Origin: Chitinophaga sancti
Lineage (GTDB): Bacteria; Bacteroidota; Bacteroidia; Chitinophagales; Chitinophagaceae
Length of the DNA: 64,000 bases
Assembly (NCBI RefSeq): GCF_034087045.1
Contig: NZ_CP139247.1
Location: forward strand, 3,188,001-3,252,000
Reading direction: 5' to 3'
In this document: positions 1 through 64,000 of the stretch, in pieces
Layout: each line of letters begins with the position of its first letter
Numbering within the stretch: the stretch's first letter is position 1
Notes under the pieces: generated by a model
The model's database searches: none
What the model was told of the DNA's origin: nothing
Seen by the model: the letters and a program-made list of their open reading frames with translations, nothing else
Position numbers and translations under genes: made by a program

Positions 1-414
1 GAGCATATGGTGCAAGGCTGCTCTCACTTCGCCTTTTTTACTGGGTGGTGCAATGGTTGAGCTTTCTGTCATATGGGGGATCTCATTCTTACCATACATG
101 TACACATTATCCAGAAATACAAGACGGGCATTGTGCTTTATACATGCATCGATCACATTCTTCATGATTATTGGCCAGTCGCGGCGCCATACCTTGATAT
201 TGTATTCCAGGCCTACGGTAAGGTACACCACCTCTGAACCAGCTACGGCACGGTCCACATCCGCAGCATTTGTCAGATCAGCTGTAATCAGCTCATCATC
301 CCCATTCACCTGCACCGGCTTCCGGGCTACCAGGCGGATCTTATCTGTATAGGCTTTCAGTTCGCGTGCCAGTGGGGTACCAATAGCACCACCAGATCCT
401 AGTATTGTTTGCAT
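1..414 (-). CDS. NAD-dependent epimerase/dehydratase family protein, partial (3' end off the window)
   Basis: The first 138 residues read without a stop from an ATG at 414 down to base 1. They begin MQTILGSGGAIGTPLAREL, a glycine-rich Rossmann dinucleotide-binding turn. A later segment YLTVGLEYN and a strand ending VFLDNVYMYGK match extended short-chain dehydrogenases of the NmrA/epimerase type. The gene lies 57 nt downstream of the Crp/Fnr gene on the same strand, so the two may be cotranscribed. The substrate cannot be told and the C-terminus is missing. Confidence 0.8.
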   Translation of the reverse strand, partial: MQTILGSGGAIGTPLARELKAYTDKIRLVARKPVQVNGDDELITADLTNAADVDRAVAGSEVVYLTVGLEYNIKVWRRDWPIIMKNVIDACIKHNARLVFLDNVYMYGKNEIPHMTESSTIAPPSKKGEVRAALHHML

Positions 415-471
415 ATCAATTTGTTTTATGCAAATGTATAGCCTGTAGGAGGTGAAAAATAATGATCCGGG

Positions 472-1059
472 TTAAGGTTTTTTAGCCGGAATTAGCCGTT
501 TTCTGATCCGGCTCAGGCTCTCAGGTGCAATGCCCAGGTATTGAGCAATATAGCGCTGCGGAACGCGTTGAATAATTTCCGGTTTTTCTTCCAGCAGGTC
601 CAGGAACTGTTTTTCCGGGGTAGAAGACAGCAGGGCTTTTGTACGACGAATACTGGCAGCGGCAATACGCTCTACCAGCAGAAAGAAAAAGTCATTCATG
701 GCCCTTGATTCCTTCATGAGGGGAACCAGATCTGAACAGGTGATTGTTAGACAGGTGGTAGGCGTCAGGGTCTTGATCGTAGAAGCAGACACCGTCTTTT
801 TGGAAAAACTCTCCAGGTCTGTCGCGAACTCATTTTCAAAGGTAAAATTACAGGTGCGCTCATTACCAGCTTCATCATTATAAAACTGGTGCAGACTCCC
901 CTGTGTCACAAAGAATACTTCATGCGCCACTTCTCCCGCATGGAGTAACACGGTATTCCGCCTGAATTGTTGTTCTTTAAAATAAGAAAGGATATAGGCA
1001 GCTTCATCATCCGCCATCACTACATCCTTCCTCATTGTCGAAATAAGTTCGTATGACAT
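472..1059 (-). CDS. Crp/Fnr family transcriptional regulator
   Basis: This is a 195-residue protein with an N-terminal cyclic-nucleotide-binding-type beta barrel (about residues 25-120, including LLHAGEVAHEVFFVTQGSL) and a C-terminal helix-turn-helix (about 160-190, VPQRYIAQYLGIAPESLSRI). Both length and layout fit the short Crp/Fnr-like activators common in Bacteroidota. No cysteine cluster for an Fe-S centre is seen. It precedes the partial SDR gene on the same strand and may control it. The effector is unknown. Confidence 0.85.
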   Translation of the reverse strand: MSYELISTMRKDVVMADDEAAYILSYFKEQQFRRNTVLLHAGEVAHEVFFVTQGSLHQFYNDEAGNERTCNFTFENEFATDLESFSKKTVSASTIKTLTPTTCLTITCSDLVPLMKESRAMNDFFFLLVERIAAASIRRTKALLSSTPEKQFLDLLEEKPEIIQRVPQRYIAQYLGIAPESLSRIRKRLIPAKKP

Positions 1060-1329
1060 AATTTACTGTTTCCTACACTCTTTTTCCAGTACCTCCAGCG
1101 ATTTGCTCCTGATCTCAGGCAATTAGCTGATCAAAAATACGAGCGGGCACGCATTCAAGATAACAAAAATAAAGCATGTATTACCACCAAAGGTATGCAA
1201 TACTGAAGGAAACAATCATGTAACAAGTCCATTAATAATCCACTGGAAAGCGACCGGTATACCTGCGGCTAATACACGTACATGCATAGGAGTCGACAGC
1301 AGTGTAATCATAAGCAGCCGCATTCTTTT

Positions 1330-1671
1330 TTACTTCTTCTTCAGGGCTTCCTGTTGCCTGATGCTTTCTTTATGAATCGCTTCATAAAGTGCCCTGATAA
1401 ATTCTTCTGAAAGACCTTCAGCTTTACCGGTTTCTATCGCCTTTTGCAATACTTCATTGAAGCGATTGGATTGCAGCACTTCCATATTATGTGCCTGCTT
1501 GTAAATACCAATCGCTCTGGCAGCTTCCATTCTTTCGCCCAGCAGGTGAACGATCTCTTTGTCTAACTGGTTAATTTTCTCTCTGTTAATTGTTAATGAG
1601 TCTTTTTGTTGTGCCTTTGCGGCCACCAGGCCCATTGTCAGGAATACTGTTGAGAAGATCCGTCTTTTCAT
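1330..1671 (-). CDS. Exported AroQ-type chorismate mutase
   Basis: The 113-residue product starts with a probable signal peptide (MKRRIFSTVFLTMGLVAAKAQ), followed by an all-helical AroQ domain of about 85 residues. By comparison with E. coli chorismate mutase, the conserved positions are present: R in NREKINQLD, K in GIYK, R in QSNRF and Q in SIRQQ near the end. The predicted reaction is chorismate to prephenate, but outside the cytoplasm, which is unusual. The gene lies 15 nt downstream of another small secreted protein on the same strand. The periplasmic role is unknown. Confidence 0.75.
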   Translation of the reverse strand: MKRRIFSTVFLTMGLVAAKAQQKDSLTINREKINQLDKEIVHLLGERMEAARAIGIYKQAHNMEVLQSNRFNEVLQKAIETGKAEGLSEEFIRALYEAIHKESIRQQEALKKK

Positions 1672-1686
1672 ATTATATATTGGTAA

Positions 1687-2109
1687 TTATTTAGGATCGA
1701 GTGTGACCACGATACCACTATAAGGAAGTGGCCCAGGTATGGTCGTTCTGAATGAAGTAACACCTGCGGGAATTACTTCTGTAATGATATTAATACCAAA
1801 GTACACATGTACTACGGTCGGTGTAGTAGGAGTGGTGGCGAATGTGATGTAATAAGTAAAGGTATCACCTGCGTCGTCAAATTCAATGATCGTGCCACCG
1901 GAGCCAGTGCCTGGAAGTACATTGCTGTATACCAGTTTATCTTTGCTGGTGTAGAAGATGCCGTCAGCAACCGTGTAAACAGTATTATTTTCAAAAGCAA
2001 AATCACAGATACCTAAAGGTTTTATGTGTTTAATGGCCGGAGCCGGAGCGAAGCTGCAAAACAGCAGCAAAGCCATTGTGAGTAGTGGCAAGGTTCTTTT
2101 GAGTTGCAT
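1687..2109 (-). CDS. Small secreted hypothetical protein
   Basis: The 140-residue product has an N-terminal signal peptide (hydrophobic PLLTMALLLFCSFAP) and a beta-rich, Thr/Gly/Pro-rich remainder with no cysteine pair or catalytic motif that I recognise. It sits directly upstream of the exported chorismate mutase on the same strand, so the two are probably cotranscribed. The fold may be a small beta-sandwich, but that is only an impression from the strand-like hydrophobic alternation. No function assigned. Confidence 0.6.
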   Translation of the reverse strand: MQLKRTLPLLTMALLLFCSFAPAPAIKHIKPLGICDFAFENNTVYTVADGIFYTSKDKLVYSNVLPGTGSGGTIIEFDDAGDTFTYYITFATTPTTPTVVHVYFGINIITEVIPAGVTSFRTTIPGPLPYSGIVVTLDPK

Positions 2110-2217
2110 AACAAAGTTTTAAATGGTTAACGCTACAAATGTAGGGGTTTTAATGATTGCAATCAGTTGTGGTATTATTGTAAATATTATCTAAATTTAC
2201 TATGTTAATGCCAACCC

Positions 2218-2313
2218 ATGAAAATTGTTATAAGGGACGAGACGCTGACCGGTAAGGTGGCGCATGAATTTTACCTGGAATTGGAAGCAGCCAGCATCAC
2301 TATTAGGGAATAA
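2218..2313 (+). pseudogene. Truncated small ORF (31 aa) directly before the MFS gene
   Basis: An ATG at 2218 opens a 31-codon frame beginning MKIVIRDETLTGKVAHEF and ending TAA at 2311-2313. The start resembles the N-terminus of a conserved Bacteroidota protein that is normally much longer, as I recall. It stops 4 nt before an in-frame ATG of the transporter, so it could be either a decayed gene or a short leader ORF translationally coupled to the MFS gene. Confidence 0.35.
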
Positions 2314-2317
2314 AAAG

Positions 2318-3550
2318 ATGTGCATGAAATTTAATAATACGATATCTATGGAATATAGTTTTCGCCGATGGTTTGTCTCACTGACAGCTATGATCTGTCT
2401 TGCGCTGGCAGGATTTAATTATGCAGGTATAGACGTTGCTTACAATGATATAAGGGGAAACCTGGGCGCTACCTTAAATCAGGTCAGCAGGATTACAACT
2501 GTCTATGTACTGGGTACTTTTATCATAGTTCCATTTAGCAGCTGGCTGTCTTCACAGCTGGGGCGAAGGAATTATTTAGGATGGGCGGTGATTTGTTTTA
2601 CAGTCTGTTCTTTTTTCTGCGGTAATGCCACGAATCTGAATCTGCTGATAGTGTGGCGGTTCCTACAGGGGTTGGCTGCAGGTGCAATGCTGGTATCTTC
2701 ACATACTATTCTTACAGAGAGCTGGCCGATAGAGAAACGTGCTACGTCTCAGCTATTGGTACTGACGGGACTAGGGCTGGGAGCAGCATTAGGGGATCCT
2801 ATAGCCGGGTATATAACAGATGAATTTTCATGGATCTTTATCTTTTTTGCAAATATTCCGCTGGGTATAATTGCCTGTCTGCTGGTATTTGTATTTGTGA
2901 AAAACGAATCTGATAAAAAGGATGAGGATTGGCAGGCAAGGATTCTACTGACTGTGGGAGCTTGTTGTCTGTATGCAGGATTGGAGCGATGTCAGTATGT
3001 AGGTGAGTTGAATATGCCATTGATGATATTGTTGGTGCTGGTGGGATTGACAGGGTTCATTTTATTCACCAGGAGGCAATATCATTTATTGAATATTAAT
3101 TTACGTGCCGGGTTGGTATTATTTTTATTTTATTCTTTTATTTCAGGGATTCAGATAGTTATTTCCAATTCATCCTTAAATGCTTTGACAGCATCTAATT
3201 ACGATTACTTTTGGGTGATTGCATTGATACCTATAGTGGTCATACTTATTACTACTGTATTGATACAGCGGAACCGTAAGATGATCAGGCCTGTCATTAC
3301 AGTAGGGATGTTGTTGTTGATGATTAGTTTATGGTTATCCCTGAAGATTGTGAGCTTTCCGGCAATACTGATCCTTAGTATAGCGGAGGCAATGTTATCT
3401 ATATCAATCCTTACATTAGCGCTTTCAGAGCTGGAAGGGAAGGAGCTGGGTAGGGGAGTTGCTTATTATTATGTGATTGGGAAAATAGGTGGGGTGTTAA
3501 CTACACCGTTGTATTTTGTGGTTCCTTATTTGTTGGAAGTTTTTAAATAG
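2318..3550 (+). CDS. MFS transporter, DHA2/EmrB-like
   Basis: A polytopic membrane protein of about 410 residues. The N-terminal half carries MFS signatures: LGRRNYLGW in the loop after helix 2, WRFLQGLAAGA in helix 4, and GLGLGAALGDPIAGYITD, which resembles antiporter motif C of drug exporters. It probably exports a small hydrophobic compound. Three in-frame starts are possible (2264, 2318, 2348). I chose 2318 because AGGGA lies just upstream and because 2264 lies within the preceding small ORF. It stands alone; the substrate is unknown. Confidence 0.8.
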   Translation: MCMKFNNTISMEYSFRRWFVSLTAMICLALAGFNYAGIDVAYNDIRGNLGATLNQVSRITTVYVLGTFIIVPFSSWLSSQLGRRNYLGWAVICFTVCSFFCGNATNLNLLIVWRFLQGLAAGAMLVSSHTILTESWPIEKRATSQLLVLTGLGLGAALGDPIAGYITDEFSWIFIFFANIPLGIIACLLVFVFVKNESDKKDEDWQARILLTVGACCLYAGLERCQYVGELNMPLMILLVLVGLTGFILFTRRQYHLLNINLRAGLVLFLFYSFISGIQIVISNSSLNALTASNYDYFWVIALIPIVVILITTVLIQRNRKMIRPVITVGMLLLMISLWLSLKIVSFPAILILSIAEAMLSISILTLALSELEGKELGRGVAYYYVIGKIGGVLTTPLYFVVPYLLEVFK

Positions 3551-3710
3551 TATGGTTGTAAGAAGAATTGGAAAGATTGCATAGGGTATCAGTATTCATT
3601 GACGGCCATCCTAATGCATTATTTCAAAGTCCAAAAGGTATTCAATATCTCCGAAATTCTTTAATACTACACGCTTTAATTGGCGCCTTATATTTGGGGT
3701 TATACATAAT

Positions 3711-4619
3711 TTAAGACCGGCTATACTGTTTAGGCTTCATACCGATATGCTCCTGAAACACTCTTGAAAAATGACTCAGGTTTGTAAACCCCAGCTGATA
3801 CCCTACATCCGATACCGACAGGTTCCCCTCTTTCAATAACAACGCCGCTTTTTTCATTCTATAATCCTGGTAATAACTAAAGATACTATTCCCAAATATT
3901 TGTTTAAATAATGATTTCAATTTTGTCGGACTCATATTAGCCGCCAGTGCTAAATCATTTATCACCGGTGGTGTATCCAGCTGCTCCAACATCTCCTCTC
4001 TTATTTTGTAAATGGTAGCTATATCACGGCTATTCAAGGCATACAACTGTTTTTCATCTCTCTTCTCCAATTCCATCAATAGCCTGCACACCAGTTCCTC
4101 CGCTTTTATCCGCAGGAAAAATAGTTTGAAACTTTCCGCCACAGATTCGTATACAATCTCATTGACAATATCCTGCAAGGATGGATATATCATTTGTTCA
4201 AAAAGCAAAGGTTGTGTATTCTGTAATAGTCCTTCTAATACCGGTGACTTTGCAGACAAATCAAACAAGCTCTTTAAATAATTTGAATCAACTTCGATGT
4301 TAATGGTAGAGGTATTTGTATGAATGGGGATTACAGTATCTGTATTCATACTTGTTGTAGTTATTAACACAGACGGTTGCTTTTCCGTTTCAGCGAAAAT
4401 ATGCTGGAACTTAAAAAGGATCATATTCCTGGAAGTATTGATTTCAGGGTTTTCAATCACCAGGTTTTCCTTCAGTTCATAGTTCATAATCATCATCCGG
4501 ATATGGTCATTAAAGACATATCCGGCCACATATCCCTTACCAAACTGTGCCGGAATATCTAGTCTTCTATTCTTTACTGTTGTTCCAAATAGGTGAGCGA
4601 GTGTATGAAGTACATGCAT
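3711..4619 (-). CDS. AraC family transcriptional regulator
   Basis: The 302-residue protein ends in a double helix-turn-helix AraC DNA-binding domain (about 205-302, with INDLALAANMSPTKLKSLF and DVGYQLGFTNLSHFSRVF). The N-terminal 200 residues are a ligand or oligomerisation region of no recognisable family. It is transcribed divergently from the Tet(X)-like monooxygenase gene with only 75 nt between the starts, so it probably regulates that monooxygenase/MFS/epimerase block. Confidence 0.9.
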   Translation of the reverse strand: MHVLHTLAHLFGTTVKNRRLDIPAQFGKGYVAGYVFNDHIRMMIMNYELKENLVIENPEINTSRNMILFKFQHIFAETEKQPSVLITTTSMNTDTVIPIHTNTSTINIEVDSNYLKSLFDLSAKSPVLEGLLQNTQPLLFEQMIYPSLQDIVNEIVYESVAESFKLFFLRIKAEELVCRLLMELEKRDEKQLYALNSRDIATIYKIREEMLEQLDTPPVINDLALAANMSPTKLKSLFKQIFGNSIFSYYQDYRMKKAALLLKEGNLSVSDVGYQLGFTNLSHFSRVFQEHIGMKPKQYSRS

Positions 4620-4694
4620 GTAAAAAGTCTGATACGACTATTTTTGAGTCAAATGTAGCTATTTTGTCTCTAATAGATGCCTGAACTTTGGGCC

Positions 4695-6095
4695 ATGAAA
4701 ATAGCAATCCTCGGCGCAGGTCCCGTTGGCCTGACAATGGCCATCTTGCTTCAGCAACATGGTATAGATGTAACTGTTTACGAAAGAGATAAAGACCCGG
4801 AGGCAAGGATCTGGGGAGGTACGCTTGATCTGCATGAAAGTTCAGGGCAGCTGGCTTTGAGTAGAGCTGGCTTACTGGATAGGTATTTTGATAGGGCGAA
4901 TGCTATGGGTAGGAGTATTACTGACGAGCTGGGGAATCTACTTTTTAAAGTGAAACCGCATTATGACGCGCCTGAGATAAATAGGAATGAACTCAGGAAG
5001 ATGTTATTGGAGGGGCTTAGGAGTGGGACTGTAATATGGGATCGGAAGTTTGTTGGCCTCGAAGCAGGTGGCGGTCAAGGTATTGAGGTGGGTGGTGGCA
5101 AATCTATTAAAGCAGGTGGTGGACAAGGTATTGAGGTGGGTGGTGGCAAATCTATTAAAGCAGGTGGCGGTCAAGGTATTGAGGTGGGTGGTGGCAAATC
5201 TATTAAAGCAGGTGGTGGTCAAGGTATTGAGGTGGGTGGTGGCAAATCTATTAAAGCAGGTGGTGGTCAAGGTATTGAGGTGGGTGGTGGCAAATCTATT
5301 AAAACAGGTGGCGGCCAGGGGATTGAATCAGATAGTGGTCAACATCTCGGACAAGATAGCGGCCAATATCAGCGTAATGACCAATGGCTCCTGCATTTCG
5401 AAAATGGCAATACTGCCACTGCCGATGTTGTAATCGGTGCAAATGGTGGTATGTCAAATGTCAGAAAATATGTAACGGATGCTGTAGTTGAAGATACTGG
5501 TTCCTATTTTATCCAGGGCGAAGTGTATCAACCGGAGATAAAATGTAAAGCATTCTACGAGTTGTGTGATCATGATATATTAATGACCGCAGCTGAAGGG
5601 AAACAAATCGTTGCCAATCCCCGTAATAATGGCGCGCTTACTTACAATGTCATTTGCAGGAATGTCCCTTTATTAGATTATAAGGATACGGAAAGTGTAG
5701 CCATTTTTCTTGCAGATATGTTCCCTCACTGGAATGAATGTTATAGGGAATTATTTCGTGCTACTTCATTTTTTGCAGGGTTACCTACACGAAAAATATC
5801 ATTGGATGTTCCATGGAAGACTGATCGCCCATTGCCTATTACATTGATTGGAGATGCTGCGCATTTAATGCCGCCTTTTGCAGGGCAGGGAGTGAACACA
5901 GGATTGATGGATGCGATGATATTAGCGGAAAATATTACCGGTGGGAAGTTTAAAAGTGTTGCGGCTGCGATTGAAGATTATGAGCGGAAGATGTTTGTGT
6001 ATGCTGGCGCTGCGCAGGCGGAGACAGATAGGAACGAACGGGCTATGGCGGATACCGGGTTTTCTTTTTTTAAGAGATTTACGGGTGAAGGTTAG
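4695..6095 (+). CDS. Tet(X)-like FAD-dependent monooxygenase with a tandem-repeat insertion
   Basis: A class A flavin monooxygenase of 466 residues. It has the N-terminal FAD motif GAGPVG, the segment YERDKDPEARIWGGTLDLHE, and the C-terminal GDAAHLMPPFAGQG motif that binds the flavin ribityl and diphosphate. Alignment from memory with Tet(X2) is close along the whole length, except for about 95 extra residues after DRKFVGLE: five perfect 16-residue repeats (AGGGQGIEVGGGKSIK) plus degenerate copies. Of the tetracycline contacts I recall in Tet(X2), Q192 and N226 are kept, but R213, H234 and G236 align with I, T and N, so tetracycline is doubtful as substrate. An ATG at 4677 is an alternative start. 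It heads a row with a TetA-like exporter. Confidence 0.88.
   Translation: MKIAILGAGPVGLTMAILLQQHGIDVTVYERDKDPEARIWGGTLDLHESSGQLALSRAGLLDRYFDRANAMGRSITDELGNLLFKVKPHYDAPEINRNELRKMLLEGLRSGTVIWDRKFVGLEAGGGQGIEVGGGKSIKAGGGQGIEVGGGKSIKAGGGQGIEVGGGKSIKAGGGQGIEVGGGKSIKAGGGQGIEVGGGKSIKTGGGQGIESDSGQHLGQDSGQYQRNDQWLLHFENGNTATADVVIGANGGMSNVRKYVTDAVVEDTGSYFIQGEVYQPEIKCKAFYELCDHDILMTAAEGKQIVANPRNNGALTYNVICRNVPLLDYKDTESVAIFLADMFPHWNECYRELFRATSFFAGLPTRKISLDVPWKTDRPLPITLIGDAAHLMPPFAGQGVNTGLMDAMILAENITGGKFKSVAAAIEDYERKMFVYAGAAQAETDRNERAMADTGFSFFKRFTGEG
5064..5327 (+). repeat. 48-bp in-frame tandem repeat (5 copies plus a half copy)
   Basis: Five copies of a 48-bp unit run from 5064 to 5303, and a half unit follows to 5327. 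Each encodes AGGGQGIEVGGGKSIK, itself two diverged 8-residue halves. Copies differ only by a few synonymous bases (GGC/GGT, CAA), which implies recent expansion. A degenerate continuation with the same 8-residue period reaches about 5370. Confidence 0.97.
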
Positions 6096-6195
6096 AGGAA
6101 TGATTTCATCATTAAAAGATTTACGGGTGAAACCAGATTAATGATTCAGGTATAAAGAGATTTACAAGTAAAAACCAGGATAATGATTCGGTTAG
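6073..6195 (+). repeat. 41-bp tandem repeat carrying the monooxygenase 3' end past its stop
   Basis: Three imperfect 41-bp copies start at 6073, 6114 and 6155, each built on GAGATTTACGGGTGAA followed by an AATGATT segment. The first copy contains the last codons and stop of the monooxygenase gene (stop at 6093-6095). The other two fill the gap to the MFS gene, and the third ends in the AGGAGG ribosome site of that gene. Confidence 0.8.
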
Positions 6196-6209
6196 GAGGA
6201 GATGCACCA

Positions 6210-7388
6210 ATGAAAGCCAGATTAATCATTCTACTGGCAATTGTACTTATGAATGCGGTAGGTATGTCCATCGTTATCCCGCTGCTACCATTTTTAGTAG
6301 GCCAATATTTACCTAAACAACAAGTTGTTGTAGGCATGAGTGCCCTGCTATCAGTATTTGCAGTATGTACATTTATTGCAGCCCCTATTCTAGGCGCATT
6401 GAGCGACCGGTATGGACGAAGAAATATCCTGATCATAAGCTTACTGGGTTCTGTCATCGGCTATGTCTTGTTTGGTATTGGTGGTTCGTTGTGGGTGCTT
6501 TTTGTAGGAAGAATAATAGATGGATTGACAGCAGGTAATATCAGTACGTTATTTGCCATTATATCAGATAGTACCACACCTGAAGAACGTACAAAATGGT
6601 TTGGATATATGGGCGCCGTGATGGGAATAGGTTTGTTAACAGGTCCTGCATTAGGTGGATTATTGGGAGCTATTGACTTGTCATTACCATTTTTTATGAC
6701 TGCGGGTATTATATCCCTTTCAGTAGTGGCTGTGTATTTTTGGTTACCAGAATCATTGTCAGCAGAAAAGCGTACAAAAAAATTGAATGTTGATAGTTTC
6801 AATGTTTTTTCACATTTGAAGGATTTCACGAAAATAAAATTGCTCCTGATTGCAGGTATATTGTTTTACGCAGGTCTTGAAATATTCCAGTTCAATTTTA
6901 CCATTTTCTTAAAAGATATTTTCAAATGGGGACCGGCTTATATAGGTGGCATACTTACTTTGGCTGGTGTGTGTGAAATCATTTCGAGGGCAATATTGTT
7001 GCCCTGGTTTTTGAAACATTTCAATGAGAAGCTTACTGGTAGGATGGGTTTAATCATTTTAGGATTGGGATTTATATTCATCTTAGGAAGTATGTTTTTA
7101 TCTTCTGTAATTCTTATTTTTCCCGCTGTCATCTGTATCCTTGCTGGCGAAGGATTATTTGATCCTACTTATAATAGCCTACTATCACAATCAGTTGATG
7201 AAAGCAATCAGGGAAAATTACAAGGGGTCAATCAAAGTCTGCAATCCTGCACGAGGGCATTGATTCCATTGGGTGCAGGCACTATTTATTATTACCGTCC
7301 ATTTGTGTTATACTTCATAGCAACAATCATTATCATCTTTTCAATGATTATCCATGAAAAAAGTTTTAGTCACCGGCGCCACCGGTAA
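6210..7388 (+). CDS. MFS transporter, DHA1/TetA-like drug:proton antiporter
   Basis: A 12-helix MFS protein of about 392 residues. Signatures include [11 protein letters not shown] between helices 2 and 3 and [16 protein letters not shown] (motif C) in helix 5, typical of TetA/Bcr-type exporters. The start at 6210 is preferred over 6183 because AGGAGG at 6194-6199 lies 10 nt before it. The gene follows the monooxygenase by 114 nt and overlaps the start of the epimerase by 35 nt, which implies cotranscription. It probably exports the product or substrate of its neighbours; which compound cannot be told. Confidence 0.88.
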
Positions 7389-8274
7389 AGTAGGTAGTCG
7401 CTTTGTAGCGCGACTGATAGCAAAGGGGTACGATGTTCGTGTGTTGGTACGTAAGCCCATCACTTTAAATGCAAGTGGATTAGGTGGTGATGAAGCCGCA
7501 GGTGTAGGATCAGTCATGACCGGTGATTTAAATGATCCGGCTACTATAACGCCTGCTGTAGTTGGTGTAGATGCTGTCATTCACATCGCTGCGGCTTATA
7601 ATTCTATGCATGATACGAATCTAAAAGGGACAATGTCACTGGTCAACGCAGCCATTGCTGCGAATGTTGAAAGGTTCATTTTCGTAAGCACCGCCAAAGT
7701 ATACAGAAAGGATTACGGTCGTCCTGCTAAAGAAGATGATGTGCCGGATGTACATGAAGACAATGCTTACTTTGCTGGTAAAGTTGCGACAGAGCAGGCA
7801 CTGCTTTCTTTGCATAAGGATGTGCGGATATTAAGATTAGGTTTTGTCTATGGTGATGGGGATCTTCATTTGAAAACAATGCAGGATAACTTGCGCTTAA
7901 GGACAAAGGAAGAAAACCCGGACCTAAAGGCAACGCAGGGAAACTTGCAAGCAGGAGCAATGCAGGATAACTTGCGCTTAATGGTAAAGGAAGAAAATTC
8001 CCACCCCGCTGCCAGATTACACATGGTTCACCATCTTGATGTAGCTCAAGCTTTATTGCTATTATTAAATACAGATGGGCTGAATGGTGAAATCTTCAAC
8101 CTGGGGGATGATGCACCTATGAGTTTTTATGAACTGGGGCTGGCAAATCCCACCAATGAACCACTATCAAACCCATTTGCATACATCATGGATACGTCCA
8201 AAATTCGTCGCAAGACAGGTTTCCGTCCCCTCGTGCCCGCTTACCAGGTAGCCTGTGATTTGGATATTATATAA
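7354..8274 (+). CDS. NAD-dependent epimerase/dehydratase with a repeat insertion
   Basis: An extended SDR of 306 residues with the N-terminal GATGKVG nucleotide-binding turn, a catalytic STAKVYR strand and YFAGK (YxxxK). It probably acts on a sugar nucleotide or other ketone/alcohol using NAD(P). Between [13 protein letters not shown] and [14 protein letters not shown], normally joined by a short loop in this family, about 45 residues are inserted. They contain two near-identical copies of MQDNLRL...KEEN 27 residues apart and a weaker middle copy. The start overlaps the MFS gene by 35 nt. Confidence 0.85.
7876..8002 (+). repeat. In-frame 81-bp-period repeat within the epimerase gene
   Basis: The block from 7876 (with GCAGGATAACTTGCGCTTAA) recurs at 7957, an exact 81-bp (27-codon) period. 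The intervening bases include a shorter, diverged copy (GCAGGGAAACTTGCAAG). All copies stay in frame, so the loop is lengthened without breaking the enzyme. Confidence 0.85.
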
Positions 8275-8279
8275 ATCAT

Positions 8280-8308
8280 TGTAACTTTTTTGAGATCATG
8301 CCCGTTTA
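8280..8308 (+). promoter_or_regulatory. Candidate ECF-sigma-type promoter before the RiPP precursor
   Basis: TGTAAC at 8280-8285 and CGTTTA at 8303-8308 are separated by 17 nt. This is the AAC...CGT architecture of group 4 (ECF) sigma promoters. It begins 6 nt after the epimerase stop and would give a leader of about 70 nt before the precursor ATG. A weaker housekeeping-type candidate (TTTG 8339-8342, TAATTATC 8360-8367) lies nearer the gene. Inference from motif shape only. Confidence 0.35.
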
Positions 8309-8385
8309 ATAATCGATAACACCCACGATATATTCTGATTTGAGCCGTAGCCGGGACAATAATTATCTCTTAAATTACTAATGGA

Positions 8386-8562
8386 ATGAAACTTTCTAAA
8401 TCGCTTCTTAGCGCCATCATGATTGGTATCGCCGTTCAAACTACTGTCGTTTCCTGTGGGAAAGACGAAGCGCCTAAACCCAAAAACGATCAGGAAAACA
8501 AACAAAATGTGTCTAAGCCAGATGAAAATCTGGGTAATTGCCCCGCTTGCGGAATGGGTTGA
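8386..8562 (+). CDS. Putative chryseobasin-like MNIO RiPP precursor (58 aa, C-terminal CPACGMG)
   Basis: A 58-residue ORF. Residues 1-24 form a lipoprotein-type signal (KSLLSAIMIGIAVQTTVVSC, Cys24 in a lipobox). A charged Lys/Glu/Asn linker follows, and the peptide ends GNCPACGMG. Small Bacteroidota peptides with a C-terminal CPACGMG next to a DUF692/MNIO enzyme are, as I recall, the substrate class of ChrH in chryseobasin biosynthesis, where the Cys-rich end is heavily modified. An MNIO gene follows 356 nt downstream on the same strand. The ATG at 8386 is the only start that gives the signal sequence; ATG 8381 runs into a stop. Whether the mature product is a lipopeptide or a cleaved core is unknown. 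Confidence 0.8.
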   Translation: MKLSKSLLSAIMIGIAVQTTVVSCGKDEAPKPKNDQENKQNVSKPDENLGNCPACGMG

Positions 8563-8618
8563 TTACGTGTGATGGGGCATTGCATGCATGTGTTTATTGC
8601 GTGAAATGAATTCATTGC

Positions 8619-8805
8619 GTAAAAGGGGACAATGCCTAAAATGGGGTATTATATGTAATGGGGTAATTGTGTGAAAGGGGGCAATACCTAAAATAGGGTA
8701 TTAAATGCAATGGGGTAATTGTGTGAAAGGGGGCAATACCTAAAATAAGGTATTATATGCAATGGGGTAATTACGTGAAAGAGGGCAATACCTAAAATGG
8801 GTCAA
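8619..8805 (+). repeat. 52-bp tandem repeat array between precursor and MNIO genes
   Basis: Copies begin at 8619, 8671, 8723 and 8775, each 52 bp, with a shared body such as GTGAAAGGGGGCAATACC followed by an AATGGGGTAATT segment. The last copy breaks down after about 8805, and looser fragments of the same words continue to 8900. The unit shares GGGTAATTG and ATTACGTG with the very end of the precursor gene (8531-8567), so it may derive from it. All frames carry stops. No unique spacers are present, so this is not a CRISPR array. Confidence 0.85.
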
Positions 8806-8918
8806 ATAAGTATAATAGGCCCATTACATGAACTGAGTCATTACATGCCATATGCTCATCCCCTAAAATGACTTCATTCCCTGAAATGGTTTATTTACTG
8901 AACATTGATATTTAACCG

Positions 8919-10025
8919 GTGCCCAAAGTATTATCTGCTGTCGCCTGTAATCTGGACGCAAACATCCTCGCTGCATGTTTGCCCCTGCTGCAAGAATCCC
9001 GTATTGAAGCCATTGAATGGTCATTCGATGCCTTATACAAAATTAAAGAAGTACCTGACTGGTTCAGGGAACTGCTGACAGCCTTTAGCGATGAAAATCG
9101 CCTGATCGGTCATGGTGTCTTCTTTTCTCTCTTTTCAGGGAAATGGCTACCAGAACAGGAAGCCTGGCTCTCTCATTTAAAGCAGACATCCACTGCCTTT
9201 AACTTTGATCACATCACGGAACACTTTGGCTTCATGACCGGAAAAGATTTTCACCATGGGGCACCGTTAAATATCCCTTATTCTGCATCGACGCTCGCCA
9301 TTGGCACAGACAGGTTGAAAAGAATCTACAACGCCTGCGGACGCCCTGTAGGTTTAGAGAACCTCGCCTTTTCGTATTCGCTGGACGAAGTCAAACGGCA
9401 TGGCGCCTTTCTGGATCAATTGCTTGAACCCGTGAACGGTTTTATCATCCTTGATTTGCATAACCTCTATTGCCAGCTTCATAACTTTGATCTGGCCTTC
9501 GAAGATCTGATAACCTTGTATCCATTAAATAAGGTCCGGGAAATCCACATATCTGGCGGTAGCTGGGACGATGTAGGCAACCAGACTATCAGAAGAGATA
9601 CACATGATGAAGGAGTGCCGGCAGAGGTATTTCAGTTGCTTGAAATGACAATGCGGAAATGTCCATATCTGAAATATGTTGTGTTGGAACAATTGGGAAA
9701 TGGACTCGCTACGGAGGCTAGCCGGGTGGGGTTTTATAATGATTTTTTGAAGATGCAGGAGATTGTACATAAATCCAATCATGAAACTGAGGTCAGTCCC
9801 TTTCTTCCATTACTCCCACTCTCTACAGGCCCTGCTATAGAAGACCTTCAACTCTACCAACAACAAATGGAACTCTCTTCCATCCTGGAAACAGCCCCTT
9901 CCTATGCCGCCGCCATGCAATTATTACAACACTCCTCCCTGTCCCATTCTGACTGGAAAATTGAACAATGGGACCCCTATATGATAGAAACTGCTGTTAA
10001 AATAGCCCGCAAGTGGAAGAAATGA
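8919..10025 (+). CDS. DUF692 / MNIO family multinuclear iron-dependent oxidase (ChrH-like)
   Basis: A TIM-barrel enzyme of 368 residues with the full set of DUF692 metal-site motifs: GHGVFFS (H65), HITEHFGF (H98, E101, H102), GLENLA (E147, N148), ILDLHNLY (D179, H181, N182), REIHISGG (H210) and DTHDEGVP (D227, H229, D230). The family uses two or three iron ions and oxygen to modify cysteine-containing peptides. The obvious substrate is the CPACGMG peptide encoded upstream. The start is GTG at 8919; an in-frame stop at 8913 excludes anything earlier. The C-terminal region past residue 295 is outside the core barrel. The last 27 codons are the first copy of a tandem repeat that continues beyond the stop. 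Confidence 0.9.
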   Translation: MPKVLSAVACNLDANILAACLPLLQESRIEAIEWSFDALYKIKEVPDWFRELLTAFSDENRLIGHGVFFSLFSGKWLPEQEAWLSHLKQTSTAFNFDHITEHFGFMTGKDFHHGAPLNIPYSASTLAIGTDRLKRIYNACGRPVGLENLAFSYSLDEVKRHGAFLDQLLEPVNGFIILDLHNLYCQLHNFDLAFEDLITLYPLNKVREIHISGGSWDDVGNQTIRRDTHDEGVPAEVFQLLEMTMRKCPYLKYVVLEQLGNGLATEASRVGFYNDFLKMQEIVHKSNHETEVSPFLPLLPLSTGPAIEDLQLYQQQMELSSILETAPSYAAAMQLLQHSSLSHSDWKIEQWDPYMIETAVKIARKWKK

Positions 10026-10230
10026 AACCCTGGCTCATTCTGACTGGAAATTGAACAATGGGACCCCTATATGATAGAAACTGCTGTTAAAATAGCCCGC
10101 AAGTGGAAGAAATAAAACCCTGGCTCATTCCGACTGGGAAATTGAACAATGGGACCCCTATATGATAGAAACCGCTGTTAAAATAGCCCGCAAGTGGAAG
10201 AAATAAAACCCTGGCTCATTCCGACTGGGA
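9945..10230 (+). repeat. 90-91-bp tandem repeat spanning the MNIO stop codon
   Basis: Copies start at 9945, 10036 and 10126, and a truncated fourth at 10217. The first is the 3' end of the MNIO gene including its stop. The next two are nearly identical and non-coding, with TGA replaced by TAA and a 1-base deletion near the start. The near identity implies recent duplication of a gene end. Confidence 0.95.
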
Positions 10231-10257
10231 AAATTGGTATTATATGCAGCAACGGCA

Positions 10258-10392
10258 ATGTCGGAGCTGGCATTGGCACTGCAATACACTGCGTGGATCA
10301 CTGATCCGCCAGGTGTGATGTATTCAAAAGATATCCGGGCGCCGGAGTTTCATGAAATTGATAATAAGTGCTTTACAAACTTGTGCTATTGA
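10258..10392 (+). other. Short open frame after the MNIO repeat (possible gene remnant)
   Basis: A 44-codon frame begins MSELALALQYTAWITDPPG and ends FTNLCY with TGA at 10390-10392. The frame is open for several codons upstream into the last repeat copy. It looks protein-like (helical start, charged middle) but I recognise no family. It may be the end of a gene lost when the repeats expanded, a short gene, or chance. Confidence 0.25.
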
Positions 10393-11627
10393 ATTCTTTC
10401 TAATTTCTTTCTATACTTTTCGGTGATCTCCGCCCATTCTTTTGTATGACCATACTTCGATTTGCAATAGGCATATCTTTCTTCAGTCAGGAACCAGCTA
10501 AAGATGTTTCCTACATATTCAATACCGCTATCGATCACTCTTTGCAATACGTGTTCTTTAGATACACCAGCTAGTTTGCAGTATTTTTCCAGCCATCCGC
10601 CATTGCCACTTTGTACATATAAAACCAGCAGATCTTCTGTAATATAAGTGGGGGGTATACGTGCCATTTGCCAGTCATCGCGGCGGATCAGCACCTGGAA
10701 GAGTGTTGCATCATAAAAGCGTTCAGGAATATCCTGATCGATGATAGCCCCGGTGGCGGCAGCTTTGTAGCAGAGTTCCCGGGTGATCAATGATTCAGGA
10801 ATAAAGCGTAATGCCATACCATTTTTGCTCACTATCTGATCTGCCAGTTCAGGGGTGAAGAGTGCAGGTGGAAAGTGTTCCAATGCGAAGATGGATTTTT
10901 CAGCTACCTGCATGCAAAACTCAAGTGTACGCATTTCGGGAGGTACTCTTTTCAGGTCGCGGTAGTTGTGGTTGACCTTTTGGGTCCAGTAATGAATGTC
11001 TCTCTGAGAAGGTTGTAATACATATTCACCAGCGGCCAGATCGTATCTTAGTTCTTCGAAGGTTGTGGTCAGTTTATTATCCAGTAGTGCCTCTAATCCG
11101 GAAGAGAAAGTATCATTGTCGAAATCATATTCTTCTGTATTTGCCGGGTCTTCGGCGTTATAATAATAGCCACTGATATTTTTATGTGCGGGAATGAAAT
11201 GATAATCCTCTACGATCATGACAGGTGCAGTAAATACGCCCGGGCACTTCATCCAGCCATGGTTATAGTGAAGCATAATCACTTCTTCGGCAGTCACATT
11301 ACTTTCAATATGCGTAGGCGAGCCTCCTATCAGCAAACTCCGGCATTCTACATTTCCTTTTACATAAAGGCAGGGGCCGTAGTCTCCTTCTTCATTGATG
11401 ATATTGCCATTTACGCGTAGGTTGCCATCGATGATATAACCATGTATCTCCTGATCATATTCCATCATAAAATGATCATCCAATACCAGGTCTCCTTTAT
11501 GCAGATAAAATTGAGTATCAGTTTCTACCTGATCTTCAAACATTTCCCTGCTTTCATACATGTGCTCATCAATGCTGTATAATGCAATGGCATCCTTTAG
11601 CGTGATCATCTCAAAAATCGTCTTCAT
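10386..11627 (-). CDS. Hypothetical protein: beta-helix-like N-terminus with DUF4116-like repeats
   Basis: A 413-residue cytoplasmic protein. Residues 35-140 have regularly spaced short strands (LVLDDHF, YIIDGNLRVNGNII, CLYVKGNVECRSL), as in polymer-forming right-handed beta-helices. The C-terminal half (about 225-380) holds repeats such as TLEFCMQVAEKSIFALEHFP and ITRELCYKAAATGA that resemble DUF4116. Its start overlaps the end of the YcxB-like gene by 4 nt (ATGA), so the two are cotranscribed and probably coupled in translation. The pairing of a membrane protein with a repeat protein could suit an immunity or stress role, but nothing shows it. Confidence 0.6.
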   Translation of the reverse strand: MKTIFEMITLKDAIALYSIDEHMYESREMFEDQVETDTQFYLHKGDLVLDDHFMMEYDQEIHGYIIDGNLRVNGNIINEEGDYGPCLYVKGNVECRSLLIGGSPTHIESNVTAEEVIMLHYNHGWMKCPGVFTAPVMIVEDYHFIPAHKNISGYYYNAEDPANTEEYDFDNDTFSSGLEALLDNKLTTTFEELRYDLAAGEYVLQPSQRDIHYWTQKVNHNYRDLKRVPPEMRTLEFCMQVAEKSIFALEHFPPALFTPELADQIVSKNGMALRFIPESLITRELCYKAAATGAIIDQDIPERFYDATLFQVLIRRDDWQMARIPPTYITEDLLVLYVQSGNGGWLEKYCKLAGVSKEHVLQRVIDSGIEYVGNIFSWFLTEERYAYCKSKYGHTKEWAEITEKYRKKLERIQ

Positions 11628-12115
11628 TTCTTAGCCGCAGCTATTTTATCTTTAATATAGGTGATCTCGTCAGCACCCAGTACATTTTTCTTCACTAAGT
11701 AACCCTCGCGTTTAGAAGGCTTTAAAATCAGGAATCCCGCTAGTTCTTTTGCTTCCCGGATATGTGACCAGGCCAGATCACTTTTAAAATCTTCTCCCTG
11801 AATGTGTACGCCCTCATCATCAAACTCATACAGCATCTCTTGTTTCAGAAACGCATTTCTGTATCGCTGCAATACCGCTATCACTGTGATAATGATCGGA
11901 TAAAACAACATTGCCAGTGCATAAGGCATCGACAGGTACAAGCCTTTATTGAAATTCAAAAGAAAGCCATCATCTACCAGTGCGGGCATAATCAGAGAAT
12001 AGAGTCCCAATATTCCCAGAATAATAACAGTGGGTCTTCTGTACATATAGGCGATCAGGTATTTCGCATATTCAAGTCGGGTGATCTTAAAGCTGATAGA
12101 AAGGAGGCTCTTCAT
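11624..12115 (-). CDS. YcxB-like membrane protein
   Basis: A 163-residue protein with two hydrophobic segments (about 30-50 and 68-90) and a C-terminal cytosolic domain containing MLYEFDDEGVHIQGEDFKSD and HIREAKELAGFLIL. This strand-and-Trp/His pattern is that of the YcxB-like C-terminal domain. Function is unknown for the family. It overlaps the DUF4116-like gene by 4 nt. Confidence 0.65.
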   Translation of the reverse strand: MKSLLSISFKITRLEYAKYLIAYMYRRPTVIILGILGLYSLIMPALVDDGFLLNFNKGLYLSMPYALAMLFYPIIITVIAVLQRYRNAFLKQEMLYEFDDEGVHIQGEDFKSDLAWSHIREAKELAGFLILKPSKREGYLVKKNVLGADEITYIKDKIAAAKK

Positions 12116-12316
12116 GTTCCGAATATACTCATTTTACATAATACCAAATAAGTGCCGTCTGGCGGGCGGAACTGTGAATAATACTTCCGGATGTAAAAGG
12201 AATGTCAGAAAATAGGAGAATTTATGATTTTCGTCATTGAACATTTTGTCTTTTTTAGCTTTCGTAGTAATTTCGCGGCCGAATTTTCGAATAATTATCA
12301 AAGATCCCAACTGGAA

Positions 12317-12730
12317 ATGAGTGACAGATTCTACTTTAGAGTCATAGGACTTTTTATTTTATTGAATGCCACTTTGTTATTTTGGAAAGCCTGGTTGTTA
12401 GACAATGGAGTTCACCACAATGTGTTACTTTTTGGCAACCTTGCTTTAGCTGCACTTTCTGCAGTAACCTACAACATGAGCCGTAAAGGTGTACAAGCCG
12501 AAAGTAACAGTGTATTTATGCTTCGGGTATACGGTGCAATGATTAGTCGTATGATGCTTTGCCTGGCTGGTATAACAATTTATGCCGTTGTGAACAGAGC
12601 ACATACCAGCAGAATAACAATTTTTATGCTGATGGGCTTCTATGCAGTTTACGCTATTTGCGAGAACATCAGTCTGCAAAAGATCACCAGACAAAAGAAT
12701 GAAACGTCTGTGAATCAGGAAGCTTTTTAA
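12317..12730 (+). CDS. Hypothetical four-helix membrane protein
   Basis: The product has 137 residues if translation begins at ATG 12317. That start is better than 12224 because the extra 31 residues are Phe/Asn-rich and the first helix begins right after MSDRFYFRVIG. Four predicted transmembrane helices are followed by a polar tail (KITRQKNETSVNQEAF). No family recognised. A hairpin lies 14 nt after the stop. Confidence 0.55.
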   Translation: MSDRFYFRVIGLFILLNATLLFWKAWLLDNGVHHNVLLFGNLALAALSAVTYNMSRKGVQAESNSVFMLRVYGAMISRMMLCLAGITIYAVVNRAHTSRITIFMLMGFYAVYAICENISLQKITRQKNETSVNQEAF

Positions 12731-12743
12731 AGCATTAGCTGTG

Positions 12744-12773
12744 CACCTGCCCGAACATTGCTTTGGGCAGGTG
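12744..12773 (+). terminator. Hairpin after the four-helix membrane protein gene
   Basis: CACCTGCCC (12744-12752) pairs perfectly with GGGCAGGTG (12765-12773) around a 12-nt loop. A T-tract is lacking directly after the stem, so termination may be weak. Confidence 0.45.
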
Positions 12774-12821
12774 ATAGCCTACCCATCCAGGTGAAAGCTC
12801 TTTTATTACTGAGTGGAATAG

Positions 12822-12852
12822 AAAAAGGCCGGAATTGCTCCCGACCTTTTTG
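12822..12852 (-). terminator. Rho-independent terminator of the pstS-like gene
   Basis: AAAAAGGCCGG and CCGACCTTTTT form a stem of about 11 bp with one mismatch around an 8-nt loop, flanked by A and T tracts. It lies just past the end of the PstS gene and could also stop transcription from the left. Confidence 0.7.
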
Positions 12853-12856
12853 TTAA

Positions 12857-13738
12857 TTATTTAATTGAAACGTATCCGGTTTCTTCTACTTCTTTCTGTC
12901 CATCTGCAGAAAGCAGGTAATCCACGAATGTCTTCACTTTTGCTGCACTGCTGTTCTGATAGATGAAGAACAACGGACGTGCCAGCGGATAAGTCTTTGT
13001 CTTTACATGTTTAATATCGGGCGCTACATAGTTTTTGCCATCAAAACATACAGGCAATGCCTTTACTTTATCATTGATAAACGCCAGACCCACATAACCA
13101 ATTGCACCTTCAGTCGTGCTTACTTTATTGAGCACAGTACCATTTGTATGTTGGAACACCGCTAATGTGGTGAACTCTTTCGTCTTCATGACAGCTTCTT
13201 TAAAGAACTCGTAGGTACCGGAGCTGCTCTCGCGGGAGATGATCATAATCTTCACATCCTTTCCACCCAGTTCTTTCCAGTTTTTCGCCTCACCTGAGAA
13301 GATCTTTTCCAGTTGTTCTCTGGTGATTTTTTCCACACCGGTGCCTGGATGTACGACTACAGCCAATGCATCGTCAGCGATCTTTACTTCGGTGATGGGG
13401 TGATTTGTTTCCTGAAACTGCTTCCTTTCTTTTTCGTTCATGTCGCGGGATGACATGGCGATATCGGTTGCACCTTTTTCCAGATCAGCAATGCCTACGC
13501 TACTACCACCTTCGGTGATATTGATATCAAAGTTATCATTCTTCATGCGGAAGTAGCCTGCTACTTTTTGTGCCAAAGGCGCAATGGTAGTACTACCAGA
13601 GAGGTGGATGATGTTTGCATTGGAAACTGCGGGTTTTGCTTTGAGGCTATCGCCAACGGTTTGGTTTTTACTTTCATGGTTAGCATTACAAGCGCTCCAC
13701 AGGGCGGCGCTCATCATAAGCACAGTGATTCTTTTCAT
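12857..13738 (-). CDS. pstS: PstS-type phosphate-binding lipoprotein
   Basis: The 293-residue protein has a lipoprotein signal (MSAALWSACN). The periplasmic binding domain has phosphate-site motifs: GSTTIAPLA near the N-terminus, GGSSVGIADLEKGATDIAMSS and SRESSSGTYEFF. It probably captures phosphate for an ABC importer. No pstC, pstA, pstB or phoU lies within the window on either side, so it stands alone here. It may serve a distant transporter or act as a phosphate-scavenging paralogue. Confidence 0.88.
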   Translation of the reverse strand: MKRITVLMMSAALWSACNANHESKNQTVGDSLKAKPAVSNANIIHLSGSTTIAPLAQKVAGYFRMKNDNFDINITEGGSSVGIADLEKGATDIAMSSRDMNEKERKQFQETNHPITEVKIADDALAVVVHPGTGVEKITREQLEKIFSGEAKNWKELGGKDVKIMIISRESSSGTYEFFKEAVMKTKEFTTLAVFQHTNGTVLNKVSTTEGAIGYVGLAFINDKVKALPVCFDGKNYVAPDIKHVKTKTYPLARPLFFIYQNSSAAKVKTFVDYLLSADGQKEVEETGYVSIK

Positions 13739-13857
13739 CTATTTTTTCTTTTTCGTTTACGTCCTGGTGTTGGACTGTGACCACATAGGGCGCAAGGTAA
13801 AGACGAAAGATAAAACAGAGAAAATATATATATGAATATTAAGTTAAGTCTGAATGC

Positions 13858-14832
13858 CTAATATGCAGATACAGCTTTTTTGGCTCCTGCCACCTCATTA
13901 CGCATGGGTTTTACGAGGTGCAGGACATTTTCAAGGATTTCGTGAGCGGCATTTATTTCATCTTTTTTGTTGGATACGCTCTCGATATTGAACCCGACAG
14001 GCAGGTTTTTGGAGGCAGCGTAGTTCAATATTTCCCCGGCTATATTGGTAGCGGTGTGGATAGATGATTGGAGGATATCTTTTGAATATTTCAGGTCGTT
14101 GTATACCCATTTAGGTACTTCGATGCCCAGCCATTCCATGAACTGAAGTGTTTTCAGTGAGCCGCAGGGCGTCAATGTAAAAATGACCGGTGCCGGCCGG
14201 GTGTCATTGCTTAATGCATGGTAATGGTAGTCGGACATTACATTTTTGGTCTCGTTGATATTGTAAATACATTGAGATACAAAAAAGTTACAACCGTTCT
14301 GCATTTTGCTGAACATCCGGAGGTGTTCATCTCCTTTTTTAGTGTGCCGCTCCGGAATGGCTACGCCACCCAAAAGGATATCCAGTCTCATCTCTCTTTT
14401 TACCTGGTAGGCATCGGAGAGGGAGAAGTTGGTGGCCTGTAACTGTTGCTGGGAGGAGGCACCTACAAATACAGTGGCTTCCAGGTCGGTATTGCGGGAT
14501 AACCAGTCGGCAAACATCTCTCTGGTATGGTTGGCAATACTCTTATATATGATTTTCGGTACTGGCAGGGTGGTCAGCAGGTCTTTGCTATATATTTCGG
14601 GCGATATAGTAGGGATAAAGGAAAAAGGACGCTCTTTATCGGTTCTAAGTGATTCATCCTGAATGTCGTATATGATCAGACCATCGATCTCGAGATCTTT
14701 TAAACGATCAATCTGGCCGCCGGCTATAACTGCCACCTTCTCACTTTCAGTAGTGATTTTGGGCGGGGTGAGGCTGTAAAAGACAATGCCTGACTTTCCG
14801 CTGTTTATTTTGTGTTGTAAAGTTCCTTTCAC
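13858..14832 (-). CDS. Methylenetetrahydrofolate reductase-like protein
   Basis: A 324-residue TIM-barrel-type protein. Segments such as FYSLTPPK near the start, DGLIIYDIQDE, DILLGGVAIPERH and CNFFVSQCIYNINE follow the order seen in MTHFR (MetF), where the corresponding strands bind FAD and folate. Overall similarity seems low and several canonical MetF motifs differ. It may be a paralogue acting on another C1 carrier rather than MetF itself. It is divergent from RluF and has no methionine gene beside it. Confidence 0.6.
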   Translation of the reverse strand: MKGTLQHKINSGKSGIVFYSLTPPKITTESEKVAVIAGGQIDRLKDLEIDGLIIYDIQDESLRTDKERPFSFIPTISPEIYSKDLLTTLPVPKIIYKSIANHTREMFADWLSRNTDLEATVFVGASSQQQLQATNFSLSDAYQVKREMRLDILLGGVAIPERHTKKGDEHLRMFSKMQNGCNFFVSQCIYNINETKNVMSDYHYHALSNDTRPAPVIFTLTPCGSLKTLQFMEWLGIEVPKWVYNDLKYSKDILQSSIHTATNIAGEILNYAASKNLPVGFNIESVSNKKDEINAAHEILENVLHLVKPMRNEVAGAKKAVSAY

Positions 14833-15146
14833 GTTGTTAATATACTTCGGAAAAGTATAAACTTGTCCGATTTTTCCAGGGAATTGTGAATATTTATGTA
14901 AATATACTGCGAAGATGCTATTTTTTAGATTTTTATTATTGAGCCGGATGGGTAAATTTTGAATCCAGCTAAGATCTGTTTTGTTTCCGGAGTAGGTACC
15001 TTTCTGGCGGTGCAGTCACAGAAGGGGCAGTTCATTATGGGGGGGGGTCAAAGGTAGATCCTTCCGTTTAGCAGGAAAATCCCTTGTAATTACCGACTTT
15101 TGCATTCGGAAGGCATGCGCTGACCGCTATTTAAATTGATACATCA
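14833..15146. other. Intergenic region between divergent MTHFR-like and RluF genes
   Basis: 314 nt without a gene. It holds a run of nine G at 15039-15047, unusual in this window. I looked for a riboswitch-like fold around 14990-15080 and saw no convincing stem set. Confidence 0.5.
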
Positions 15147-16421
15147 TTGGACCAATCAATTAGTTTAAACAAGTTTATCAGTGATACAGGGTATTGTTCA
15201 CGTCGTGAGGCGGACAAACTCATCACTTCCGGTAGGGTATTGCTGAATGATCGTCCGGCGTCTTTGGGTAACCGTTATAAACCGGGAGATACGGTGGAAG
15301 TGGATGGGAGCCTGATCACTGCGGCAAAGAAGGAAAAATGTGTATACCTGGCGTTGAATAAGCCACCGGGTATAACGACGACGACTGAATTGCATATCAA
15401 GGATAATATTATCAGCTTTGTGAATTATCCAAAGCGGATTTTTCCTATTGGGAGGCTGGACAAGGATTCTGAGGGACTGATCTTTTTGACGAATGATGGT
15501 GATATTATCAATAAGATCCTGCGGGCAGCGAATAATCATGAGAAAGAGTATATCGTAAAGGTGGATAAGGCGATTGATACTGCATTTTTAGACCAGATGT
15601 CTAAGGGGGTGCCTATACTGGATACGCGAACATTGCCTTGTAAGGTGCAGATGATGGGGCGACAGACTTTCAGGATTACCCTGACGCAGGGGCTGAACAG
15701 GCAGATCAGAAGGATGTGTGAATACCTGGGATATGAGGTGATTGGGTTACAACGTGTGCGTATTATGAATGTGAAGCTGGATAAGCTGCCGTTAGGGAAA
15801 TGGAGGCATTTGACGGAAACAGAGCTGGCGAATTTGAATGAAAGTATAGCGGATTCCAGTAAGGTGAATGAGAAGGAGAAAAAGGCGGTGGAAGAGGAGG
15901 GATTTGGGGCGTTGATACCGAATAGGCATAAGATGAAGGCGGGGAAGGCAGATGGAGAAGGTAAGCGGTTGGGTAAAGGTAAGGCAGATGGTGAAAGTAA
16001 GAGATTGAGTAAAGGTAAGGCAGATGGTGAGGGGAAGTCGGTTGGGAAAGGCAGGTCAGAAGGAGATGGGAAAGCAGTGGAGAAGGGGAAGGCAGGTGGA
16101 GAAGAGAAGCGGTTTTGGAAAGGTAGGTTAGTGGGAGGAGGAAAGCTGTTGGGTAAAGCGGATGGTGAGGGGAAACGGTTTGGGAAGGCGGATGGTGAAG
16201 GAAAGCAGTTTGGTAAGAGTAAGCCTGCAGGAGAAGGGAAGCAATTGGGGAAAGGTAAATCTGTGGGAGAAGGAAAGCAATTTGGTAAGAGTAAGCCTGC
16301 TGGTGAAGGGAAACGAATTGGTAAAAGTAAACCGGCAAGTGGAGGAAAGAAAACTACCCAGCCCGGGAAAAGCAAACCTGCCAGCGGTGGTAAAAGAACT
16401 GGCAATCGAGGCAGACGATGA
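15147..16421 (+). CDS. rluF: 23S rRNA pseudouridine synthase, RluF-type, with an expanded repeat tail
   Basis: Residues 6-55 form an S4 RNA-binding domain (SLNKFISDTGYCSRREADKL). Residues 65-230 form the RsuA/RluF catalytic domain with GRLDKDSEGL (catalytic D105) and GLNRQIRRMCEYLG. RluF acts on a uridine near position 2604 of 23S rRNA. The start is TTG at 15147; the next upstream in-frame codons reach a stop at 15132 and no ATG occurs until far inside. From about residue 266 to 424 the protein is a Gly/Lys-rich tail made of 12-residue units such as GKADGEGKRLGK, far longer than in usual family members of about 240-300 residues. Confidence 0.9.
   Translation: MDQSISLNKFISDTGYCSRREADKLITSGRVLLNDRPASLGNRYKPGDTVEVDGSLITAAKKEKCVYLALNKPPGITTTTELHIKDNIISFVNYPKRIFPIGRLDKDSEGLIFLTNDGDIINKILRAANNHEKEYIVKVDKAIDTAFLDQMSKGVPILDTRTLPCKVQMMGRQTFRITLTQGLNRQIRRMCEYLGYEVIGLQRVRIMNVKLDKLPLGKWRHLTETELANLNESIADSSKVNEKEKKAVEEEGFGALIPNRHKMKAGKADGEGKRLGKGKADGESKRLSKGKADGEGKSVGKGRSEGDGKAVEKGKAGGEEKRFWKGRLVGGGKLLGKADGEGKRFGKADGEGKQFGKSKPAGEGKQLGKGKSVGEGKQFGKSKPAGEGKRIGKSKPASGGKKTTQPGKSKPASGGKRTGNRGRR
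15945..16418 (+). repeat. Degenerate 36-bp in-frame repeats encoding the RluF tail
   Basis: About a dozen variable units of 24-36 bp, many beginning GGTAAGGCAGATGGTGAA or a close variant, encode GK-x-DGEGKR-type peptides. They produce a strongly basic, disordered tail of about 158 residues. Long open frames on the other strand here are by-products of the repeat composition. Confidence 0.85.
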
Positions 16422-16640
16422 TTATAAAGAAAGGATACGATAATAGCAAATAAGAGAGGCGATAATAATAATAGAGGCAAATGATGACTATAAAGAAAGG
16501 ATACGATAGCAAACAAGAGAGGCGATAATAACAATCGAGGCAGACGATGATTATAAAGAAAGGATACGATAATAGCAAACAAAGAGGCGATAATAATAAT
16601 CGATGCAGACGATAACAATATAGGAGGCAGACGATAACCA
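16403..16640 (+). repeat. About 65-bp tandem repeat carrying the RluF gene end past its stop
   Basis: Copies start near 16403, 16470 and 16532, and a partial one near 16599. The first contains the last RluF codons and stop (AATCGAGGCAGACGATGA). The next two repeat this with small changes and then AAAGAAAGGATACGAT and GAGAGGCGATAATAA words. They are non-coding and fill the gap before the DUF1877 gene. Confidence 0.88.
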
Positions 16641-16671
16641 AAAAAGTTTTTTTCTTTTATCCCTGCCTCCA

Positions 16672-16679
16672 TAATTTTG
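16672..16679 (+). promoter_or_regulatory. Bacteroidota -7 element (TAATTTTG) 4 nt before the DUF1877 start
   Basis: TAATTTTG matches the TAnnTTTG -7 consensus and ends 4 nt before the ATG at 16684. A T-rich tract occupies the -33 position. If used, the transcript would be leaderless. Confidence 0.4.
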
Positions 16680-16683
16680 CGGT

Positions 16684-17217
16684 ATGAGTCAGAGTATCAC
16701 ATTATACCGCGTCTCTCAGGAGAATTTTGAGGTAATGAAAGCAAATCCGGAAGGGACCACTATATTAGAAATTTCCAAAGAAAATATCGTCTTTCCACAA
16801 ACATTTGAAGGACTTAAATTTGTCTTATCCAAAGAGCAGGATGAAACAACCAAATCCTTACTGGAGCAATTGTTTTATCCTGAAACTTATATAGGTAGAG
16901 AAGTGGATCCTGACAGCATGGAGATGTTGTCAGAAGACCTGGATCTTGAAAGCACCGCCATTTATTATAACGATGGGGAAGTTGTAGCAAACATGCACGC
17001 TTTTTTAAACAATATATCTATCGAGCAATTCCATCAATTATACGACCCACAGGAGCTCAACGAGAATGATATTTATCCTTACAATGTATGGATCGAAGAT
17101 GGTGCACCTGATAGGGCCTTTACCAGAAAACACCTGGCAAAAGAATTTACCGGGCTGAAAGATTTTATGGCAGCTGCAAAGGCTGATAATGATTATGTTT
17201 TGTCGTTAGTCTGGTAG
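16684..17217 (+). CDS. DUF1877 (YfbM-like) family protein
   Basis: A 177-residue soluble acidic protein beginning MSQSITLYRVSQENFEVMK. The early ITLYRVS strand, the LFYPETYIGREVDPDSME segment and the closing YNVWIEDGAPDRAFTRKHLAKEF are arranged as in DUF1877 proteins, which have no known activity. It starts 43 nt after the last RluF-derived repeat, apparently from its own promoter. Confidence 0.7.
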   Translation: MSQSITLYRVSQENFEVMKANPEGTTILEISKENIVFPQTFEGLKFVLSKEQDETTKSLLEQLFYPETYIGREVDPDSMEMLSEDLDLESTAIYYNDGEVVANMHAFLNNISIEQFHQLYDPQELNENDIYPYNVWIEDGAPDRAFTRKHLAKEFTGLKDFMAAAKADNDYVLSLVW

Positions 17218-17392
17218 TATTTACCAAACTCATAGCACCCCAAAAAATGGAGCGGATAAAACGTTGCTTGTCGTAAGCATTGTCTTATTTTAATCCCTCC
17301 CAACTGTATTAATATCTTCCATGGCTGTATGTAAAAGCATCTCCTGAGTTAGTATTATAGGAGTGGCATTAAAATTCCTTTATTTTAGTGTT

Positions 17393-18598
17393 ATGGAATC
17401 CATTACCCTTACAAAAAAACAGGCCAGAAAGATCATCCTGAATGCCGCCGGACTTGCGCGAAAAGCGCAATTTGGGAAGGGACCGGAGGCTGTTTACAAA
17501 TTGATCGACCATTTAGGTTTCGTACAATTGGATACGAACTATGTAGTAGAACGTGCCCATCACCACGTTATGGCCGCCCGCATACCTGACTATCAAAATG
17601 AATGGCTGGCTGACCTGTGTGAAGACGGCCGCATCTTTGAATATTTTACATCAGATGCAGGCTTTATGCCTATGCATGACTTCCGTTTTTCACTGCCCGT
17701 AAAAGCAGCTTTTAAGACGAATGGAAGGGTTGTTACACCGGCAGAAGAGAGGTTGATGAAGCAGATAATGGACCAGGTAGAAAGGGATGGCGCTGTGAAG
17801 GTAGGCGATTTTGAAAATGACCGTCAGGAAGCCAGTTCCGGCTGGTGGGATTGGCGGCCGGCAAAGGTGGCGCTGGAGCGGTTATATTTCACCGGAGAGC
17901 TGATGATCAGCCGTACGAAATCATTTCATAAGGTGTATGATCTACCCCTCAACTTAGTACCTCTGGAAACCGACAAAACGATGCCTGGGGAGGCCGAATT
18001 TGCCCGATATGTGATCCGCCGTACATTGGGTGCATTAGGAATTTCCGGAGTCAAAGAAATGGCCTGGAGAGCCCGTAGGGTGAAAGGGAATCTGGTGAAA
18101 AAGGAGCTTGAAAAGATGGTGCAGACCGGGGAGGTGAAAAAGGTAGCTGTCGAAGGGTTGAAAGGCCCTTACTATATGCTGCCTGACCAGCAAAAGGAGG
18201 TGAAGATATCCAATGAAGTCTTTATTCTTTCCCCATTCGATATTCTCAATGTGTTCCGTCACCGATTGAAGGACTTCTTTGATTTTGATTACCAGGTTGA
18301 ATGTTTTGTGCCTGCGCCCAAACGGGTGTATGGGTACTTCTCATTGCCGATATTGGCGGGTGACACCTTTATAGCAAGGATGGATGCCAAAGCCGACCGC
18401 AAGCAAAAAGTGCTGATTGTGCATAACCTGCATTTTGAGAATGTTGATATTGATGAAAGTGTAATTGACAAGTTGATCCTGTCTTTGAAGGCATTTGTGC
18501 GATTTAACGGATGTAAGACTATTGTTCTTACGAAATCTAATAAGAAAACCTATTTGAAAGCTATCCGCAGTGGGTTAACTGATACCCACATAAAATAG
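17393..18598 (+). CDS. Winged-helix DNA glycosylase, YcaQ/AlkZ-like
   Basis: The 401-residue protein (start ATG 17393; the 10 upstream in-frame residues look non-coding) fits the HTH_42 family of YcaQ/AlkZ glycosylases, which unhook crosslinks or excise bulky alkylated bases. The catalytic QxD motif is present in HLGFVQLDTNYVVERAHH. Tandem winged-helix features follow (VALERLYFTGELMISRT; GVKEMAWRARRVKG), then a C-terminal beta-rich part with FILSPFDILN. Length agrees with the family. No obvious partner gene. Confidence 0.85.
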   Translation: MESITLTKKQARKIILNAAGLARKAQFGKGPEAVYKLIDHLGFVQLDTNYVVERAHHHVMAARIPDYQNEWLADLCEDGRIFEYFTSDAGFMPMHDFRFSLPVKAAFKTNGRVVTPAEERLMKQIMDQVERDGAVKVGDFENDRQEASSGWWDWRPAKVALERLYFTGELMISRTKSFHKVYDLPLNLVPLETDKTMPGEAEFARYVIRRTLGALGISGVKEMAWRARRVKGNLVKKELEKMVQTGEVKKVAVEGLKGPYYMLPDQQKEVKISNEVFILSPFDILNVFRHRLKDFFDFDYQVECFVPAPKRVYGYFSLPILAGDTFIARMDAKADRKQKVLIVHNLHFENVDIDESVIDKLILSLKAFVRFNGCKTIVLTKSNKKTYLKAIRSGLTDTHIK

Positions 18599-18649
18599 CC
18601 TGATGTTAATCATTTGACATATACTGATTATTATCGGTACATTCACCGT

Positions 18650-18859
18650 ATGTCAAAGTCAAAAGATGTAGTAGTAGCGCTTTCAAAAAAGCACCCGGAA
18701 ACAGGTGAGCCTGCTCAGGCAGGTCACACTTTCGTAATTGGAACCTTAGGTACCAAAAAAGGATTCTATGAAATAGAAACTGAGAAACTGAATAAGTTTA
18801 AAGACGCAGATCTGCAACAGGAGCTATATAAGCTGTTGCACCCGCAGACGCATCATTAA
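18650..18859 (+). CDS. Small conserved-looking hypothetical protein (69 aa)
   Basis: Starting at ATG 18650, the product begins MSKSKDVVVALSKKHPETGE and has a strand-rich middle (HTFVIGTLGTKKGFYEIE) and a helical end (LQQELYKLLHP). The upstream in-frame ATG at 18614 adds 12 Tyr-rich residues and seems less likely. It is a small soluble protein of unknown role, 51 nt after the glycosylase gene and possibly cotranscribed. Confidence 0.5.
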   Translation: MSKSKDVVVALSKKHPETGEPAQAGHTFVIGTLGTKKGFYEIETEKLNKFKDADLQQELYKLLHPQTHH

Positions 18860-19040
18860 TTGATGTACATATCGCTTACGTTATGATTCCACCATTGTTT
18901 TTTAGTGGGACAGGGGTAGTTTATTTTTAAAAAGGATTGCCTTTGTTCGAATGATGCGGTATTATTTCGTAGCGGTATTGTAAAATTTCCCCGTATCATC
19001 CCCTGCAAAGGAACGCGTAAAGAATTAAGAAAGACGCTTC

Positions 19041-19709
19041 TTATTTGTCATAAATTAACGCCAGTATCATTAGCACTATTGGCAATATCATTGCCAGTCT
19101 TATTACCAATTTCGAAGGCATTAGTTTTTCACCAATGTATACCTTGAATTTTTCAAGTATGGCTTGCTTTATTTCTGCTGGCGGCGCCTGCCAATTTACG
19201 TCATCCAGTCTTACTCTCTTCAGCAGGTAATTCAATAACCGCTTCTGCAATTTATTGGTATTCGTATCTTTTTGTACTTCCAGTTTCAGTGCTTTTATGG
19301 ATTCCTTCGCATTAATTTGCTTTTCACCACGTAGCCATACCCGATCCAGATAATTGCTTATTTTATCAATAAAAAAATCGCCCAGCTTATTATCCCACAC
19401 GAGGAACAACGCTGTTTTAATGGTATATCCCGAAGCCAGTGAAGGGAACAACACAAACCCTGCCAGTGAAATCACAAATAATAAGCAGGACCAGAATGCA
19501 ACACTAAACAACACAAATATACCCAGGATTGCACCCACTCCACCAACACGTGCGCCAGCATAGCCAGGTCCCGGCTGGGATCCTATTATATAGATTGAAA
19601 CAATTAATCCTACAACAGAAAGGAGTAAACCGGGGATAACAACGCGTAGCCATGCCAGTAGGGAACGGGTGGCGATCTTTGTAAATACAGAAATATTATT
19701 GGTCTTCAT
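19041..19709 (-). CDS. Hypothetical membrane protein
   Basis: About 222 residues from ATG 19709. Two hydrophobic segments near the N-terminus (VVIPGLLLSVVGLIVSIYII; GILGIF to LFVISLAGFVLF) are followed by a long charged cytosolic region (about 115-195, with a DFFIDKISNYLDRVW helix) and a C-terminal anchor (LVIRLAMILPIVLMILALIY). No family recognised. Its neighbour (19846-20562) lies upstream on the same strand. Confidence 0.55.
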   Translation of the reverse strand: MKTNNISVFTKIATRSLLAWLRVVIPGLLLSVVGLIVSIYIIGSQPGPGYAGARVGGVGAILGIFVLFSVAFWSCLLFVISLAGFVLFPSLASGYTIKTALFLVWDNKLGDFFIDKISNYLDRVWLRGEKQINAKESIKALKLEVQKDTNTNKLQKRLLNYLLKRVRLDDVNWQAPPAEIKQAILEKFKVYIGEKLMPSKLVIRLAMILPIVLMILALIYDK

Positions 19710-19845
19710 GGGGCAAAAGATATAACAAAAAATCCGAAGATACAATCTCCGGCGTTTGCAAATTAATTCGGTATTTTCTCAAACAGAGTACGGGAAAGCA
19801 ATGCCCATTACTCCAATTTCTTTGTAAAAAATACCCGGGGGCATA

Positions 19846-20562
19846 TTATGCGCAGCCTCCAAATGGCCAGTTACGCCAATGATTGTTAGCCGGTTTTGTC
19901 GGTTTGTAATAAGACATATCTCCTGATTCCAGTAAGGTCGCAATTTGCTGAAACGTTTCATTCTCAGAAGGTTTTTCCTCCTCAATAATATCCGGATGGC
20001 ACCATTCATCCAACTGCATGATCATTGGAATATCCTGCCCAAAGCAATCGTATATTTCCTCTTTAGTGGCCAGAAACGCTGCCTTGTATTCAGGAAGACT
20101 GGCACGCATAAATTCATATACTCTTACAGCAGGCGGATTTTTTAATTCCACATCCCGCGAAGCATAGAAGGTCGGATCTTTTGGTATACTTATTTTTTCG
20201 TCTCTGAGCAGCATGGAATGTACTTCGGGATTCAGGGTACCAAATGTATCTGTGATAAAGGAAGGACCTTCATCGCTGTCAGCTGTTGTGAGCAGTACGT
20301 TTGAGTTATTTAATCCCGGGTAAAAGGGGAGGCTGTTACCATAGATGTACAGACAGTTCTCCACGCCGTTATGTCCGTTAAAGCGGTAGTGATAGCCAAC
20401 CACTTCAACGGCTATTACCCATCTTTCTGAATTACCGAATACAGAGAGTCTTGATACCACAGGGTAGATATATCCATTGTCAAGTACGGGGAAGTTGTAA
20501 TCTTTTGCGCAGGTGTCTAATTGATCGAGTATGTCACTGGCGGAATATTTTGCGGTTTGCAT
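19846..20562 (-). CDS. Hypothetical protein (possibly DUF7003)
   Basis: A soluble 238-residue protein. It opens with a helical segment (SASDILDQLDTCAKDYNFP), has strand-rich middle blocks with aromatic and acidic residues (RWVIAVEVVGYHYR), and ends in a Trp-rich stretch (TKPANNHWRNWPFGG). The C-terminal LDEWCHPD...ETFQQIA pattern reminds me of DUF7003, which has no known function. That assignment is from memory and tentative. Confidence 0.45.
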   Translation of the reverse strand: MQTAKYSASDILDQLDTCAKDYNFPVLDNGYIYPVVSRLSVFGNSERWVIAVEVVGYHYRFNGHNGVENCLYIYGNSLPFYPGLNNSNVLLTTADSDEGPSFITDTFGTLNPEVHSMLLRDEKISIPKDPTFYASRDVELKNPPAVRVYEFMRASLPEYKAAFLATKEEIYDCFGQDIPMIMQLDEWCHPDIIEEEKPSENETFQQIATLLESGDMSYYKPTKPANNHWRNWPFGGCA

Positions 20563-20867
20563 AGGGATGTTTAATAAGTATGAATATTTATAATTCTTTC
20601 CATGGCGCTTTAGGCTTCAATCACCCCTTCCTTTCTGCCATTCAGACCAATGGCGCTATACCCACTTAGTTTTTGAGATCCGGCATGATCATATTTGAAA
20701 CCGGATTAGTCAGATATCCTTAGCAAGTAATTGAATTTCAAATATCAGGGTTAATAATTGGCGTAGCAATATACAACATCTTGAACTAGTTCAACCTTTT
20801 TTCCTAATCTACTTCATTTTTCAGTAGCTCGTATGTTGCCATTTTTGCATTATCAAAAATATATATC
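20563..20867. other. Intergenic region with a 14-bp palindrome
   Basis: 305 nt between divergent genes. TTGAACTAGTTCAA at 20781-20794 is a perfect palindrome and a plausible repressor site for the AhpD-like gene, 73 nt downstream. A looser inverted pair (ATCCGG...CCGGAT) lies near 20680-20707. Nothing coding is seen. Confidence 0.4.
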
Positions 20868-21401
20868 ATGAGCACTTTTAGCATACCTACCCGATCAGAG
20901 GTGACAAGCGGCAACCAGGCCATTTTCGATAACCTGCAAAAAGGTTTGGGTTTTGTTCCTAACCTCTATGCATACTTCGCAAAAAATGATACCGCGCTTG
21001 GCGATTACCTCGCATTACAAAATAGGAAAAGTAGTTTGAAAGCAAAAGAAAGAGAAGTGATCAATCTGGTGACCAGTCAGATCAATGGCTGTCGTTATTG
21101 CCAGTCGGCACATACTGTATTGGGTAAAATGAACGGTTTTTCAGATGAACAGATCCTTGAGATTCGCAGAGGTAGGGCCACTTTTGATAGCAAGCTGGAT
21201 GCCCTGGCGCAGTTTACCGCAGCAGTTGTAATTAATCGTGGAAAAGCGACGGCTGAAAGTATAGCCGCATTTTTTTCAGCTGGCTATACAGAAGCTAATA
21301 TGATCGATGTAGTAATAGTGATCGGGGATAAAATAATCAGTAATTATATTCACAATTTAACGGATCTGGAAATTGATTTTCCTGTGGCAGATGAATTGTA
21401 A
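20868..21401 (+). CDS. Carboxymuconolactone decarboxylase family / AhpD-like protein
   Basis: A 177-residue helical protein with the AhpD-type active site INGCRYCQSAHTVLGK (CxxC followed by H), preceded by a helix with SLKAKEREVINLV. Members act as thiol-dependent alkylhydroperoxidases or gamma-carboxymuconolactone decarboxylases. The CxxCxxxH arrangement favours peroxidase chemistry. A strong terminator follows the gene and a palindromic operator candidate precedes it. Confidence 0.85.
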   Translation: MSTFSIPTRSEVTSGNQAIFDNLQKGLGFVPNLYAYFAKNDTALGDYLALQNRKSSLKAKEREVINLVTSQINGCRYCQSAHTVLGKMNGFSDEQILEIRRGRATFDSKLDALAQFTAAVVINRGKATAESIAAFFSAGYTEANMIDVVIVIGDKIISNYIHNLTDLEIDFPVADEL

Positions 21402-21411
21402 GAGTAGCACA

Positions 21412-21444
21412 GAAGCCGGAGATTGTGTCTCCGGCTTTTCTTTA
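21412..21444 (+). terminator. Rho-independent terminator of the AhpD-like gene
   Basis: AAGCCGGAGA (21413-21422) pairs perfectly with TCTCCGGCTT (21428-21437) around a 5-nt loop and is followed by TTTCTTT. Confidence 0.85.
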
Positions 21445-22221
21445 GAACGTCACAGATTTCACATCCACACACTCCGCACCAAAATACCCCAAAGCATTAT
21501 TTGATATATTAGAAGGTGGATTTGAAGGTGTGGTACTGGAAGCGCCGCTATTCGATTGTAGTACATTGTAATAATTATAAACGTTCTTATCCACACTAGC
21601 CATCACCACCGTCACGAGATCATTCATTTGTATGTATGCACTATCCATATACAATTGTTGCCTGATCATATTCCCATCTGTCAACCTGTCATCCAATGCA
21701 TAAAATGCTTTGTAAGGAACATTATTTACCAGCAATGTAAAAGTGTAGTAGTTGGTAACGCCTTGGGGATCTTTAAAGTTCACCTGTGGTAAATTCCTTA
21801 CCTGATTAAAAATTTTGGTATGTGTGAAGGTCAATTCATTGATCCCTACATAATCCGGCATTGTAGAACTGGATGTATATTCTTCCCCGTCAATGATCAC
21901 TGATAACTTGTAAGTATGACCAATCTGTCCTGAGAGTTTATTGGATGCATAATACCCTTCATTACCCGTCTGTGTAAAATAGTCTCTCACATTGGTATTA
22001 CTGTCCAAAACGCTGACTATGGCCCCGTAAACAGCGGGATAAGTATTATCTGCATCAAACGATACTGATTTATTAATCTTCACATAATACGGGCCGCCGA
22101 GATTTGTAATATTCCCCTGGATCACAATTTGGGAAGCCGCCGTTCTGAGATTGACATCAATCGTTTTGGTACAGCTGGCGAAGAATATGATGATAGGAAT
22201 TGCAATAAGGTGTGTCTTCAT
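21442..22221 (-). CDS. DUF4249 domain lipoprotein
   Basis: The start at 22221 gives a lipoprotein signal (MKTHLIAIPIIIFFASCTK); the frame opens upstream at 22311, but that part overlaps the receptor gene. The protein (about 259 residues) is beta-rich with IVIQGNITNLGGPYYVKINK near the start, as in DUF4249 proteins that accompany TonB-dependent receptors in Bacteroidota. It starts 1 nt after the receptor's stop codon, so the two are translationally coupled. Its probable role is as a surface lipoprotein partner of the receptor; the ligand is unknown. Confidence 0.82.
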   Translation of the reverse strand: MKTHLIAIPIIIFFASCTKTIDVNLRTAASQIVIQGNITNLGGPYYVKINKSVSFDADNTYPAVYGAIVSVLDSNTNVRDYFTQTGNEGYYASNKLSGQIGHTYKLSVIIDGEEYTSSSTMPDYVGINELTFTHTKIFNQVRNLPQVNFKDPQGVTNYYTFTLLVNNVPYKAFYALDDRLTDGNMIRQQLYMDSAYIQMNDLVTVVMASVDKNVYNYYNVLQSNSGASSTTPSNPPSNISNNALGYFGAECVDVKSVTF

Positions 22222-22222
22222 A

Positions 22223-24550
22223 CTAAAAGGAGAAATTATAAGTAATAGAAGGTACCCAGCGGAAAAGTGCTGTTTGCTGAGCGATGGTACGGGTAGTATT
22301 CGCAGGGTCATTTTTGAATTCTATGATGTAAGGGTTTTCTTTCCCATAAGCATTATAGACCGAAAAATTCCAGTTGCTATTCCAGCGTTTCTTTTGTTTG
22401 CCATATATGGTTACACCCACATCCAGCCGATGATAAGCCGGCATACGGTAGCCATTTCGTTCAGAATACAGGAATACCGTCTGTTCGTTGATTTCATATT
22501 TACCACTGGGATAAGTCACTGCATTACCTGTATTGTATACCCAGTTAGCAGACAGTGTCACTTTCCTGCTCAGTTGGTACATGGATACGATAGCAAGGTT
22601 ATGCGTCTGATCCTGGCGGGCCGGATACCAGCTTCCGTTATTGATTTCAGTTATTTGTCGCTCTGTACGGGAAAGTGTATAACTGATCCATCCTGTGAGC
22701 CGGCCTGTTTTTTTCTTTCCAAAGAGTTCCAGTCCATAAGCCCTGCCTTTTCCGTATAATAACTGGGACTCTACATAGTTGTTGACAGTTAATGATGCAC
22801 CGTCTTTAAAGTCAATCTGGTTTTGCAGTTGTTTATAATAAATTTCAGAAGAGAACTCATAACGACCATGACTAAGATCACGATAATAGCCCAGGGATAC
22901 CTGGTCTGCTATTTCAGGTTTCACATTCGGACTGCTCAGTATCCAAAGGTCGGTAGGACTGGTAGAGGCGGAACTACTTATCAGGTGTACGTTTTGCGTG
23001 TTCCTTGAATAGGCAAATTTCAGTGAACTCACAGAGTCGAGCTGATAACTTGCAGCAGCACGTGGCTCTAAATTTATGTAAGTCTGTACAAGTTCTGCGG
23101 CTGCATATTTTGTAGAATCGGTTGCATCGCCTGCGGAATTAAATTTATAAAAAGTACCGGGTCCAAATACATTGAAGACAGAGAGCCGCAGACCATAATT
23201 GATTTTCCATTTGCCGAAACCTTTTTCATGGTTTATATAGGCTGCACTTTCCAATGCATACTTCTTATCTAATGTTTCAGAGTTATAGCTGGAATTCTTA
23301 CTTGCATCTACCATACCCGGGTCGAGGGTATGATGGGTGGCTGTGACACCGAATTTTATTTTATCATCACCCGCCATGAAATACTGGAAGTCTTCTTTGA
23401 AGGAAAAGTCCCTGATCTTTGAGATGATCTTTGTATTGCTTGAATTATCTGCCACCTCTATGTGATGGTTGTAATCGCTATAGGCAAGTGTGGTGTTGGA
23501 AAACAGGTGACTATTGAAGTTGTGATTCCACCTGAAGGTTCCTGTTGTATTTCCATAATAGAGTGCTAACTGATCAGATAGTTTTAGGTTATCTTTTCCA
23601 TTATAAAATGAAAGATAGATCCTGTTATGATCATCCAGGTTATAATTAGCTTTAGCATTCACATCGTAAAAGTAAAGATTAGAATTCCTGACATCTTCAT
23701 TATTAGACAGCTTCAGGAAAACATCTGCATAAGTGCGACGGGCACTGATCATAAAAGAACCTTTGTCTTTCACAATAGGGCCTTCGAAGTTTAAGTGAGA
23801 AGCAATGATGCCAAGACCGCCACTACCATGGAATTCCTGGTTATTACCATCTTTGGTTCTGATATCTACGACGGAAGAAAGACGACCGCCATATTCTGCA
23901 GGACTGGCCCCTTTATAAAGTGTGAGGTCTTTGATTGCATCCGAATTGAAGGTAGAGAAGAAACCGAGTAGATGTGTTGCATTGTATACCGGTACTTCGT
24001 CCAGTAAAAGCAGGTTTTCGTCGATGTTGCCACCTCGTACATAGAATCCACCACTGCCCTCACCTCCTGATTTTACACCTGGAAGCAGTTGTATTGTCTT
24101 AATGACATCTTTTTCCCCAAGAAATACCGGGACGTTTGCAATTTCGGCGGTGCTTATTTTCTGCGTACCCATTTGTGCAGTAGAAAGCCTGTCATGGCTG
24201 GCTGCAGAGGTGATGACGATTTCCGAAAGTTGTCCGCTGGTGGGAATAAGCGACACATTTCGTATCAGATCTTTTGTAAGTGGGATAGAAATGGTGTCTG
24301 CTTTATACCCTGTATAACTGATCACCATTGTATAATCGCCTTCAGGAACAACGATCGCATAAAATCCATAGTTATTACTTGTACTGCTGTATTTCGCCTG
24401 TGGAAGAATGCGTATTGAAGTGCCAATTAAAGTTTCGCCCGTAGTTTTATCACGAATGATACCGCTAACGGTATACTTATGCTGGGCCTGGGCTTGCATG
24501 CCAGTAAAGGTAGAATATATTAAAGCCAGTACAGCAAAACTTTTCTGCAT
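22223..24550 (-). CDS. TonB-dependent receptor with carboxypeptidase-regulatory-like domain
   Basis: Start at 24550 gives a normal signal peptide (MQKSFAVLALIYSTFTGMQA); 775 residues follow. An N-terminal CarboxypepD_reg-like domain (SGIIRDKTTGETLIGTSIRI) precedes the plug (VFLGEKDVIKTIQLLPGVKSG, then GGFYVRGGNIDENLLLLDEV) and a 22-strand-type barrel ending in SITYNFSF with terminal Phe. It imports an unknown nutrient with its DUF4249 partner. A 7-bp inverted repeat (TTATAAC/GTTATAA, 24685-24700) lies upstream. Confidence 0.9.
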   Translation of the reverse strand: MQKSFAVLALIYSTFTGMQAQAQHKYTVSGIIRDKTTGETLIGTSIRILPQAKYSSTSNNYGFYAIVVPEGDYTMVISYTGYKADTISIPLTKDLIRNVSLIPTSGQLSEIVITSAASHDRLSTAQMGTQKISTAEIANVPVFLGEKDVIKTIQLLPGVKSGGEGSGGFYVRGGNIDENLLLLDEVPVYNATHLLGFFSTFNSDAIKDLTLYKGASPAEYGGRLSSVVDIRTKDGNNQEFHGSGGLGIIASHLNFEGPIVKDKGSFMISARRTYADVFLKLSNNEDVRNSNLYFYDVNAKANYNLDDHNRIYLSFYNGKDNLKLSDQLALYYGNTTGTFRWNHNFNSHLFSNTTLAYSDYNHHIEVADNSSNTKIISKIRDFSFKEDFQYFMAGDDKIKFGVTATHHTLDPGMVDASKNSSYNSETLDKKYALESAAYINHEKGFGKWKINYGLRLSVFNVFGPGTFYKFNSAGDATDSTKYAAAELVQTYINLEPRAAASYQLDSVSSLKFAYSRNTQNVHLISSSASTSPTDLWILSSPNVKPEIADQVSLGYYRDLSHGRYEFSSEIYYKQLQNQIDFKDGASLTVNNYVESQLLYGKGRAYGLELFGKKKTGRLTGWISYTLSRTERQITEINNGSWYPARQDQTHNLAIVSMYQLSRKVTLSANWVYNTGNAVTYPSGKYEINEQTVFLYSERNGYRMPAYHRLDVGVTIYGKQKKRWNSNWNFSVYNAYGKENPYIIEFKNDPANTTRTIAQQTALFRWVPSITYNFSF

Positions 24551-24684
24551 ATGTTGGGTTCCGTTTTGTAGGTATGGACGTTTCCGGGTTTCGTGCAATT
24601 TAGTATTCAGATTGTATATGGAATGTTAAAATTGGTTAGGTATGCTAATGAGTAGCCGTGTGTTCCTGGATGTTATTTTAAAAC

Positions 24685-24700
24685 TTATAACTCGTTATAA
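24685..24700. promoter_or_regulatory. Inverted repeat between divergent genes
   Basis: TTATAAC-TC-GTTATAA is a 7-bp inverted repeat with a 2-nt centre, in the 230-nt gap between the TonB receptor and a small secreted protein. Operator-like in form; the binding protein is unknown. Confidence 0.35.
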
Positions 24701-24780
24701 CACCCATAAAAATTCACTTTATTATTTCTATTTTCTTTATTCTATCGTCAACATTTTTGCAATAACCCAAATTACCTACT

Positions 24781-25017
24781 ATGAAACATTTCTATTTTCC
24801 CGTTCTGTTGTCTTTGGTAGCGTTGACCGCAAGTGCCGGTGCGCCGTCTATTGACAATACCCTGTTATTAAAGGCTGAAAAGCAGATCCAGCGTATGGAA
24901 TACTTCTGCAGGTATAAAGAGAATAAGTACCAGACATTTAACCGTAATAATGAATTACGTACCAGTTACACCGCCATGTTCATCAGCAATTTACAATCGT
25001 GGGAAAATATTCCGTGA
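24781..25017 (+). CDS. Small secreted hypothetical protein (78 aa)
   Basis: MKHFYFPVLLSLVALTASAG is a clear signal peptide. The remaining 58 residues are helical and rich in Arg, Asn and aromatic residues (QIQRMEYFCRYKENKYQTF). It has one mature cysteine and no known motif. A strong bidirectional terminator follows. Unknown function. Confidence 0.6.
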   Translation: MKHFYFPVLLSLVALTASAGAPSIDNTLLLKAEKQIQRMEYFCRYKENKYQTFNRNNELRTSYTAMFISNLQSWENIP

Positions 25018-25040
25018 GAAGATAATTAAGCAGTGATTCC

Positions 25041-25075
25041 AATCAGGACGCCTGAATTGTGCAGGCGTCCTGATT
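25041..25075. terminator. Bidirectional terminator between convergent genes
   Basis: AATCAGGACGCCTG (25041-25054) and CAGGCGTCCTGATT (25062-25075) form a perfect 14-bp stem with a 7-nt loop, between the small secreted protein gene and the convergent metallo-hydrolase gene. Confidence 0.85.
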
Positions 25076-25093
25076 AAAGAAGCTTTTTATATT

Positions 25094-26203
25094 TTAGTTC
25101 ACTCCTTTCCACCATTCCCTGAACTCCTGTTTATCATTCCGCAGGTCAACTAGCTGACCGATCATAGGCGTAGCCAGTGGAATATCTGCAATGGTCTTTA
25201 TTCTTCGTAAAGGTTCATCCCAGGGATGATTTCCCAATGTAAACTTAGAAGAATGTACGGGGAGTAGTCTTTTTGCCTGCAGGTCTTTTGCCGCCTGAAT
25301 GACTTCTTCCGGCTGCATATGAATGTATTTCCATGCAAGGTCATACTGACCATTTTCAAGAATGGCGAAATCTATCGGACCGAATTTCTTTCCTATCTCT
25401 GCAAAATGAGTATCATAACCACTATCACCACCTATATAGATCTTCATGGCCGGCGTTTGCAATATATAAGATTGCCAGAGGGTATTATTCCGGGAAAAGC
25501 TTCTGCCAGAAAAATGGCGGGTAGGAGCGGTATGTACGATAAATCCATCTCCCAGATCCACATCCTGCCACCAGTCAGTCTCAACGACCTGGTCAGGTGT
25601 ATAGCCCCATCTTTCGAAGTGACCACCTACTCCCAGTCCGCAGATCACTTTGCCCACCTTGCTTTTTAGTGCCAGTATGGTCTTATAATCCAGGTGATCA
25701 TAATGGTCGTGTGAAATGAAGAGATAGTCTATTGCCGGAAAATCATCAACCGTGTAAATATCTGCACCTTTAAATGCTTTGGTACCTCCGGGTAAGGGTG
25801 AAGCGCTGCCGGAAAACACAGGATCTACCAGGAAACGTTTTCCACCTGCCTGTATAAAATAAGAGGAGTGACCAAACCAAACCAATACATCCTGATCGGG
25901 GGCAAGGGCCAGTAGGTCAGTTTTAACAGAAGGTAATGAATCTACAGGGCGCAGGCGTACCCGTTTTTTGAACATAAAATCGTATAAAACACCTCCCATG
26001 CTATACCCGTCTGACAATTGCGGCGTATTGTGAATGTTCTGGAACTGTCCGTCTTTGAAATGCGGCGATTGTTTGATCAATTCTAATCTCTTTCCCGAAG
26101 GTTTTTCTCCGAATAGTGGGTGTCTCATGTATATTAACACTGTGATTATCAATAATAATAGCACTGAAAGCGCTATTTTCAGGCATGTGATAAATTTCTT
26201 CAT
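25094..26203 (-). CDS. Metallo-beta-lactamase-fold hydrolase (NAPE-PLD/UlaG-like)
   Basis: A 369-residue protein anchored by an N-terminal hydrophobic helix (ALSVLLLLIITVLIY). The MBL fold follows, with VLVWFGHSSYFIQ, the metal motif FISHDHYDHLDY (HxHxDH), TAPTRHFSGR, GGDSGYD and a final PVHSSKF. This order matches NAPE-hydrolysing phospholipase D-like and UlaG-like hydrolases. It probably acts on a phosphodiester lipid at the membrane, but lactonase activity is also possible. Confidence 0.85.
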   Translation of the reverse strand: MKKFITCLKIALSVLLLLIITVLIYMRHPLFGEKPSGKRLELIKQSPHFKDGQFQNIHNTPQLSDGYSMGGVLYDFMFKKRVRLRPVDSLPSVKTDLLALAPDQDVLVWFGHSSYFIQAGGKRFLVDPVFSGSASPLPGGTKAFKGADIYTVDDFPAIDYLFISHDHYDHLDYKTILALKSKVGKVICGLGVGGHFERWGYTPDQVVETDWWQDVDLGDGFIVHTAPTRHFSGRSFSRNNTLWQSYILQTPAMKIYIGGDSGYDTHFAEIGKKFGPIDFAILENGQYDLAWKYIHMQPEEVIQAAKDLQAKRLLPVHSSKFTLGNHPWDEPLRRIKTIADIPLATPMIGQLVDLRNDKQEFREWWKGVN

Positions 26204-26368
26204 ACCAGTTTATTGACGAACCAGGTGAGTAAATATTTTAATAAAGCGTAAAAAAATATCATTCAATATTTTATTTAGAAATATAATATGTAAAATGATA
26301 TATAATCGATATATTTAGCCTTGAGCATTACCTACAACTGTTTTCACTTTAGAAATTATTATTAAATA

Positions 26369-27433
26369 ATGTCATTTATTTCGAATGTATTAGCTCCTCC
26401 CGGATACGGGTGGAGAACCAGCGATGGTGCACTGGTAAAACCTACGTCAAAGCAACTATTCACCGAGTTTTTTAGCAGGATCAACATTTTTGCTTCAAGA
26501 AAAAACTGGTTACCATTCTTTTCATGGTTCAGCACTTTAGGTCTTGCTCCGTTCTTTTTCTTATTTGTCTGGAAAGAGATACACGACTTTAATTTTTGGT
26601 ATTTGCTGGTTGCTTTTGTGTATGGAATGATTTTCATGGGCACGCATGGCACTATCTGGTATCATCGCTATGGCACACATCAGGCGTATACTTTTAGTAA
26701 TAAGTTCTGGCGGTTTTTTACTCAAAACCTCGTATTTAAACTGATACCGGAAGAGCTGTATATCGTATCTCATCATGTGCATCATGCACTGTCTGATGAG
26801 CCGGGAGATCCTTATAATGCAGAGGCAGGTTTTTTATATTGCTTTCTGGCAGATGCCAATCATCAGCCTATTGCGAAAGATCTCAGTGAGGAGGATTATT
26901 ATAAAGCTGCAGCAATGTTGAGTCATACCGGTGTGAAAGCGAATGATTATGTTACTTATCAGAAGTGGGGTTCAATTGCGCATCCTTTGAATGCGGTATT
27001 ATCTACTTTGGGTAACCTGGCTTTCTGGTTAACAATATTTTATTTTATAGGTGGTGTATACCTGGTGGTGTCCATTATGGCTGGTGCTTTTGTGTGGGGA
27101 GTGGGTGTGAGAACTTTTAATTATGAAGGCCATGCGAAAGGTGAAACGAAGCATGTATCCGGGTTTGATTTCAATCATAAAGATAAATCTATCAATCAGT
27201 GGTGGCCTGGTATTGTGGCTGGTGAATGGCATAATAATCACCATCTATATCCTGCCAGTGCAAGATCAGGCTTTCTGACAGGACAGGTAGATTTTGCCTG
27301 GTATTATATCAGGACGTTAAAGTTTATTGGTGGAGTGAGTTCATGCAGGGATGCTAAAAAGCAATTCCTGGAAAACCACAGGAAACCATACCTGGAACAA
27401 CAACAAATAAAAGAAAGTGTACCCATAGTATAG
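26369..27433 (+). CDS. Membrane fatty acid desaturase (acyl-CoA desaturase type)
   Basis: A 354-residue membrane enzyme with the three histidine boxes that bind the di-iron centre: GTIWYHRYGTHQ (H-x4-H), HHVHHALSDEPGDPYN (HxxHH) and GEWHNNHHLYPASARSG (HNNHH). Hydrophobic helices lie around 60-90 and 205-245. It introduces a cis double bond into acyl chains. It could serve membrane lipid tuning or, given the two enzymes downstream, a secondary product. A terminator separates it from them. Confidence 0.88.
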   Translation: MSFISNVLAPPGYGWRTSDGALVKPTSKQLFTEFFSRINIFASRKNWLPFFSWFSTLGLAPFFFLFVWKEIHDFNFWYLLVAFVYGMIFMGTHGTIWYHRYGTHQAYTFSNKFWRFFTQNLVFKLIPEELYIVSHHVHHALSDEPGDPYNAEAGFLYCFLADANHQPIAKDLSEEDYYKAAAMLSHTGVKANDYVTYQKWGSIAHPLNAVLSTLGNLAFWLTIFYFIGGVYLVVSIMAGAFVWGVGVRTFNYEGHAKGETKHVSGFDFNHKDKSINQWWPGIVAGEWHNNHHLYPASARSGFLTGQVDFAWYYIRTLKFIGGVSSCRDAKKQFLENHRKPYLEQQQIKESVPIV

Positions 27434-27448
27434 TCATATAATTAATTT

Positions 27449-27488
27449 AAAACAACACCCGCTCATCGAGTGGGTGTTGTTTTTTATA
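27449..27488 (+). terminator. Terminator of the desaturase gene
   Basis: AACAACACCC-GCTC and GAG-TGGGTGTTGTT pair around a 3-nt loop with one G-T wobble, followed by TTTTTT. Confidence 0.85.
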
Positions 27489-27639
27489 TACCTACCGAAT
27501 TTTTTCAACCAGCCCTAAACAATCGGAAGTGAACAGTTGTTATTTCAGCAGTTAGAATGCCATTACCCTATTATTTGTAATACCAAAAAAAAATTCCACA
27601 ACAAGAGCCCTAAAGAACCAAACTCCAAAATTCCATCAT

Positions 27640-29613
27640 ATGACAACACAACAAATGGCTCAGGCTGCGCGCCAGGCCAGTGAAGATGTAATCGAACAAG
27701 CGTTCGACCAGACCACACGCTGGACACGTGATTATGTATTCGATATCCTGAAAGATCTGGGTATCCATTACATTTTCGGTGTACCGGGCACCAATGAAAT
27801 CCCAATTATTGATGGTACTTCTTACCCGGAGAATGATGTGCGCTATATTGAGTGTCTTCATGAAAACATTGCCATTGGTGCGGCAATGGGATCCGCCCGG
27901 ATGACAGGTAAACCAGGTGTACTGGTTGTTCACGTTACACCGGGTATTGCCCATAGCATAGGCAATCTGTTCAATGCTTACCGTTCTCAGGTGCCACTGG
28001 TGATCCTTTGTTGCCAGCAACAAAATGAACTGGTCACCCAGGAACCTTTACTGGCATCTAACCTGGTAGACCTTGCCAGGCAGTACACAAAATGGGCGCA
28101 TGAAGTGCGTACCCCTGATGAAATTCCATTAGTATTACAACGTGCTTTTAAAGAAGCCATGGCACCGCCTAATGGGCCTGTGTTCGTATCTATTCCATGG
28201 GACTTTACCATGGTGGCTATTGGAGATGAAGATAAGGTGAAAGGTGTGACCCGTATTTCCCCACATTTTACTGGAGATGATGCGGCGATCAAACAGGCTG
28301 CAGGTATTCTCACAGCAGCTAAAAATCCTGTGATAGTAGCAGGCGATGCAGTTGGTTATGCTGATGCCTGGACAGAATTGCAGGAACTGGCTGAACTGCT
28401 GGGAGCACCTGTCGTATTGCAATGTTTTAGCAGTGTGGCTAATTTTCCTAATAATGATTATCACTGGCAGGGAGAACTGCCCGGTAGTCAGGCGGGTATA
28501 CAGGGTGTGTTCAAAGATCATGATGTGGCATTCCTGGTTGGATTTGGGGCACAGGCACAGCTGGCGGTATATAAATATTCCGACGGACCATTATTCCCTC
28601 CTGAACTGAAACAGGTATACCTGACCAACAATACGTGGGATATAGCGAAGAACTATTACGGAGAATCAGCGATTTTCGGTGATATTAAAGCAACACTGCC
28701 TATCCTGAATGGTTATATTAAACCAACTCCTCCCGCAGGTGCTGCAGCCAGAAATGAACGGATGCGGTTGTTGTCCGTAAAAAGAACGGCAGACTGGGAT
28801 AAATATTTGCTGGAAGCGATGGAGCAGGAAGATATATGGTCTGTAGTAATCGCTAAAGCATTGAAAGAGGAAATTGAAGAAAGGAAACTGGTGGATAACT
28901 TCGTATATGTGCATGAAGCTGTATCCGATGGTGCTCCTTTTCAATATTATCTGCCATTCAGTACCAATGGTGCAAAACCAGTAAGCTATTACTGTGTAGC
29001 CGGAGGTTCATTAGGCTGGTCAATGCCGGCATCCCTGGGCATTAAACTGGAAAATGCCTCCTCACAGGGTACGGGTACAAAACTGGTGATCAATGCAGTG
29101 GGAGATGGTTCCTCGCTATTCTATCCACAGACCTTCTGGACAGCTGCACATGAGCAACTACCTATTCTGTATATCATTACAAACAACCAGGAGTATCATA
29201 CCCTGCAACTGGGTTTACAACAGGTAGTGGGTGCTTATGGCAGTGCACCCGGTTATGGCTGGAAACCCAAAACGATGGACCCTCCATACCTGCGTCTCGA
29301 AAGGCCCAAACTTGATTTCGTATCACTGGCCAAAGCATTTGGCGGTGAGAACGGAGAAGTCGTGAAAACGCCGGGAGCAGTGAAAGACGCGATCAGAAGA
29401 GGCATTGAGCATGTGCTCACGCAAACCACTTCTTATATACTGGATATGAGAATAGCTGGCAATACACCAACAGCTCCCACTACATCAGATACAATCACCG
29501 CATATTACAGCAATCAACCGGTATTGGATTATTTCCACCAGGATACGGTAAAAGCAAAACTGTTGTCTGCAGGTAATGCACATTTACCATCCAACATTCC
29601 TTCAATCTTCTAA
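27640..29613 (+). CDS. Thiamine diphosphate-dependent decarboxylase (benzoylformate decarboxylase/acetolactate synthase family)
   Basis: The 657-residue enzyme shows the three ThDP domains: an N-terminal domain with the catalytic Glu (ECLHENIAIG, E75), a central domain (about 210-360) and a C-terminal ThDP/Mg domain with the GDGS motif (488-491) ending at TNNQEY (N515). FGVPGTNEIPI and HVTPGIAHSIGN match 2-keto-acid decarboxylases. It is about 100 residues longer than usual because of extra N- and C-terminal segments and a long linker before the ThDP domain. It probably decarboxylates an aryl or branched 2-keto acid. The amine oxidase gene starts 13 nt later. Confidence 0.85.
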   Translation: MTTQQMAQAARQASEDVIEQAFDQTTRWTRDYVFDILKDLGIHYIFGVPGTNEIPIIDGTSYPENDVRYIECLHENIAIGAAMGSARMTGKPGVLVVHVTPGIAHSIGNLFNAYRSQVPLVILCCQQQNELVTQEPLLASNLVDLARQYTKWAHEVRTPDEIPLVLQRAFKEAMAPPNGPVFVSIPWDFTMVAIGDEDKVKGVTRISPHFTGDDAAIKQAAGILTAAKNPVIVAGDAVGYADAWTELQELAELLGAPVVLQCFSSVANFPNNDYHWQGELPGSQAGIQGVFKDHDVAFLVGFGAQAQLAVYKYSDGPLFPPELKQVYLTNNTWDIAKNYYGESAIFGDIKATLPILNGYIKPTPPAGAAARNERMRLLSVKRTADWDKYLLEAMEQEDIWSVVIAKALKEEIEERKLVDNFVYVHEAVSDGAPFQYYLPFSTNGAKPVSYYCVAGGSLGWSMPASLGIKLENASSQGTGTKLVINAVGDGSSLFYPQTFWTAAHEQLPILYIITNNQEYHTLQLGLQQVVGAYGSAPGYGWKPKTMDPPYLRLERPKLDFVSLAKAFGGENGEVVKTPGAVKDAIRRGIEHVLTQTTSYILDMRIAGNTPTAPTTSDTITAYYSNQPVLDYFHQDTVKAKLLSAGNAHLPSNIPSIF

Positions 29614-29626
29614 AACCATTAACCTT

Positions 29627-31297
29627 ATGGCAAACGAACAAATCGATATCGCTATCGTAGGTGGCGGTGTTTCCGGAGTATATAGCGCCTGGAAACTGAA
29701 AAAGCAATTCCCGGATCAGAAGATCGTTGTATTCGAAGGCAGCGATCATATAGGAGGACGTTTACTGTCAGTGAAACCACCTGAAATACCTAACATGACA
29801 GCAGAACTGGGTGGTATGCGCATCCTGGAAAATACCCAGCACCTGATCGTAAACCTGATTGATACCCTCAATGGAGAATTACCACCTGCGGAAAAGATCA
29901 CACTCTATGATTTTCCTGTAGATGAACCTCAGAACCTGGCATACCTGCGCGGTGAATACCTGCGTTTGGTTGACTTTGTAACAAGGCCGGATAAAGTACC
30001 TTACAATATGTCATTCCTGGAAAAGGGGAATGGCCCGGGTACAATCATAGTGAACGCCATTGAACAGATAGTACCAGGTATTACTAATCCGGATCTGAAG
30101 GAAGAAGAACGTCGTGAAATGACAAAGGACGCGTATTTTGATGGAGTACCTTTATACCAATGGGGTTTCTGGAACCTGCTGTACAGGGTGATCAGCAGTG
30201 AAGGTTACCAGTTCAGTATGGATGCTGGTGGTTATGATTCTACACTGGTGAACTGGAATGCAAGTGATGCTATTCCGTGGTACCTGTCAGACTTTGGTAT
30301 GACGCCAAAATACAAAGGCTTTACCAATGGTTTCCAACAGGTGCCAATTGCCCTGGCAGAGCTGTTTGAAAAAGATAAAGGAGAAGTACGCCTGGAACGA
30401 CAACTCCGTGGATTTGAATATACAAACGGACAGTTTACACTGAATTTTAATGATGGACAAACTATTACTGCCGGGAAACTGATACTGGCTATGCCGCGCC
30501 GTGCGCTTGATCTGCTACAGCCAGAAAGTCCACTGTTACAACAGATCCAGCCATTGATTAAAAGTGTGACACCAAGACCACTGTTTAAACTCTTCACTAC
30601 TTATGCAAATCCATGGTGGAGAATAGCTGGATTTACCGATGCGAGTGGTAAATTCGTTCCGGTACAATCAGGTCGTTCCGTAACTGACCTGCCAGTAAGA
30701 CAAACATACTACTGGCCAAACAGCGATGGAACGCCATCCGTGAATGGCAGAGCAATGTTGCTGGCTAGTTATGATGATGGTAATAATATTGGCTTCTGGG
30801 ATGGATTAAGACCTCAGCGGTCTGAAGGCTGGAAGGCTGGCCGTTCGCATTCAAAGGTGGCAGATCCATTTATCGGGGATGATGATAAAAATGAAAAGTC
30901 TGCATTACCCGCACAAGGGCGGCTGAATCAGACATGGGATGAATACCAGGCGCCTCGTCGTATGGTGGATGAAGTAGCACGTCAGTTGCAACAGATGCAT
31001 GGATTGGATTATACGCCACTGGTAAAGAGTGCTGCTTTCCGTGATTGGGGTGAAGATCCGTATGGTGGTGGATGGAATAGCTGGAATATCGGCGTGAAGA
31101 GCTGGGAGGTAAGAGACCAGATTACAAATCCGATAGCTGGCACACCATTGTACATTTGTGGAGAAGCGTATTCTGATGCACAGGGATGGGTGGAAGGAGC
31201 TTTGCAGACAGCAGAGATTATGTTAGGGAAATTTTTGCAGGCCCCAGTGGTAAATACTAAGCAAACGAGCCAGGTAAGCCAACTGCAACCGGGCTGA
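29627..31297 (+). CDS. Flavin monoamine oxidase / L-amino-acid oxidase family protein
   Basis: Starting at ATG 29627 (13 nt after the decarboxylase stop), the 556-residue protein has an FAD-binding start (IAIVGGGVSGVYSAWKLKK), EGSDHIGGRLLSV, a TAELGGMRI segment and a C-terminal CGEAYSDAQGWVEGALQTAE, hallmarks of the amine-oxidase superfamily. It is likely to oxidise an amino acid to the imino or 2-keto acid with release of hydrogen peroxide, supplying the adjacent ThDP decarboxylase. Tryptophan monooxygenase-like chemistry is an alternative. Confidence 0.85.
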   Translation: MANEQIDIAIVGGGVSGVYSAWKLKKQFPDQKIVVFEGSDHIGGRLLSVKPPEIPNMTAELGGMRILENTQHLIVNLIDTLNGELPPAEKITLYDFPVDEPQNLAYLRGEYLRLVDFVTRPDKVPYNMSFLEKGNGPGTIIVNAIEQIVPGITNPDLKEEERREMTKDAYFDGVPLYQWGFWNLLYRVISSEGYQFSMDAGGYDSTLVNWNASDAIPWYLSDFGMTPKYKGFTNGFQQVPIALAELFEKDKGEVRLERQLRGFEYTNGQFTLNFNDGQTITAGKLILAMPRRALDLLQPESPLLQQIQPLIKSVTPRPLFKLFTTYANPWWRIAGFTDASGKFVPVQSGRSVTDLPVRQTYYWPNSDGTPSVNGRAMLLASYDDGNNIGFWDGLRPQRSEGWKAGRSHSKVADPFIGDDDKNEKSALPAQGRLNQTWDEYQAPRRMVDEVARQLQQMHGLDYTPLVKSAAFRDWGEDPYGGGWNSWNIGVKSWEVRDQITNPIAGTPLYICGEAYSDAQGWVEGALQTAEIMLGKFLQAPVVNTKQTSQVSQLQPG

Positions 31298-31312
31298 TAA
31301 AGGATTATATAG

Positions 31313-31355
31313 TAACGGCAAAGCAGGTGTTCATCTGCTTTGCCGTTATTTTTTT
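31313..31355 (+). terminator. Strong terminator of the decarboxylase/oxidase operon
   Basis: TAACGGCAAAGCAG (31313-31326) pairs perfectly with CTGCTTTGCCGTTA (31335-31348) around an 8-nt loop and is followed by seven T. Confidence 0.9.
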
Positions 31356-31370
31356 ATTTATTAAGCCGTA

Positions 31371-33134
31371 TTAATAGCTCCCAAAAGCTTTATCAATCAA
31401 CAGATCTATCCACCTGTTCACCTGCGCCTGACTATATTCACCAGAACATTGTAAATGATCTACTATCATTGCATCCGGCATTATCTTCAATAAGCCTATA
31501 GTATGCTCAGCATTTTCAGATAAAAAGACAAGTAACTGACTCTTATTCTGCACACAAATATCAGCAAGATTCATCAGATCCAAATTGTGCTTTCTAAAAT
31601 TCGTATTGTGTGCAATAGTACTGATCACTACCCATGGCTTATATCGTTCAGTCATTTCCCTGACCATCATGTAATCTATTGGATCTGGCCCCTGCACTGA
31701 AACCATCTGATAAGGTATTGCTCTCGATCTGCAACAGGTAGCAATGGCATTTGATATATCATTATCCGCATCAATTATTAGAACAGGTGCTACCGGCTCA
31801 TCATCCATATCATCATCGAAACCGGAAAGCACCAGTTCGGATTGATATTGTAATAAAAACCGGTCTGCTCTTTTCCAGAAACCAGGCTTATTCAGTAATG
31901 GCATATCATAATTATGCCCATTAATAAGGCCTTTCACCATCGTACTTAAGGCCGTAGGTCTAAGGGTATTATTGCTTATATCAAAAACGCCTGATTCATA
32001 AAAATGATCATTCCGGGTCACAAGGCTATTCCAGTCAAATGAACCTAAAAGTGACCATACAGTGATTGCCTTTATGTCTATACCTTCAGTATATAATTGC
32101 TGTGCAGTTTGCCAGCATTCTTTTAACCAGCGTAACTGTTCTTCTCTATGGCCTCCCAGGTGTACCTCCGTTACCGCAATTGGTAGCCCATATCTGCTCC
32201 ACACCTCGTTTAATAATGAGTAGAGCTGGCAGGATTCGATATCGGGCACCCTTAAAGCTTCCACATCTGCATAGCGCTGGTAGGAGTTACCACCATGAAA
32301 GTGATCCGGATATAGACTAAGATTTTCATCCAGAAACCTGTTGCTGGTAAGGTAATGATTGATCCCTATTATTTCCGGCAGGCATATGTTTTCAGTGAAC
32401 CAGGTTAAAGTGTCCGGGGAAATATTATAAGATAAAAGTTCATCCCACATAGGATGGCTTTCGTTTACTTTTCCGCATAACAGATCAAAGCTCAGCCATC
32501 GTCTTTCATTTTCAAACGCTGCCTGATAGGCGAGCATGGGGGTGCTATAAATTTTGCAGAGATCTTCTGTTTGCACCAATTTTGCATCAGGTATTTTTCT
32601 CCTGATGGCCTGCATGGAAAGGACAATGGCCTTACATTGGTTGATCAATGTGGTGGAAAATATATAATTATCATGCCCATGAGGATACCAGTGACCATAC
32701 AAACCACTAAATCTTGCTGTAGTCAAAGGTTCATTAACTGGTGTGTAATATTTAATCCACGGATACCTTGCTGCAAAGGCAGTTGCATATGCAGCAAGTT
32801 TAACCGGAAATTCAGGGTCTGTAAGATCTGAGTGTATTGGGCCACTGCCATGATGCACGAACCCGATGATAGGACAAATTCCTAATTGACGCAATCTGTT
32901 CAGGCGTTCATCTGCCCAGCTCCAGTCGGCATCTTCCAGTTTACCCGGGGCTATCTGCTCCCATAAAATAGGATACCTGATTGTTTTAATACCTAATGCT
33001 GCAAATTTATCCAGGTCATCCAGTCTTTTTAAATGGCCACTTTTCTCCAGTTGTTGATGATAGACATTTCCGATACGATTGATAGTACATTCAATTCCGG
33101 CCCATATTTCCGGACCTGTATTATTTTGTTTCAT
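31371..33134 (-). CDS. GH1-like protein fused to a degraded RmlD-like domain
   Basis: Residues 8-410 resemble family 1 glycosidases, with the acid/base motif TPVNEP (E135) and a nucleophile-type IAVTEVH (E323). Residues about 445-587 (VAPVLIIDADNDISNAIATC onward) look like the C-terminal dTDP-4-dehydrorhamnose reductase-like domain found in related fusions, but the glycine-rich nucleotide turn is absent, so it probably cannot bind NAD. It is last in an operon with a glycosyltransferase and UDP-galactopyranose mutase, 8 nt after the latter. It may process or transfer a galactofuranose-containing glycan. Confidence 0.75.
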   Translation of the reverse strand: MKQNNTGPEIWAGIECTINRIGNVYHQQLEKSGHLKRLDDLDKFAALGIKTIRYPILWEQIAPGKLEDADWSWADERLNRLRQLGICPIIGFVHHGSGPIHSDLTDPEFPVKLAAYATAFAARYPWIKYYTPVNEPLTTARFSGLYGHWYPHGHDNYIFSTTLINQCKAIVLSMQAIRRKIPDAKLVQTEDLCKIYSTPMLAYQAAFENERRWLSFDLLCGKVNESHPMWDELLSYNISPDTLTWFTENICLPEIIGINHYLTSNRFLDENLSLYPDHFHGGNSYQRYADVEALRVPDIESCQLYSLLNEVWSRYGLPIAVTEVHLGGHREEQLRWLKECWQTAQQLYTEGIDIKAITVWSLLGSFDWNSLVTRNDHFYESGVFDISNNTLRPTALSTMVKGLINGHNYDMPLLNKPGFWKRADRFLLQYQSELVLSGFDDDMDDEPVAPVLIIDADNDISNAIATCCRSRAIPYQMVSVQGPDPIDYMMVREMTERYKPWVVISTIAHNTNFRKHNLDLMNLADICVQNKSQLLVFLSENAEHTIGLLKIMPDAMIVDHLQCSGEYSQAQVNRWIDLLIDKAFGSY

Positions 33135-33142
33135 TATCTGGT

Positions 33143-34273
33143 TTATGGTAATGTCTCTGCAATCGCCTCCCTTATCAGAGAATCATTGGTGATAAGCTTT
33201 TTGTAAAGTGTGAGGGCCTGTGCTACTACCTGATCCATATTGTAATAACGGTATGTTCCTAATCTGCCGGCAAAATGTACATCCGGAATTTCTTTGGCCA
33301 GCGCTGCATACTTACGATATAGTTCCTGGTTTTCTGATTTTGGAACAGGGTAAAAAGGATCTCCATCCCAGCAGGGATATTCGTAAGTAATAGAAGTTTG
33401 GGCATGAACCTGGCCTGTTAGATGTTTGTACTCGGTGATACGTGTATATTCCTGTTCATTTGGATAGTTTACGACTGCTACACTTTGCATAGCTGGCTGA
33501 TCCAGTGTCTGATGTTTAAACTTTAATGAACGATATGGCAGCTTACCATAGCAATAATCGAAGTATTCGTCAATAGGTCCTGTAAAGATCAGCTGTTTAT
33601 ATACAATCGCATCCTTGATATCATGATAGTCGGTTTGTAACATGATATTGATATTAGGATGGGTCAGCATATTTTCAAACATACGGGTGTAACCATGTAA
33701 TGGCATTACCTGGAACGAGTCTGAAAAATATCTATCGTCCCGGTCTGTGCGAACGGGAATCCGGGAAGTTACCATGGCACTTAATTCCGAAGGATCGGCA
33801 TCCCACTGCTTGCGGGTATATCCACGGAAAAATTTCTCATACAGATCCCGTCCGATCTTGCTCACTATCACATCTTCGGAGGTATTAATGATGTCAACAT
33901 CTTCTGCTTTTTCAGCGAAGTAGGTGACAAGTTCTTCACTGGTGAGGTTGAGATTATATAGTCGGTTTACAGTATCCAGATTAATGGGCATAGGTAGCAA
34001 CTGGCCATCTACAGCCGATAAGACCCTGTGTTCATAACTCCGCCATTTTGTAAAATCGGATAAATATTTAAATATTTCCGGGGAATTAGTATGGAAAATA
34101 TGAGGTCCGTATTTATGAATAAGTATACCTGCATCGTCGTAAAAATCATATGCATTCCCGCCTATATGATTGCGTTTATCGATCAATAAAACTTTCTTAT
34201 TACCATCATTAGCGAGTCTTTCAGCAAGTACACTTCCTGCAAAACCGGCACCGATTATCACATAATCATACAT
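33143..34273 (-). CDS. glf: UDP-galactopyranose mutase
   Basis: The 376-residue flavoenzyme begins MYDYVIIGAGFAGSVLAERL and contains KRNHIGGNAYDFYDDAGI, HKYGPHIFHTNSPEIF and FFRGYTRKQWDADPSELS, which are signature segments of Glf. It converts UDP-galactopyranose to UDP-galactofuranose, the donor for galactofuranose polymers. It overlaps the upstream glycosyltransferase by 8 nt, so coupling is likely. Confidence 0.93.
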   Translation of the reverse strand: MYDYVIIGAGFAGSVLAERLANDGNKKVLLIDKRNHIGGNAYDFYDDAGILIHKYGPHIFHTNSPEIFKYLSDFTKWRSYEHRVLSAVDGQLLPMPINLDTVNRLYNLNLTSEELVTYFAEKAEDVDIINTSEDVIVSKIGRDLYEKFFRGYTRKQWDADPSELSAMVTSRIPVRTDRDDRYFSDSFQVMPLHGYTRMFENMLTHPNINIMLQTDYHDIKDAIVYKQLIFTGPIDEYFDYCYGKLPYRSLKFKHQTLDQPAMQSVAVVNYPNEQEYTRITEYKHLTGQVHAQTSITYEYPCWDGDPFYPVPKSENQELYRKYAALAKEIPDVHFAGRLGTYRYYNMDQVVAQALTLYKKLITNDSLIREAIAETLP

Positions 34274-35432
34274 ATATTTTAGTGTTTTTAGAATGAGCCT
34301 CTTGATTACCTTTAACTAAGTCGATGCCAATCAGTGTGGCCATTTTTTGCCAGGTAAGATCCCATGAATTGGCTGCCAGATTTGCATCAACAGCTTTTTT
34401 CCATTTATGATTGTTCTGGTTGTCCATAGCTTTTTGAATGGCTACTATAAAAGTTTCTGCACTGGTCGCTATCTGTACAAGGTCTTTTACTCCATATGCT
34501 TTAACTACGTCTGCAATTGGGGTAGATACAACTGGTTTGCCTGCTGCCAGGTACTCAGGCGTTTTCGTAGGACTTATGAACCGGGTTGATTCATTGAGTG
34601 CGAATAAGATTAATGCTACTTCCCAGTTGCTAATATAGGTTGGGAGCTGATCGTAAGTCTTCAGGCCCAGGTAGTGAATATTTGCATTATTGGGTAATGA
34701 AGCCGGATCGATTTTAACTATTGGTCCCAGCATAATAAAATGCCAGTTTGGTCTTTTATTAGCCATTTTCTTTAATAGGGCGATATCAAATCTTTCATCT
34801 ATGACACCGAAGAAGCCCATTCTTGGAAATGGGATATCACGCTGATCTTCTGGATCCGGAAGGGAAGCCCGTGCTGATGAAAAGTGCTGAAAGTCAATGC
34901 TACTTGGAAATAGAAACACAGAATCATGCTGATTACGTTTGATCTGGAAAAGACTATCTCCGCCAGTAAATACCATGTCGCACCGATTTAGTAATTCATG
35001 TTCCCGTTGTTTTAGCTCCGGTGGTGAAAACTTAAAAGCCGACAATTCATCCATGCAATCAAAAATCATTTTTTCAGGTTGCAGGTTACGGCTATAATTC
35101 ATGGCCATAGGAGTATAATACCAACTAATAAATCTGGTTATCTGGTATGTTTCCATTAATTGCTCAATGAGTCCTGTGATGATATTTTTCTCTTCTTTGA
35201 TTAAGTCTTCAGATAAATGTGGCGTGACAATCCAGAGATTTTCATCAATGTTATTCACCTGGAGAAAAGGAATCTCTACGGTATCGATAACATATTCTTC
35301 TACATAAAAGACGCGCATATATCCGGTAAATCTCGTCATTAGATGTTGTGGCCGCTGAAATACGAAATTCCAGCGTAAATGTGAAAAGCATATTAAGTCA
35401 GCCTTTGGCTGTCTATTTGGTAAATTATCCAT
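34266..35432 (-). CDS. Glycosyltransferase (GT-B fold, family 4-like)
   Basis: A 388-residue GT-B protein. It begins DLICFSHLRWNFVFQRPQHLM, typical of glycosyltransferases placed beside UDP-galactopyranose mutase genes. The C-terminal half carries ISPTKTPEYLAAGKPVVSTPI, the donor-binding EX7E-like region. It is first in a three-gene operon with glf and the GH1-like fusion, so UDP-galactofuranose is a reasonable donor, though this is inferred from context only. Confidence 0.85.
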   Translation of the reverse strand: MDNLPNRQPKADLICFSHLRWNFVFQRPQHLMTRFTGYMRVFYVEEYVIDTVEIPFLQVNNIDENLWIVTPHLSEDLIKEEKNIITGLIEQLMETYQITRFISWYYTPMAMNYSRNLQPEKMIFDCMDELSAFKFSPPELKQREHELLNRCDMVFTGGDSLFQIKRNQHDSVFLFPSSIDFQHFSSARASLPDPEDQRDIPFPRMGFFGVIDERFDIALLKKMANKRPNWHFIMLGPIVKIDPASLPNNANIHYLGLKTYDQLPTYISNWEVALILFALNESTRFISPTKTPEYLAAGKPVVSTPIADVVKAYGVKDLVQIATSAETFIVAIQKAMDNQNNHKWKKAVDANLAANSWDLTWQKMATLIGIDLVKGNQEAHSKNTKIYV

Positions 35433-36200
35433 ACGTAATTATTTATAATGATAGTGTTCCTGGAGACTCGTGAAGGCGTGAAATAAGAAAAATTATGTTT
35501 TAACACTTACAGAGTTAAAAGGATATAGCCAAAAAATATACCCGGTTTAAGCTGCTGTGATAATTTTAAAGTATTAGATTGACAGGCGTGCATTTACAGG
35601 AAGTGGGAGAAAAAGGCGCAGGACTGATTAAATCCCTGAATTCCCGTTTTGGGCAATAATAACAGCGACATTACTGCGAAATATATCTTTATAAAAATAT
35701 AATTGCTTCCTATTTTATTTGCCAGGTTGTCTATAGGCAGGCTTCTTCACTGACTGGTTCCCCATTATTTTTTGCGTTTGTAATAATGGGGGAACGATAT
35801 TGGGGGCACTATATATAAGTTCACAATAAATTTTATACTTATGTTTTACCAGAAAAAGGACTTTAGACTGCATAGAATGGCATCCCGATCTACAGCCATT
35901 GCTGTTGAGTTGCCTGAAAGGTATAGGGGTAGCATTGGACCATATGCTGACGTAATAAGATATTTTGATAGGGTGTTATTGCCTGCCATCTTTTTGCGGA
36001 TACAGACTATTTGCTCTTCTGCATCGAAAAGGAGCGTTTAATTACTGAGGATATATGCAATTCTTGGTAGAAGAAAAGAGGCTGGATTTATTTCTGGTTT
36101 CTTTTTTTTTATTAGGGATTTATCAGGGCAAAAAAGAAGCCTGTACCATTGTTTGATACAAGCTCCGGGAGTAACGCTATATTAGAAAAAACAATGTTCG
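35433..36200. other. Long intergenic region with a 13-bp hairpin
   Basis: 768 nt with no convincing gene. GTTCCCCATTATT (35757-35769) and AATAATGGGGGAAC (35782-35795) form a near-perfect hairpin with one bulged G, with no T-tract after it. A 66-codon frame at 35841-36041 has no recognisable content. A terminator for the DUF892 gene lies near 36130-36166. Confidence 0.5.
36130..36166 (-). terminator. Terminator of the DUF892 gene
   Basis: Read on the minus strand, AGCTTGTATCA and TGGTACAGGCT pair with two mismatches around a short loop and are followed by TCTTTTTT. Confidence 0.6.
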
Positions 36201-36779
36201 TTATTCTTCGCTGGCATTTTCGTTAATACTTGCTTCTGCTATTTCAGTCAGAGCAACGTCTGTCGCTTTTTCATTTTCCAACGTTTGTTGTAATAGATCT
36301 TCGACATCTGAATGGCCCATGTTCTGAGCAAAAGTTCTCAGTGTACCATAAGTAGCAATCTCGTAGTGTTCTACTTTTTGTGCTGCGAGAATCAGACCGG
36401 CATCTCTGATCATAGTATCCTTGTCGGTATCCTCAATTATTGAATTTGCTTCAGCTATCAAACCTTCCATTGCATCACATTTCTTCGTAGCTGGTTTTTC
36501 TCCTAATAGGCCAAATACCTGTTCCAACGTTTCGATATGAGTTTGTGTCTCTTGTGTATGCTTTTCGAATGCACTCGCCAATTCAGTACTGGTAGCTGCT
36601 TTTTTCATTTTAGGTAAAGCTTTTACAAGATGTTTTTCTGCCCAGTAAATATCTTTTAATTCGTCAACAAAGAATTTATGGAATTCGTTATTTCCCATTT
36701 TTTCGTTTTTGCCGGTAGACTTTGCTAAGGACTTATTATTTTTTTCAGTTGTAGGTTTTCCACCTGTGGTATTTGCCAT
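36201..36779 (-). CDS. Ferritin-like DUF892 (YciE/YciF) family protein
   Basis: From ATG 36779 the protein starts MANTTGGKPTTEKNNKS, a polar Lys-rich tail of about 30 residues. A four-helix ferritin-like domain follows (FHKFFVDELKDIYWAEKHL; KHTQETQTHIETLEQVF; AAQKVEHYEIATYGTL; TLENEKATDVALTEIA). The conserved Glu and His in the helices suit a di-iron centre. The family is associated with stress responses. ATG 36818 is an alternative start but adds a Lys/Asn stretch without clear role. Confidence 0.88.
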   Translation of the reverse strand: MANTTGGKPTTEKNNKSLAKSTGKNEKMGNNEFHKFFVDELKDIYWAEKHLVKALPKMKKAATSTELASAFEKHTQETQTHIETLEQVFGLLGEKPATKKCDAMEGLIAEANSIIEDTDKDTMIRDAGLILAAQKVEHYEIATYGTLRTFAQNMGHSDVEDLLQQTLENEKATDVALTEIAEASINENASEE

Positions 36780-36894
36780 AAATTTTTTTTGATTATTATT
36801 TATAACTAAATGAGCCAATATTCATGCCCTCCTTGGCAAAGCCACTACCAGGTGGAAAACGGGGCTGCTTAGGTGTTGGATGGTGTAGATAACC

Positions 36895-37392
36895 TTGCCC
36901 ATAAGGAGATTAAAACAGGTGATCCTGTTCAGCGCAAAAACAGGATGTGTATTCTTCTCCTGGCTGCAGACTCATTTAAGGATACCAGTTTCCCGTACTC
37001 AACCCATTAAAGCGCAAAAGAACTTTGCTGTTATTACCACAGTAGAATTAATAGCCTTACTCTGGACATTCTATTTGGTATTACTATTCACTTATGATCA
37101 TACTTTCTTTGGAGATCGTCATCCCGTAACCTACCTGATTGCTTTCGGATCATTGTTATGGTCATTATTCCTGATTCGCAATTTATTCAGGGTAAAACAA
37201 ATGGGTTATGCCATCCGATATGCTATCCCAACGGTAATAATATTCTGGAATTTCGTGGAGATTATGGGAAGATGGAATGTGCTGGATGAGATATGGGTGA
37301 AACCTTACGAATACTGGTTCGAGATGATTTTAACATTGGGGATATTTGTGGCGCTTTTTGGGGTATCGTTGCTGGAGAAGCGGACAACCTAA
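36895..37392 (+). CDS. Hypothetical membrane protein (four helices)
   Basis: A 165-residue frame with a TTG start at 36895 (GTG 36919 is possible; there is no ATG before the helices). Four hydrophobic segments: TTVELIALLWTFYLVLLFTY, VTYLIAFGSLLWSLFLI, AIRYAIPTVIIFWNFVEI and MILTLGIFVALFGVSLL. There are no motifs to assign a function. A hairpin terminator follows. Confidence 0.5.
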   Translation: MPIRRLKQVILFSAKTGCVFFSWLQTHLRIPVSRTQPIKAQKNFAVITTVELIALLWTFYLVLLFTYDHTFFGDRHPVTYLIAFGSLLWSLFLIRNLFRVKQMGYAIRYAIPTVIIFWNFVEIMGRWNVLDEIWVKPYEYWFEMILTLGIFVALFGVSLLEKRTT

Positions 37393-37423
37393 ATTATATA
37401 TTTAACTGAAATACAAGCAGGCA

Positions 37424-37465
37424 TTAAAACCTTAAAAGTAATAAGGTTTTATGTGTTATTTTTCT
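37424..37465 (+). terminator. Terminator after the four-helix membrane protein
   Basis: AAAACCTTA (37426-37434) pairs with TAAGGTTTT (37442-37450) around a 7-nt loop, followed by ATGTGTTATTTTTC. Confidence 0.65.
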
Positions 37466-37539
37466 ATTTTCATAAGTATTAGAGCACCATTTTCTACAAA
37501 TGGTATTAACAGTAAAAAGTAATGTCCCCCCAAAGTAGA

Positions 37540-40500
37540 TTATTGACGGATAAATTTCAAGATCCGTGTTTCACCTTTATCATTTATTACCTGCAGGATA
37601 TACATGCCATGTGGCAATTGGCTTACATCTGCGGTATATGTTTGTAGTTTCACAGCTACAACTTTACCATTCACATCCATCACCCGCAGTAGTTTAGGAA
37701 GCTGGGTACTTTTTACCTGCAGCTGGTCGCCTGTTACCGGGTTGGGATATATGCTCACCTGCCATGGAGTTGCAGCTTTGCTGTAGGTAAGGGCACTGGC
37801 TGTGTGCAGACTACCATATACCTCCAGTTCAAAAATGGAATAACCATACACCGTTACTCTGCTGGTACCATATACCCGCAGGTATCGTCCATGACCTGAT
37901 AAACCGGTGAGGTCATTATTCAATGTGGAGTTTCCTGTGACTGTTTTTATGGTATCCCAGTTGTTCAGATCGGTAGAAGTAAGTATCATGTAATTCTGTG
38001 CTGCTGCTGTTTCCCATTTAATTTTCACTTCCCTGATGTTGTAATCAGCTGCCAGGTCAACAGTAATATATTGCGGATCAGCGAAGGTACTGGACCAGCG
38101 GGTGGTCGTATCACCATCGACAGCATTTGCACCTGTATACACCTCATTTTCCAGAGAAGATACGGTAACCTGTTTATTCAATGCCAGATTATCGCCATAT
38201 ACTTCGTTTTCAGTGGTGGTGTAATATACATTGTCGATGTAAAAATCTGCAGCTGCTGCAGGCGCATCACCAGAGAAGGTAAATGCCTGTGTAATAGCGG
38301 TGAGATCGATACCACTCAGGCTGCTCACAGGAATAGTTACTTCATGCCATTGTCCGTCACGAATCAGTCCGAGTTTCTGTTCCCCGGCTGCATATTCAAT
38401 GGCGGCACTTGCGTTTGAAGCAATGACCGTAAAGCGGAATGATCCTGTATAGCTGGTCTTAAACCAGAATTTCAGGTAGCCGTTGCTGAAATGAGACAGG
38501 TCTCTCAGGTCATTCGCAACACCAAGTCCGAACCAATTGCCTGCTGCCGCAGTAAATGCCATGACATCGGTACCTTCATAAGGAGTCGCGTTGCTGATGG
38601 TAGTCAGGTTATTCCAGACATACAGATTGGCATCCTGTCCGAAAGTCAGTTTAGTGGCAATACCGGCATCATTGGTGTAAATGCCGTATTTATCAGCCGT
38701 GATGACATTACTCTGGACCGTAAATGTAACAGGAGCGGATAGGGTGCTCAGTTTTCCGTTATCAAAGGCTTTTGCTGTAATGGTATAAGTACCTTGTGCA
38801 ACATCACTCCATGTGAATGAATAAGGCGCTTTGTCGACTGTACCCAGTAATGTGGCACCATTATAAAATTCCACTTTATAGATAGTACCGTCGTCTGATA
38901 TAGCTGTGGTGATGGTTACATCAGCAGGTTGTATCAAAGCGGTATTGGCAGTAGGAGCTGTGATGCTGATAGCTGGTGGTGTGTTGCCTGGTGCAGCAAT
39001 GAATACGGTGACAGGTTTGGAGGTAGTCAGTTTATGCTGATTGTCTGTTGCTTTGGCAATCAGTGTCGCTACCTGTTGAGTACTGGTCTGCCATGTAAAA
39101 CTGAAGGGCGCAATGCTGTCTGTGCCCAGATAATTTTCACCATTATAGAAATCTACTTTGCTTACAGCACCATTGCTGTCATTGGCATTGGTAATGATAG
39201 GAATGGCAGCCGGTGTGGTGAATAGGGTATCGTTGCTGAGGTTCGTGATAGCTACGGTAGGAGCTGGGTTGTCAGATACGCCGCCGGTATAGTAGATGTT
39301 GTCAATATAAAAATCAGCATCTGTAGCAGGTGCATCGCCGGAGAGCATGAATAGCTGATTTACAGTCATAAGGTCGATGGCAGTTCCAAATTCACTGACA
39401 GGTATTGTCACTTCATGCCATTGTCCGTCGCGTACCAATCCATGTTCGTTTGTGCCGTTGAACTGTATCCAGCCTTCTGCTGCTTCAGTAGAAATGCCGA
39501 CTTTGAACGTGCCGGTATAGCTGGTCTTCATGTGAAATTTCAGGCTGCCACTGGTTGCGTAGTTGGCCATATTCCTGTTGTCATTGGCTACACCCAGTCC
39601 GAACCAATTACCGGCGGCGGCGTGTAGGCCCCAGACATGACTGCCTTCGAAAGGAACCGGGTTGGAGATGTTGGAAATATTATTCCAATAATAAAGGTTC
39701 GCATCCTTGCCCAGGGTGACCTGATTATTTACAACCGTGTTGTCAGTGAAAATACCAAAATTGCCTTCAGGTGCATCATTGGTACTCAGGATCAGCTTAT
39801 CTCCTTTGGTGATGTCCTGATAAAGCCGGATGTAATCAACCTCCATATGGCCCGGTAATGGAGCTGTAACGTCATTTTCAGAATAGATACCGGGGTAGTT
39901 GCCACCTACTGCGAGATTGAGTAGTATATAAAATGGTTGCTGAAATGCATCCAGTCCATTGCCGCCATTAATCCCGATTTTGTAAAAAGGGCTGCCATCC
40001 AGGTAAATGGTTAGGAAGGCGGTGTCCCATACCAGTTTATACAGGTGATAGTCATCGTTGAGATTGATGCCTTGCGTGACGGTATCTTTGGCATAGGTTG
40101 CGTGGCCGGTATAGCCACCTGGATTTTCCGTCCACCAATGGGTAGCTGAGCTAAGCGTACTATTGGCTTTCCCTGCAGCAATGGCGCCGGCAAATCCCAT
40201 TTCCAGGATGTCTACTTCTCCATTGTGGGGCCATTCGCCGCCCGTGCTGCCCAGCATCCAGAAGGCTGGCCACAGGCCGTTACCTACCTGGGGTACTTTG
40301 ATCCTGGCTTCCAGCGTGCCGTAGCGGAAGGCCACGCGTCCGCTGGTTTTAATTCTGCCGGAGGTAAATGGTTTGCCGCCTACAGCTTCCCGGCGGGCTT
40401 CAATGACAAGGTGACCATTTTCCACTCTTACATTGTTGCTACTACTGGTGTAATATTCGAGCTCGGCGTTGCCCCAGCCGCAATTGCCTTTGGAACAACC

Positions 40501-40638
40501 ATCGCCGGTCTCATAGGTCCAGTTCAGTGGATTAAGGGTGGGGCCGTCGAAATTTTCTTCCCAGACCAGTTTTTGCTGGGCTAATAAAAGCATGGGGGTC
40601 AGGATAAGACAAGCCAGCATGCACATAGGTGTTTTCAT
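37540..40638 (-). CDS. Secreted GH16 endo-beta-glucanase with Ig-like, CBM-like, F5/8 and T9SS sorting domains
   Basis: Starting at ATG 40638 (signal MKTPMCMLACLILTPMLLLA), the 1032-residue protein has a GH16 domain (about 22-275) with the catalytic GEVDILEMG motif (E141, D143, E146), typical of laminarinase/beta-1,3-glucanase. Then come a carbohydrate-binding-like domain ending DADFYIDNIYYTGG, two Ig-like domains (NGENYLGTDSIAPFSFTW; NGATLLGTVDKAPYSFTW), a second copy of the binding domain, an F5/8 discoidin-like domain (about 855-955) and a C-terminal type IX secretion signal (VSIYPNPVTGDQLQV...FIRQ). It probably degrades fungal or algal beta-glucans at the cell surface or outside. Confidence 0.9.
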   Translation of the reverse strand: MKTPMCMLACLILTPMLLLAQQKLVWEENFDGPTLNPLNWTYETGDGCSKGNCGWGNAELEYYTSSSNNVRVENGHLVIEARREAVGGKPFTSGRIKTSGRVAFRYGTLEARIKVPQVGNGLWPAFWMLGSTGGEWPHNGEVDILEMGFAGAIAAGKANSTLSSATHWWTENPGGYTGHATYAKDTVTQGINLNDDYHLYKLVWDTAFLTIYLDGSPFYKIGINGGNGLDAFQQPFYILLNLAVGGNYPGIYSENDVTAPLPGHMEVDYIRLYQDITKGDKLILSTNDAPEGNFGIFTDNTVVNNQVTLGKDANLYYWNNISNISNPVPFEGSHVWGLHAAAGNWFGLGVANDNRNMANYATSGSLKFHMKTSYTGTFKVGISTEAAEGWIQFNGTNEHGLVRDGQWHEVTIPVSEFGTAIDLMTVNQLFMLSGDAPATDADFYIDNIYYTGGVSDNPAPTVAITNLSNDTLFTTPAAIPIITNANDSNGAVSKVDFYNGENYLGTDSIAPFSFTWQTSTQQVATLIAKATDNQHKLTTSKPVTVFIAAPGNTPPAISITAPTANTALIQPADVTITTAISDDGTIYKVEFYNGATLLGTVDKAPYSFTWSDVAQGTYTITAKAFDNGKLSTLSAPVTFTVQSNVITADKYGIYTNDAGIATKLTFGQDANLYVWNNLTTISNATPYEGTDVMAFTAAAGNWFGLGVANDLRDLSHFSNGYLKFWFKTSYTGSFRFTVIASNASAAIEYAAGEQKLGLIRDGQWHEVTIPVSSLSGIDLTAITQAFTFSGDAPAAAADFYIDNVYYTTTENEVYGDNLALNKQVTVSSLENEVYTGANAVDGDTTTRWSSTFADPQYITVDLAADYNIREVKIKWETAAAQNYMILTSTDLNNWDTIKTVTGNSTLNNDLTGLSGHGRYLRVYGTSRVTVYGYSIFELEVYGSLHTASALTYSKAATPWQVSIYPNPVTGDQLQVKSTQLPKLLRVMDVNGKVVAVKLQTYTADVSQLPHGMYILQVINDKGETRILKFIRQ

Positions 40639-40774
40639 ATTTATGCTATTTAATGAACGTGGTTCCTGGATGATAGTGCAGCAATAACGGATCAACAAAC
40701 AAGTCGTAATAAAGGTAACAAAAAACCGGGAAGTCCTGTTTGGGCTAACGGTTTCTTTTGTGTGTGGGTTATTA

Positions 40775-41386
40775 TTATATTTTTTGCAAACACCAGGTGG
40801 TCATGGACCGTAGGTTTTGCACATTGGTGGTTTTTATAGGTTCATGAAGCCAGGCGTTGAGTCTTTCGGTATATTGAAGCAGCAATTGCAGGTTTACCAA
40901 AAAACGTTCACTGCCATCTGGCAAACGATAGCGACCATTGCCCATGCTATGTACCAGCGTTTCAATCCCGATATCCGATGCAAGTCTTACAAATAAATAG
41001 CCGCCGGGTTTCAGCACCCGCCACATTGAGTGGATCATATTATCAAAATGTTCAGTCGTGTTGGCGAAGTGCAACACTGCGCTGCTGATCACCAGGTCAA
41101 AGTAATTATTCTCAAAAGGCAGGTTTTCAGCTGAAGTAACTACAAAATTCTCTTTAGGGTTAGTGTGGGATAGTATTTGTGATAATTCTTTAACAGCTGA
41201 TATCGCATTGGGATTAGGATCAATGCCGTATACATCATAGTTGTTTCTTAAGAAGTAGATCAGGTTACGTCCGCCTCCGCAGCCTGCATCAAGCACCTTT
41301 TTGCAATTATCATAAGTACCTTTAAGTAGTTGGTCGAAGAGGTAGATATCTATATTTCCATAAAGTTCCTGAAGTTTCGGTTGCAT
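40775..41386 (-). CDS. Class I SAM-dependent methyltransferase
   Basis: A 203-residue Rossmann-fold methyltransferase with motif I VLDAGCGGGRNLIYFL, an acidic strand end VYGIDPNPNAI, ENLPFENNYFDLVISSAVLHF and MWRVLKPGGYLFVR. Substrate unknown. A good promoter (TTTG-N19-TAACTTTG) ends 4 nt before its ATG. Confidence 0.85.
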   Translation of the reverse strand: MQPKLQELYGNIDIYLFDQLLKGTYDNCKKVLDAGCGGGRNLIYFLRNNYDVYGIDPNPNAISAVKELSQILSHTNPKENFVVTSAENLPFENNYFDLVISSAVLHFANTTEHFDNMIHSMWRVLKPGGYLFVRLASDIGIETLVHSMGNGRYRLPDGSERFLVNLQLLLQYTERLNAWLHEPIKTTNVQNLRSMTTWCLQKI

Positions 41387-41390
41387 GGCT

Positions 41391-41421
41391 CAAAGTTAAA
41401 GGATTAGCCTTGAATAGCAAA
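41391..41421 (-). promoter_or_regulatory. Bacteroidota promoter of the methyltransferase gene
   Basis: On the minus strand TTTG (41421-41418) and TAACTTTG (41398-41391) are 19 nt apart, matching the -33/-7 consensus. The ATG begins 4 nt after the -7 element, so the transcript would be nearly leaderless. Confidence 0.7.
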
Positions 41422-41515
41422 TCTGACTGATCCGGGGAAGGCAATAAAAAATCATTGCACTCCTGACATAGGGTTGTCATTACCCTGCCTTTCCTTTGTG
41501 TCATAATATAAAAAC

Positions 41516-42043
41516 ATGGAAAAAAATATCAAGCGCATACCAGATCATTACACGGCAGTAACGCCATGGATCATATCACCATCGTCGGCTAAATTAATTG
41601 AGTTTTTAGAAGCGGCTTTTGGTGCGCAGGAAATTCCGAATAGCAGGATAGTGAATGCTGATGGCATAATCATTCATGTGGTGGTTAAGATAGGAGATGC
41701 CATGGTCATGTTGTTTGATGCAAGAGCAGGATGGGCGCCTACGCCGGTTTTTCTGAATTTATATGTGGAAGACATTGAAGCTACCAGTCAAAAAGCAATT
41801 ACGCTTGGTGCAACATTAGTTACTAACATTACCATGTTATGGTTCGGTGAAAAGGTGTGCAGAATTTTAGACCCGTTTGGTAATCTTTGGTGGATGAACG
41901 AACGTGTTGAAGATGTGGACTTTACCAATCCTGAAGAAGTTGGAAAGCGGGCTTCCACGCCAGATGCAGTAGCCGGTATAACCTATATTCAGCAATCGCT
42001 GGACGAAGCATTGAAAGCGCAGCGGGCATTTTTAAACTATTAG
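41516..42043 (+). CDS. VOC family protein (PhnB-like)
   Basis: A 175-residue protein with one or two betaalphabetabetabeta modules: TAVTPWIISPSSAKLIEFLEAAFG at the start, VKIGDAMVMLFDA, FLNLYVEDIEATSQKAITLG and ICRILDPFGNLW. This is the PhnB/glyoxalase-like layout (aminoglycoside- or bleomycin-resistance-like fold). Function unknown. A 30-residue helical tail extends beyond the fold. Confidence 0.8.
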   Translation: MEKNIKRIPDHYTAVTPWIISPSSAKLIEFLEAAFGAQEIPNSRIVNADGIIIHVVVKIGDAMVMLFDARAGWAPTPVFLNLYVEDIEATSQKAITLGATLVTNITMLWFGEKVCRILDPFGNLWWMNERVEDVDFTNPEEVGKRASTPDAVAGITYIQQSLDEALKAQRAFLNY

Positions 42044-42114
42044 CCATCAAAGCCAGGAGGTTATTTAAACGCTACTTCGAGAAAGAGGAAGTAGAATAGC
42101 GTATACTTCCTGAT

Positions 42115-42147
42115 CAAAAAAAAGGGCTGACTATTATGGTCAGCCCC
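42115..42147 (-). terminator. Terminator of the siderophore-type receptor gene
   Basis: GGGCTGAC (42124-42131) and GTCAGCCC (42139-42146) form an 8-bp stem with a 7-nt loop. On the minus strand the stem is followed by nine T. Confidence 0.85.
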
Positions 42148-42171
42148 TGATATTGTTTGTAAGTAGTTCTT

Positions 42172-44541
42172 TTAAAACTTGAAGGTCATGCTACCGGTAA
42201 CACGAGTAGGATTTTGCGCTGCCAGACGATATGACCAGTACTTTTCATTGGTCAGGTTATCCACCTTTAACCCAATTCTGTAGCTCGGTTTGTCATAGAA
42301 AACAGCCGCATCCAACACGGTATAAGATGGAATGCTAAACTTAAAAGAAGTGGTATTTGTCTGGTAATATTCACTGGCATAGATGCCCCCGAAACCGAAA
42401 CCAAGTCCTTTGGCTACTCCGGAAGCCAGGCGGTAGCTGATCCACAGATTCCCTACTTTAGGAGGACCGGCGGTTGTGGGTCTCAGTCCCAGTATAGAAG
42501 CATTGGCTTTTGTGTATTTACTATCATTGTAAGTATAACCAGCTATAATGTTTAGACCTTTTATTGGATTCGCGATAACTTCCACCTCATATCCTTTGCT
42601 TAACTGTGTACCATCCTGAATGGAGTAGGTAGCATGGTCCGGATCATCACGGGTCACGTTAGTAACAGAAATATTGTAGTAGCTCAATGTTGCACTCACC
42701 TTGTTGAGGTCTAATTTCACCCCGCCTTCCCATTGATTAGCCTCCGTTGGCTTAAAAGTGTTACCCTCAAAGTCAGATCCCGAAACGTTGTTGAACCCGT
42801 TCATATAGTTACCGAAGATGGAGACCTTATCTTTAACAACCTGATATACGGCACCGAATTTAGGTGACAGCGCTGTCTGATTATAATTCCCTGCTGTTGA
42901 ATCCTGCGCAGGATAATAAGCCCCTTTGTTCATATACCTGTCTACCCGCAGGCTGGCCATTACCAGTAATTTATCGGTAATGTTCAGTACATCAGACACA
43001 TAAGCGCTATAGGTTTCTTCTCTTCCGGATACATAATTGGTATATGTAGCATTTGCAAAGAGCGGCCTTACCTTTTCACGTGTAAAGTTATTATATGCTG
43101 TACCGGGCTTTCTGACATCAATAGGGGTCATGTTTACAGTAGCATCATTCCGGTTTGATGTGAGGCTGTAATAATCCAGACCAGCAACAATTCTATTCCT
43201 TAATGCGCCAATTTTAAAGTCGCCGATGAAATTTTGCTGAATATCGGTTCCATAATAAGGATAATCCTGGTTGGTTACAGACTGGCGCAATGTTGTATCT
43301 GATGTCATTGTCAGTTGCACAACATATCCTTCAGAAGAAGATCGTGTTCTCGAAACAATTGTCTGAGAAGTCCAGCTTTTGGAAAGTATATATTTCGCTT
43401 GTGCAAAGATGTTATACTGCTGGCTGTTATAGTTGATAGTATTGTTCGCAAAAGAAAGCTTGTAAGGAATATGGTAATCCACGATGCTTTTCGCCTTTCC
43501 ACTGGCATAAGGCGCCAGACGGGTAGGAGAAGTGGCTTTATTTAGACCGAACTCTATATCAAGGGAAAGTGTCAGTCTGTCGTTCACAGCATATGAGAAA
43601 CTGGGGGCAATCAAAAAGCTTCTGGTGAAGCCTGCATCCTGGAAACTATTCTCACTATGTAAAGCTGTATTAACCCTCAACAATGCGGTTTTCTCTTTAT
43701 TTAGCGGGGAATTGATATCCATAGTGAGACGGTTCAGGTTCCAGCTCGCACCAGAATATGAAACTTCTCCCATGAAATTCTCAAAAGGTTTTTTTGTTAC
43801 CCTGTTAAACAGGCCTCCGAAAGAAGATACAGTACTACCGAACAATGTAGCAGATGGTCCTTTGATCACCTCTATACGTTCAAGGTTTACCGGATCAATA
43901 GTTGTGTAGGTAAAACTGCTTACACCATTACGTACGAGCTGAGGTGTCGCAAAACCTCTTGAGATAAAGGTTGTTCTACCCTGGTTTCTTATTTCTGCGA
44001 TACCGGCGCCTGGTACATTTTTAAAAGCGCTGTTATAGTCAGTGATCAGCTGTTCTTTCATCAGCTCTTTGCTTACAACAGTATATACCTGTGGGTTCTC
44101 CATATTGCCCAGTGGCATTTTGGAAACATCCATGCTTTCTTTTCTCCCAAAACGGTTGCCACCACTGGTTACCACAACTTCTTCCAGCTTCTGTGAAGAA
44201 GTATTTAAAACAATTTTAATATAGTTTTCCCGGCCTTCTTCAGCCTTCACTTCTACAACAACAGCTTCCAGCCCTATTAATGATGCTTTCAGATGATAGG
44301 TACCGCCCCGGATATTTTTGAAATTAAATAGGCCATTTTCATTGGTAATCGCCCCTTTTGACAGTTCCTGGATAATAACTGTTACTCCTGGAGCAGGTTC
44401 TCCATTATTAGTCACAACAATACCAGAAATACCTGTTGGCTTGTCGTCTATATCATTTCCATAGATGGCAGGCTTATTAAATAAGAAAAGTGATAATATT
44501 AGCGTAAGAACTGAATACAGTTTCCTCAGATGCATTCCCAT
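42172..44541 (-). CDS. TonB-dependent siderophore-type receptor
   Basis: A 789-residue outer-membrane receptor: signal sequence, CarboxypepD_reg-like domain (ISGIVVTNNGEPAPGVTVII), plug with MENPQVYTVVSKELMKEQ, NVPGAGIAEIRNQGRTTFISRGF and RIEVIKGPSATLFGSTVSSFGG, and a C-terminal barrel ending GSMTFKF. The plug layout (PQ...V, spontaneous quenching of GLFNRVTKKP) is that of ferric-siderophore receptors. The divergent AraC gene just upstream probably regulates it. A -7-like TAATTTTG (44551-44544) sits 2 nt before the ATG. Confidence 0.88.
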   Translation of the reverse strand: MGMHLRKLYSVLTLILSLFLFNKPAIYGNDIDDKPTGISGIVVTNNGEPAPGVTVIIQELSKGAITNENGLFNFKNIRGGTYHLKASLIGLEAVVVEVKAEEGRENYIKIVLNTSSQKLEEVVVTSGGNRFGRKESMDVSKMPLGNMENPQVYTVVSKELMKEQLITDYNSAFKNVPGAGIAEIRNQGRTTFISRGFATPQLVRNGVSSFTYTTIDPVNLERIEVIKGPSATLFGSTVSSFGGLFNRVTKKPFENFMGEVSYSGASWNLNRLTMDINSPLNKEKTALLRVNTALHSENSFQDAGFTRSFLIAPSFSYAVNDRLTLSLDIEFGLNKATSPTRLAPYASGKAKSIVDYHIPYKLSFANNTINYNSQQYNIFAQAKYILSKSWTSQTIVSRTRSSSEGYVVQLTMTSDTTLRQSVTNQDYPYYGTDIQQNFIGDFKIGALRNRIVAGLDYYSLTSNRNDATVNMTPIDVRKPGTAYNNFTREKVRPLFANATYTNYVSGREETYSAYVSDVLNITDKLLVMASLRVDRYMNKGAYYPAQDSTAGNYNQTALSPKFGAVYQVVKDKVSIFGNYMNGFNNVSGSDFEGNTFKPTEANQWEGGVKLDLNKVSATLSYYNISVTNVTRDDPDHATYSIQDGTQLSKGYEVEVIANPIKGLNIIAGYTYNDSKYTKANASILGLRPTTAGPPKVGNLWISYRLASGVAKGLGFGFGGIYASEYYQTNTTSFKFSIPSYTVLDAAVFYDKPSYRIGLKVDNLTNEKYWSYRLAAQNPTRVTGSMTFKF

Positions 44542-44645
44542 TACAAAATTAAATTAGAATGCAAAAGTGCACAGGCCGCCGGAAATAGTTATATCCAAAG
44601 TGGAAATTTTTTAATCGGATCGGGAATTTTTTCACCCTTTTTCAT

Positions 44646-45494
44646 TTAATACTGGTTTGCCTGGGAGGGATTGTGATCTTTACGATATATAGATGGTACC
44701 ACGCCTTTGTACTTTTTAAAAATTCGGTTCAGATGGCTTTGATCGGTAAAGCCAAATTCGAAGGCAATTTCATTTATTCGCATATCGGTAAGCCGCAGGC
44801 GGCTTTCAATTAATTTCATTTTATACAACGTAATGTATTGTTGCAGGCTTTCGCCCGTATGCTTTTTAAAATATTCACTGACATAATTGGGCGATAGATT
44901 AAATTTTGCTGCAATTTGTTCAATTTTTAATTTCTCAGGTTGAAAGATAAACTGGTGCAGATAGTTTATTACAGGCATTATATTGGTTATATTTCCATTA
45001 AAAACTTCTATTTCCTGTAAGGTAAGGTTACGGGCAGCAAAAGAGATAATGGTATTGATAAGTTGTTGTGTGATCTGTTCCTGGTGGGGAGATTGGGTTT
45101 CTTTTTCCCTGATCAATGCTTCAACGGCAGCTCTGATGAATGGTTTATCTGTAATAGTTTTTAGAATGCATCCCGGCAAGTGATTATAACTGTTGAAAAT
45201 ATATTCTAAATCCTTAATGTTTTGACTTGTTTGTAGCTTTAGGTAGTCATTACTGAATCGGATAAAGAAAAACCGGCTAAAAGAATCAACCTGAAAACTA
45301 TGTTGATCCTGTGGGAAAATGAGAAACAACTTATTAGGTGCATAAGGAAGTTGATGCCCATTGATCGTTTGTATCCCGGTACCATCCAGCACAAATACCA
45401 TCTCAAAGAAGGTGTTTTTATGTACCCTTGCACTGTAATTGTAAGTTTCTAATAATTCCAGATCGTACGTAGTATATAAATTCTTTGTTTCCAC
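44646..45494 (-). CDS. AraC family transcriptional regulator
   Basis: The 282-residue protein has a cupin-like N-terminus (ARVHKNTFFEMVFVLDGTGIQ, HQLPYAPNKLFLIFPQDQHSF) and a C-terminal AraC domain (KIEQIAAKFNLSPNYVSEYF, INEIAFEFGFTDQSHLNRIF). It lies upstream of the siderophore receptor gene on the same strand and divergent from DoxX and the deacetylase, so it could control either side. Confidence 0.88.
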   Translation of the reverse strand: METKNLYTTYDLELLETYNYSARVHKNTFFEMVFVLDGTGIQTINGHQLPYAPNKLFLIFPQDQHSFQVDSFSRFFFIRFSNDYLKLQTSQNIKDLEYIFNSYNHLPGCILKTITDKPFIRAAVEALIREKETQSPHQEQITQQLINTIISFAARNLTLQEIEVFNGNITNIMPVINYLHQFIFQPEKLKIEQIAAKFNLSPNYVSEYFKKHTGESLQQYITLYKMKLIESRLRLTDMRINEIAFEFGFTDQSHLNRIFKKYKGVVPSIYRKDHNPSQANQY

Positions 45495-45571
45495 ACCTGC
45501 AATTTTACAATTTTTTCCTGCATATATCCTTGTTTCGGGTGTGTGTTTTAGTAGAAATTTGTATAAAAATT

Positions 45572-45973
45572 ATGTTTATGACTGATTTATGTTATCTCCT
45601 GTTACGCCTGGTGGCTGGTGTTAGTCTTTTTGGGCACGGATTGGTCAGGCTACCCAAACTTGCTGGGTTTAGCCAGTGGATGACCAGTACCTTTGCAAAA
45701 TCAATGTTGCCCCAAAGCCTGGTTATGCCCTTTAGTTATATGTTACCAGTAGCAGAATTTATGATAGGTCTTCTTTTGATTCTTGGTCTGTTTTCCAACA
45801 AATCTATACTAGCGGGCATTATCGTGATGCTACTACTAATATTTGGTACTTGTATGATTGAAAACTGGGAAGCCCTTCCTTCTCAAATTATTCATGCGCT
45901 TGTACTTATTATGCTGTTGCAGTTTATAGCCAGTAACAATATTTCTCTTGATAAATTATTAAGGAAATACTAG
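45572..45973 (+). CDS. DoxX family membrane protein
   Basis: The start at 45572 (or 45578) gives a four-helix protein of about 133 residues with LLRLVAGVSLFGHGLVRLPK and FSYMLPVAEFMIGLLLILGLF, as in DoxX/SURF4-like proteins of redox or sulfur metabolism. The longer frame from 45485 would overlap the regulator's start. The deacetylase gene begins 4 nt after its stop, so the two form an operon. Confidence 0.78.
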   Translation: MFMTDLCYLLLRLVAGVSLFGHGLVRLPKLAGFSQWMTSTFAKSMLPQSLVMPFSYMLPVAEFMIGLLLILGLFSNKSILAGIIVMLLLIFGTCMIENWEALPSQIIHALVLIMLLQFIASNNISLDKLLRKY

Positions 45974-45977
45974 AATT

Positions 45978-46940
45978 ATGAATAGTAGAAGAACATTTAT
46001 CCGACAAAGCGGGTTACTCACAACAGCGGGTTTGCTGGCTGGGGTGGTTCCGTTGCCAGCTGTAGCACAACCGCAAACAAATTCAGATTCCGCACCTCAA
46101 CCCAAAAGATCAAAATGGTCTGATGGTTCCAGGTTAGTGATTTCGGTTTCTATGCAGTTCGAAGCTGGTGGGCAACCTGAAAATGCTGAAAGTCCATTTC
46201 CTCAAAATATGCAGAAAGGTTACAGGGATCTGCCATCTGAAACATGGTATCAATATGGATACAAAGAGGGAATTCTCCGCATGTTGGACAATTGGGACAA
46301 ATTAGGGGTCAAAGTTACTTCGCATATGGTAGGTAGTGCAGTACTTAAAAATCCTAAGCTTGCAAAAGAAATTGTTGACCGGGGCCATGAAGCTGCAGCA
46401 CATGGTATGAACTGGTCAACCCAATATACAATGACTTATGAGGAGGAGAAAAAGTTCATCAAAGACGGAGTAGATGCAATTAAACAGGTAACAGGCTTTA
46501 CTGCGGTAGGTTATAATGCAAACTGGCTTCGCCGGGGCGAAAACACGCTAAAGATTTTACAGGAATTGGGTTTTTTATACCATATTGACGATTTGAGCCG
46601 TGATGAACCTTTTATACAAAAGGTAAACGGAAAAGATTTTGTGACAGTTCCTTACACACTACGGTGTAACGATATCCTATTAATCGAGGGGAAAAATTTT
46701 TCGACAGAACAATTTCTAAGCCAGGTGAAAATGGAATTTGATCAGCTATACGAAGAAGCCGAAAATAATCGCAGGCAGATGTCTATCAGTTTTCACGATC
46801 GTATAGGGGGCACTCCTCAAATGGTACAGGCGACCAAAGAATTATTTACTTATATGAAGCAGCACAGTGGTGTGAGCTTTAAGCGCAAAGATGAGATAGC
46901 ACGCCTATCAATGGAGGATAAAACAACTATTAGAGAATAA
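45978..46940 (+). CDS. Tat-exported polysaccharide deacetylase family protein
   Basis: The 320-residue protein starts with a twin-arginine signal (NSRRTFIRQSGLLTTAGLLAGV). The NodB-like domain includes LGVKVTSHMVG, IVDRGHEAAAHGMNW (metal His) and VGYNANWLRRGENTL. Among family members it looks closest to PuuE/allantoinase-like deacetylases rather than chitin deacetylases. It follows the DoxX gene by 4 nt. Substrate unknown. Confidence 0.8.
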   Translation: MNSRRTFIRQSGLLTTAGLLAGVVPLPAVAQPQTNSDSAPQPKRSKWSDGSRLVISVSMQFEAGGQPENAESPFPQNMQKGYRDLPSETWYQYGYKEGILRMLDNWDKLGVKVTSHMVGSAVLKNPKLAKEIVDRGHEAAAHGMNWSTQYTMTYEEEKKFIKDGVDAIKQVTGFTAVGYNANWLRRGENTLKILQELGFLYHIDDLSRDEPFIQKVNGKDFVTVPYTLRCNDILLIEGKNFSTEQFLSQVKMEFDQLYEEAENNRRQMSISFHDRIGGTPQMVQATKELFTYMKQHSGVSFKRKDEIARLSMEDKTTIRE

Positions 46941-47001
46941 CGTGATTGCTATTATTTATCCTTATAGTTCCTGGTATCGTTACATGAAGCATGAATTTTT
47001 T

Positions 47002-47050
47002 ATTTCTTTTGAAATCTCCTTCGGAATTTGGAGGGGATTTCAAAAGAAAT
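47002..47050. repeat. Long inverted repeat between convergent genes
   Basis: ATTTCTTTTGAAATC (47002-47016) pairs perfectly with GATTTCAAAAGAAAT (47036-47050), and TCC/GGA extends the stem further inward. There is no T-tract. It may be a bidirectional terminator or a remnant of a mobile palindrome. Confidence 0.6.
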
Positions 47051-47114
47051 AGAGATTCAATTAAGCGTTAGAGGGAATTTATATCGTATTTGTGTGCTTT
47101 TTTTATGAATTGCC

Positions 47115-47813
47115 TCAACAGATCATCAACAACCTATTCTGTCCGGATTTTTCTTTTGGCGCACGGTGAAGACAAGGAGGAACCTGACTTTCAGGATGAT
47201 CAACTGCTAACCTCCATAGGTTACCAGTGCCTAAGTTTATAATACGCGCATCAGGTTCAGCCTGGTAGTGCAGATCAAAGAAATGTTCACTTAGGAATGA
47301 ATCAAAACCTTCATCTGGTCCATGATAAAGTTTTTTGAGTTCATCACGTATTTCAGGAATAAGTATTTTCTTTTTGCCTTGAGAATTTGGCAATATTTCA
47401 CTTGACTCGCCATAGTAAGTGCATAAAAAGGTATCGGTTGGTATAGGGGAGCGATCTACATGAAAAGAGTAAACATCAGTTGGGAAAAAAGGGTAGGAGT
47501 CATCCTGGTCATAGTATTTGATTACATTAAGGAGTGGCGATGCGCCATGAGCTTTCAATAATTCCAGGTCATTTAATAGAATTTCACGGGCAAGTTGACC
47601 TTGTTCACTTAACTGAAGTTCACAAAGTTCCTCTTCTTCAATGACCGTTATATTTCCGCTTAGCGTTACTTTTTTAACAATCTCAGAAAAATCACCTGTT
47701 AGTATACGGGTCCAGCAGATGGCATTAACTTCCCCGGTAAATGGTGTAGCAACAAGGTCTTGAAAATTCGAGACACGGTGAATTTGATTCTCAGCATGAG
47801 ATATATCTATCAT
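47115..47813 (-). CDS. DUF1826 family protein
   Basis: The 232-residue protein contains PTDVYSFHVDRSPIPTDTFL, an HVDR...CTYYGESSEI block and a closing VPPCLHRAPKEK. These His/Asp/Arg segments have the order of DUF1826, whose members are often found near zinc-regulated genes, as I recall. No zinc gene is adjacent here. The conserved H and D suggest a metal-dependent oxygenase-like fold, which is conjecture. Confidence 0.65.
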   Translation of the reverse strand: MIDISHAENQIHRVSNFQDLVATPFTGEVNAICWTRILTGDFSEIVKKVTLSGNITVIEEEELCELQLSEQGQLAREILLNDLELLKAHGASPLLNVIKYYDQDDSYPFFPTDVYSFHVDRSPIPTDTFLCTYYGESSEILPNSQGKKKILIPEIRDELKKLYHGPDEGFDSFLSEHFFDLHYQAEPDARIINLGTGNLWRLAVDHPESQVPPCLHRAPKEKSGQNRLLMIC

Positions 47814-47954
47814 GGTTCAATTCTTAGATAACGAAGTATGCGGATATCAGCCGATTGATTGAATAAATTTTGATGAAGATAACAACAAAAAATAAGAGAT
47901 AATGTCCCTGCCCGGGTCAATGTGCAACTCTTAACTTCATACCAGTTATTTTTA

Positions 47955-49475
47955 TTATTTATCCCACCAGATCCTTGTACTCAATTTATCAGGTCCCTGC
48001 CTGGAAATGGCCTCGTTCACATTTTCGCTATTTACACTCAATTCGGAAGTAGGATAGGTGAGTCGCCTAATAAAAGTGCCATTGGGCACATCCGGATTAT
48101 TAGGTTGCCCGTATGGGTTAGGCGTGAGCGCAGGGAAACCACTTCTCCTGAAGTTAGCAAAGGCTTCCGGACCATTCAGGAAGGAGGCAATCCAGTATTG
48201 GGTATTGATCTGCTCCAGTTCATGGCCGGCTGTAAGCGGATTGGCGGCTATGTAAGTATCACGGGCTGCTGTACTAACAGCAGAATTCATATCATAGACT
48301 ACCATTTGGTCCATATGGGCACTAATACCGTCAGCAAAATATTGAGCAGCACTGCCGGTGGTGATCCAGCCCCGGAAACGGGCTTCTGCCAGTAAGAGGT
48401 TGGTTTGTGCGGCAGTCACCAGGAACACAGGCGAAGAAATTTTGAGCATCCTGCGACGGTCAACCTGGCTATAGTCATAAAAGCTGGCCAGACCATCAGC
48501 TGCGGCTGCAGCAACAATGGTACCGTTGTCGTAGCCAATAGGCATTCCAATTTGTTGAGTGGGGTCCGTAGTGCCTACTGCTACAGTTTGTCCGGCGCCG
48601 CTGGTAGCACCCACATACCTGATGGCGATGGCGGTTAGGCGCGGGTCGGCAGTGTTCTTCAGCTGATCTGCAAATGGTTTGGCAAGGTAAAAATTGGCCG
48701 CCTCACCACCATTCAATGTATTGCCAATGGGTTGAGTGTAATTGGCATCATGTCGTATATATGCATTGTCGGCATTATCAGTAATTACCCCGCCTGCTAC
48801 AGCTGCCTGCACGATACTTTGTGCGCTGGCGGGATCTACTTTACTCAATCGCATACCGGCTCTCAGCAACAGGGAATTGGCAAATTTTTTCCATTTAGCT
48901 ACATTGCCGGCATACAATATGTCACCGGTTTCAATAACCGCCGTTGTATTAAGTGCTGCGGCGGCCTCCGTCAGCTCCTGAATGAGTAATGGGTAAATAT
49001 CCTGCTGCCGGTCATATTTGGGAAACAGAGCGGCTTTCACTAACCCAGCGCCACCATCTGTATAAGGGATGTCTCCATATTCATCTGTCAGGATCATAAA
49101 TACGTAAGTCTGGTAAATGCGCACCATGTTATACATATTGCTCCTATTCGGCAGATCTTTAGATCGGGTAAGGGCATCATAGGTATTTTTGATCACGCTT
49201 TGATAGTAAGCTGTCCACAGGGGTTGTGTGGTTATATCGCGACTGTCCTGGTTAAAATTGGCACCCGCCACCACACCACCATTAGGTGATATCATTTGCT
49301 GTACAATTCCAATATCGAATACCAGGGATTTCACCGGGAAAGAGGTATTGATAATGGCCTGGTTCAGTAACAGGGCAGGGTCGAGTGAAGTGGAATTTGT
49401 TCCATTTATATTCAGATCGCTCAATCCCTTTTCACAGGAAGAGAATAATAATATTGCAAAGATGATTTTTTTCAT
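47955..49475 (-). CDS. SusD/RagB-like nutrient-binding outer membrane lipoprotein
   Basis: A 506-residue lipoprotein (MKKIIFAILLFSSCEKG). The helical repeats of SusD-like family 2 are visible: ALLLNQAIINTSF, MVRIYQTYVFMILTDEYGDIPYTDGG, LLLRAGMRLSKVDP and ANFRRSGFPAL near the end. It binds glycans at the surface and forms a lid on the SusC channel encoded 2 nt upstream. Confidence 0.9.
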   Translation of the reverse strand: MKKIIFAILLFSSCEKGLSDLNINGTNSTSLDPALLLNQAIINTSFPVKSLVFDIGIVQQMISPNGGVVAGANFNQDSRDITTQPLWTAYYQSVIKNTYDALTRSKDLPNRSNMYNMVRIYQTYVFMILTDEYGDIPYTDGGAGLVKAALFPKYDRQQDIYPLLIQELTEAAAALNTTAVIETGDILYAGNVAKWKKFANSLLLRAGMRLSKVDPASAQSIVQAAVAGGVITDNADNAYIRHDANYTQPIGNTLNGGEAANFYLAKPFADQLKNTADPRLTAIAIRYVGATSGAGQTVAVGTTDPTQQIGMPIGYDNGTIVAAAAADGLASFYDYSQVDRRRMLKISSPVFLVTAAQTNLLLAEARFRGWITTGSAAQYFADGISAHMDQMVVYDMNSAVSTAARDTYIAANPLTAGHELEQINTQYWIASFLNGPEAFANFRRSGFPALTPNPYGQPNNPDVPNGTFIRRLTYPTSELSVNSENVNEAISRQGPDKLSTRIWWDK

Positions 49476-49477
49476 GA

Positions 49478-52400
49478 CTAGAGTTTAATATTCAGATTCA
49501 ATCCAAGGCTGCGGGTGGTAGGTAATCCGGGAGATTCAAGCCCTATCTGGTTGTCAGAGCCAAAACCAAATGTTTCCGGATCAATATTATCAACCCACTT
49601 TTTTAATAGCAATACATTGTTGGCTACAAGGTCAAGCTTTACCCCTTTAATGGGCCATCTGGCCGGAATATGTTTGGTAAGGTCATAACCCAGGGACACC
49701 TGCCGCAATTTCCAGTAACCACCGTTGTATACAACAGGAGCGATGATCTGTTGTGAACGAAGGTGTTCCCAATAGGTTTGCACAGCTGCCACGGCATTAT
49801 TGGGATTGCCACCCGCATCTACACCGGCACCTTTTACGCCACCCTCACGTCCTTCCAGCGTCATTTTGTGCAGTCCATGCCGCACTGCATTGAAGTTGGT
49901 GCCCGACAGCATTTTATTACCGAGTTTGTAGTCTATGAAAACACTTAGTCTAAATCCTTTGTAATTGACAGTATTCAAAAACCCACCTACCCATTTTGGC
50001 AGCGCGCTGCCATATAATTTAAAGTCGGTGCTACGCTGTGGCAAACCGTTTGATTGAAATATTTGCTGGCCTTTTTCATTATACGCATATCCATAGCCGG
50101 CAATCTGCCCTATTTCCTGGCCTACTACATGCCTGGTTTCCCCGTTAAATACATGTGTACCGGTGGTGATGCGTTCGCCAGGTTTGTTAGTAATAATGCT
50201 GAGTACTTTGGTAATATTGTAAGAGGTATTGGCGGTAAATTCCCAGCTCCAGTCAGCGCTTTTAACTGGTACCAGGTTCAGCATAGCTTCAAACCCATGG
50301 TTACGGCTTTTACCACTATTGATTGGCGTGTTCAGATAACCAGATGCATCGGAGATTTGCACCAGTACAATCTGGTCGCTGGTAATCTTGCGGTAAACTG
50401 CCAGATCAATATTTACACGGTTGCTGAAGAGCCGCATTTCCAAACCGGCTTCTACTTCGGCGATACGGCTAGGTTTCAGATTAGCATTAGGTAAGGTAGT
50501 GCCAGTCACATTATTACTGATAGCACTGGTGCCAACAGGCACGGGCTGTCCATTAGGGTTGTTAATGAAATTGGCATTAGGAGTATAAAACAATTGGTTG
50601 GAATACGGAGCTACATCTCCATCGCTGCCCACCTCGGCATAGCCTAACCGGAGTTTACCAAAATTCAACCATTTAACATGAGTGAGGTGTTCAGAAAAAA
50701 TATAACTACCGGAAACAGATGGATACATAATACTTCTGTTCTCCGGTGAAAGCGTAGAAAACCAGTCGTTGCGCAGGGTACCGGTCAGGTAGTAAGTTTG
50801 ATTAAAGTTCAATTCAGCAGAACTATACAGGGAGTTCACACCCTGTTCTATCAATGTATACACCGGGTCTTTGGATCGTCCGTTTTGTACGGTATATATT
50901 CCGCGGGTAATAAAATCGGTTACAACTACATTGTTGGCGTCAGTCCTTTTGCGCATGCGGTTACCACCGGCATTCAGGTTCACTTCTACCACACCGAATT
51001 TTTTATTTGCATTTACCAGGTAGTCAAGGTTGGTTTCCCGGAAACGGCGAGACTCCTGCGTATATACACCGTTTACAAAACCCGGTGGTGCGGCCGCCCT
51101 GGATGCCTGACCGGTCGGGAAGTTGTTTACGTCTTCATCCCTGGACCAGTAGTCCTGCCCAAACCGGCCCTGTACACTCAGCCACGGGCGTAAGTTGTAT
51201 TTCAGGGTTACATTACCGAAAATACGATCCCGTTTTATATTGTGGAATTGTTCTGCCACTACCCAATACGGATTGGTGCGGTTGGTGAACCTTGACCAAT
51301 TGTATTCATCACCTGCTGCATTATATTTGTTTTCATCCAGCACATGCAATGGCATAGAGGTAGACATCGCCATCAGCGTAGTGGGAATGGAATTATCCTG
51401 GTTGGCAATATTGGGAGGGTTTGTATTGATTTCCCGTGAATAATTTACGTTACCTGCTATCAGAAATTGTTCAGACAGATTGTAACTAAAACCGAGGTTC
51501 ATGGATTTGCGGTTAAACGTATTATTGGGCATAATACCCTGATTACTGGTATTGTTTAATGACATCCGGAAACCACCTTTATCGCTGCTGCTTTCAAAGG
51601 CAATTGTATTGGCAATATTTTGCCCATGGCGATAAAATTCTTTTATGCGGCTGCCCTGTGGTGTATAGGGGACAGTTAAATTATTAAAAAGGACTTGCGT
51701 CATACCTGGCTCAAATTTTTCACCAAACGACCATTGGCCAGAAGTAGGATTGGGCGCAGTAGGACGAACACCGTTTTCACCCTGACCGTATTCATGCTGG
51801 TAATCGGTGTAGTCAAGTGGTGTATCGTTCGTATAATTCAGGTTATAAGTAACACCGATCCCTTTGGTTTTCCCTTTCGTTTTAGTTGTGATCATGATCA
51901 CCCCATCTTTGGCACGTGACCCATAAAGGGCAGATGCCGGGGCCCCTTTTAAGATGGTCATGTTTTCAATGTCGTCAGGATTAATGCTTGACAATCCGTC
52001 TCCACCATCAGCAAACACACCACCACCTTTTACACCAATGGTATTGTCGTTAAAATTCGTATTGTCAACCGGAACACCGTTTATAACGATCAGCGGATTA
52101 TTCTGTCCTGAAATGGATGACTGGCCGCGGATGCGGATCTTTGAAGTACCGCCAGGGCCTGTGCCGAGCGAGGAGATATTTACTCCGGCCACCTTACCCT
52201 GCAATGCATTCATGACATTACTGCTGCGGTTTACACTTATTTCTTCGGGTTTGACGCTGGTTGCAGCATATCCGAGACTACGTGCCTGTTTTTTAATACC
52301 CAGGGCGGTTACGATCACCTCACCCAGGTTCTGGTTATCAATAATCATAGATACATCTATCACCGTGCGGTCCGCAACTTTCACTTCTGTAGTTTTAAAT

Positions 52401-52648
52401 CCTATAAAACTGAACACGAGTGTAGCATTAGCAGCAGCATGAATGTTGTATCTGCCGGTGTTATCAGAAGTGGTTCCCAGCGAGCTGCCTTTAACTACCA
52501 CTGAAACCCCCGGCATTTTTGTTCCTTTATTATCCGATACAATGCCTGTGATATTTTGTGCATACGTAACAGAGCTGATTAAATTGAAAATGACAAACAG
52601 CCAGCACCTCGCAAAGCGGGATGCACTACAGTAGAAATACTTTTTCAT
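49478..52648 (-). CDS. SusC/RagA family TonB-linked outer membrane protein
   Basis: The 1056-residue receptor has a signal peptide, a CarboxypepD_reg-like domain (ITGIVSDNKGTKMPGVSVVV), the SusC hallmark LGEVIVTALGIKKQARSLGYA, a plug with GGTSKIRIRGQSSISGQNNPL and APASALYGSRAKDGVIMITT, and a long barrel. It imports an oligosaccharide or related ligand with the SusD partner. It is divergent (90 nt) from an AraC regulator, kinase and dehydratase operon that likely handles the imported compound. Confidence 0.93.
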   Translation of the reverse strand: MKKYFYCSASRFARCWLFVIFNLISSVTYAQNITGIVSDNKGTKMPGVSVVVKGSSLGTTSDNTGRYNIHAAANATLVFSFIGFKTTEVKVADRTVIDVSMIIDNQNLGEVIVTALGIKKQARSLGYAATSVKPEEISVNRSSNVMNALQGKVAGVNISSLGTGPGGTSKIRIRGQSSISGQNNPLIVINGVPVDNTNFNDNTIGVKGGGVFADGGDGLSSINPDDIENMTILKGAPASALYGSRAKDGVIMITTKTKGKTKGIGVTYNLNYTNDTPLDYTDYQHEYGQGENGVRPTAPNPTSGQWSFGEKFEPGMTQVLFNNLTVPYTPQGSRIKEFYRHGQNIANTIAFESSSDKGGFRMSLNNTSNQGIMPNNTFNRKSMNLGFSYNLSEQFLIAGNVNYSREINTNPPNIANQDNSIPTTLMAMSTSMPLHVLDENKYNAAGDEYNWSRFTNRTNPYWVVAEQFHNIKRDRIFGNVTLKYNLRPWLSVQGRFGQDYWSRDEDVNNFPTGQASRAAAPPGFVNGVYTQESRRFRETNLDYLVNANKKFGVVEVNLNAGGNRMRKRTDANNVVVTDFITRGIYTVQNGRSKDPVYTLIEQGVNSLYSSAELNFNQTYYLTGTLRNDWFSTLSPENRSIMYPSVSGSYIFSEHLTHVKWLNFGKLRLGYAEVGSDGDVAPYSNQLFYTPNANFINNPNGQPVPVGTSAISNNVTGTTLPNANLKPSRIAEVEAGLEMRLFSNRVNIDLAVYRKITSDQIVLVQISDASGYLNTPINSGKSRNHGFEAMLNLVPVKSADWSWEFTANTSYNITKVLSIITNKPGERITTGTHVFNGETRHVVGQEIGQIAGYGYAYNEKGQQIFQSNGLPQRSTDFKLYGSALPKWVGGFLNTVNYKGFRLSVFIDYKLGNKMLSGTNFNAVRHGLHKMTLEGREGGVKGAGVDAGGNPNNAVAAVQTYWEHLRSQQIIAPVVYNGGYWKLRQVSLGYDLTKHIPARWPIKGVKLDLVANNVLLLKKWVDNIDPETFGFGSDNQIGLESPGLPTTRSLGLNLNIKL

Positions 52649-52738
52649 AACGCAACTTGGTGGGGGTGAGGAATTCTTAGGGCTACAAATTATCTGGTAT
52701 TACATTTAAAAACTTCCAAAATAAAACGGAGGTGAATT

Positions 52739-53710
52739 TTGTACGTGCAATTAGAACAAATTCCTTTTCTTTATAGAAGCCTATGCAGCGAATTAAGATT
52801 CCATGACAATTTGTATATAACCCATATGAATCAATTTGTGCTACAACATGGGAAATCGGCAGAAATGCATCTGTTTCCGCATATTCTGGAGTTGGGCATG
52901 AAGAAGAATGGCTCCATCCAGCTGAATATGTTTCCTACCACGATTATGGAAGGATTACGTATATATCATATAATTGAGGGTCGGTTTGAGTGGCACATCA
53001 ATCATCAACCCTATGTTTTTTATCCCGGTGATGTAGCGCTGATCATGCCTGATATCCCATTTGGTTGTGACAATGACGTGCTGAAGATCGGTTCTTTCAC
53101 CTGGATACACCTGGCCTTACCTAAGAAGGATGGGCATATACAACCAGGTAAATGGAGTGGATTGTCTGATAGTGAGGCTGCCGCCATCGGGAAGATCTTA
53201 TCATTAAACAATTTGCCTGCATTGAGTCGCTTCAACGAAGTGGGCAGGATTATTAAATGTATTTATACGGAATTATCAGAGATGGAAGTAGCTTTTCAGG
53301 CTCGTGTCAATCACCAGATAGATGAATTACTGATACAGATTACCCGTAAAATGACTCAACAAACACATTCTACCCGTGATTTTCCTAAAACTTTTACGCA
53401 GCTGGAAGTATTGTTGCGTCAGGATCTGGCGCATCAGTGGACGGTAGAAGAGATGGCTGGTCTGGTAGGTATGGGCACAACGTTGTTCACGGAAAAAGTA
53501 AAAAGCTATTCAGGTTTTTCACCTATTAATTACCTGATTAATATCCGCATTTCAGAGGCTATTAAATTATTAAAGCGGGCAGATATTACGGTAACTAATA
53601 TAGCGCTGGATACGGGATTTTATTCCTCCCAACATTTTTCAACCACTTTTAAAAAGCTAACAGGTTACCGTCCCAGCGAATTCAGAAAAAATCATTTGCG
53701 TAATATATAA
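52739..53710 (+). CDS. AraC family transcriptional regulator of the SusCD locus
   Basis: The frame opens with TTG at 52739, 6 nt after GGAGG; a downstream ATG at 52826 is the alternative. The N-terminal cupin-like domain (GLRIYHIIEGRFEWHINHQP, VFYPGDVALIMPDIPFG) would sense a sugar acid. The C-terminal AraC domain is at about 225-320 (VEEMAGLVGMGTTLFTEKV, VTNIALDTGFYSSQHFSTTF). It is divergent from susC and 11 nt ahead of the FGGY kinase. Confidence 0.85.
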   Translation: MYVQLEQIPFLYRSLCSELRFHDNLYITHMNQFVLQHGKSAEMHLFPHILELGMKKNGSIQLNMFPTTIMEGLRIYHIIEGRFEWHINHQPYVFYPGDVALIMPDIPFGCDNDVLKIGSFTWIHLALPKKDGHIQPGKWSGLSDSEAAAIGKILSLNNLPALSRFNEVGRIIKCIYTELSEMEVAFQARVNHQIDELLIQITRKMTQQTHSTRDFPKTFTQLEVLLRQDLAHQWTVEEMAGLVGMGTTLFTEKVKSYSGFSPINYLINIRISEAIKLLKRADITVTNIALDTGFYSSQHFSTTFKKLTGYRPSEFRKNHLRNI

Positions 53711-53721
53711 TATCCAGTAAT

Positions 53722-55266
53722 ATGGAATGCATCATAACAATTGAGTTAGGAACAAATGGGATACGGATATTTGCCTATGATCTCAGTGGCTGCATCATTG
53801 GCTCTATGAAGGGTCACTATCCTACATTTCATGCCGAACCTGATCACAGTGAGCAGGATCCCGAACAGATCTTTATTACAACTTTATATGTACTAAAGAA
53901 TATGCTGAACGAATATATACACCCGAAAAAATACAAAGTGGCCAGTATATGTTTCTGTGCATCCATGCACAGCGTACTGGCTGTCGATAAGAATGGGAAT
54001 CCCATCGGCAATGCTATTACCTGGGCAGATAACCGGGCCAAAAATGAAGCGCAGGAGTTACGTGATTCGCAGCTGGGGAAAAAGCTCTATGAGTTAACGG
54101 GTACGCCTATACATCCTATGTCGCCTCTGGTGAAAATAGTCTGGATCAGGAATCGTGATGCGGAGCGCTTCAGGCATACCAGCAAGTTCCTGTCCATCAA
54201 AAGTTACGTTATTCATCAGCTCACCGGTGAGTATATGATAGATTACAGCATTGCTTCTGCCACAGGTTTATTGAATATTCATACCGTGCATTGGGAAGAT
54301 GATGCATTACAGTACGCAGGTATTACCGCAAATCAATTAGCAGTGCTGGTGCCTGTGTTTACAAAAGCAGGTAAATTGAAAAACGCGTATCAGCAATCAT
54401 TAAGGTTGTCTGCAGAAACGAAGATACTTATTGGTTCCAGTGATGGTTGCCTGGCTACTTTAGGCGACGGCATCATAAAAGGAGAAGAGAAAGCCAGCAT
54501 AACAATTGAAGACAGTGGTGCTGTAAGGGTAATGGGGCCAAATATATTGAAAGATGAACAAATGCGGTTCTTCAATTACCTCCTTACTGATAATTGTTAT
54601 GTATCAGGTGGACCTACGAATAATGGAGGAAATATTTTTGAATGGTTCACCCGGCAATTCGGAGAATTTACCAATCCGTTTGATATGGAGAACAGCATAC
54701 AGCAACTGATGGAAGAAGCCGCCAATGTGCCAACGGGATCAGATGGATTGTTGTTCCTGCCTTATCTTTTAGGAGAACGTGCGCCCATCTGGAATGCGAA
54801 TGCACGCGGTGCTTATTTTGGACTTAACATTAAACATGAACGCAGGCATTTTATAAGGGCTACAATAGAAGGTATTTTGTATGAAATCTACAGCATCGGT
54901 AAAACCCTGAGCGAACAGCAAACCATCAACAGTCTTTCAGTAAATGGTAGTTTTGGTACTATTCCTTTTTGCAGCCAGCTGATTGCTGATATATTCAGTA
55001 AGCCAGTGCAGGTAAGGCAACAATTTCATAGTGTGAGCTTTGGTGCCTATTTGTTAAGTGCTACCGAAATGGGAATTTATACATCACTGGATAATGTAGC
55101 ACCAGTGGCTGATATTCCCAATGTTTTTAAACCGAATAAACAGCATCATACAATCTATGCTGATTACTTCTGCATATTTGAAAAGTTAAGTGCCAAATTG
55201 TTCGATGAATTTGAAGCAATCGGCAATCTGCAGCAAAAATATGCTTCTCCAATAAAACACCTGTAA
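53722..55266 (+). CDS. FGGY-family carbohydrate kinase (gluconokinase-like)
   Basis: The 514-residue kinase shows the ASKHA fold: an N-terminal TIELGTNGIRIFAYDLSG phosphate loop, AITWADNRAKNEAQEL (substrate loop as in gluconokinase and xylulokinase), TGLLNIHTVHWED, ILIGSSDGCLATLGDGI and LLFLPYLLGERAPIWNANARG. The HPMSPLVKIVWIR segment favours gluconate-type kinases. It phosphorylates a sugar or sugar acid in the cytoplasm. Its stop is directly followed by the dehydratase ATG. Confidence 0.85.
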   Translation: MECIITIELGTNGIRIFAYDLSGCIIGSMKGHYPTFHAEPDHSEQDPEQIFITTLYVLKNMLNEYIHPKKYKVASICFCASMHSVLAVDKNGNPIGNAITWADNRAKNEAQELRDSQLGKKLYELTGTPIHPMSPLVKIVWIRNRDAERFRHTSKFLSIKSYVIHQLTGEYMIDYSIASATGLLNIHTVHWEDDALQYAGITANQLAVLVPVFTKAGKLKNAYQQSLRLSAETKILIGSSDGCLATLGDGIIKGEEKASITIEDSGAVRVMGPNILKDEQMRFFNYLLTDNCYVSGGPTNNGGNIFEWFTRQFGEFTNPFDMENSIQQLMEEAANVPTGSDGLLFLPYLLGERAPIWNANARGAYFGLNIKHERRHFIRATIEGILYEIYSIGKTLSEQQTINSLSVNGSFGTIPFCSQLIADIFSKPVQVRQQFHSVSFGAYLLSATEMGIYTSLDNVAPVADIPNVFKPNKQHHTIYADYFCIFEKLSAKLFDEFEAIGNLQQKYASPIKHL

Positions 55267-56538
55267 ATGAAAACCCATCACTCAAGAAGGTCTTTTATAA
55301 CACAGACCGCCATTGCCGGCGTGCTGGCTCCACTGTCCATTTTTGGCCAGGTTTATGAAAAAGCAGTTGACCGCACGCCCAAAGCGTCCGCACCTGCTGA
55401 TCTGAAGATCACAAAAGTAAAATGCGGATATATTAGAGGTAGTTTGTTTGTAAAGATTTACACCAACCAGGATATCTGGGGTTGTGGAGAAGGAGTGGAT
55501 GCTATAGCCGGCACATATTACCTGGTAAAGAATTTTGGCGAGCGGATAGTAGGGAAAAGTCCGCTGAATGTGCACCGCTTGTTTGAAGATATCCGTAAAT
55601 CAGGCTTTTTTCAGGGTGCCCAGGCAGGGATGTATATAGCAGTATTGTCGGCCATAGAAACAGCGTTGTGGGACCTTGCAGGCAAAGCGCTGCAACTTCC
55701 CGTTTACCAGTTGCTGGGTGGTAAGTTCCGTGATAAGGTACGCGTATATTGTGATACCGCGCTGTATCAACGTAATTTGCCTACACCCAATGATTTTGCA
55801 GAAGCAGCCCTTAATGCCAGAAAAATGGGATTCAACGCCATCAAGTTCGACCTGGATCAGGTAAACGATCCCAATAAATATGATCTATATAACTGGACAG
55901 CCAGTCCGGCAGAACTGCAACGTATGTATGATCAACTGGCAGCTGCCCGTCAGGCAGTAGGTCCGGACATTGATATCTGTGCAGATATGCATGGTCGTTA
56001 TGATGCAGTCACTGCCCATACCATTGCCAAACGACTGGAACCCCTGAACCTGATGTGGCTGGAAGAACCCGTACCGGCTGAAAATATAGAAGCCTATAAA
56101 TTAATAGCTGATTCCACCAGTACACCTATTTGCGTTGGGGAAAACCAATACCTGGCTTATGGGTTCAGAAGAATGCTTGAGACAGGTGCGGTAGATATCG
56201 TTATGCCAGACCTGCAAAAATGTGGTGGGTTAGGCGAAGGCCAGCGGATTGCGAACCTGGCTAACCTTTACTATGTGCCGTTTGCACCACATATGGTAGC
56301 CTCTTTTCTGGGCGCTATGGCTTCAGCACATGTCTGCGCTGCAGTACCTAATTTCATGATCCTGGAATGGCAGAGTTATTTTCATACACAACCTATGTTC
56401 AGGGAGATTGTATCCTATGACGGTGAATGGGTGGATAACGGTTTCATCACTGTTTCAGAAAAGGCTGGCATAGGTGTAGAAATCAATGAAGAAGGAATGA
56501 GAAAGTATGCGATAGCAGGGATGCCGTTTTTTGAGTAA
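55267..56538 (+). CDS. Enolase-superfamily (mandelate racemase-like) sugar-acid dehydratase with Tat signal
   Basis: The 423-residue enzyme has a twin-arginine signal (HSRRSFITQTAIAGVLAPL). The capping domain is followed by a barrel with the metal ligands D (DICADMHGRYD), E (LMWLEEPVP) and E (ICVGENQYL), and with LPDLQKCGG-like and FAPHMV segments, typical of galactonate/gluconate-type dehydratases. Export of such an enzyme is unusual. With the kinase and SusCD it suggests that the imported compound is an acidic sugar partly processed in the periplasm. Confidence 0.85.
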   Translation: MKTHHSRRSFITQTAIAGVLAPLSIFGQVYEKAVDRTPKASAPADLKITKVKCGYIRGSLFVKIYTNQDIWGCGEGVDAIAGTYYLVKNFGERIVGKSPLNVHRLFEDIRKSGFFQGAQAGMYIAVLSAIETALWDLAGKALQLPVYQLLGGKFRDKVRVYCDTALYQRNLPTPNDFAEAALNARKMGFNAIKFDLDQVNDPNKYDLYNWTASPAELQRMYDQLAAARQAVGPDIDICADMHGRYDAVTAHTIAKRLEPLNLMWLEEPVPAENIEAYKLIADSTSTPICVGENQYLAYGFRRMLETGAVDIVMPDLQKCGGLGEGQRIANLANLYYVPFAPHMVASFLGAMASAHVCAAVPNFMILEWQSYFHTQPMFREIVSYDGEWVDNGFITVSEKAGIGVEINEEGMRKYAIAGMPFFE

Positions 56539-56685
56539 GGATTTAGCTGATATAAGAATCAGGCAAATTCGAACCAGGTATGTGAGATAATTGGTAAATT
56601 ATTGGTGCAGTAACAATAAATTAACATTGTATAATTATTAATTATAATGTATCTTGCTCCTGCTAAAAGGACAACACAGCATTTC

Positions 56686-57135
56686 ATGAAGAAAGTATCC
56701 CCTATACTTGCAGGTATAATTATGTTATATTCTGCAAATTGTACTGCCCAAACAACTCAAAAAGAAAGCATTCCCGGACATTACGTATTCAGTTCTTTGC
56801 TTTTTGATAGCCCTATAGATCTTAATAAAGATGGCAAATCTTCCCGCAAATTCGAGGAAGAAGCAAGTGCATCTTCATTGAATATTCAGTATGATTTTAA
56901 TGCTGATGGTACCGGCAAATATATTGTTGGACAAAAAGAGAAAGCCATTAAGTGGAAGATCAAAACCAAAGAAATGAAAACCTATCTGATCATCGCCGAT
57001 GATGATGGCTTTGATCCTACGCCATATGAAATAATAAGGCAATCAAACAAAATGCTCACCTTGCGTGGTGAATTCCGTGATGGTTCTGATTCTACATCTC
57101 CTGGTAATCTTGAATTAAAAAAGAAAAAACAATAA
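56686..57135 (+). CDS. Secreted lipocalin-like hypothetical protein
   Basis: Start ATG 56686 gives a signal peptide (MKKVSPILAGIIMLYSANCTA). The mature part is about 125 residues with alternating strands, including LNIQYDFNADGTGKYIVG, AIKWKIKTKEMKTYLIIAD and KMLTLRGEF, as in small lipocalin-like Bacteroidota proteins. It is followed 4 nt later by another secreted protein, so they form a small operon. Confidence 0.6.
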   Translation: MKKVSPILAGIIMLYSANCTAQTTQKESIPGHYVFSSLLFDSPIDLNKDGKSSRKFEEEASASSLNIQYDFNADGTGKYIVGQKEKAIKWKIKTKEMKTYLIIADDDGFDPTPYEIIRQSNKMLTLRGEFRDGSDSTSPGNLELKKKKQ

Positions 57136-57139
57136 CTCT

Positions 57140-57712
57140 ATGAGATTTAAATTATTCTGTACTCTATTCATTTCGATTATTACGGTATTTTCTTACTCTT
57201 CCTCAGCGCAGTCAAAAATCAAATATGATACTGATAAATTAAAAGAGTTATATACGCTGCTGGAACAAACTGCAAACGCAGAAAAACTCTATGGTTACAA
57301 AAAATGTTTCACTATAAATGGTGATAGTATTAAAGCTGTAAATGATGGATCCGTAATCGAATACCTGGCCTACCTGAAGTCATTAGATTTATTTTCTGAA
57401 GACTATCTTAACCATGAAAAAAAGTGGTTTGAATCTATCAAAAAGCAATTGTCCAAAACAGGGCATACAGACGAGATTATTGAAGATAAATTTTATGGCA
57501 GCAATCCACAAGCTGTAAAGGAAGAATTACTGTTGCGTAAAAATAAGCCAGGATATTTTTTTGGCCGTTATTGGAGCTCCTTAAAAAGAGGTGGACATGG
57601 TATATTTAAATCCACTTTCGAGAAAGCAGGATATGACATGAAGGTTTCACTCACACATATTGGTGAATACTGGTATATCGACTGGATCAGACAGGGCAAA
57701 GACAGAGATTAA
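57140..57712 (+). CDS. Secreted hypothetical protein
   Basis: A 190-residue protein with signal peptide LFISIITVFSYSSSAQS. The remainder is mixed helix and strand with one Cys (GYKKCFTINGD) and many Lys and Tyr residues. No family recognised. It is paired with the lipocalin-like protein, with only 4 nt between them. Confidence 0.55.
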   Translation: MRFKLFCTLFISIITVFSYSSSAQSKIKYDTDKLKELYTLLEQTANAEKLYGYKKCFTINGDSIKAVNDGSVIEYLAYLKSLDLFSEDYLNHEKKWFESIKKQLSKTGHTDEIIEDKFYGSNPQAVKEELLLRKNKPGYFFGRYWSSLKRGGHGIFKSTFEKAGYDMKVSLTHIGEYWYIDWIRQGKDRD

Positions 57713-57734
57713 TTGTTGAATTAAAAAGCCGTAG

Positions 57735-57786
57735 GCATATAAGAAGGGAAGGTCGGAGAATTCTCCGACCTTCCCTTCTTATATGC
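57735..57786. repeat. Perfect 52-bp palindrome
   Basis: Bases 57735-57760 are the exact reverse complement of 57761-57786, with no spacer; the centre reads GGAGAATTCTCC. It lies 22 nt after the stop of the secreted protein pair, so a terminator function is possible, although no T-tract follows. Confidence 0.95.
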
Positions 57787-57945
57787 TTAGTAGTGGCGTG
57801 TTTGCGAACCAATTTCTTCAAATTCTTACAAGGCTTTCAGGCTTAGCTTATAAATTGGGATCAAATCCTATCAGCAGTGGGATCTGTACTGACTAAATAT
57901 TCACGTGCTGGCGGGTATATTTTTTTTAATGGATCGTGATATGGC

Positions 57946-58060
57946 TTATGTTGCCTTAATCTCGAAAATGTTTTGCGCGTTTTCATATGCAATTTTCTGC
58001 CGGTTTACATCCGATATGAGCATGGAGTCAATAAAGGATACAGCAGGTGCTGTATTTCAT
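57946..58060 (-). pseudogene. C-terminal remnant of an amidohydrolase
   Basis: Read on the minus strand, about 35 codons give SFIDSMLISDVNRQKIAYEN followed by AQNIFEIKAT and a stop at 57946. This matches the last helix of amidohydrolase-2 proteins (a DxxKIxxxNAxxLF pattern). A stop codon precedes it in frame, so the rest of the gene is gone. The overlapping plus-strand ORF at 57905-58087 is a shadow. Confidence 0.5.
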
Positions 58061-58266
58061 TATTTCTTACCTATCGACCTATATTGATATTTTACATAGA
58101 AATACACAGGGCCTGATAGAATATATTCCAGGATCAGTCTATCTATACATCACTGCAGCTCTACTGCAATAATCTGTAATAATTTCATAATAGATTATGA
58201 CGATAGGGGCTTTAACCAATGACCAGATTCTATTTCTATTTCATCCATTCAATTAACTACTCATCC

Positions 58267-59265
58267 ATGAACACACTTGAACTGCTTCGCACTAAATTCA
58301 ATTATCCGTTCCCGGCCCTTAAAAACCCCTATGCGGACCAGTTGCAGGAAATTACAGAAACGCAATGGATAGACGGGGAATACTTATGGCTGTATGAGCA
58401 AAATCCAGATCTTCGAAAAAAGTACAAGAATACTAAAACCGCCTACATCGCCTCTCATTGGTTCCCTACGGCTTCGTTTGAACGGCTGAAGCCCATATGC
58501 AGGCTTATGCTCTGGACCTTGTACAACGACGATCTGTATGAAGAAGGAACTCCTGAGGATATCGGGCATGTCCACAATAGAACAGTGGCTATACTGAATG
58601 GTGAGATAGGAGCTAACGAAGCAGAAATCCCTTTAGGCCATCTGCTCGAATCGCTACGTCAGGAACTATTGCAGTTTATCCCGCAGGAATCGATCATTCG
58701 TTTTTCGGAAATGATCAGCCGGTATTTTACCGGTCTGAAAATGGAGCTGACCTACAAAAGGAATAAGACCTTCCCTACTGTGGCAGAATGTATTGCCCTA
58801 CGAGAAGATTCCATTTGTCTCTATCCCTTCCTGCAATTAACAGAAGTCGAAACAGAAATAATCTTACCACCAGAAATCCACCAACATCCGGTGATCCGGC
58901 GCTTGCAGGCACTTGCCTGCCACCTGGTAACCTACTTTAACGAGGTGCAATCGGTGATTAAAGACGAAGCAACCGGTAGTATTTATTATAACATTGTAAA
59001 GGTGATCCAGCATGAGTACGGAATCTCGCTGGAAGAAGCGTGCCTGGAAGACCTGCGTTTGCATAATGAAGACCTGAAAGAATTTGTCACCTTGCAGGCT
59101 TCCTTACCCGACTTTGGGATATGGCAGGATGCTGTGGTTAACTGGGTGCATTATATGAGCATGGTGCTCAGCGGCTGGAAAAATGTATCTACCAGGCTGG
59201 ACCGGTATAATGGAACTGCTTTCCCGAATGCTGCGGAACTAAGAGAAAAATTCAACCAGGTATAA
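58267..59265 (+). CDS. Class I terpene synthase (first of a tandem pair)
   Basis: From ATG 58267 the 332-residue all-helical protein has a metal-binding acidic motif LYNDDLYEEG (D88, D89, E92), a diphosphate-sensing Arg in ALREDSICLYP (R179), an NSE-type triad FNEVQSVIKDE (N225, S229, D233/E234) and a C-terminal DRY. The NSE triad departs from NDxxSxxKE, having E226 and KDE. Cyclises an unknown prenyl diphosphate. The second copy lies 74 nt downstream. Confidence 0.85.
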   Translation: MNTLELLRTKFNYPFPALKNPYADQLQEITETQWIDGEYLWLYEQNPDLRKKYKNTKTAYIASHWFPTASFERLKPICRLMLWTLYNDDLYEEGTPEDIGHVHNRTVAILNGEIGANEAEIPLGHLLESLRQELLQFIPQESIIRFSEMISRYFTGLKMELTYKRNKTFPTVAECIALREDSICLYPFLQLTEVETEIILPPEIHQHPVIRRLQALACHLVTYFNEVQSVIKDEATGSIYYNIVKVIQHEYGISLEEACLEDLRLHNEDLKEFVTLQASLPDFGIWQDAVVNWVHYMSMVLSGWKNVSTRLDRYNGTAFPNAAELREKFNQV

Positions 59266-59339
59266 GGTAGATATTAAATTGGAATAAACCTGTTACAGTT
59301 ATTCATTTTACAATCTACAAAACTCAAACTTCAAACAAG

Positions 59340-60353
59340 ATGAAACCAGAAGAATTTAATTCAAAAGATTACCTGCCACATGGCTATTATCCCTGGCCGA
59401 ACCTTATTAGTCCACATGCAGAACAAATGGGGAAAGATATGGATGGCTGGATTGATAATGACTACACTTTTTTGACTGAAGAACAACGGGAAAAATACAA
59501 AAAAATGAGGCTGCATATCTGCACTGCCCGTATGTGGCCAGACTTAACCTATGAGCAAAGTATTCCCTGCAATAGGTTCATGCTCCAATATGTGGCTTTC
59601 GACGACCAGGTGGAAAATTCGTCTCTTGAGGAAATACAACAGCTACGGATTCGTTGTACAGCCATTCTAAAGGGCGATCAACCAAGGCCCGAAGAAAACG
59701 CAATCTATCAACATATGGCATTGATCAGGGATGAATTCCGTGCTTTAATGCCTGAAATATGGTTCGAACGATTTGTTTACTATTTCTATCAATCCGTCAG
59801 ATATGGGATTGAATTGGAGTATCCTTATAAAATAGCCCAGCGCCCACCATCGCTCACTCTTTTCAAAACCATTCGTGAATATTCCGTTCTTATGCGTCCG
59901 TATCTGATTTTTGGAGAGATTGAATCGGGCCTTGTGCTGCCAGGACATATCTTTGAGCATATTGTCGTTCAAAAGATCATATCTCATCTGACTTTGGTTA
60001 TTGCATGGCAAAATGACATTCATTCCCTGCCAAAAGAAATGGCGAAGGGGACAGAAGTTTTTAATCTGGTCTTTGTATTGCAGCAACAATATAATCTTTC
60101 GCTGGAGGATGCTTGCACAGAGGCCTTCCGTATACATAATGAGGAAATGAGGGAATTGCTTGCTTTACACACAGAGTATCGTGAGTTTGGTGAATATCAG
60201 GAACACGTCGATAAATTCTTTTATTACGCAGGAGTCGGGATCCAGGGAGTGAATACTTTTTATCTACAAACGGAAAGATACCTGCATGGAGGAGTGGGTT
60301 TCGCCTGGCCCGGGGAGGGGCGTACCGCAAACATTCAGTCAAATGGATGTTAA
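59340..60353 (+). CDS. Class I terpene synthase (second of a tandem pair)
   Basis: A 337-residue paralogue with FDDQVEN (D88, D89, E92), R179 in TIREYS, a perfect NDxxSxxKE triad QNDIHSLPKE (N225, S229, E233) and an ERYLHG end. The key motifs fall at exactly the same residue numbers as in the preceding protein, so the two arose by duplication. It probably makes a sesqui- or diterpene. No prenyl transferase or P450 gene is seen next to the pair. Confidence 0.88.
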   Translation: MKPEEFNSKDYLPHGYYPWPNLISPHAEQMGKDMDGWIDNDYTFLTEEQREKYKKMRLHICTARMWPDLTYEQSIPCNRFMLQYVAFDDQVENSSLEEIQQLRIRCTAILKGDQPRPEENAIYQHMALIRDEFRALMPEIWFERFVYYFYQSVRYGIELEYPYKIAQRPPSLTLFKTIREYSVLMRPYLIFGEIESGLVLPGHIFEHIVVQKIISHLTLVIAWQNDIHSLPKEMAKGTEVFNLVFVLQQQYNLSLEDACTEAFRIHNEEMRELLALHTEYREFGEYQEHVDKFFYYAGVGIQGVNTFYLQTERYLHGGVGFAWPGEGRTANIQSNGC

Positions 60354-60477
60354 ACCAGGTAGCCGGAATAGCAATCTTAAAAGGGGAAGTTGCCAGAAAG
60401 ACTTAGCTAGAAGAGGCCGCAGAAATGCAAATTGTATAAGTAGTGTGCTGGTAAAGTGCCAGTGATTTGTGTTGTTG

Positions 60478-60635
60478 TCAACGTTTTCCCATTTTATCAA
60501 GGTCGTGAACTGCCAGCCCGGTATGGTGTAATTGAAATACAATATTATTTTTCGTTTGCGCGAGACCAGTTTTGGTTGCAGGGAAAAGAACGAGCAGCAA
60601 TGTCCAAAAACTTTTTTCACTAAAATAGTGCTCAT
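60478..60635 (-). pseudogene. Broken N-terminus of an exported VOC (glyoxalase-like) protein
   Basis: On the minus strand one frame reads WTLLLVLFPATKTGLAQ and then FQLHHTGLAVHDLDKMG before a TGA at 60478. This has the form of a signal peptide followed by the first strand of a VOC domain. The only ATG (60635) is in a different frame across runs of A and T, so a frameshift and early stop are likely. It lies just downstream of the SDR gene. Confidence 0.4.
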
Positions 60636-60645
60636 ATTCTAATAT

Positions 60646-61512
60646 TTAAATGTATTTATTAATGCCGATTTGATGTAAACAATACTTCCAGATAAGATCT
60701 TCCCGTTCCTGGCTAAAATATTTATTGCTTTTCTTCGCTGGTTTTCTTTTTACATAATAATCACCAGAATTACCCGGAACAGTAGTGGTAGTTGCAAGGA
60801 AAACGATGGTGTCTGCCCCGGATTCCGGGCTAAGGAAAAACGGCCGGGCGAGTTTGCTTATCACATTTAACAAAGGCCCCAGGTTACTATTTTTTCCAAA
60901 GCTGGTAGCAACTGCACCTGGATGGAGTGAATATGCCTTTACATGAGCAAGACCTTCCTGCGCCAGATAATTAGCCAGGTGCTGGGTATTCCAGATCAGG
61001 AATAATTTAGCATTGCCATACGCCCGTAATGGGTTATATCCATTTTTAAGTTGTATATCTTTAAAGTCAGGTTGTGCATTAAGCTGGTGAGAGTTTGATG
61101 CAACATTAATGATACGGGCATCATCGCTCTTTTCAAGTAGATCTAACAACAGATGAGTAATTAGAAACGGCGCTGTCACATTCACAGCAAAAGTTTTTTC
61201 TATACCATCTGTACTGATTTCCCTGGCATCACTCATCAGGCCACCTGCATTATTGATCAGGATGTCAATACGAGAACATTGCTCATGTATGTGTACGCAC
61301 ATTTTACGAATGTCCTGCATACTGAACAGGTCCGCTGTAACAGCACTTACTTGCCTATTGCCACTTTCAGTAATGATTTCCTGCCTTACTTGTTCTGTTT
61401 TTTTAACATCTCTTCCTTGTATAATAACTTGTAGGCCTTGCCGGGAAAGGGTAATTGCGGCAGCTTTACCAATACCGCTGGTGGCTCCTGTGATAAATAC
61501 TGTCTTTTGCAT
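60646..61512 (-). CDS. Short-chain dehydrogenase (retinol dehydrogenase-like)
   Basis: The 288-residue SDR has the NAD(P) turn ITGATSGIGKAAAITL, LINNAGGLMS, INVASNSHQLN and YGNAK (YxxxK), plus LHPGAVATSFG, which is retinol-dehydrogenase/WW-oxidoreductase-like. It probably oxidises or reduces a lipophilic alcohol or ketone. It is divergent from an HxlR regulator over a shared 70-nt region with operator-like repeats. Confidence 0.88.
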   Translation of the reverse strand: MQKTVFITGATSGIGKAAAITLSRQGLQVIIQGRDVKKTEQVRQEIITESGNRQVSAVTADLFSMQDIRKMCVHIHEQCSRIDILINNAGGLMSDAREISTDGIEKTFAVNVTAPFLITHLLLDLLEKSDDARIINVASNSHQLNAQPDFKDIQLKNGYNPLRAYGNAKLFLIWNTQHLANYLAQEGLAHVKAYSLHPGAVATSFGKNSNLGPLLNVISKLARPFFLSPESGADTIVFLATTTTVPGNSGDYYVKRKPAKKSNKYFSQEREDLIWKYCLHQIGINKYI

Positions 61513-61526
61513 TATTATATTTTTTA

Positions 61527-61577
61527 CAAAATTAACAGTACTTTGATATACTTTTGATGCCAGTTACTTAAAGTATA
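61527..61577. promoter_or_regulatory. Shared promoter/operator of the SDR and HxlR genes
   Basis: An inverted repeat TATACTTT (61547-61554) and AAAGTATA (61570-61577) has centres 23 nt apart, about two helical turns. It overlaps a TACTTTTG element on the plus strand (61549-61556) and lies next to TAATTTTG on the minus strand (61534-61527). A dimeric winged-helix HxlR repressor is the likely ligand. Confidence 0.55.
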
Positions 61578-61582
61578 CCAGT

Positions 61583-61933
61583 ATGGCAAAGAAAGAATTA
61601 AGCATTGAAGAAAAAATAAAATACGTACAGGATACATTGTTTGTCATCAGTGGAAAGTGGAAATTGCCTATCCTTATAGCTATTAATAATGGTAATAACA
61701 GATTCCGTGATTTGCAGCGGGCTGTTCCGAGTATCACTACCCGTGTACTATCAAAGGAGTTAAAAGATCTTGAAGAAAACAGGCTTGTGATCCGTACAGT
61801 ATATGATTCGCTACCTGTATCTGTTTTATATACAGTGACTCCCTACTGTAAAAGCCTGAAACCATTGGTAGATGAAATGATTAAGTGGGGAGAAAATCAC
61901 CGCACTGAATTGAAAAAGGTAAAAAAAGCATAA
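61583..61933 (+). CDS. HxlR family transcriptional regulator
   Basis: The 116-residue winged-helix protein has VISGKWKLPILIAINNG, RFRDLQRAVPSITTRVLSKEL (recognition helix region) and ENRLVIRTVYDSLPVSVLY (wing), then LVDEMIKWGENH. It resembles HxlR/YodB regulators that respond to electrophiles, although the usual N-terminal cysteine is not evident. It is divergent from the SDR gene it probably controls. Confidence 0.88.
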   Translation: MAKKELSIEEKIKYVQDTLFVISGKWKLPILIAINNGNNRFRDLQRAVPSITTRVLSKELKDLEENRLVIRTVYDSLPVSVLYTVTPYCKSLKPLVDEMIKWGENHRTELKKVKKA

Positions 61934-62556
61934 AATTTGATAAAGTACCTTATAATACTACTTCTGCATCCTGTAGGCTTGCGGAGTAAGTGTAGAGGGA
62001 CGTGGGATGATTTTGTAAACGTTTACCTGCATTATTAGAGAGGTTTCAATTTTCACAAACTTTCATCCTTTCAAAAATGACGCAAATAGATAGCTATATA
62101 GTGGCAAAGACAGATAGTAAATCTATGCTTTCTTATATGAACCAAATGGTCATGATGCTGGAAATTGGATGCGAAAGATATGCTACCTAAATTGCCAGGG
62201 CGTAATGATCTGAAAACTACGCTTCGTTATTTACATACAAGTAATAAAGACTTACTAAAAATTATTAGCCCATTAGATGATTTAAAACTAACCTAAGTTG
62301 TATTTGCGCTACCCGGTGATAAACGCTTTTTTGGGATAAAAAGCTCAAAAATGATAACTTGCAAATATTGTTTCCCGCTAAAAGTAGCGTATAATAGCGG
62401 AAATGTAATGTTAGTGGCAATGGCAACGACCGACAGCCATAACATCATGACAGGAAGTAATAAAGAAAAACGTCATTTCAACTACAACAATACTCATTTA
62501 AGACACAACCAATCGTAACCATTTGCAGAATTTTGTTCCATAAAAATTATTATAAA
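61934..62556. other. Decayed region with integrase remnant and inverted repeats
   Basis: 623 nt without an intact gene. It holds a 37-codon frame at 62077 (MTQIDSYIVAKTDSKSML) of unknown origin, an integrase C-terminus (62180-62296), and CCGCTA (62375-62380) facing TAGCGG (62395-62400), which could be a recombination site. Confidence 0.5.
62180..62296 (+). pseudogene. C-terminal remnant of a tyrosine recombinase/integrase
   Basis: The 38 residues include LKTTLRYLHTSNKDLLKIIS followed by PLDDLKLT and a stop. This is the usual end of Bacteroidota tyrosine recombinases, in which a catalytic Tyr (here in RYLHTS) is followed by K(S)PLDxLxL. The rest of the enzyme is missing. A boundary of a mobile island is therefore likely here. 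Confidence 0.55.
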
Positions 62557-63018
62557 ATGGACAAGACAACAATTCAAATCCCTGCTAAAAATGCCCAAAG
62601 TATTTTCAGTAGTATTCGAGGTGCACACGTAGCTCTTAGAGTTCCTGATTTTGAAGCCAGTAAAAAATGGTATGTAGAAAAACTAGATTTTCGGGTTATT
62701 CATGAATGGCCTTTTGGCGACCTTCAATTGGCTTATTTGGCCCCTCCAAAGGATGACAATTTTTGGATAGAACTATTGGCAGGAGCTAACCCAAAACCAC
62801 AAAACATTTTTACCGACCTAAACGAAAGCCTTCACCCTGCTGGTTATCATCATTTTTGTTTAAATGTAAATAGTGTGGATGAAACACTTGCCGAATTAAA
62901 AAGAAGAAATGTTTCCATTATTGGCGATCCTTTCGACCTACCCGTTATCGGCAAAAGACTTGCATTTTTTGCTGACTTAGATGGCAACCTTATTGAGTTG
63001 GCAGAAACAATTGGTTAA
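62557..63018 (+). CDS. VOC family protein (glyoxalase/bleomycin-resistance-like)
   Basis: From ATG 62557 the 153-residue protein has one VOC module pair: GAHVALRVPDFEASKKWYVE, FRVIHEWPFGDLQLAYL, WIELLAG, HHFCLNVNSVDETLAELKR and AFFADLDGNLIELAE. The H and E residues at the usual metal positions are kept. The gene is visibly AT-richer than those before 60 kb, in line with import by the adjacent element. It is 21 nt ahead of an SDR gene. Confidence 0.83.
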   Translation: MDKTTIQIPAKNAQSIFSSIRGAHVALRVPDFEASKKWYVEKLDFRVIHEWPFGDLQLAYLAPPKDDNFWIELLAGANPKPQNIFTDLNESLHPAGYHHFCLNVNSVDETLAELKRRNVSIIGDPFDLPVIGKRLAFFADLDGNLIELAETIG

Positions 63019-63039
63019 TAATCATTAGAATAAATTGAA

Positions 63040-63867
63040 ATGCAAAAGACAATATTTATTACAGGTGCATCGGCAGGTTTAGGCAAGGCAACAGCTAAAT
63101 TATTTCAATCAAAAGGTTGGAATGTAATTGCTGCAATGCGAAACCCCGCAAAAGAAACAGAACTCAATCAATTAGAAAATATAAATTTGGTTTCGTTGGA
63201 AGTCACCAATGTTTCACAGATTAATGAAACAGTTAAGAGCATCATTGCCCACCAGAACGTGGATGTTGTTTTCAACAATGCAGGGTATGGTTTAGGAGGA
63301 GCTTTGGAGTATGCAACTGATGAACAAATTTTGCAACAAATAGAAACCAACCTTACAGGCGTTATCAGAGTTACTAAAGCTTTTATTCCCTATTTCAAAC
63401 AAAAAGAAGCAGGGCTTTTTATTACAACCACCTCTGTTTTTGGATTTTCGTCTTGCCCTTTGTCTAGCGTTTACAACGCTACCAAATGGGCATTAGAAGG
63501 ATTTAGCGAAAGCATTTCATACGACCTTGCTCTATTTAATGTTGGAATTAAAACCGTGGCATCAGGAGGCATTAAAAGTAATTTTGTAAATGCAATGCAA
63601 TTTGCTGGAGGTAAGGAATATGAGGTTCTAAACGAAAGTATGGGCAAACTTATCAGTAATGGGCAGCTTTTTCAGTTTAATGAAGTAGAAGAAATAGCAG
63701 AAGTGGTATATAAAGCAGCAACAGATGGTAAAGATCAATTAAGATATTTAGCGGGTAGGGATGCTGAACAAACAGCTCAAGAACGGTTGCAAGAAGGTGC
63801 AGACAATTTCAGAATAAAATTGAGGCAGTCACTTCATATTAAGTCACCTTTTGAAAGGACATTATAA
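63040..63867 (+). CDS. Short-chain dehydrogenase (oxidoreductase)
   Basis: The 275-residue classical SDR has FITGASAGLGKATAKLF, VVFNNAGYGLGG, a TTTSVFGFSS catalytic Ser strand and YNATKWALEG (YxxxK). It follows the VOC gene by 21 nt and precedes an AraC gene by 22 nt. AT-rich codon use resembles the VOC gene, which suggests co-acquisition. Confidence 0.88.
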   Translation: MQKTIFITGASAGLGKATAKLFQSKGWNVIAAMRNPAKETELNQLENINLVSLEVTNVSQINETVKSIIAHQNVDVVFNNAGYGLGGALEYATDEQILQQIETNLTGVIRVTKAFIPYFKQKEAGLFITTTSVFGFSSCPLSSVYNATKWALEGFSESISYDLALFNVGIKTVASGGIKSNFVNAMQFAGGKEYEVLNESMGKLISNGQLFQFNEVEEIAEVVYKAATDGKDQLRYLAGRDAEQTAQERLQEGADNFRIKLRQSLHIKSPFERTL

Positions 63868-63889
63868 TGCATTTTGTAAATTTGTAGCA

Positions 63890-64000
63890 ATGGGAAAACA
63901 GGAAAGACTACCACAATCATTTAATTCTATTTCAGAGTTACATAAAGCATTGGGCTTGCCTAAGCCTTTACATCCATTGGTAAGTTTGGTAAACTATGCC
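63890..64000 (+). CDS. AraC family regulator, partial (N-terminus only)
   Basis: Thirty-seven residues begin MGKQERLPQSFNSISELHKA and continue with LGLPKPLHPLVSLVNYA. This SISELHKALGLPKPLHPL start is common in Bacteroidota AraC regulators, with the DNA-binding domain expected beyond the window. A TAAATTTG -7 element (63877-63884) sits 5 nt before the ATG. It probably controls the preceding VOC and SDR genes. Confidence 0.7.
   Translation, partial: MGKQERLPQSFNSISELHKALGLPKPLHPLVSLVNYA

Follow-up and report, generated by a model that had tools for sequence, protein, structure and literature searches.

A probable minimal DAG-RiPP locus in Chitinophaga sancti, with a putative surface-export signal and a conserved promoter-like element

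The window analysed here is a stretch of 64,000 nucleotides from Chitinophaga sancti, and all coordinates refer to it unless another locus is named. On its forward strand, a short open reading frame at 8386..8562 starts with ATG and encodes a peptide of 58 amino acids, MKLSKSLLSAIMIGIAVQTTVVSCGKDEAPKPKNDQENKQNVSKPDENLGNCPACGMG. The original prediction had described it as a short frame with a CPACGMG end, which is confirmed. The family model NF050125 (chryseobasin-related MNIO class RiPP peptide) covers the whole peptide with 87.1 bits over a cut-off of 40, and the frame is annotated as a RiPP precursor of the ChrA/DybA/ChsA type. A similarity search with the precursor returned 67 proteins at E<=1e-3, its own counted in. 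The two nearest homologues are 88% identical to it, and a C. sancti protein named chryseobasin-related by NCBI, presumably ChsA, is 78% identical. The CPACGMG core occupies residues 52-58 (8539..8559, forward strand), and its C52, C55, G56 and G58 are invariant across the 67 aligned sequences. The peptide thereby carries the CPxCGxG ending of DAG-RiPP precursors of the DybA/ChsA type, and from its sequence and the chemistry of homologues (PMC12636315) the core is the predicted site of the formation of a macrocycle and hydantoin with a loss of 4 Da. For the C-terminal fragment PDENLGNCPACGMG the computed [M+H]+ is 1377.523, or 1373.492 if it is modified by -4 Da.

The precursor also contains a lipobox, VVSC with Cys24, recognised by motif only, which provides the third Cys characteristic of DAG-RiPPs. 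Its presence had been predicted correctly, but it is not the oddity it was taken for, as PMC12636315 reports a lipobox for third-Cys precursors, which make up the majority in other Bacteroidota genera. Among the 85 precursors of the 80 named Bacteroidota loci listed (out of 232 relatives found), 75 pass a strict lipobox rule; nine of the ten that fail still have a Cys where it is expected, the exception being one precursor of locus L113.

Downstream on the same strand, the frame at 8919..10025 starts with GTG and encodes a protein of 368 amino acids. It is annotated as an MNIO (DUF692) maturase of the ChrH/DybH subfamily with a TIM-barrel-like core followed by C-terminal helices. PF05114 is matched with 101 bits (cut-off 25), and the top NCBIfam model is NF050165 (MNIO_ChrH) with 394 bits, under its 600-bit cut-off, a score which would be expected for the DybH-type branch and is no proof of it. 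These scores, together with the adjacent position, identify the ChrH-subfamily MNIO that accompanies a DAG-RiPP precursor. The original prediction had proposed that peptide and enzyme be compared with family models; the matches to NF050125 and PF05114 bear out both assignments, and chryseobasin is supported as the nearest class, with the peptide falling in NF050125 and the MNIO nearest to NF050165. The MNIO of Dyadobacter crusticola is 61% identical to that of the window. The window spans 3188001-3252000 of a genome of 8.32 Mb, in which a single PF05114 gene and a single NF050125 peptide were found.

The DUF692/MNIO motifs claimed for this enzyme are indeed present. In an alignment of 81 MNIO sequences (the window and the 80 loci listed of 232 relatives), twelve positions are identical in all 81, namely H65, E101, H102, E147, N148, D179, H181, N182, H210, D227, H229 and E257, while D230 is identical in 80 and H98 in 78. 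These fourteen positions we take to be candidate metal ligand or active-site positions. An AF2 model built from 17 sequences (pLDDT 80.4, pTM 0.83, with residues 105-115 and 217-228 below 50 pLDDT) has alternating strands and helices, and then helices at 310-325, 329-337 and 353-367. The C-terminal helical domain of DAG-RiPP MNIOs is thus found here by AF2 secondary structure only; ChrH is likewise described with C-terminal helices after its TIM barrel (PMC12636315). A profile search of PDB sequences with the MNIO matched 8hci and 3bww, both DUF692.

The pairing of precursor and MNIO is far beyond chance. Seventy-nine genomes of the genus were searched, and 39 of them gave a ChrH-type match (E below 1e-50), which is fragmented in G064. 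The genus has 39 open reading frames with the ending CPxCGMG and a stop, all of which lie 36-378 nt upstream of a ChrH-type match on the same strand. This ending is present in 36 of the 39 genomes with a ChrH-type match and in none of the 40 without one, 22 of which hold only weaker matches to other MNIOs. The three remaining ChrH-type genomes carry CIACGMG (G050, G014) or CPACSMG (G043) at the equivalent place, so that a precursor is present in 39 of 39. The conservation of the peptide beside MNIO orthologues, on which the original prediction depended, is hence borne out by 36 genomes with CPxCGMG and three with variants. A CPxCGxG precursor is also found upstream of the MNIO in 75 of the 80 loci listed of 232 relatives; four others carry variants (CIACGMG twice, CPACSMG, CLSCGMG), and at L111 no precursor was seen within the 700 nt read. 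A search of the window's own genome for CPxCGxG followed by a stop gave a single match, at the locus, and no candidate substrate elsewhere. Sixteen further such matches in the genus are unlinked; one has an internal stop and none is CPxCGMG.

Some of the loci differ in the number and the cores of their precursors. Two precursors in tandem before one MNIO are seen in L079, L082, L088, L106, L119, L121, L123 and L125, and three in L113. Cores of the CIACGMG, CPACSMG or CLSCGMG form adjoin ChrH-type MNIOs in L110, L114, L093, L112, L350 and L351. In L316 (G442; 6688-8920), four lipobox-less precursors, as read by eye, stand directly before a ChrH-like MNIO, with the ends CGKCGKG, CEACGRG, CPGCGMG and CPPCGMG and with MK[LI]S-like N-termini. 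One enzyme is here accompanied by several divergent cores, and the precursors of L314 (G381) are alike.

The lipoprotein signal peptide (residues 1-23; 8386..8454, forward strand) is unusually conserved in the genus, where it is as conserved as the MNIO itself. At MNIO identities of 0.65-0.75 the signal peptides of the precursors are 0.72 identical (224 pairs), as against 0.41 for GldD (118 pairs) and 0.40 for GldB (59 pairs) at mature identities of 0.65-0.75; the yardsticks differ, being MNIO identity for the precursor and the own mature part for the Gld controls. In the bin of 0.75-0.85 the value is 0.83 versus 0.39 and 0.52 (GldD and GldB) and 0.72 for GldK, which indicates that conserved signal peptides occur outside the precursor too. 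Sequences without a lipobox by a home-made rule had been dropped (GldD 9/30, GldB 2/30, precursor 1/30, the last being L020). The linker of the precursor is 0.25, 0.27 and 0.45 identical in the MNIO identity bins below 0.8 and 0.70 identical above, and pN/pS of the signal peptide is about 0.1 (24 codons, 78 pairs, no control set). The first background sets comprised only 78 lipoproteins with 14 homologous pairs. A further control of 34 reciprocal-best lipoprotein pairs (4 x 400 kb) gave a mixed picture, with signal peptides 0.58 identical at mature identities of 0.7-0.8 (9 pairs), and 0.89 and 0.87 above 0.8 (15 pairs). In the wider Bacteroidota the signal peptide of the precursor falls below the enzyme, with 0.48 at an MNIO identity of 0.58 and 0.56 at 0.63.

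Directly at the lipobox Cys24, the residues C-G-K-D-E (8455..8469, forward strand) form a putative lipoprotein export signal (LES). The optimal signal of Capnocytophaga is C-X-K-(D/E)2-X (PMC5080379), and C-G-K-D-E agrees with its C-X-K-(D/E)2 part, a consensus which is that of Capnocytophaga and maybe not that of Chitinophaga. C-X-K-[DE] is found in 25 of 29 precursors of the genus and in 17 of 95 other predicted lipoproteins, the latter taken from 4 x 400 kb and called by a home-made lipobox rule; the full C-X-K-[DE]2 is found in 12 of 29 and 7 of 95. As the sequences are related, p-values for the C-X-K-[DE] enrichment overstate their independence. C-X-K is missing from three of the 29. Among SusD-like proteins, which a home-made rule selected as a surface set, C-X-K is found in 14 of 14 (10 distinct) as against 31 of 81 other lipoproteins, but C-X-K-[DE] in just 2 of 14; hence, the lysine may be the telling part in this genus. 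Beyond the Chitinophagaceae set, C-X-K is limited to 16 of 53 precursors and is seen in none of the Dyadobacter ones listed. From the sequence, surface display of the peptide can thus be suggested. The main text of PMC12636315 makes no mention of the surface or of a lipoprotein export signal.

Between the epimerase gene and the precursor, just past the epimerase stop, lies the promoter-like element TGTAAC-N17-CGTTTAA (8280..8309, forward strand). The form [TG]GTAAC-N16/17-CGTT is present 62-135 nt upstream of the start in all 29 loci of the genus with a located precursor (L023, whose precursor start was not located, is omitted), 26 of which have TGTAAC; the spacer varies between 16 and 17 nt while the element is kept. 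It is also found in the window and in 21 of 21 named loci of the Chitinophaga group, whose species overlap with the set of 29. Of 74 named loci, 16 have the strict form, every one of them in the Chitinophaga group; it is missing from all 56 loci outside that group and precedes 3 of 1230 background open reading frames. The upstream genes differ in the three loci listed and the element is kept. An AAC/CGT look is the hallmark of ECF-sigma promoters, and the element, which is conserved across species, is accordingly worded here as a putative promoter of the ECF-sigma type. A conserved block of the 5' leader, AGCCGTAGCCGGGACAATAA (8343..8362, forward strand), was delimited by alignment with L070, L063 and L068; by eye it is recognisable in about half of 19 upstream regions and absent from the others.

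Across the 79 genomes, TGTAACN15-17CGTTTAA gives 362 sites (4.6 per genome) versus 56 for the reversed pattern. The window's own genome has 2 sites versus 3 control matches of the reversed pattern, so that the argument there depends on conservation and not on the count. Thirty sites were read, the first listed in each of G001-G030, among which L326 is the precursor-MNIO site itself. Among the open reading frames that follow them, three with lipoprotein-like starts encode a serpin, an FKBP and a di-haem peroxidase. A further 11 encode lipoproteins that by eye resemble one another, with acidic residues in a row close to the lipobox Cys, and four encode copies of a 130-residue protein that Pfam does not match; at other sites no gene was convincing. 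The second site of the window's own genome (6861872; L349, 1562-1957) precedes a 132-residue protein without a Pfam match, and proteins like it follow the motif in L318, L327, L329 and L343. By eye, an ECF-like gene lies within about 10 kb of 9 of 21 Chitinophaga loci versus 18% of random 21-kb windows, and SusC-like and FecR-like genes lie near 7 of 21 each versus 18% and 14%, all three being weak differences. Promoter, regulation and transcription go unmentioned in the main text of PMC12636315, and no Bacteroidota ECF motif was found in those parts of the literature that were accessible to the search. The export signal and the promoter element are therefore additions beyond that main text.

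Upstream of this element, a Tet(X)-like FAD monooxygenase (4677-6095), a Tet(A)-class MFS exporter (6183-7388) and an NAD-dependent epimerase/SDR (7354-8274, by family match) follow one another on the forward strand. The first two come closest to families of tetracycline monooxygenases and tetracycline efflux proteins, though with scores under the cut-offs. These genes exist as predicted, but a tailoring or export role for them does not hold up: the trio was considered as part of the cluster and rejected, since among the 80 loci listed of 232 relatives, 70 of which include 4.3 kb or more of sequence before the MNIO, its homologues lie near the MNIO only in L070. This is the sister strain [Flexibacter] sp. 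ATCC 35208, which is collinear with the window elsewhere too. C. silvisoli has instead a block of ECF-sigma, FecR, SusC and SusD-like genes after its MNIO (names by eye). A 48-bp tandem repeat at 5062-5326 lengthens the monooxygenase of the window to 472 amino acids, compared with 370 in L070.

The gap between precursor and MNIO (8563-8918) measures 356 nt and is repeat-filled, as had been predicted; a 52-bp tandem repeat at 8614..8802 (TRF, 3.7 copies) occupies 189 of these nucleotides. The repeat is missing from the gaps of L070 (202 nt, with only a weak 18-bp repeat) and of C. silvisoli L063 (24 nt). From the motif to the start of the MNIO profile there are 378 nt, whereas the 39 linked distances of the genus have a median of 60 nt and none is larger; the wide gap is a lineage-specific expansion and no family feature. 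At 9937..10232 a 91-bp tandem repeat (TRF, 3.3 copies) duplicates the 3' end of the MNIO gene past its stop, and it was not found in L070 or L063. Within 400 kb around the locus there are 21 tandem arrays (period at least 15, score at least 100) versus 11, 4 and 2 in three relatives, so repeats look typical of this genome and its nearest relatives and not of the system. The tandem repeats at 15945-16349, which form the lysine/glycine-rich C-terminal tail of what by eye is a pseudouridine synthase, fit this tendency to minisatellites. L070 has its own 54-bp tandem repeat inside the MNIO gene (8261-8411 of that locus), which reads 404 amino acids versus 368. In 8250-10300 neither sigma-70 promoters (6 vs 5.3) nor terminators (2 vs 2.1) exceed their numbers in shuffled sequences. 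The expanded gap and the duplicated 3' end could weaken expression.

Taken together, the locus is very probably a minimal DAG-RiPP, that is, a lipidated and putatively surface-shown peptide modified by an MNIO and presumably expressed from an ECF-type promoter. Expression would start at the ECF-sigma-type promoter directly upstream of the precursor. Still in the cytoplasm, the MNIO would then take four electrons from the C-terminal CPACGMG (-4 H), so that its two Cys would be linked in a macrocycle beside a hydantoin and one free thiol would be left. The Sec/lipoprotein pathway (Lgt, LspA, Lnt) would subsequently cut at Cys24 and lipidate it. With C-G-K-D-E following the lipid, the peptide would be routed to the outside of the outer membrane, and its 35 residues would display the modified tail on the cell surface. 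The basis of this scheme is divided: sequence, co-occurrence, conservation and motifs come from the present analysis, while the chemistry and the lipidation would carry over from homologues. Surface display and ECF-sigma control of the peptide are what we infer from the former.

CPxCG is a common motif which often binds metal, and the heptapeptide could in principle be an unmodified, zinc-ribbon-like knuckle with the MNIO acting on something else. This is most improbable, given the strict co-occurrence of CPxCGMG with the MNIO in genomes of the genus and the chemistry demonstrated directly on the identical heptapeptide of homologues, even as a GFP fusion (PMC12636315). An S-methylated, chryseobasin-type product (+10 Da) would agree with the CPACGMG motif and with an enzyme family common to ChrH, which methylates with SAM (PMC10214503), and ArlAH yielded both the S-methylated and the unmethylated product (PMC12636315). 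Methylation is nevertheless quite unlikely here, as the MNIO of the window stays under the ChrH cut-off, ChsAH and DybAH give -4 Da (PMC12636315), and the precursor and MNIO are 78% and 61% identical to the presumed ChsA and the D. crusticola enzyme, respectively.

The other two alternatives concern the extent and the state of the locus. The monooxygenase, exporter and epimerase adjoin the precursor on the same strand and are retained in the sister strain, as might be expected if a larger cluster used them for tailoring and export; but the one listed locus that shares them is collinear, the promoter-like element separates them from the precursor, and the monooxygenase and exporter resemble tetracycline types. 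Lipoprotein export is not known to need an MFS pump, which likewise speaks against a larger cluster, and this explanation is very unlikely. Decay of the locus, in which the repeats of the gap and of the MNIO 3' end would have uncoupled or damaged the pair, would account for the largest precursor-MNIO distance in the genus and for repeats that the two closest loci lack. It is unlikely all the same: both frames are intact, all twelve fully conserved candidate ligands are kept, the precursor remains as close as stated to its two nearest homologues, and in the sister strain, too, the gap is long and the MNIO gene contains a repeat, with the frames open.

For the DAG-RiPP reading, a physiological role most likely lies at the envelope or surface, under an envelope-stress-like regulon. 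It is possible, if doubtful, that the peptide is displayed at the surface and belongs, with the serpin, the FKBP and the acidic-start surface lipoproteins, to a small envelope regulon under an ECF sigma, and that its signal peptide is conserved for a second job besides routing. Such a job might be to delay export until the MNIO has acted, to dock to the enzyme, or to provide a signal as a released peptide. The discoverers of the class call the function of the lipidated macrocycles unclear (PMC12636315). The likely surface-export signal and the conserved sigma-type promoter make this question testable through the location of the peptide and the inducing condition.

Among known systems, lipoprotein-signal bufferins and oxazolins (e.g., NedA; PMC12636315, PMC12452194) are likewise MNIO-modified and carry lipoprotein signals, but they involve a partner protein and their cores differ in motif, oxazolins having EGKCG. 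Chryseobasin (ChrA/ChrH; PMC10214503) shares the CPACGMG core and the MNIO subfamily, whereas ChrA has a signal peptidase I signal in place of the lipobox, and its product is S-methylated. The chr cluster adds ChrI (DUF1772), ChrE and ChrP (PMC10214503), none of which is among the precursor, the MNIO and the six neighbours scanned in the window (2264-11627), where DUF1772, ribulose-phosphate epimerase and M42 peptidase gave no match. The models for chryseobasin proper likewise stay below their cut-offs, NF050124 with 14.2 bits versus 50 and NF050165 with 394 versus 600.

The closest systems are ChsAH of Chitinophaga sancti and DybAH of Dyadobacter crusticola, with which the class of DAG-RiPPs was described in a preprint of November 2025 (PMC12636315). 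In that work DybH, acting by itself, converts CPACGMG to a macrocycle with a hydantoin and leaves a free thiol, at a loss of 4 Da; ChsAH gives an equal shift, and the heptapeptide is enough for recognition. The lipidation, from which the name derives, was demonstrated for DybA, which is triacylated at the lipobox Cys (diacylglyceryl and N-acyl). Like these systems, the window has a precursor and MNIO pair with a lipobox Cys, a C-terminal CPACGMG and a fused C-terminal helical domain, and no partner protein was seen; it differs from them in the 356-nt repeat-filled gap and the 91-bp repeats at the 3' end of the MNIO gene. With 78% precursor identity to C. sancti and 61% MNIO identity to D. crusticola, the pair belongs to this class already described, to which the locus adds one further member.
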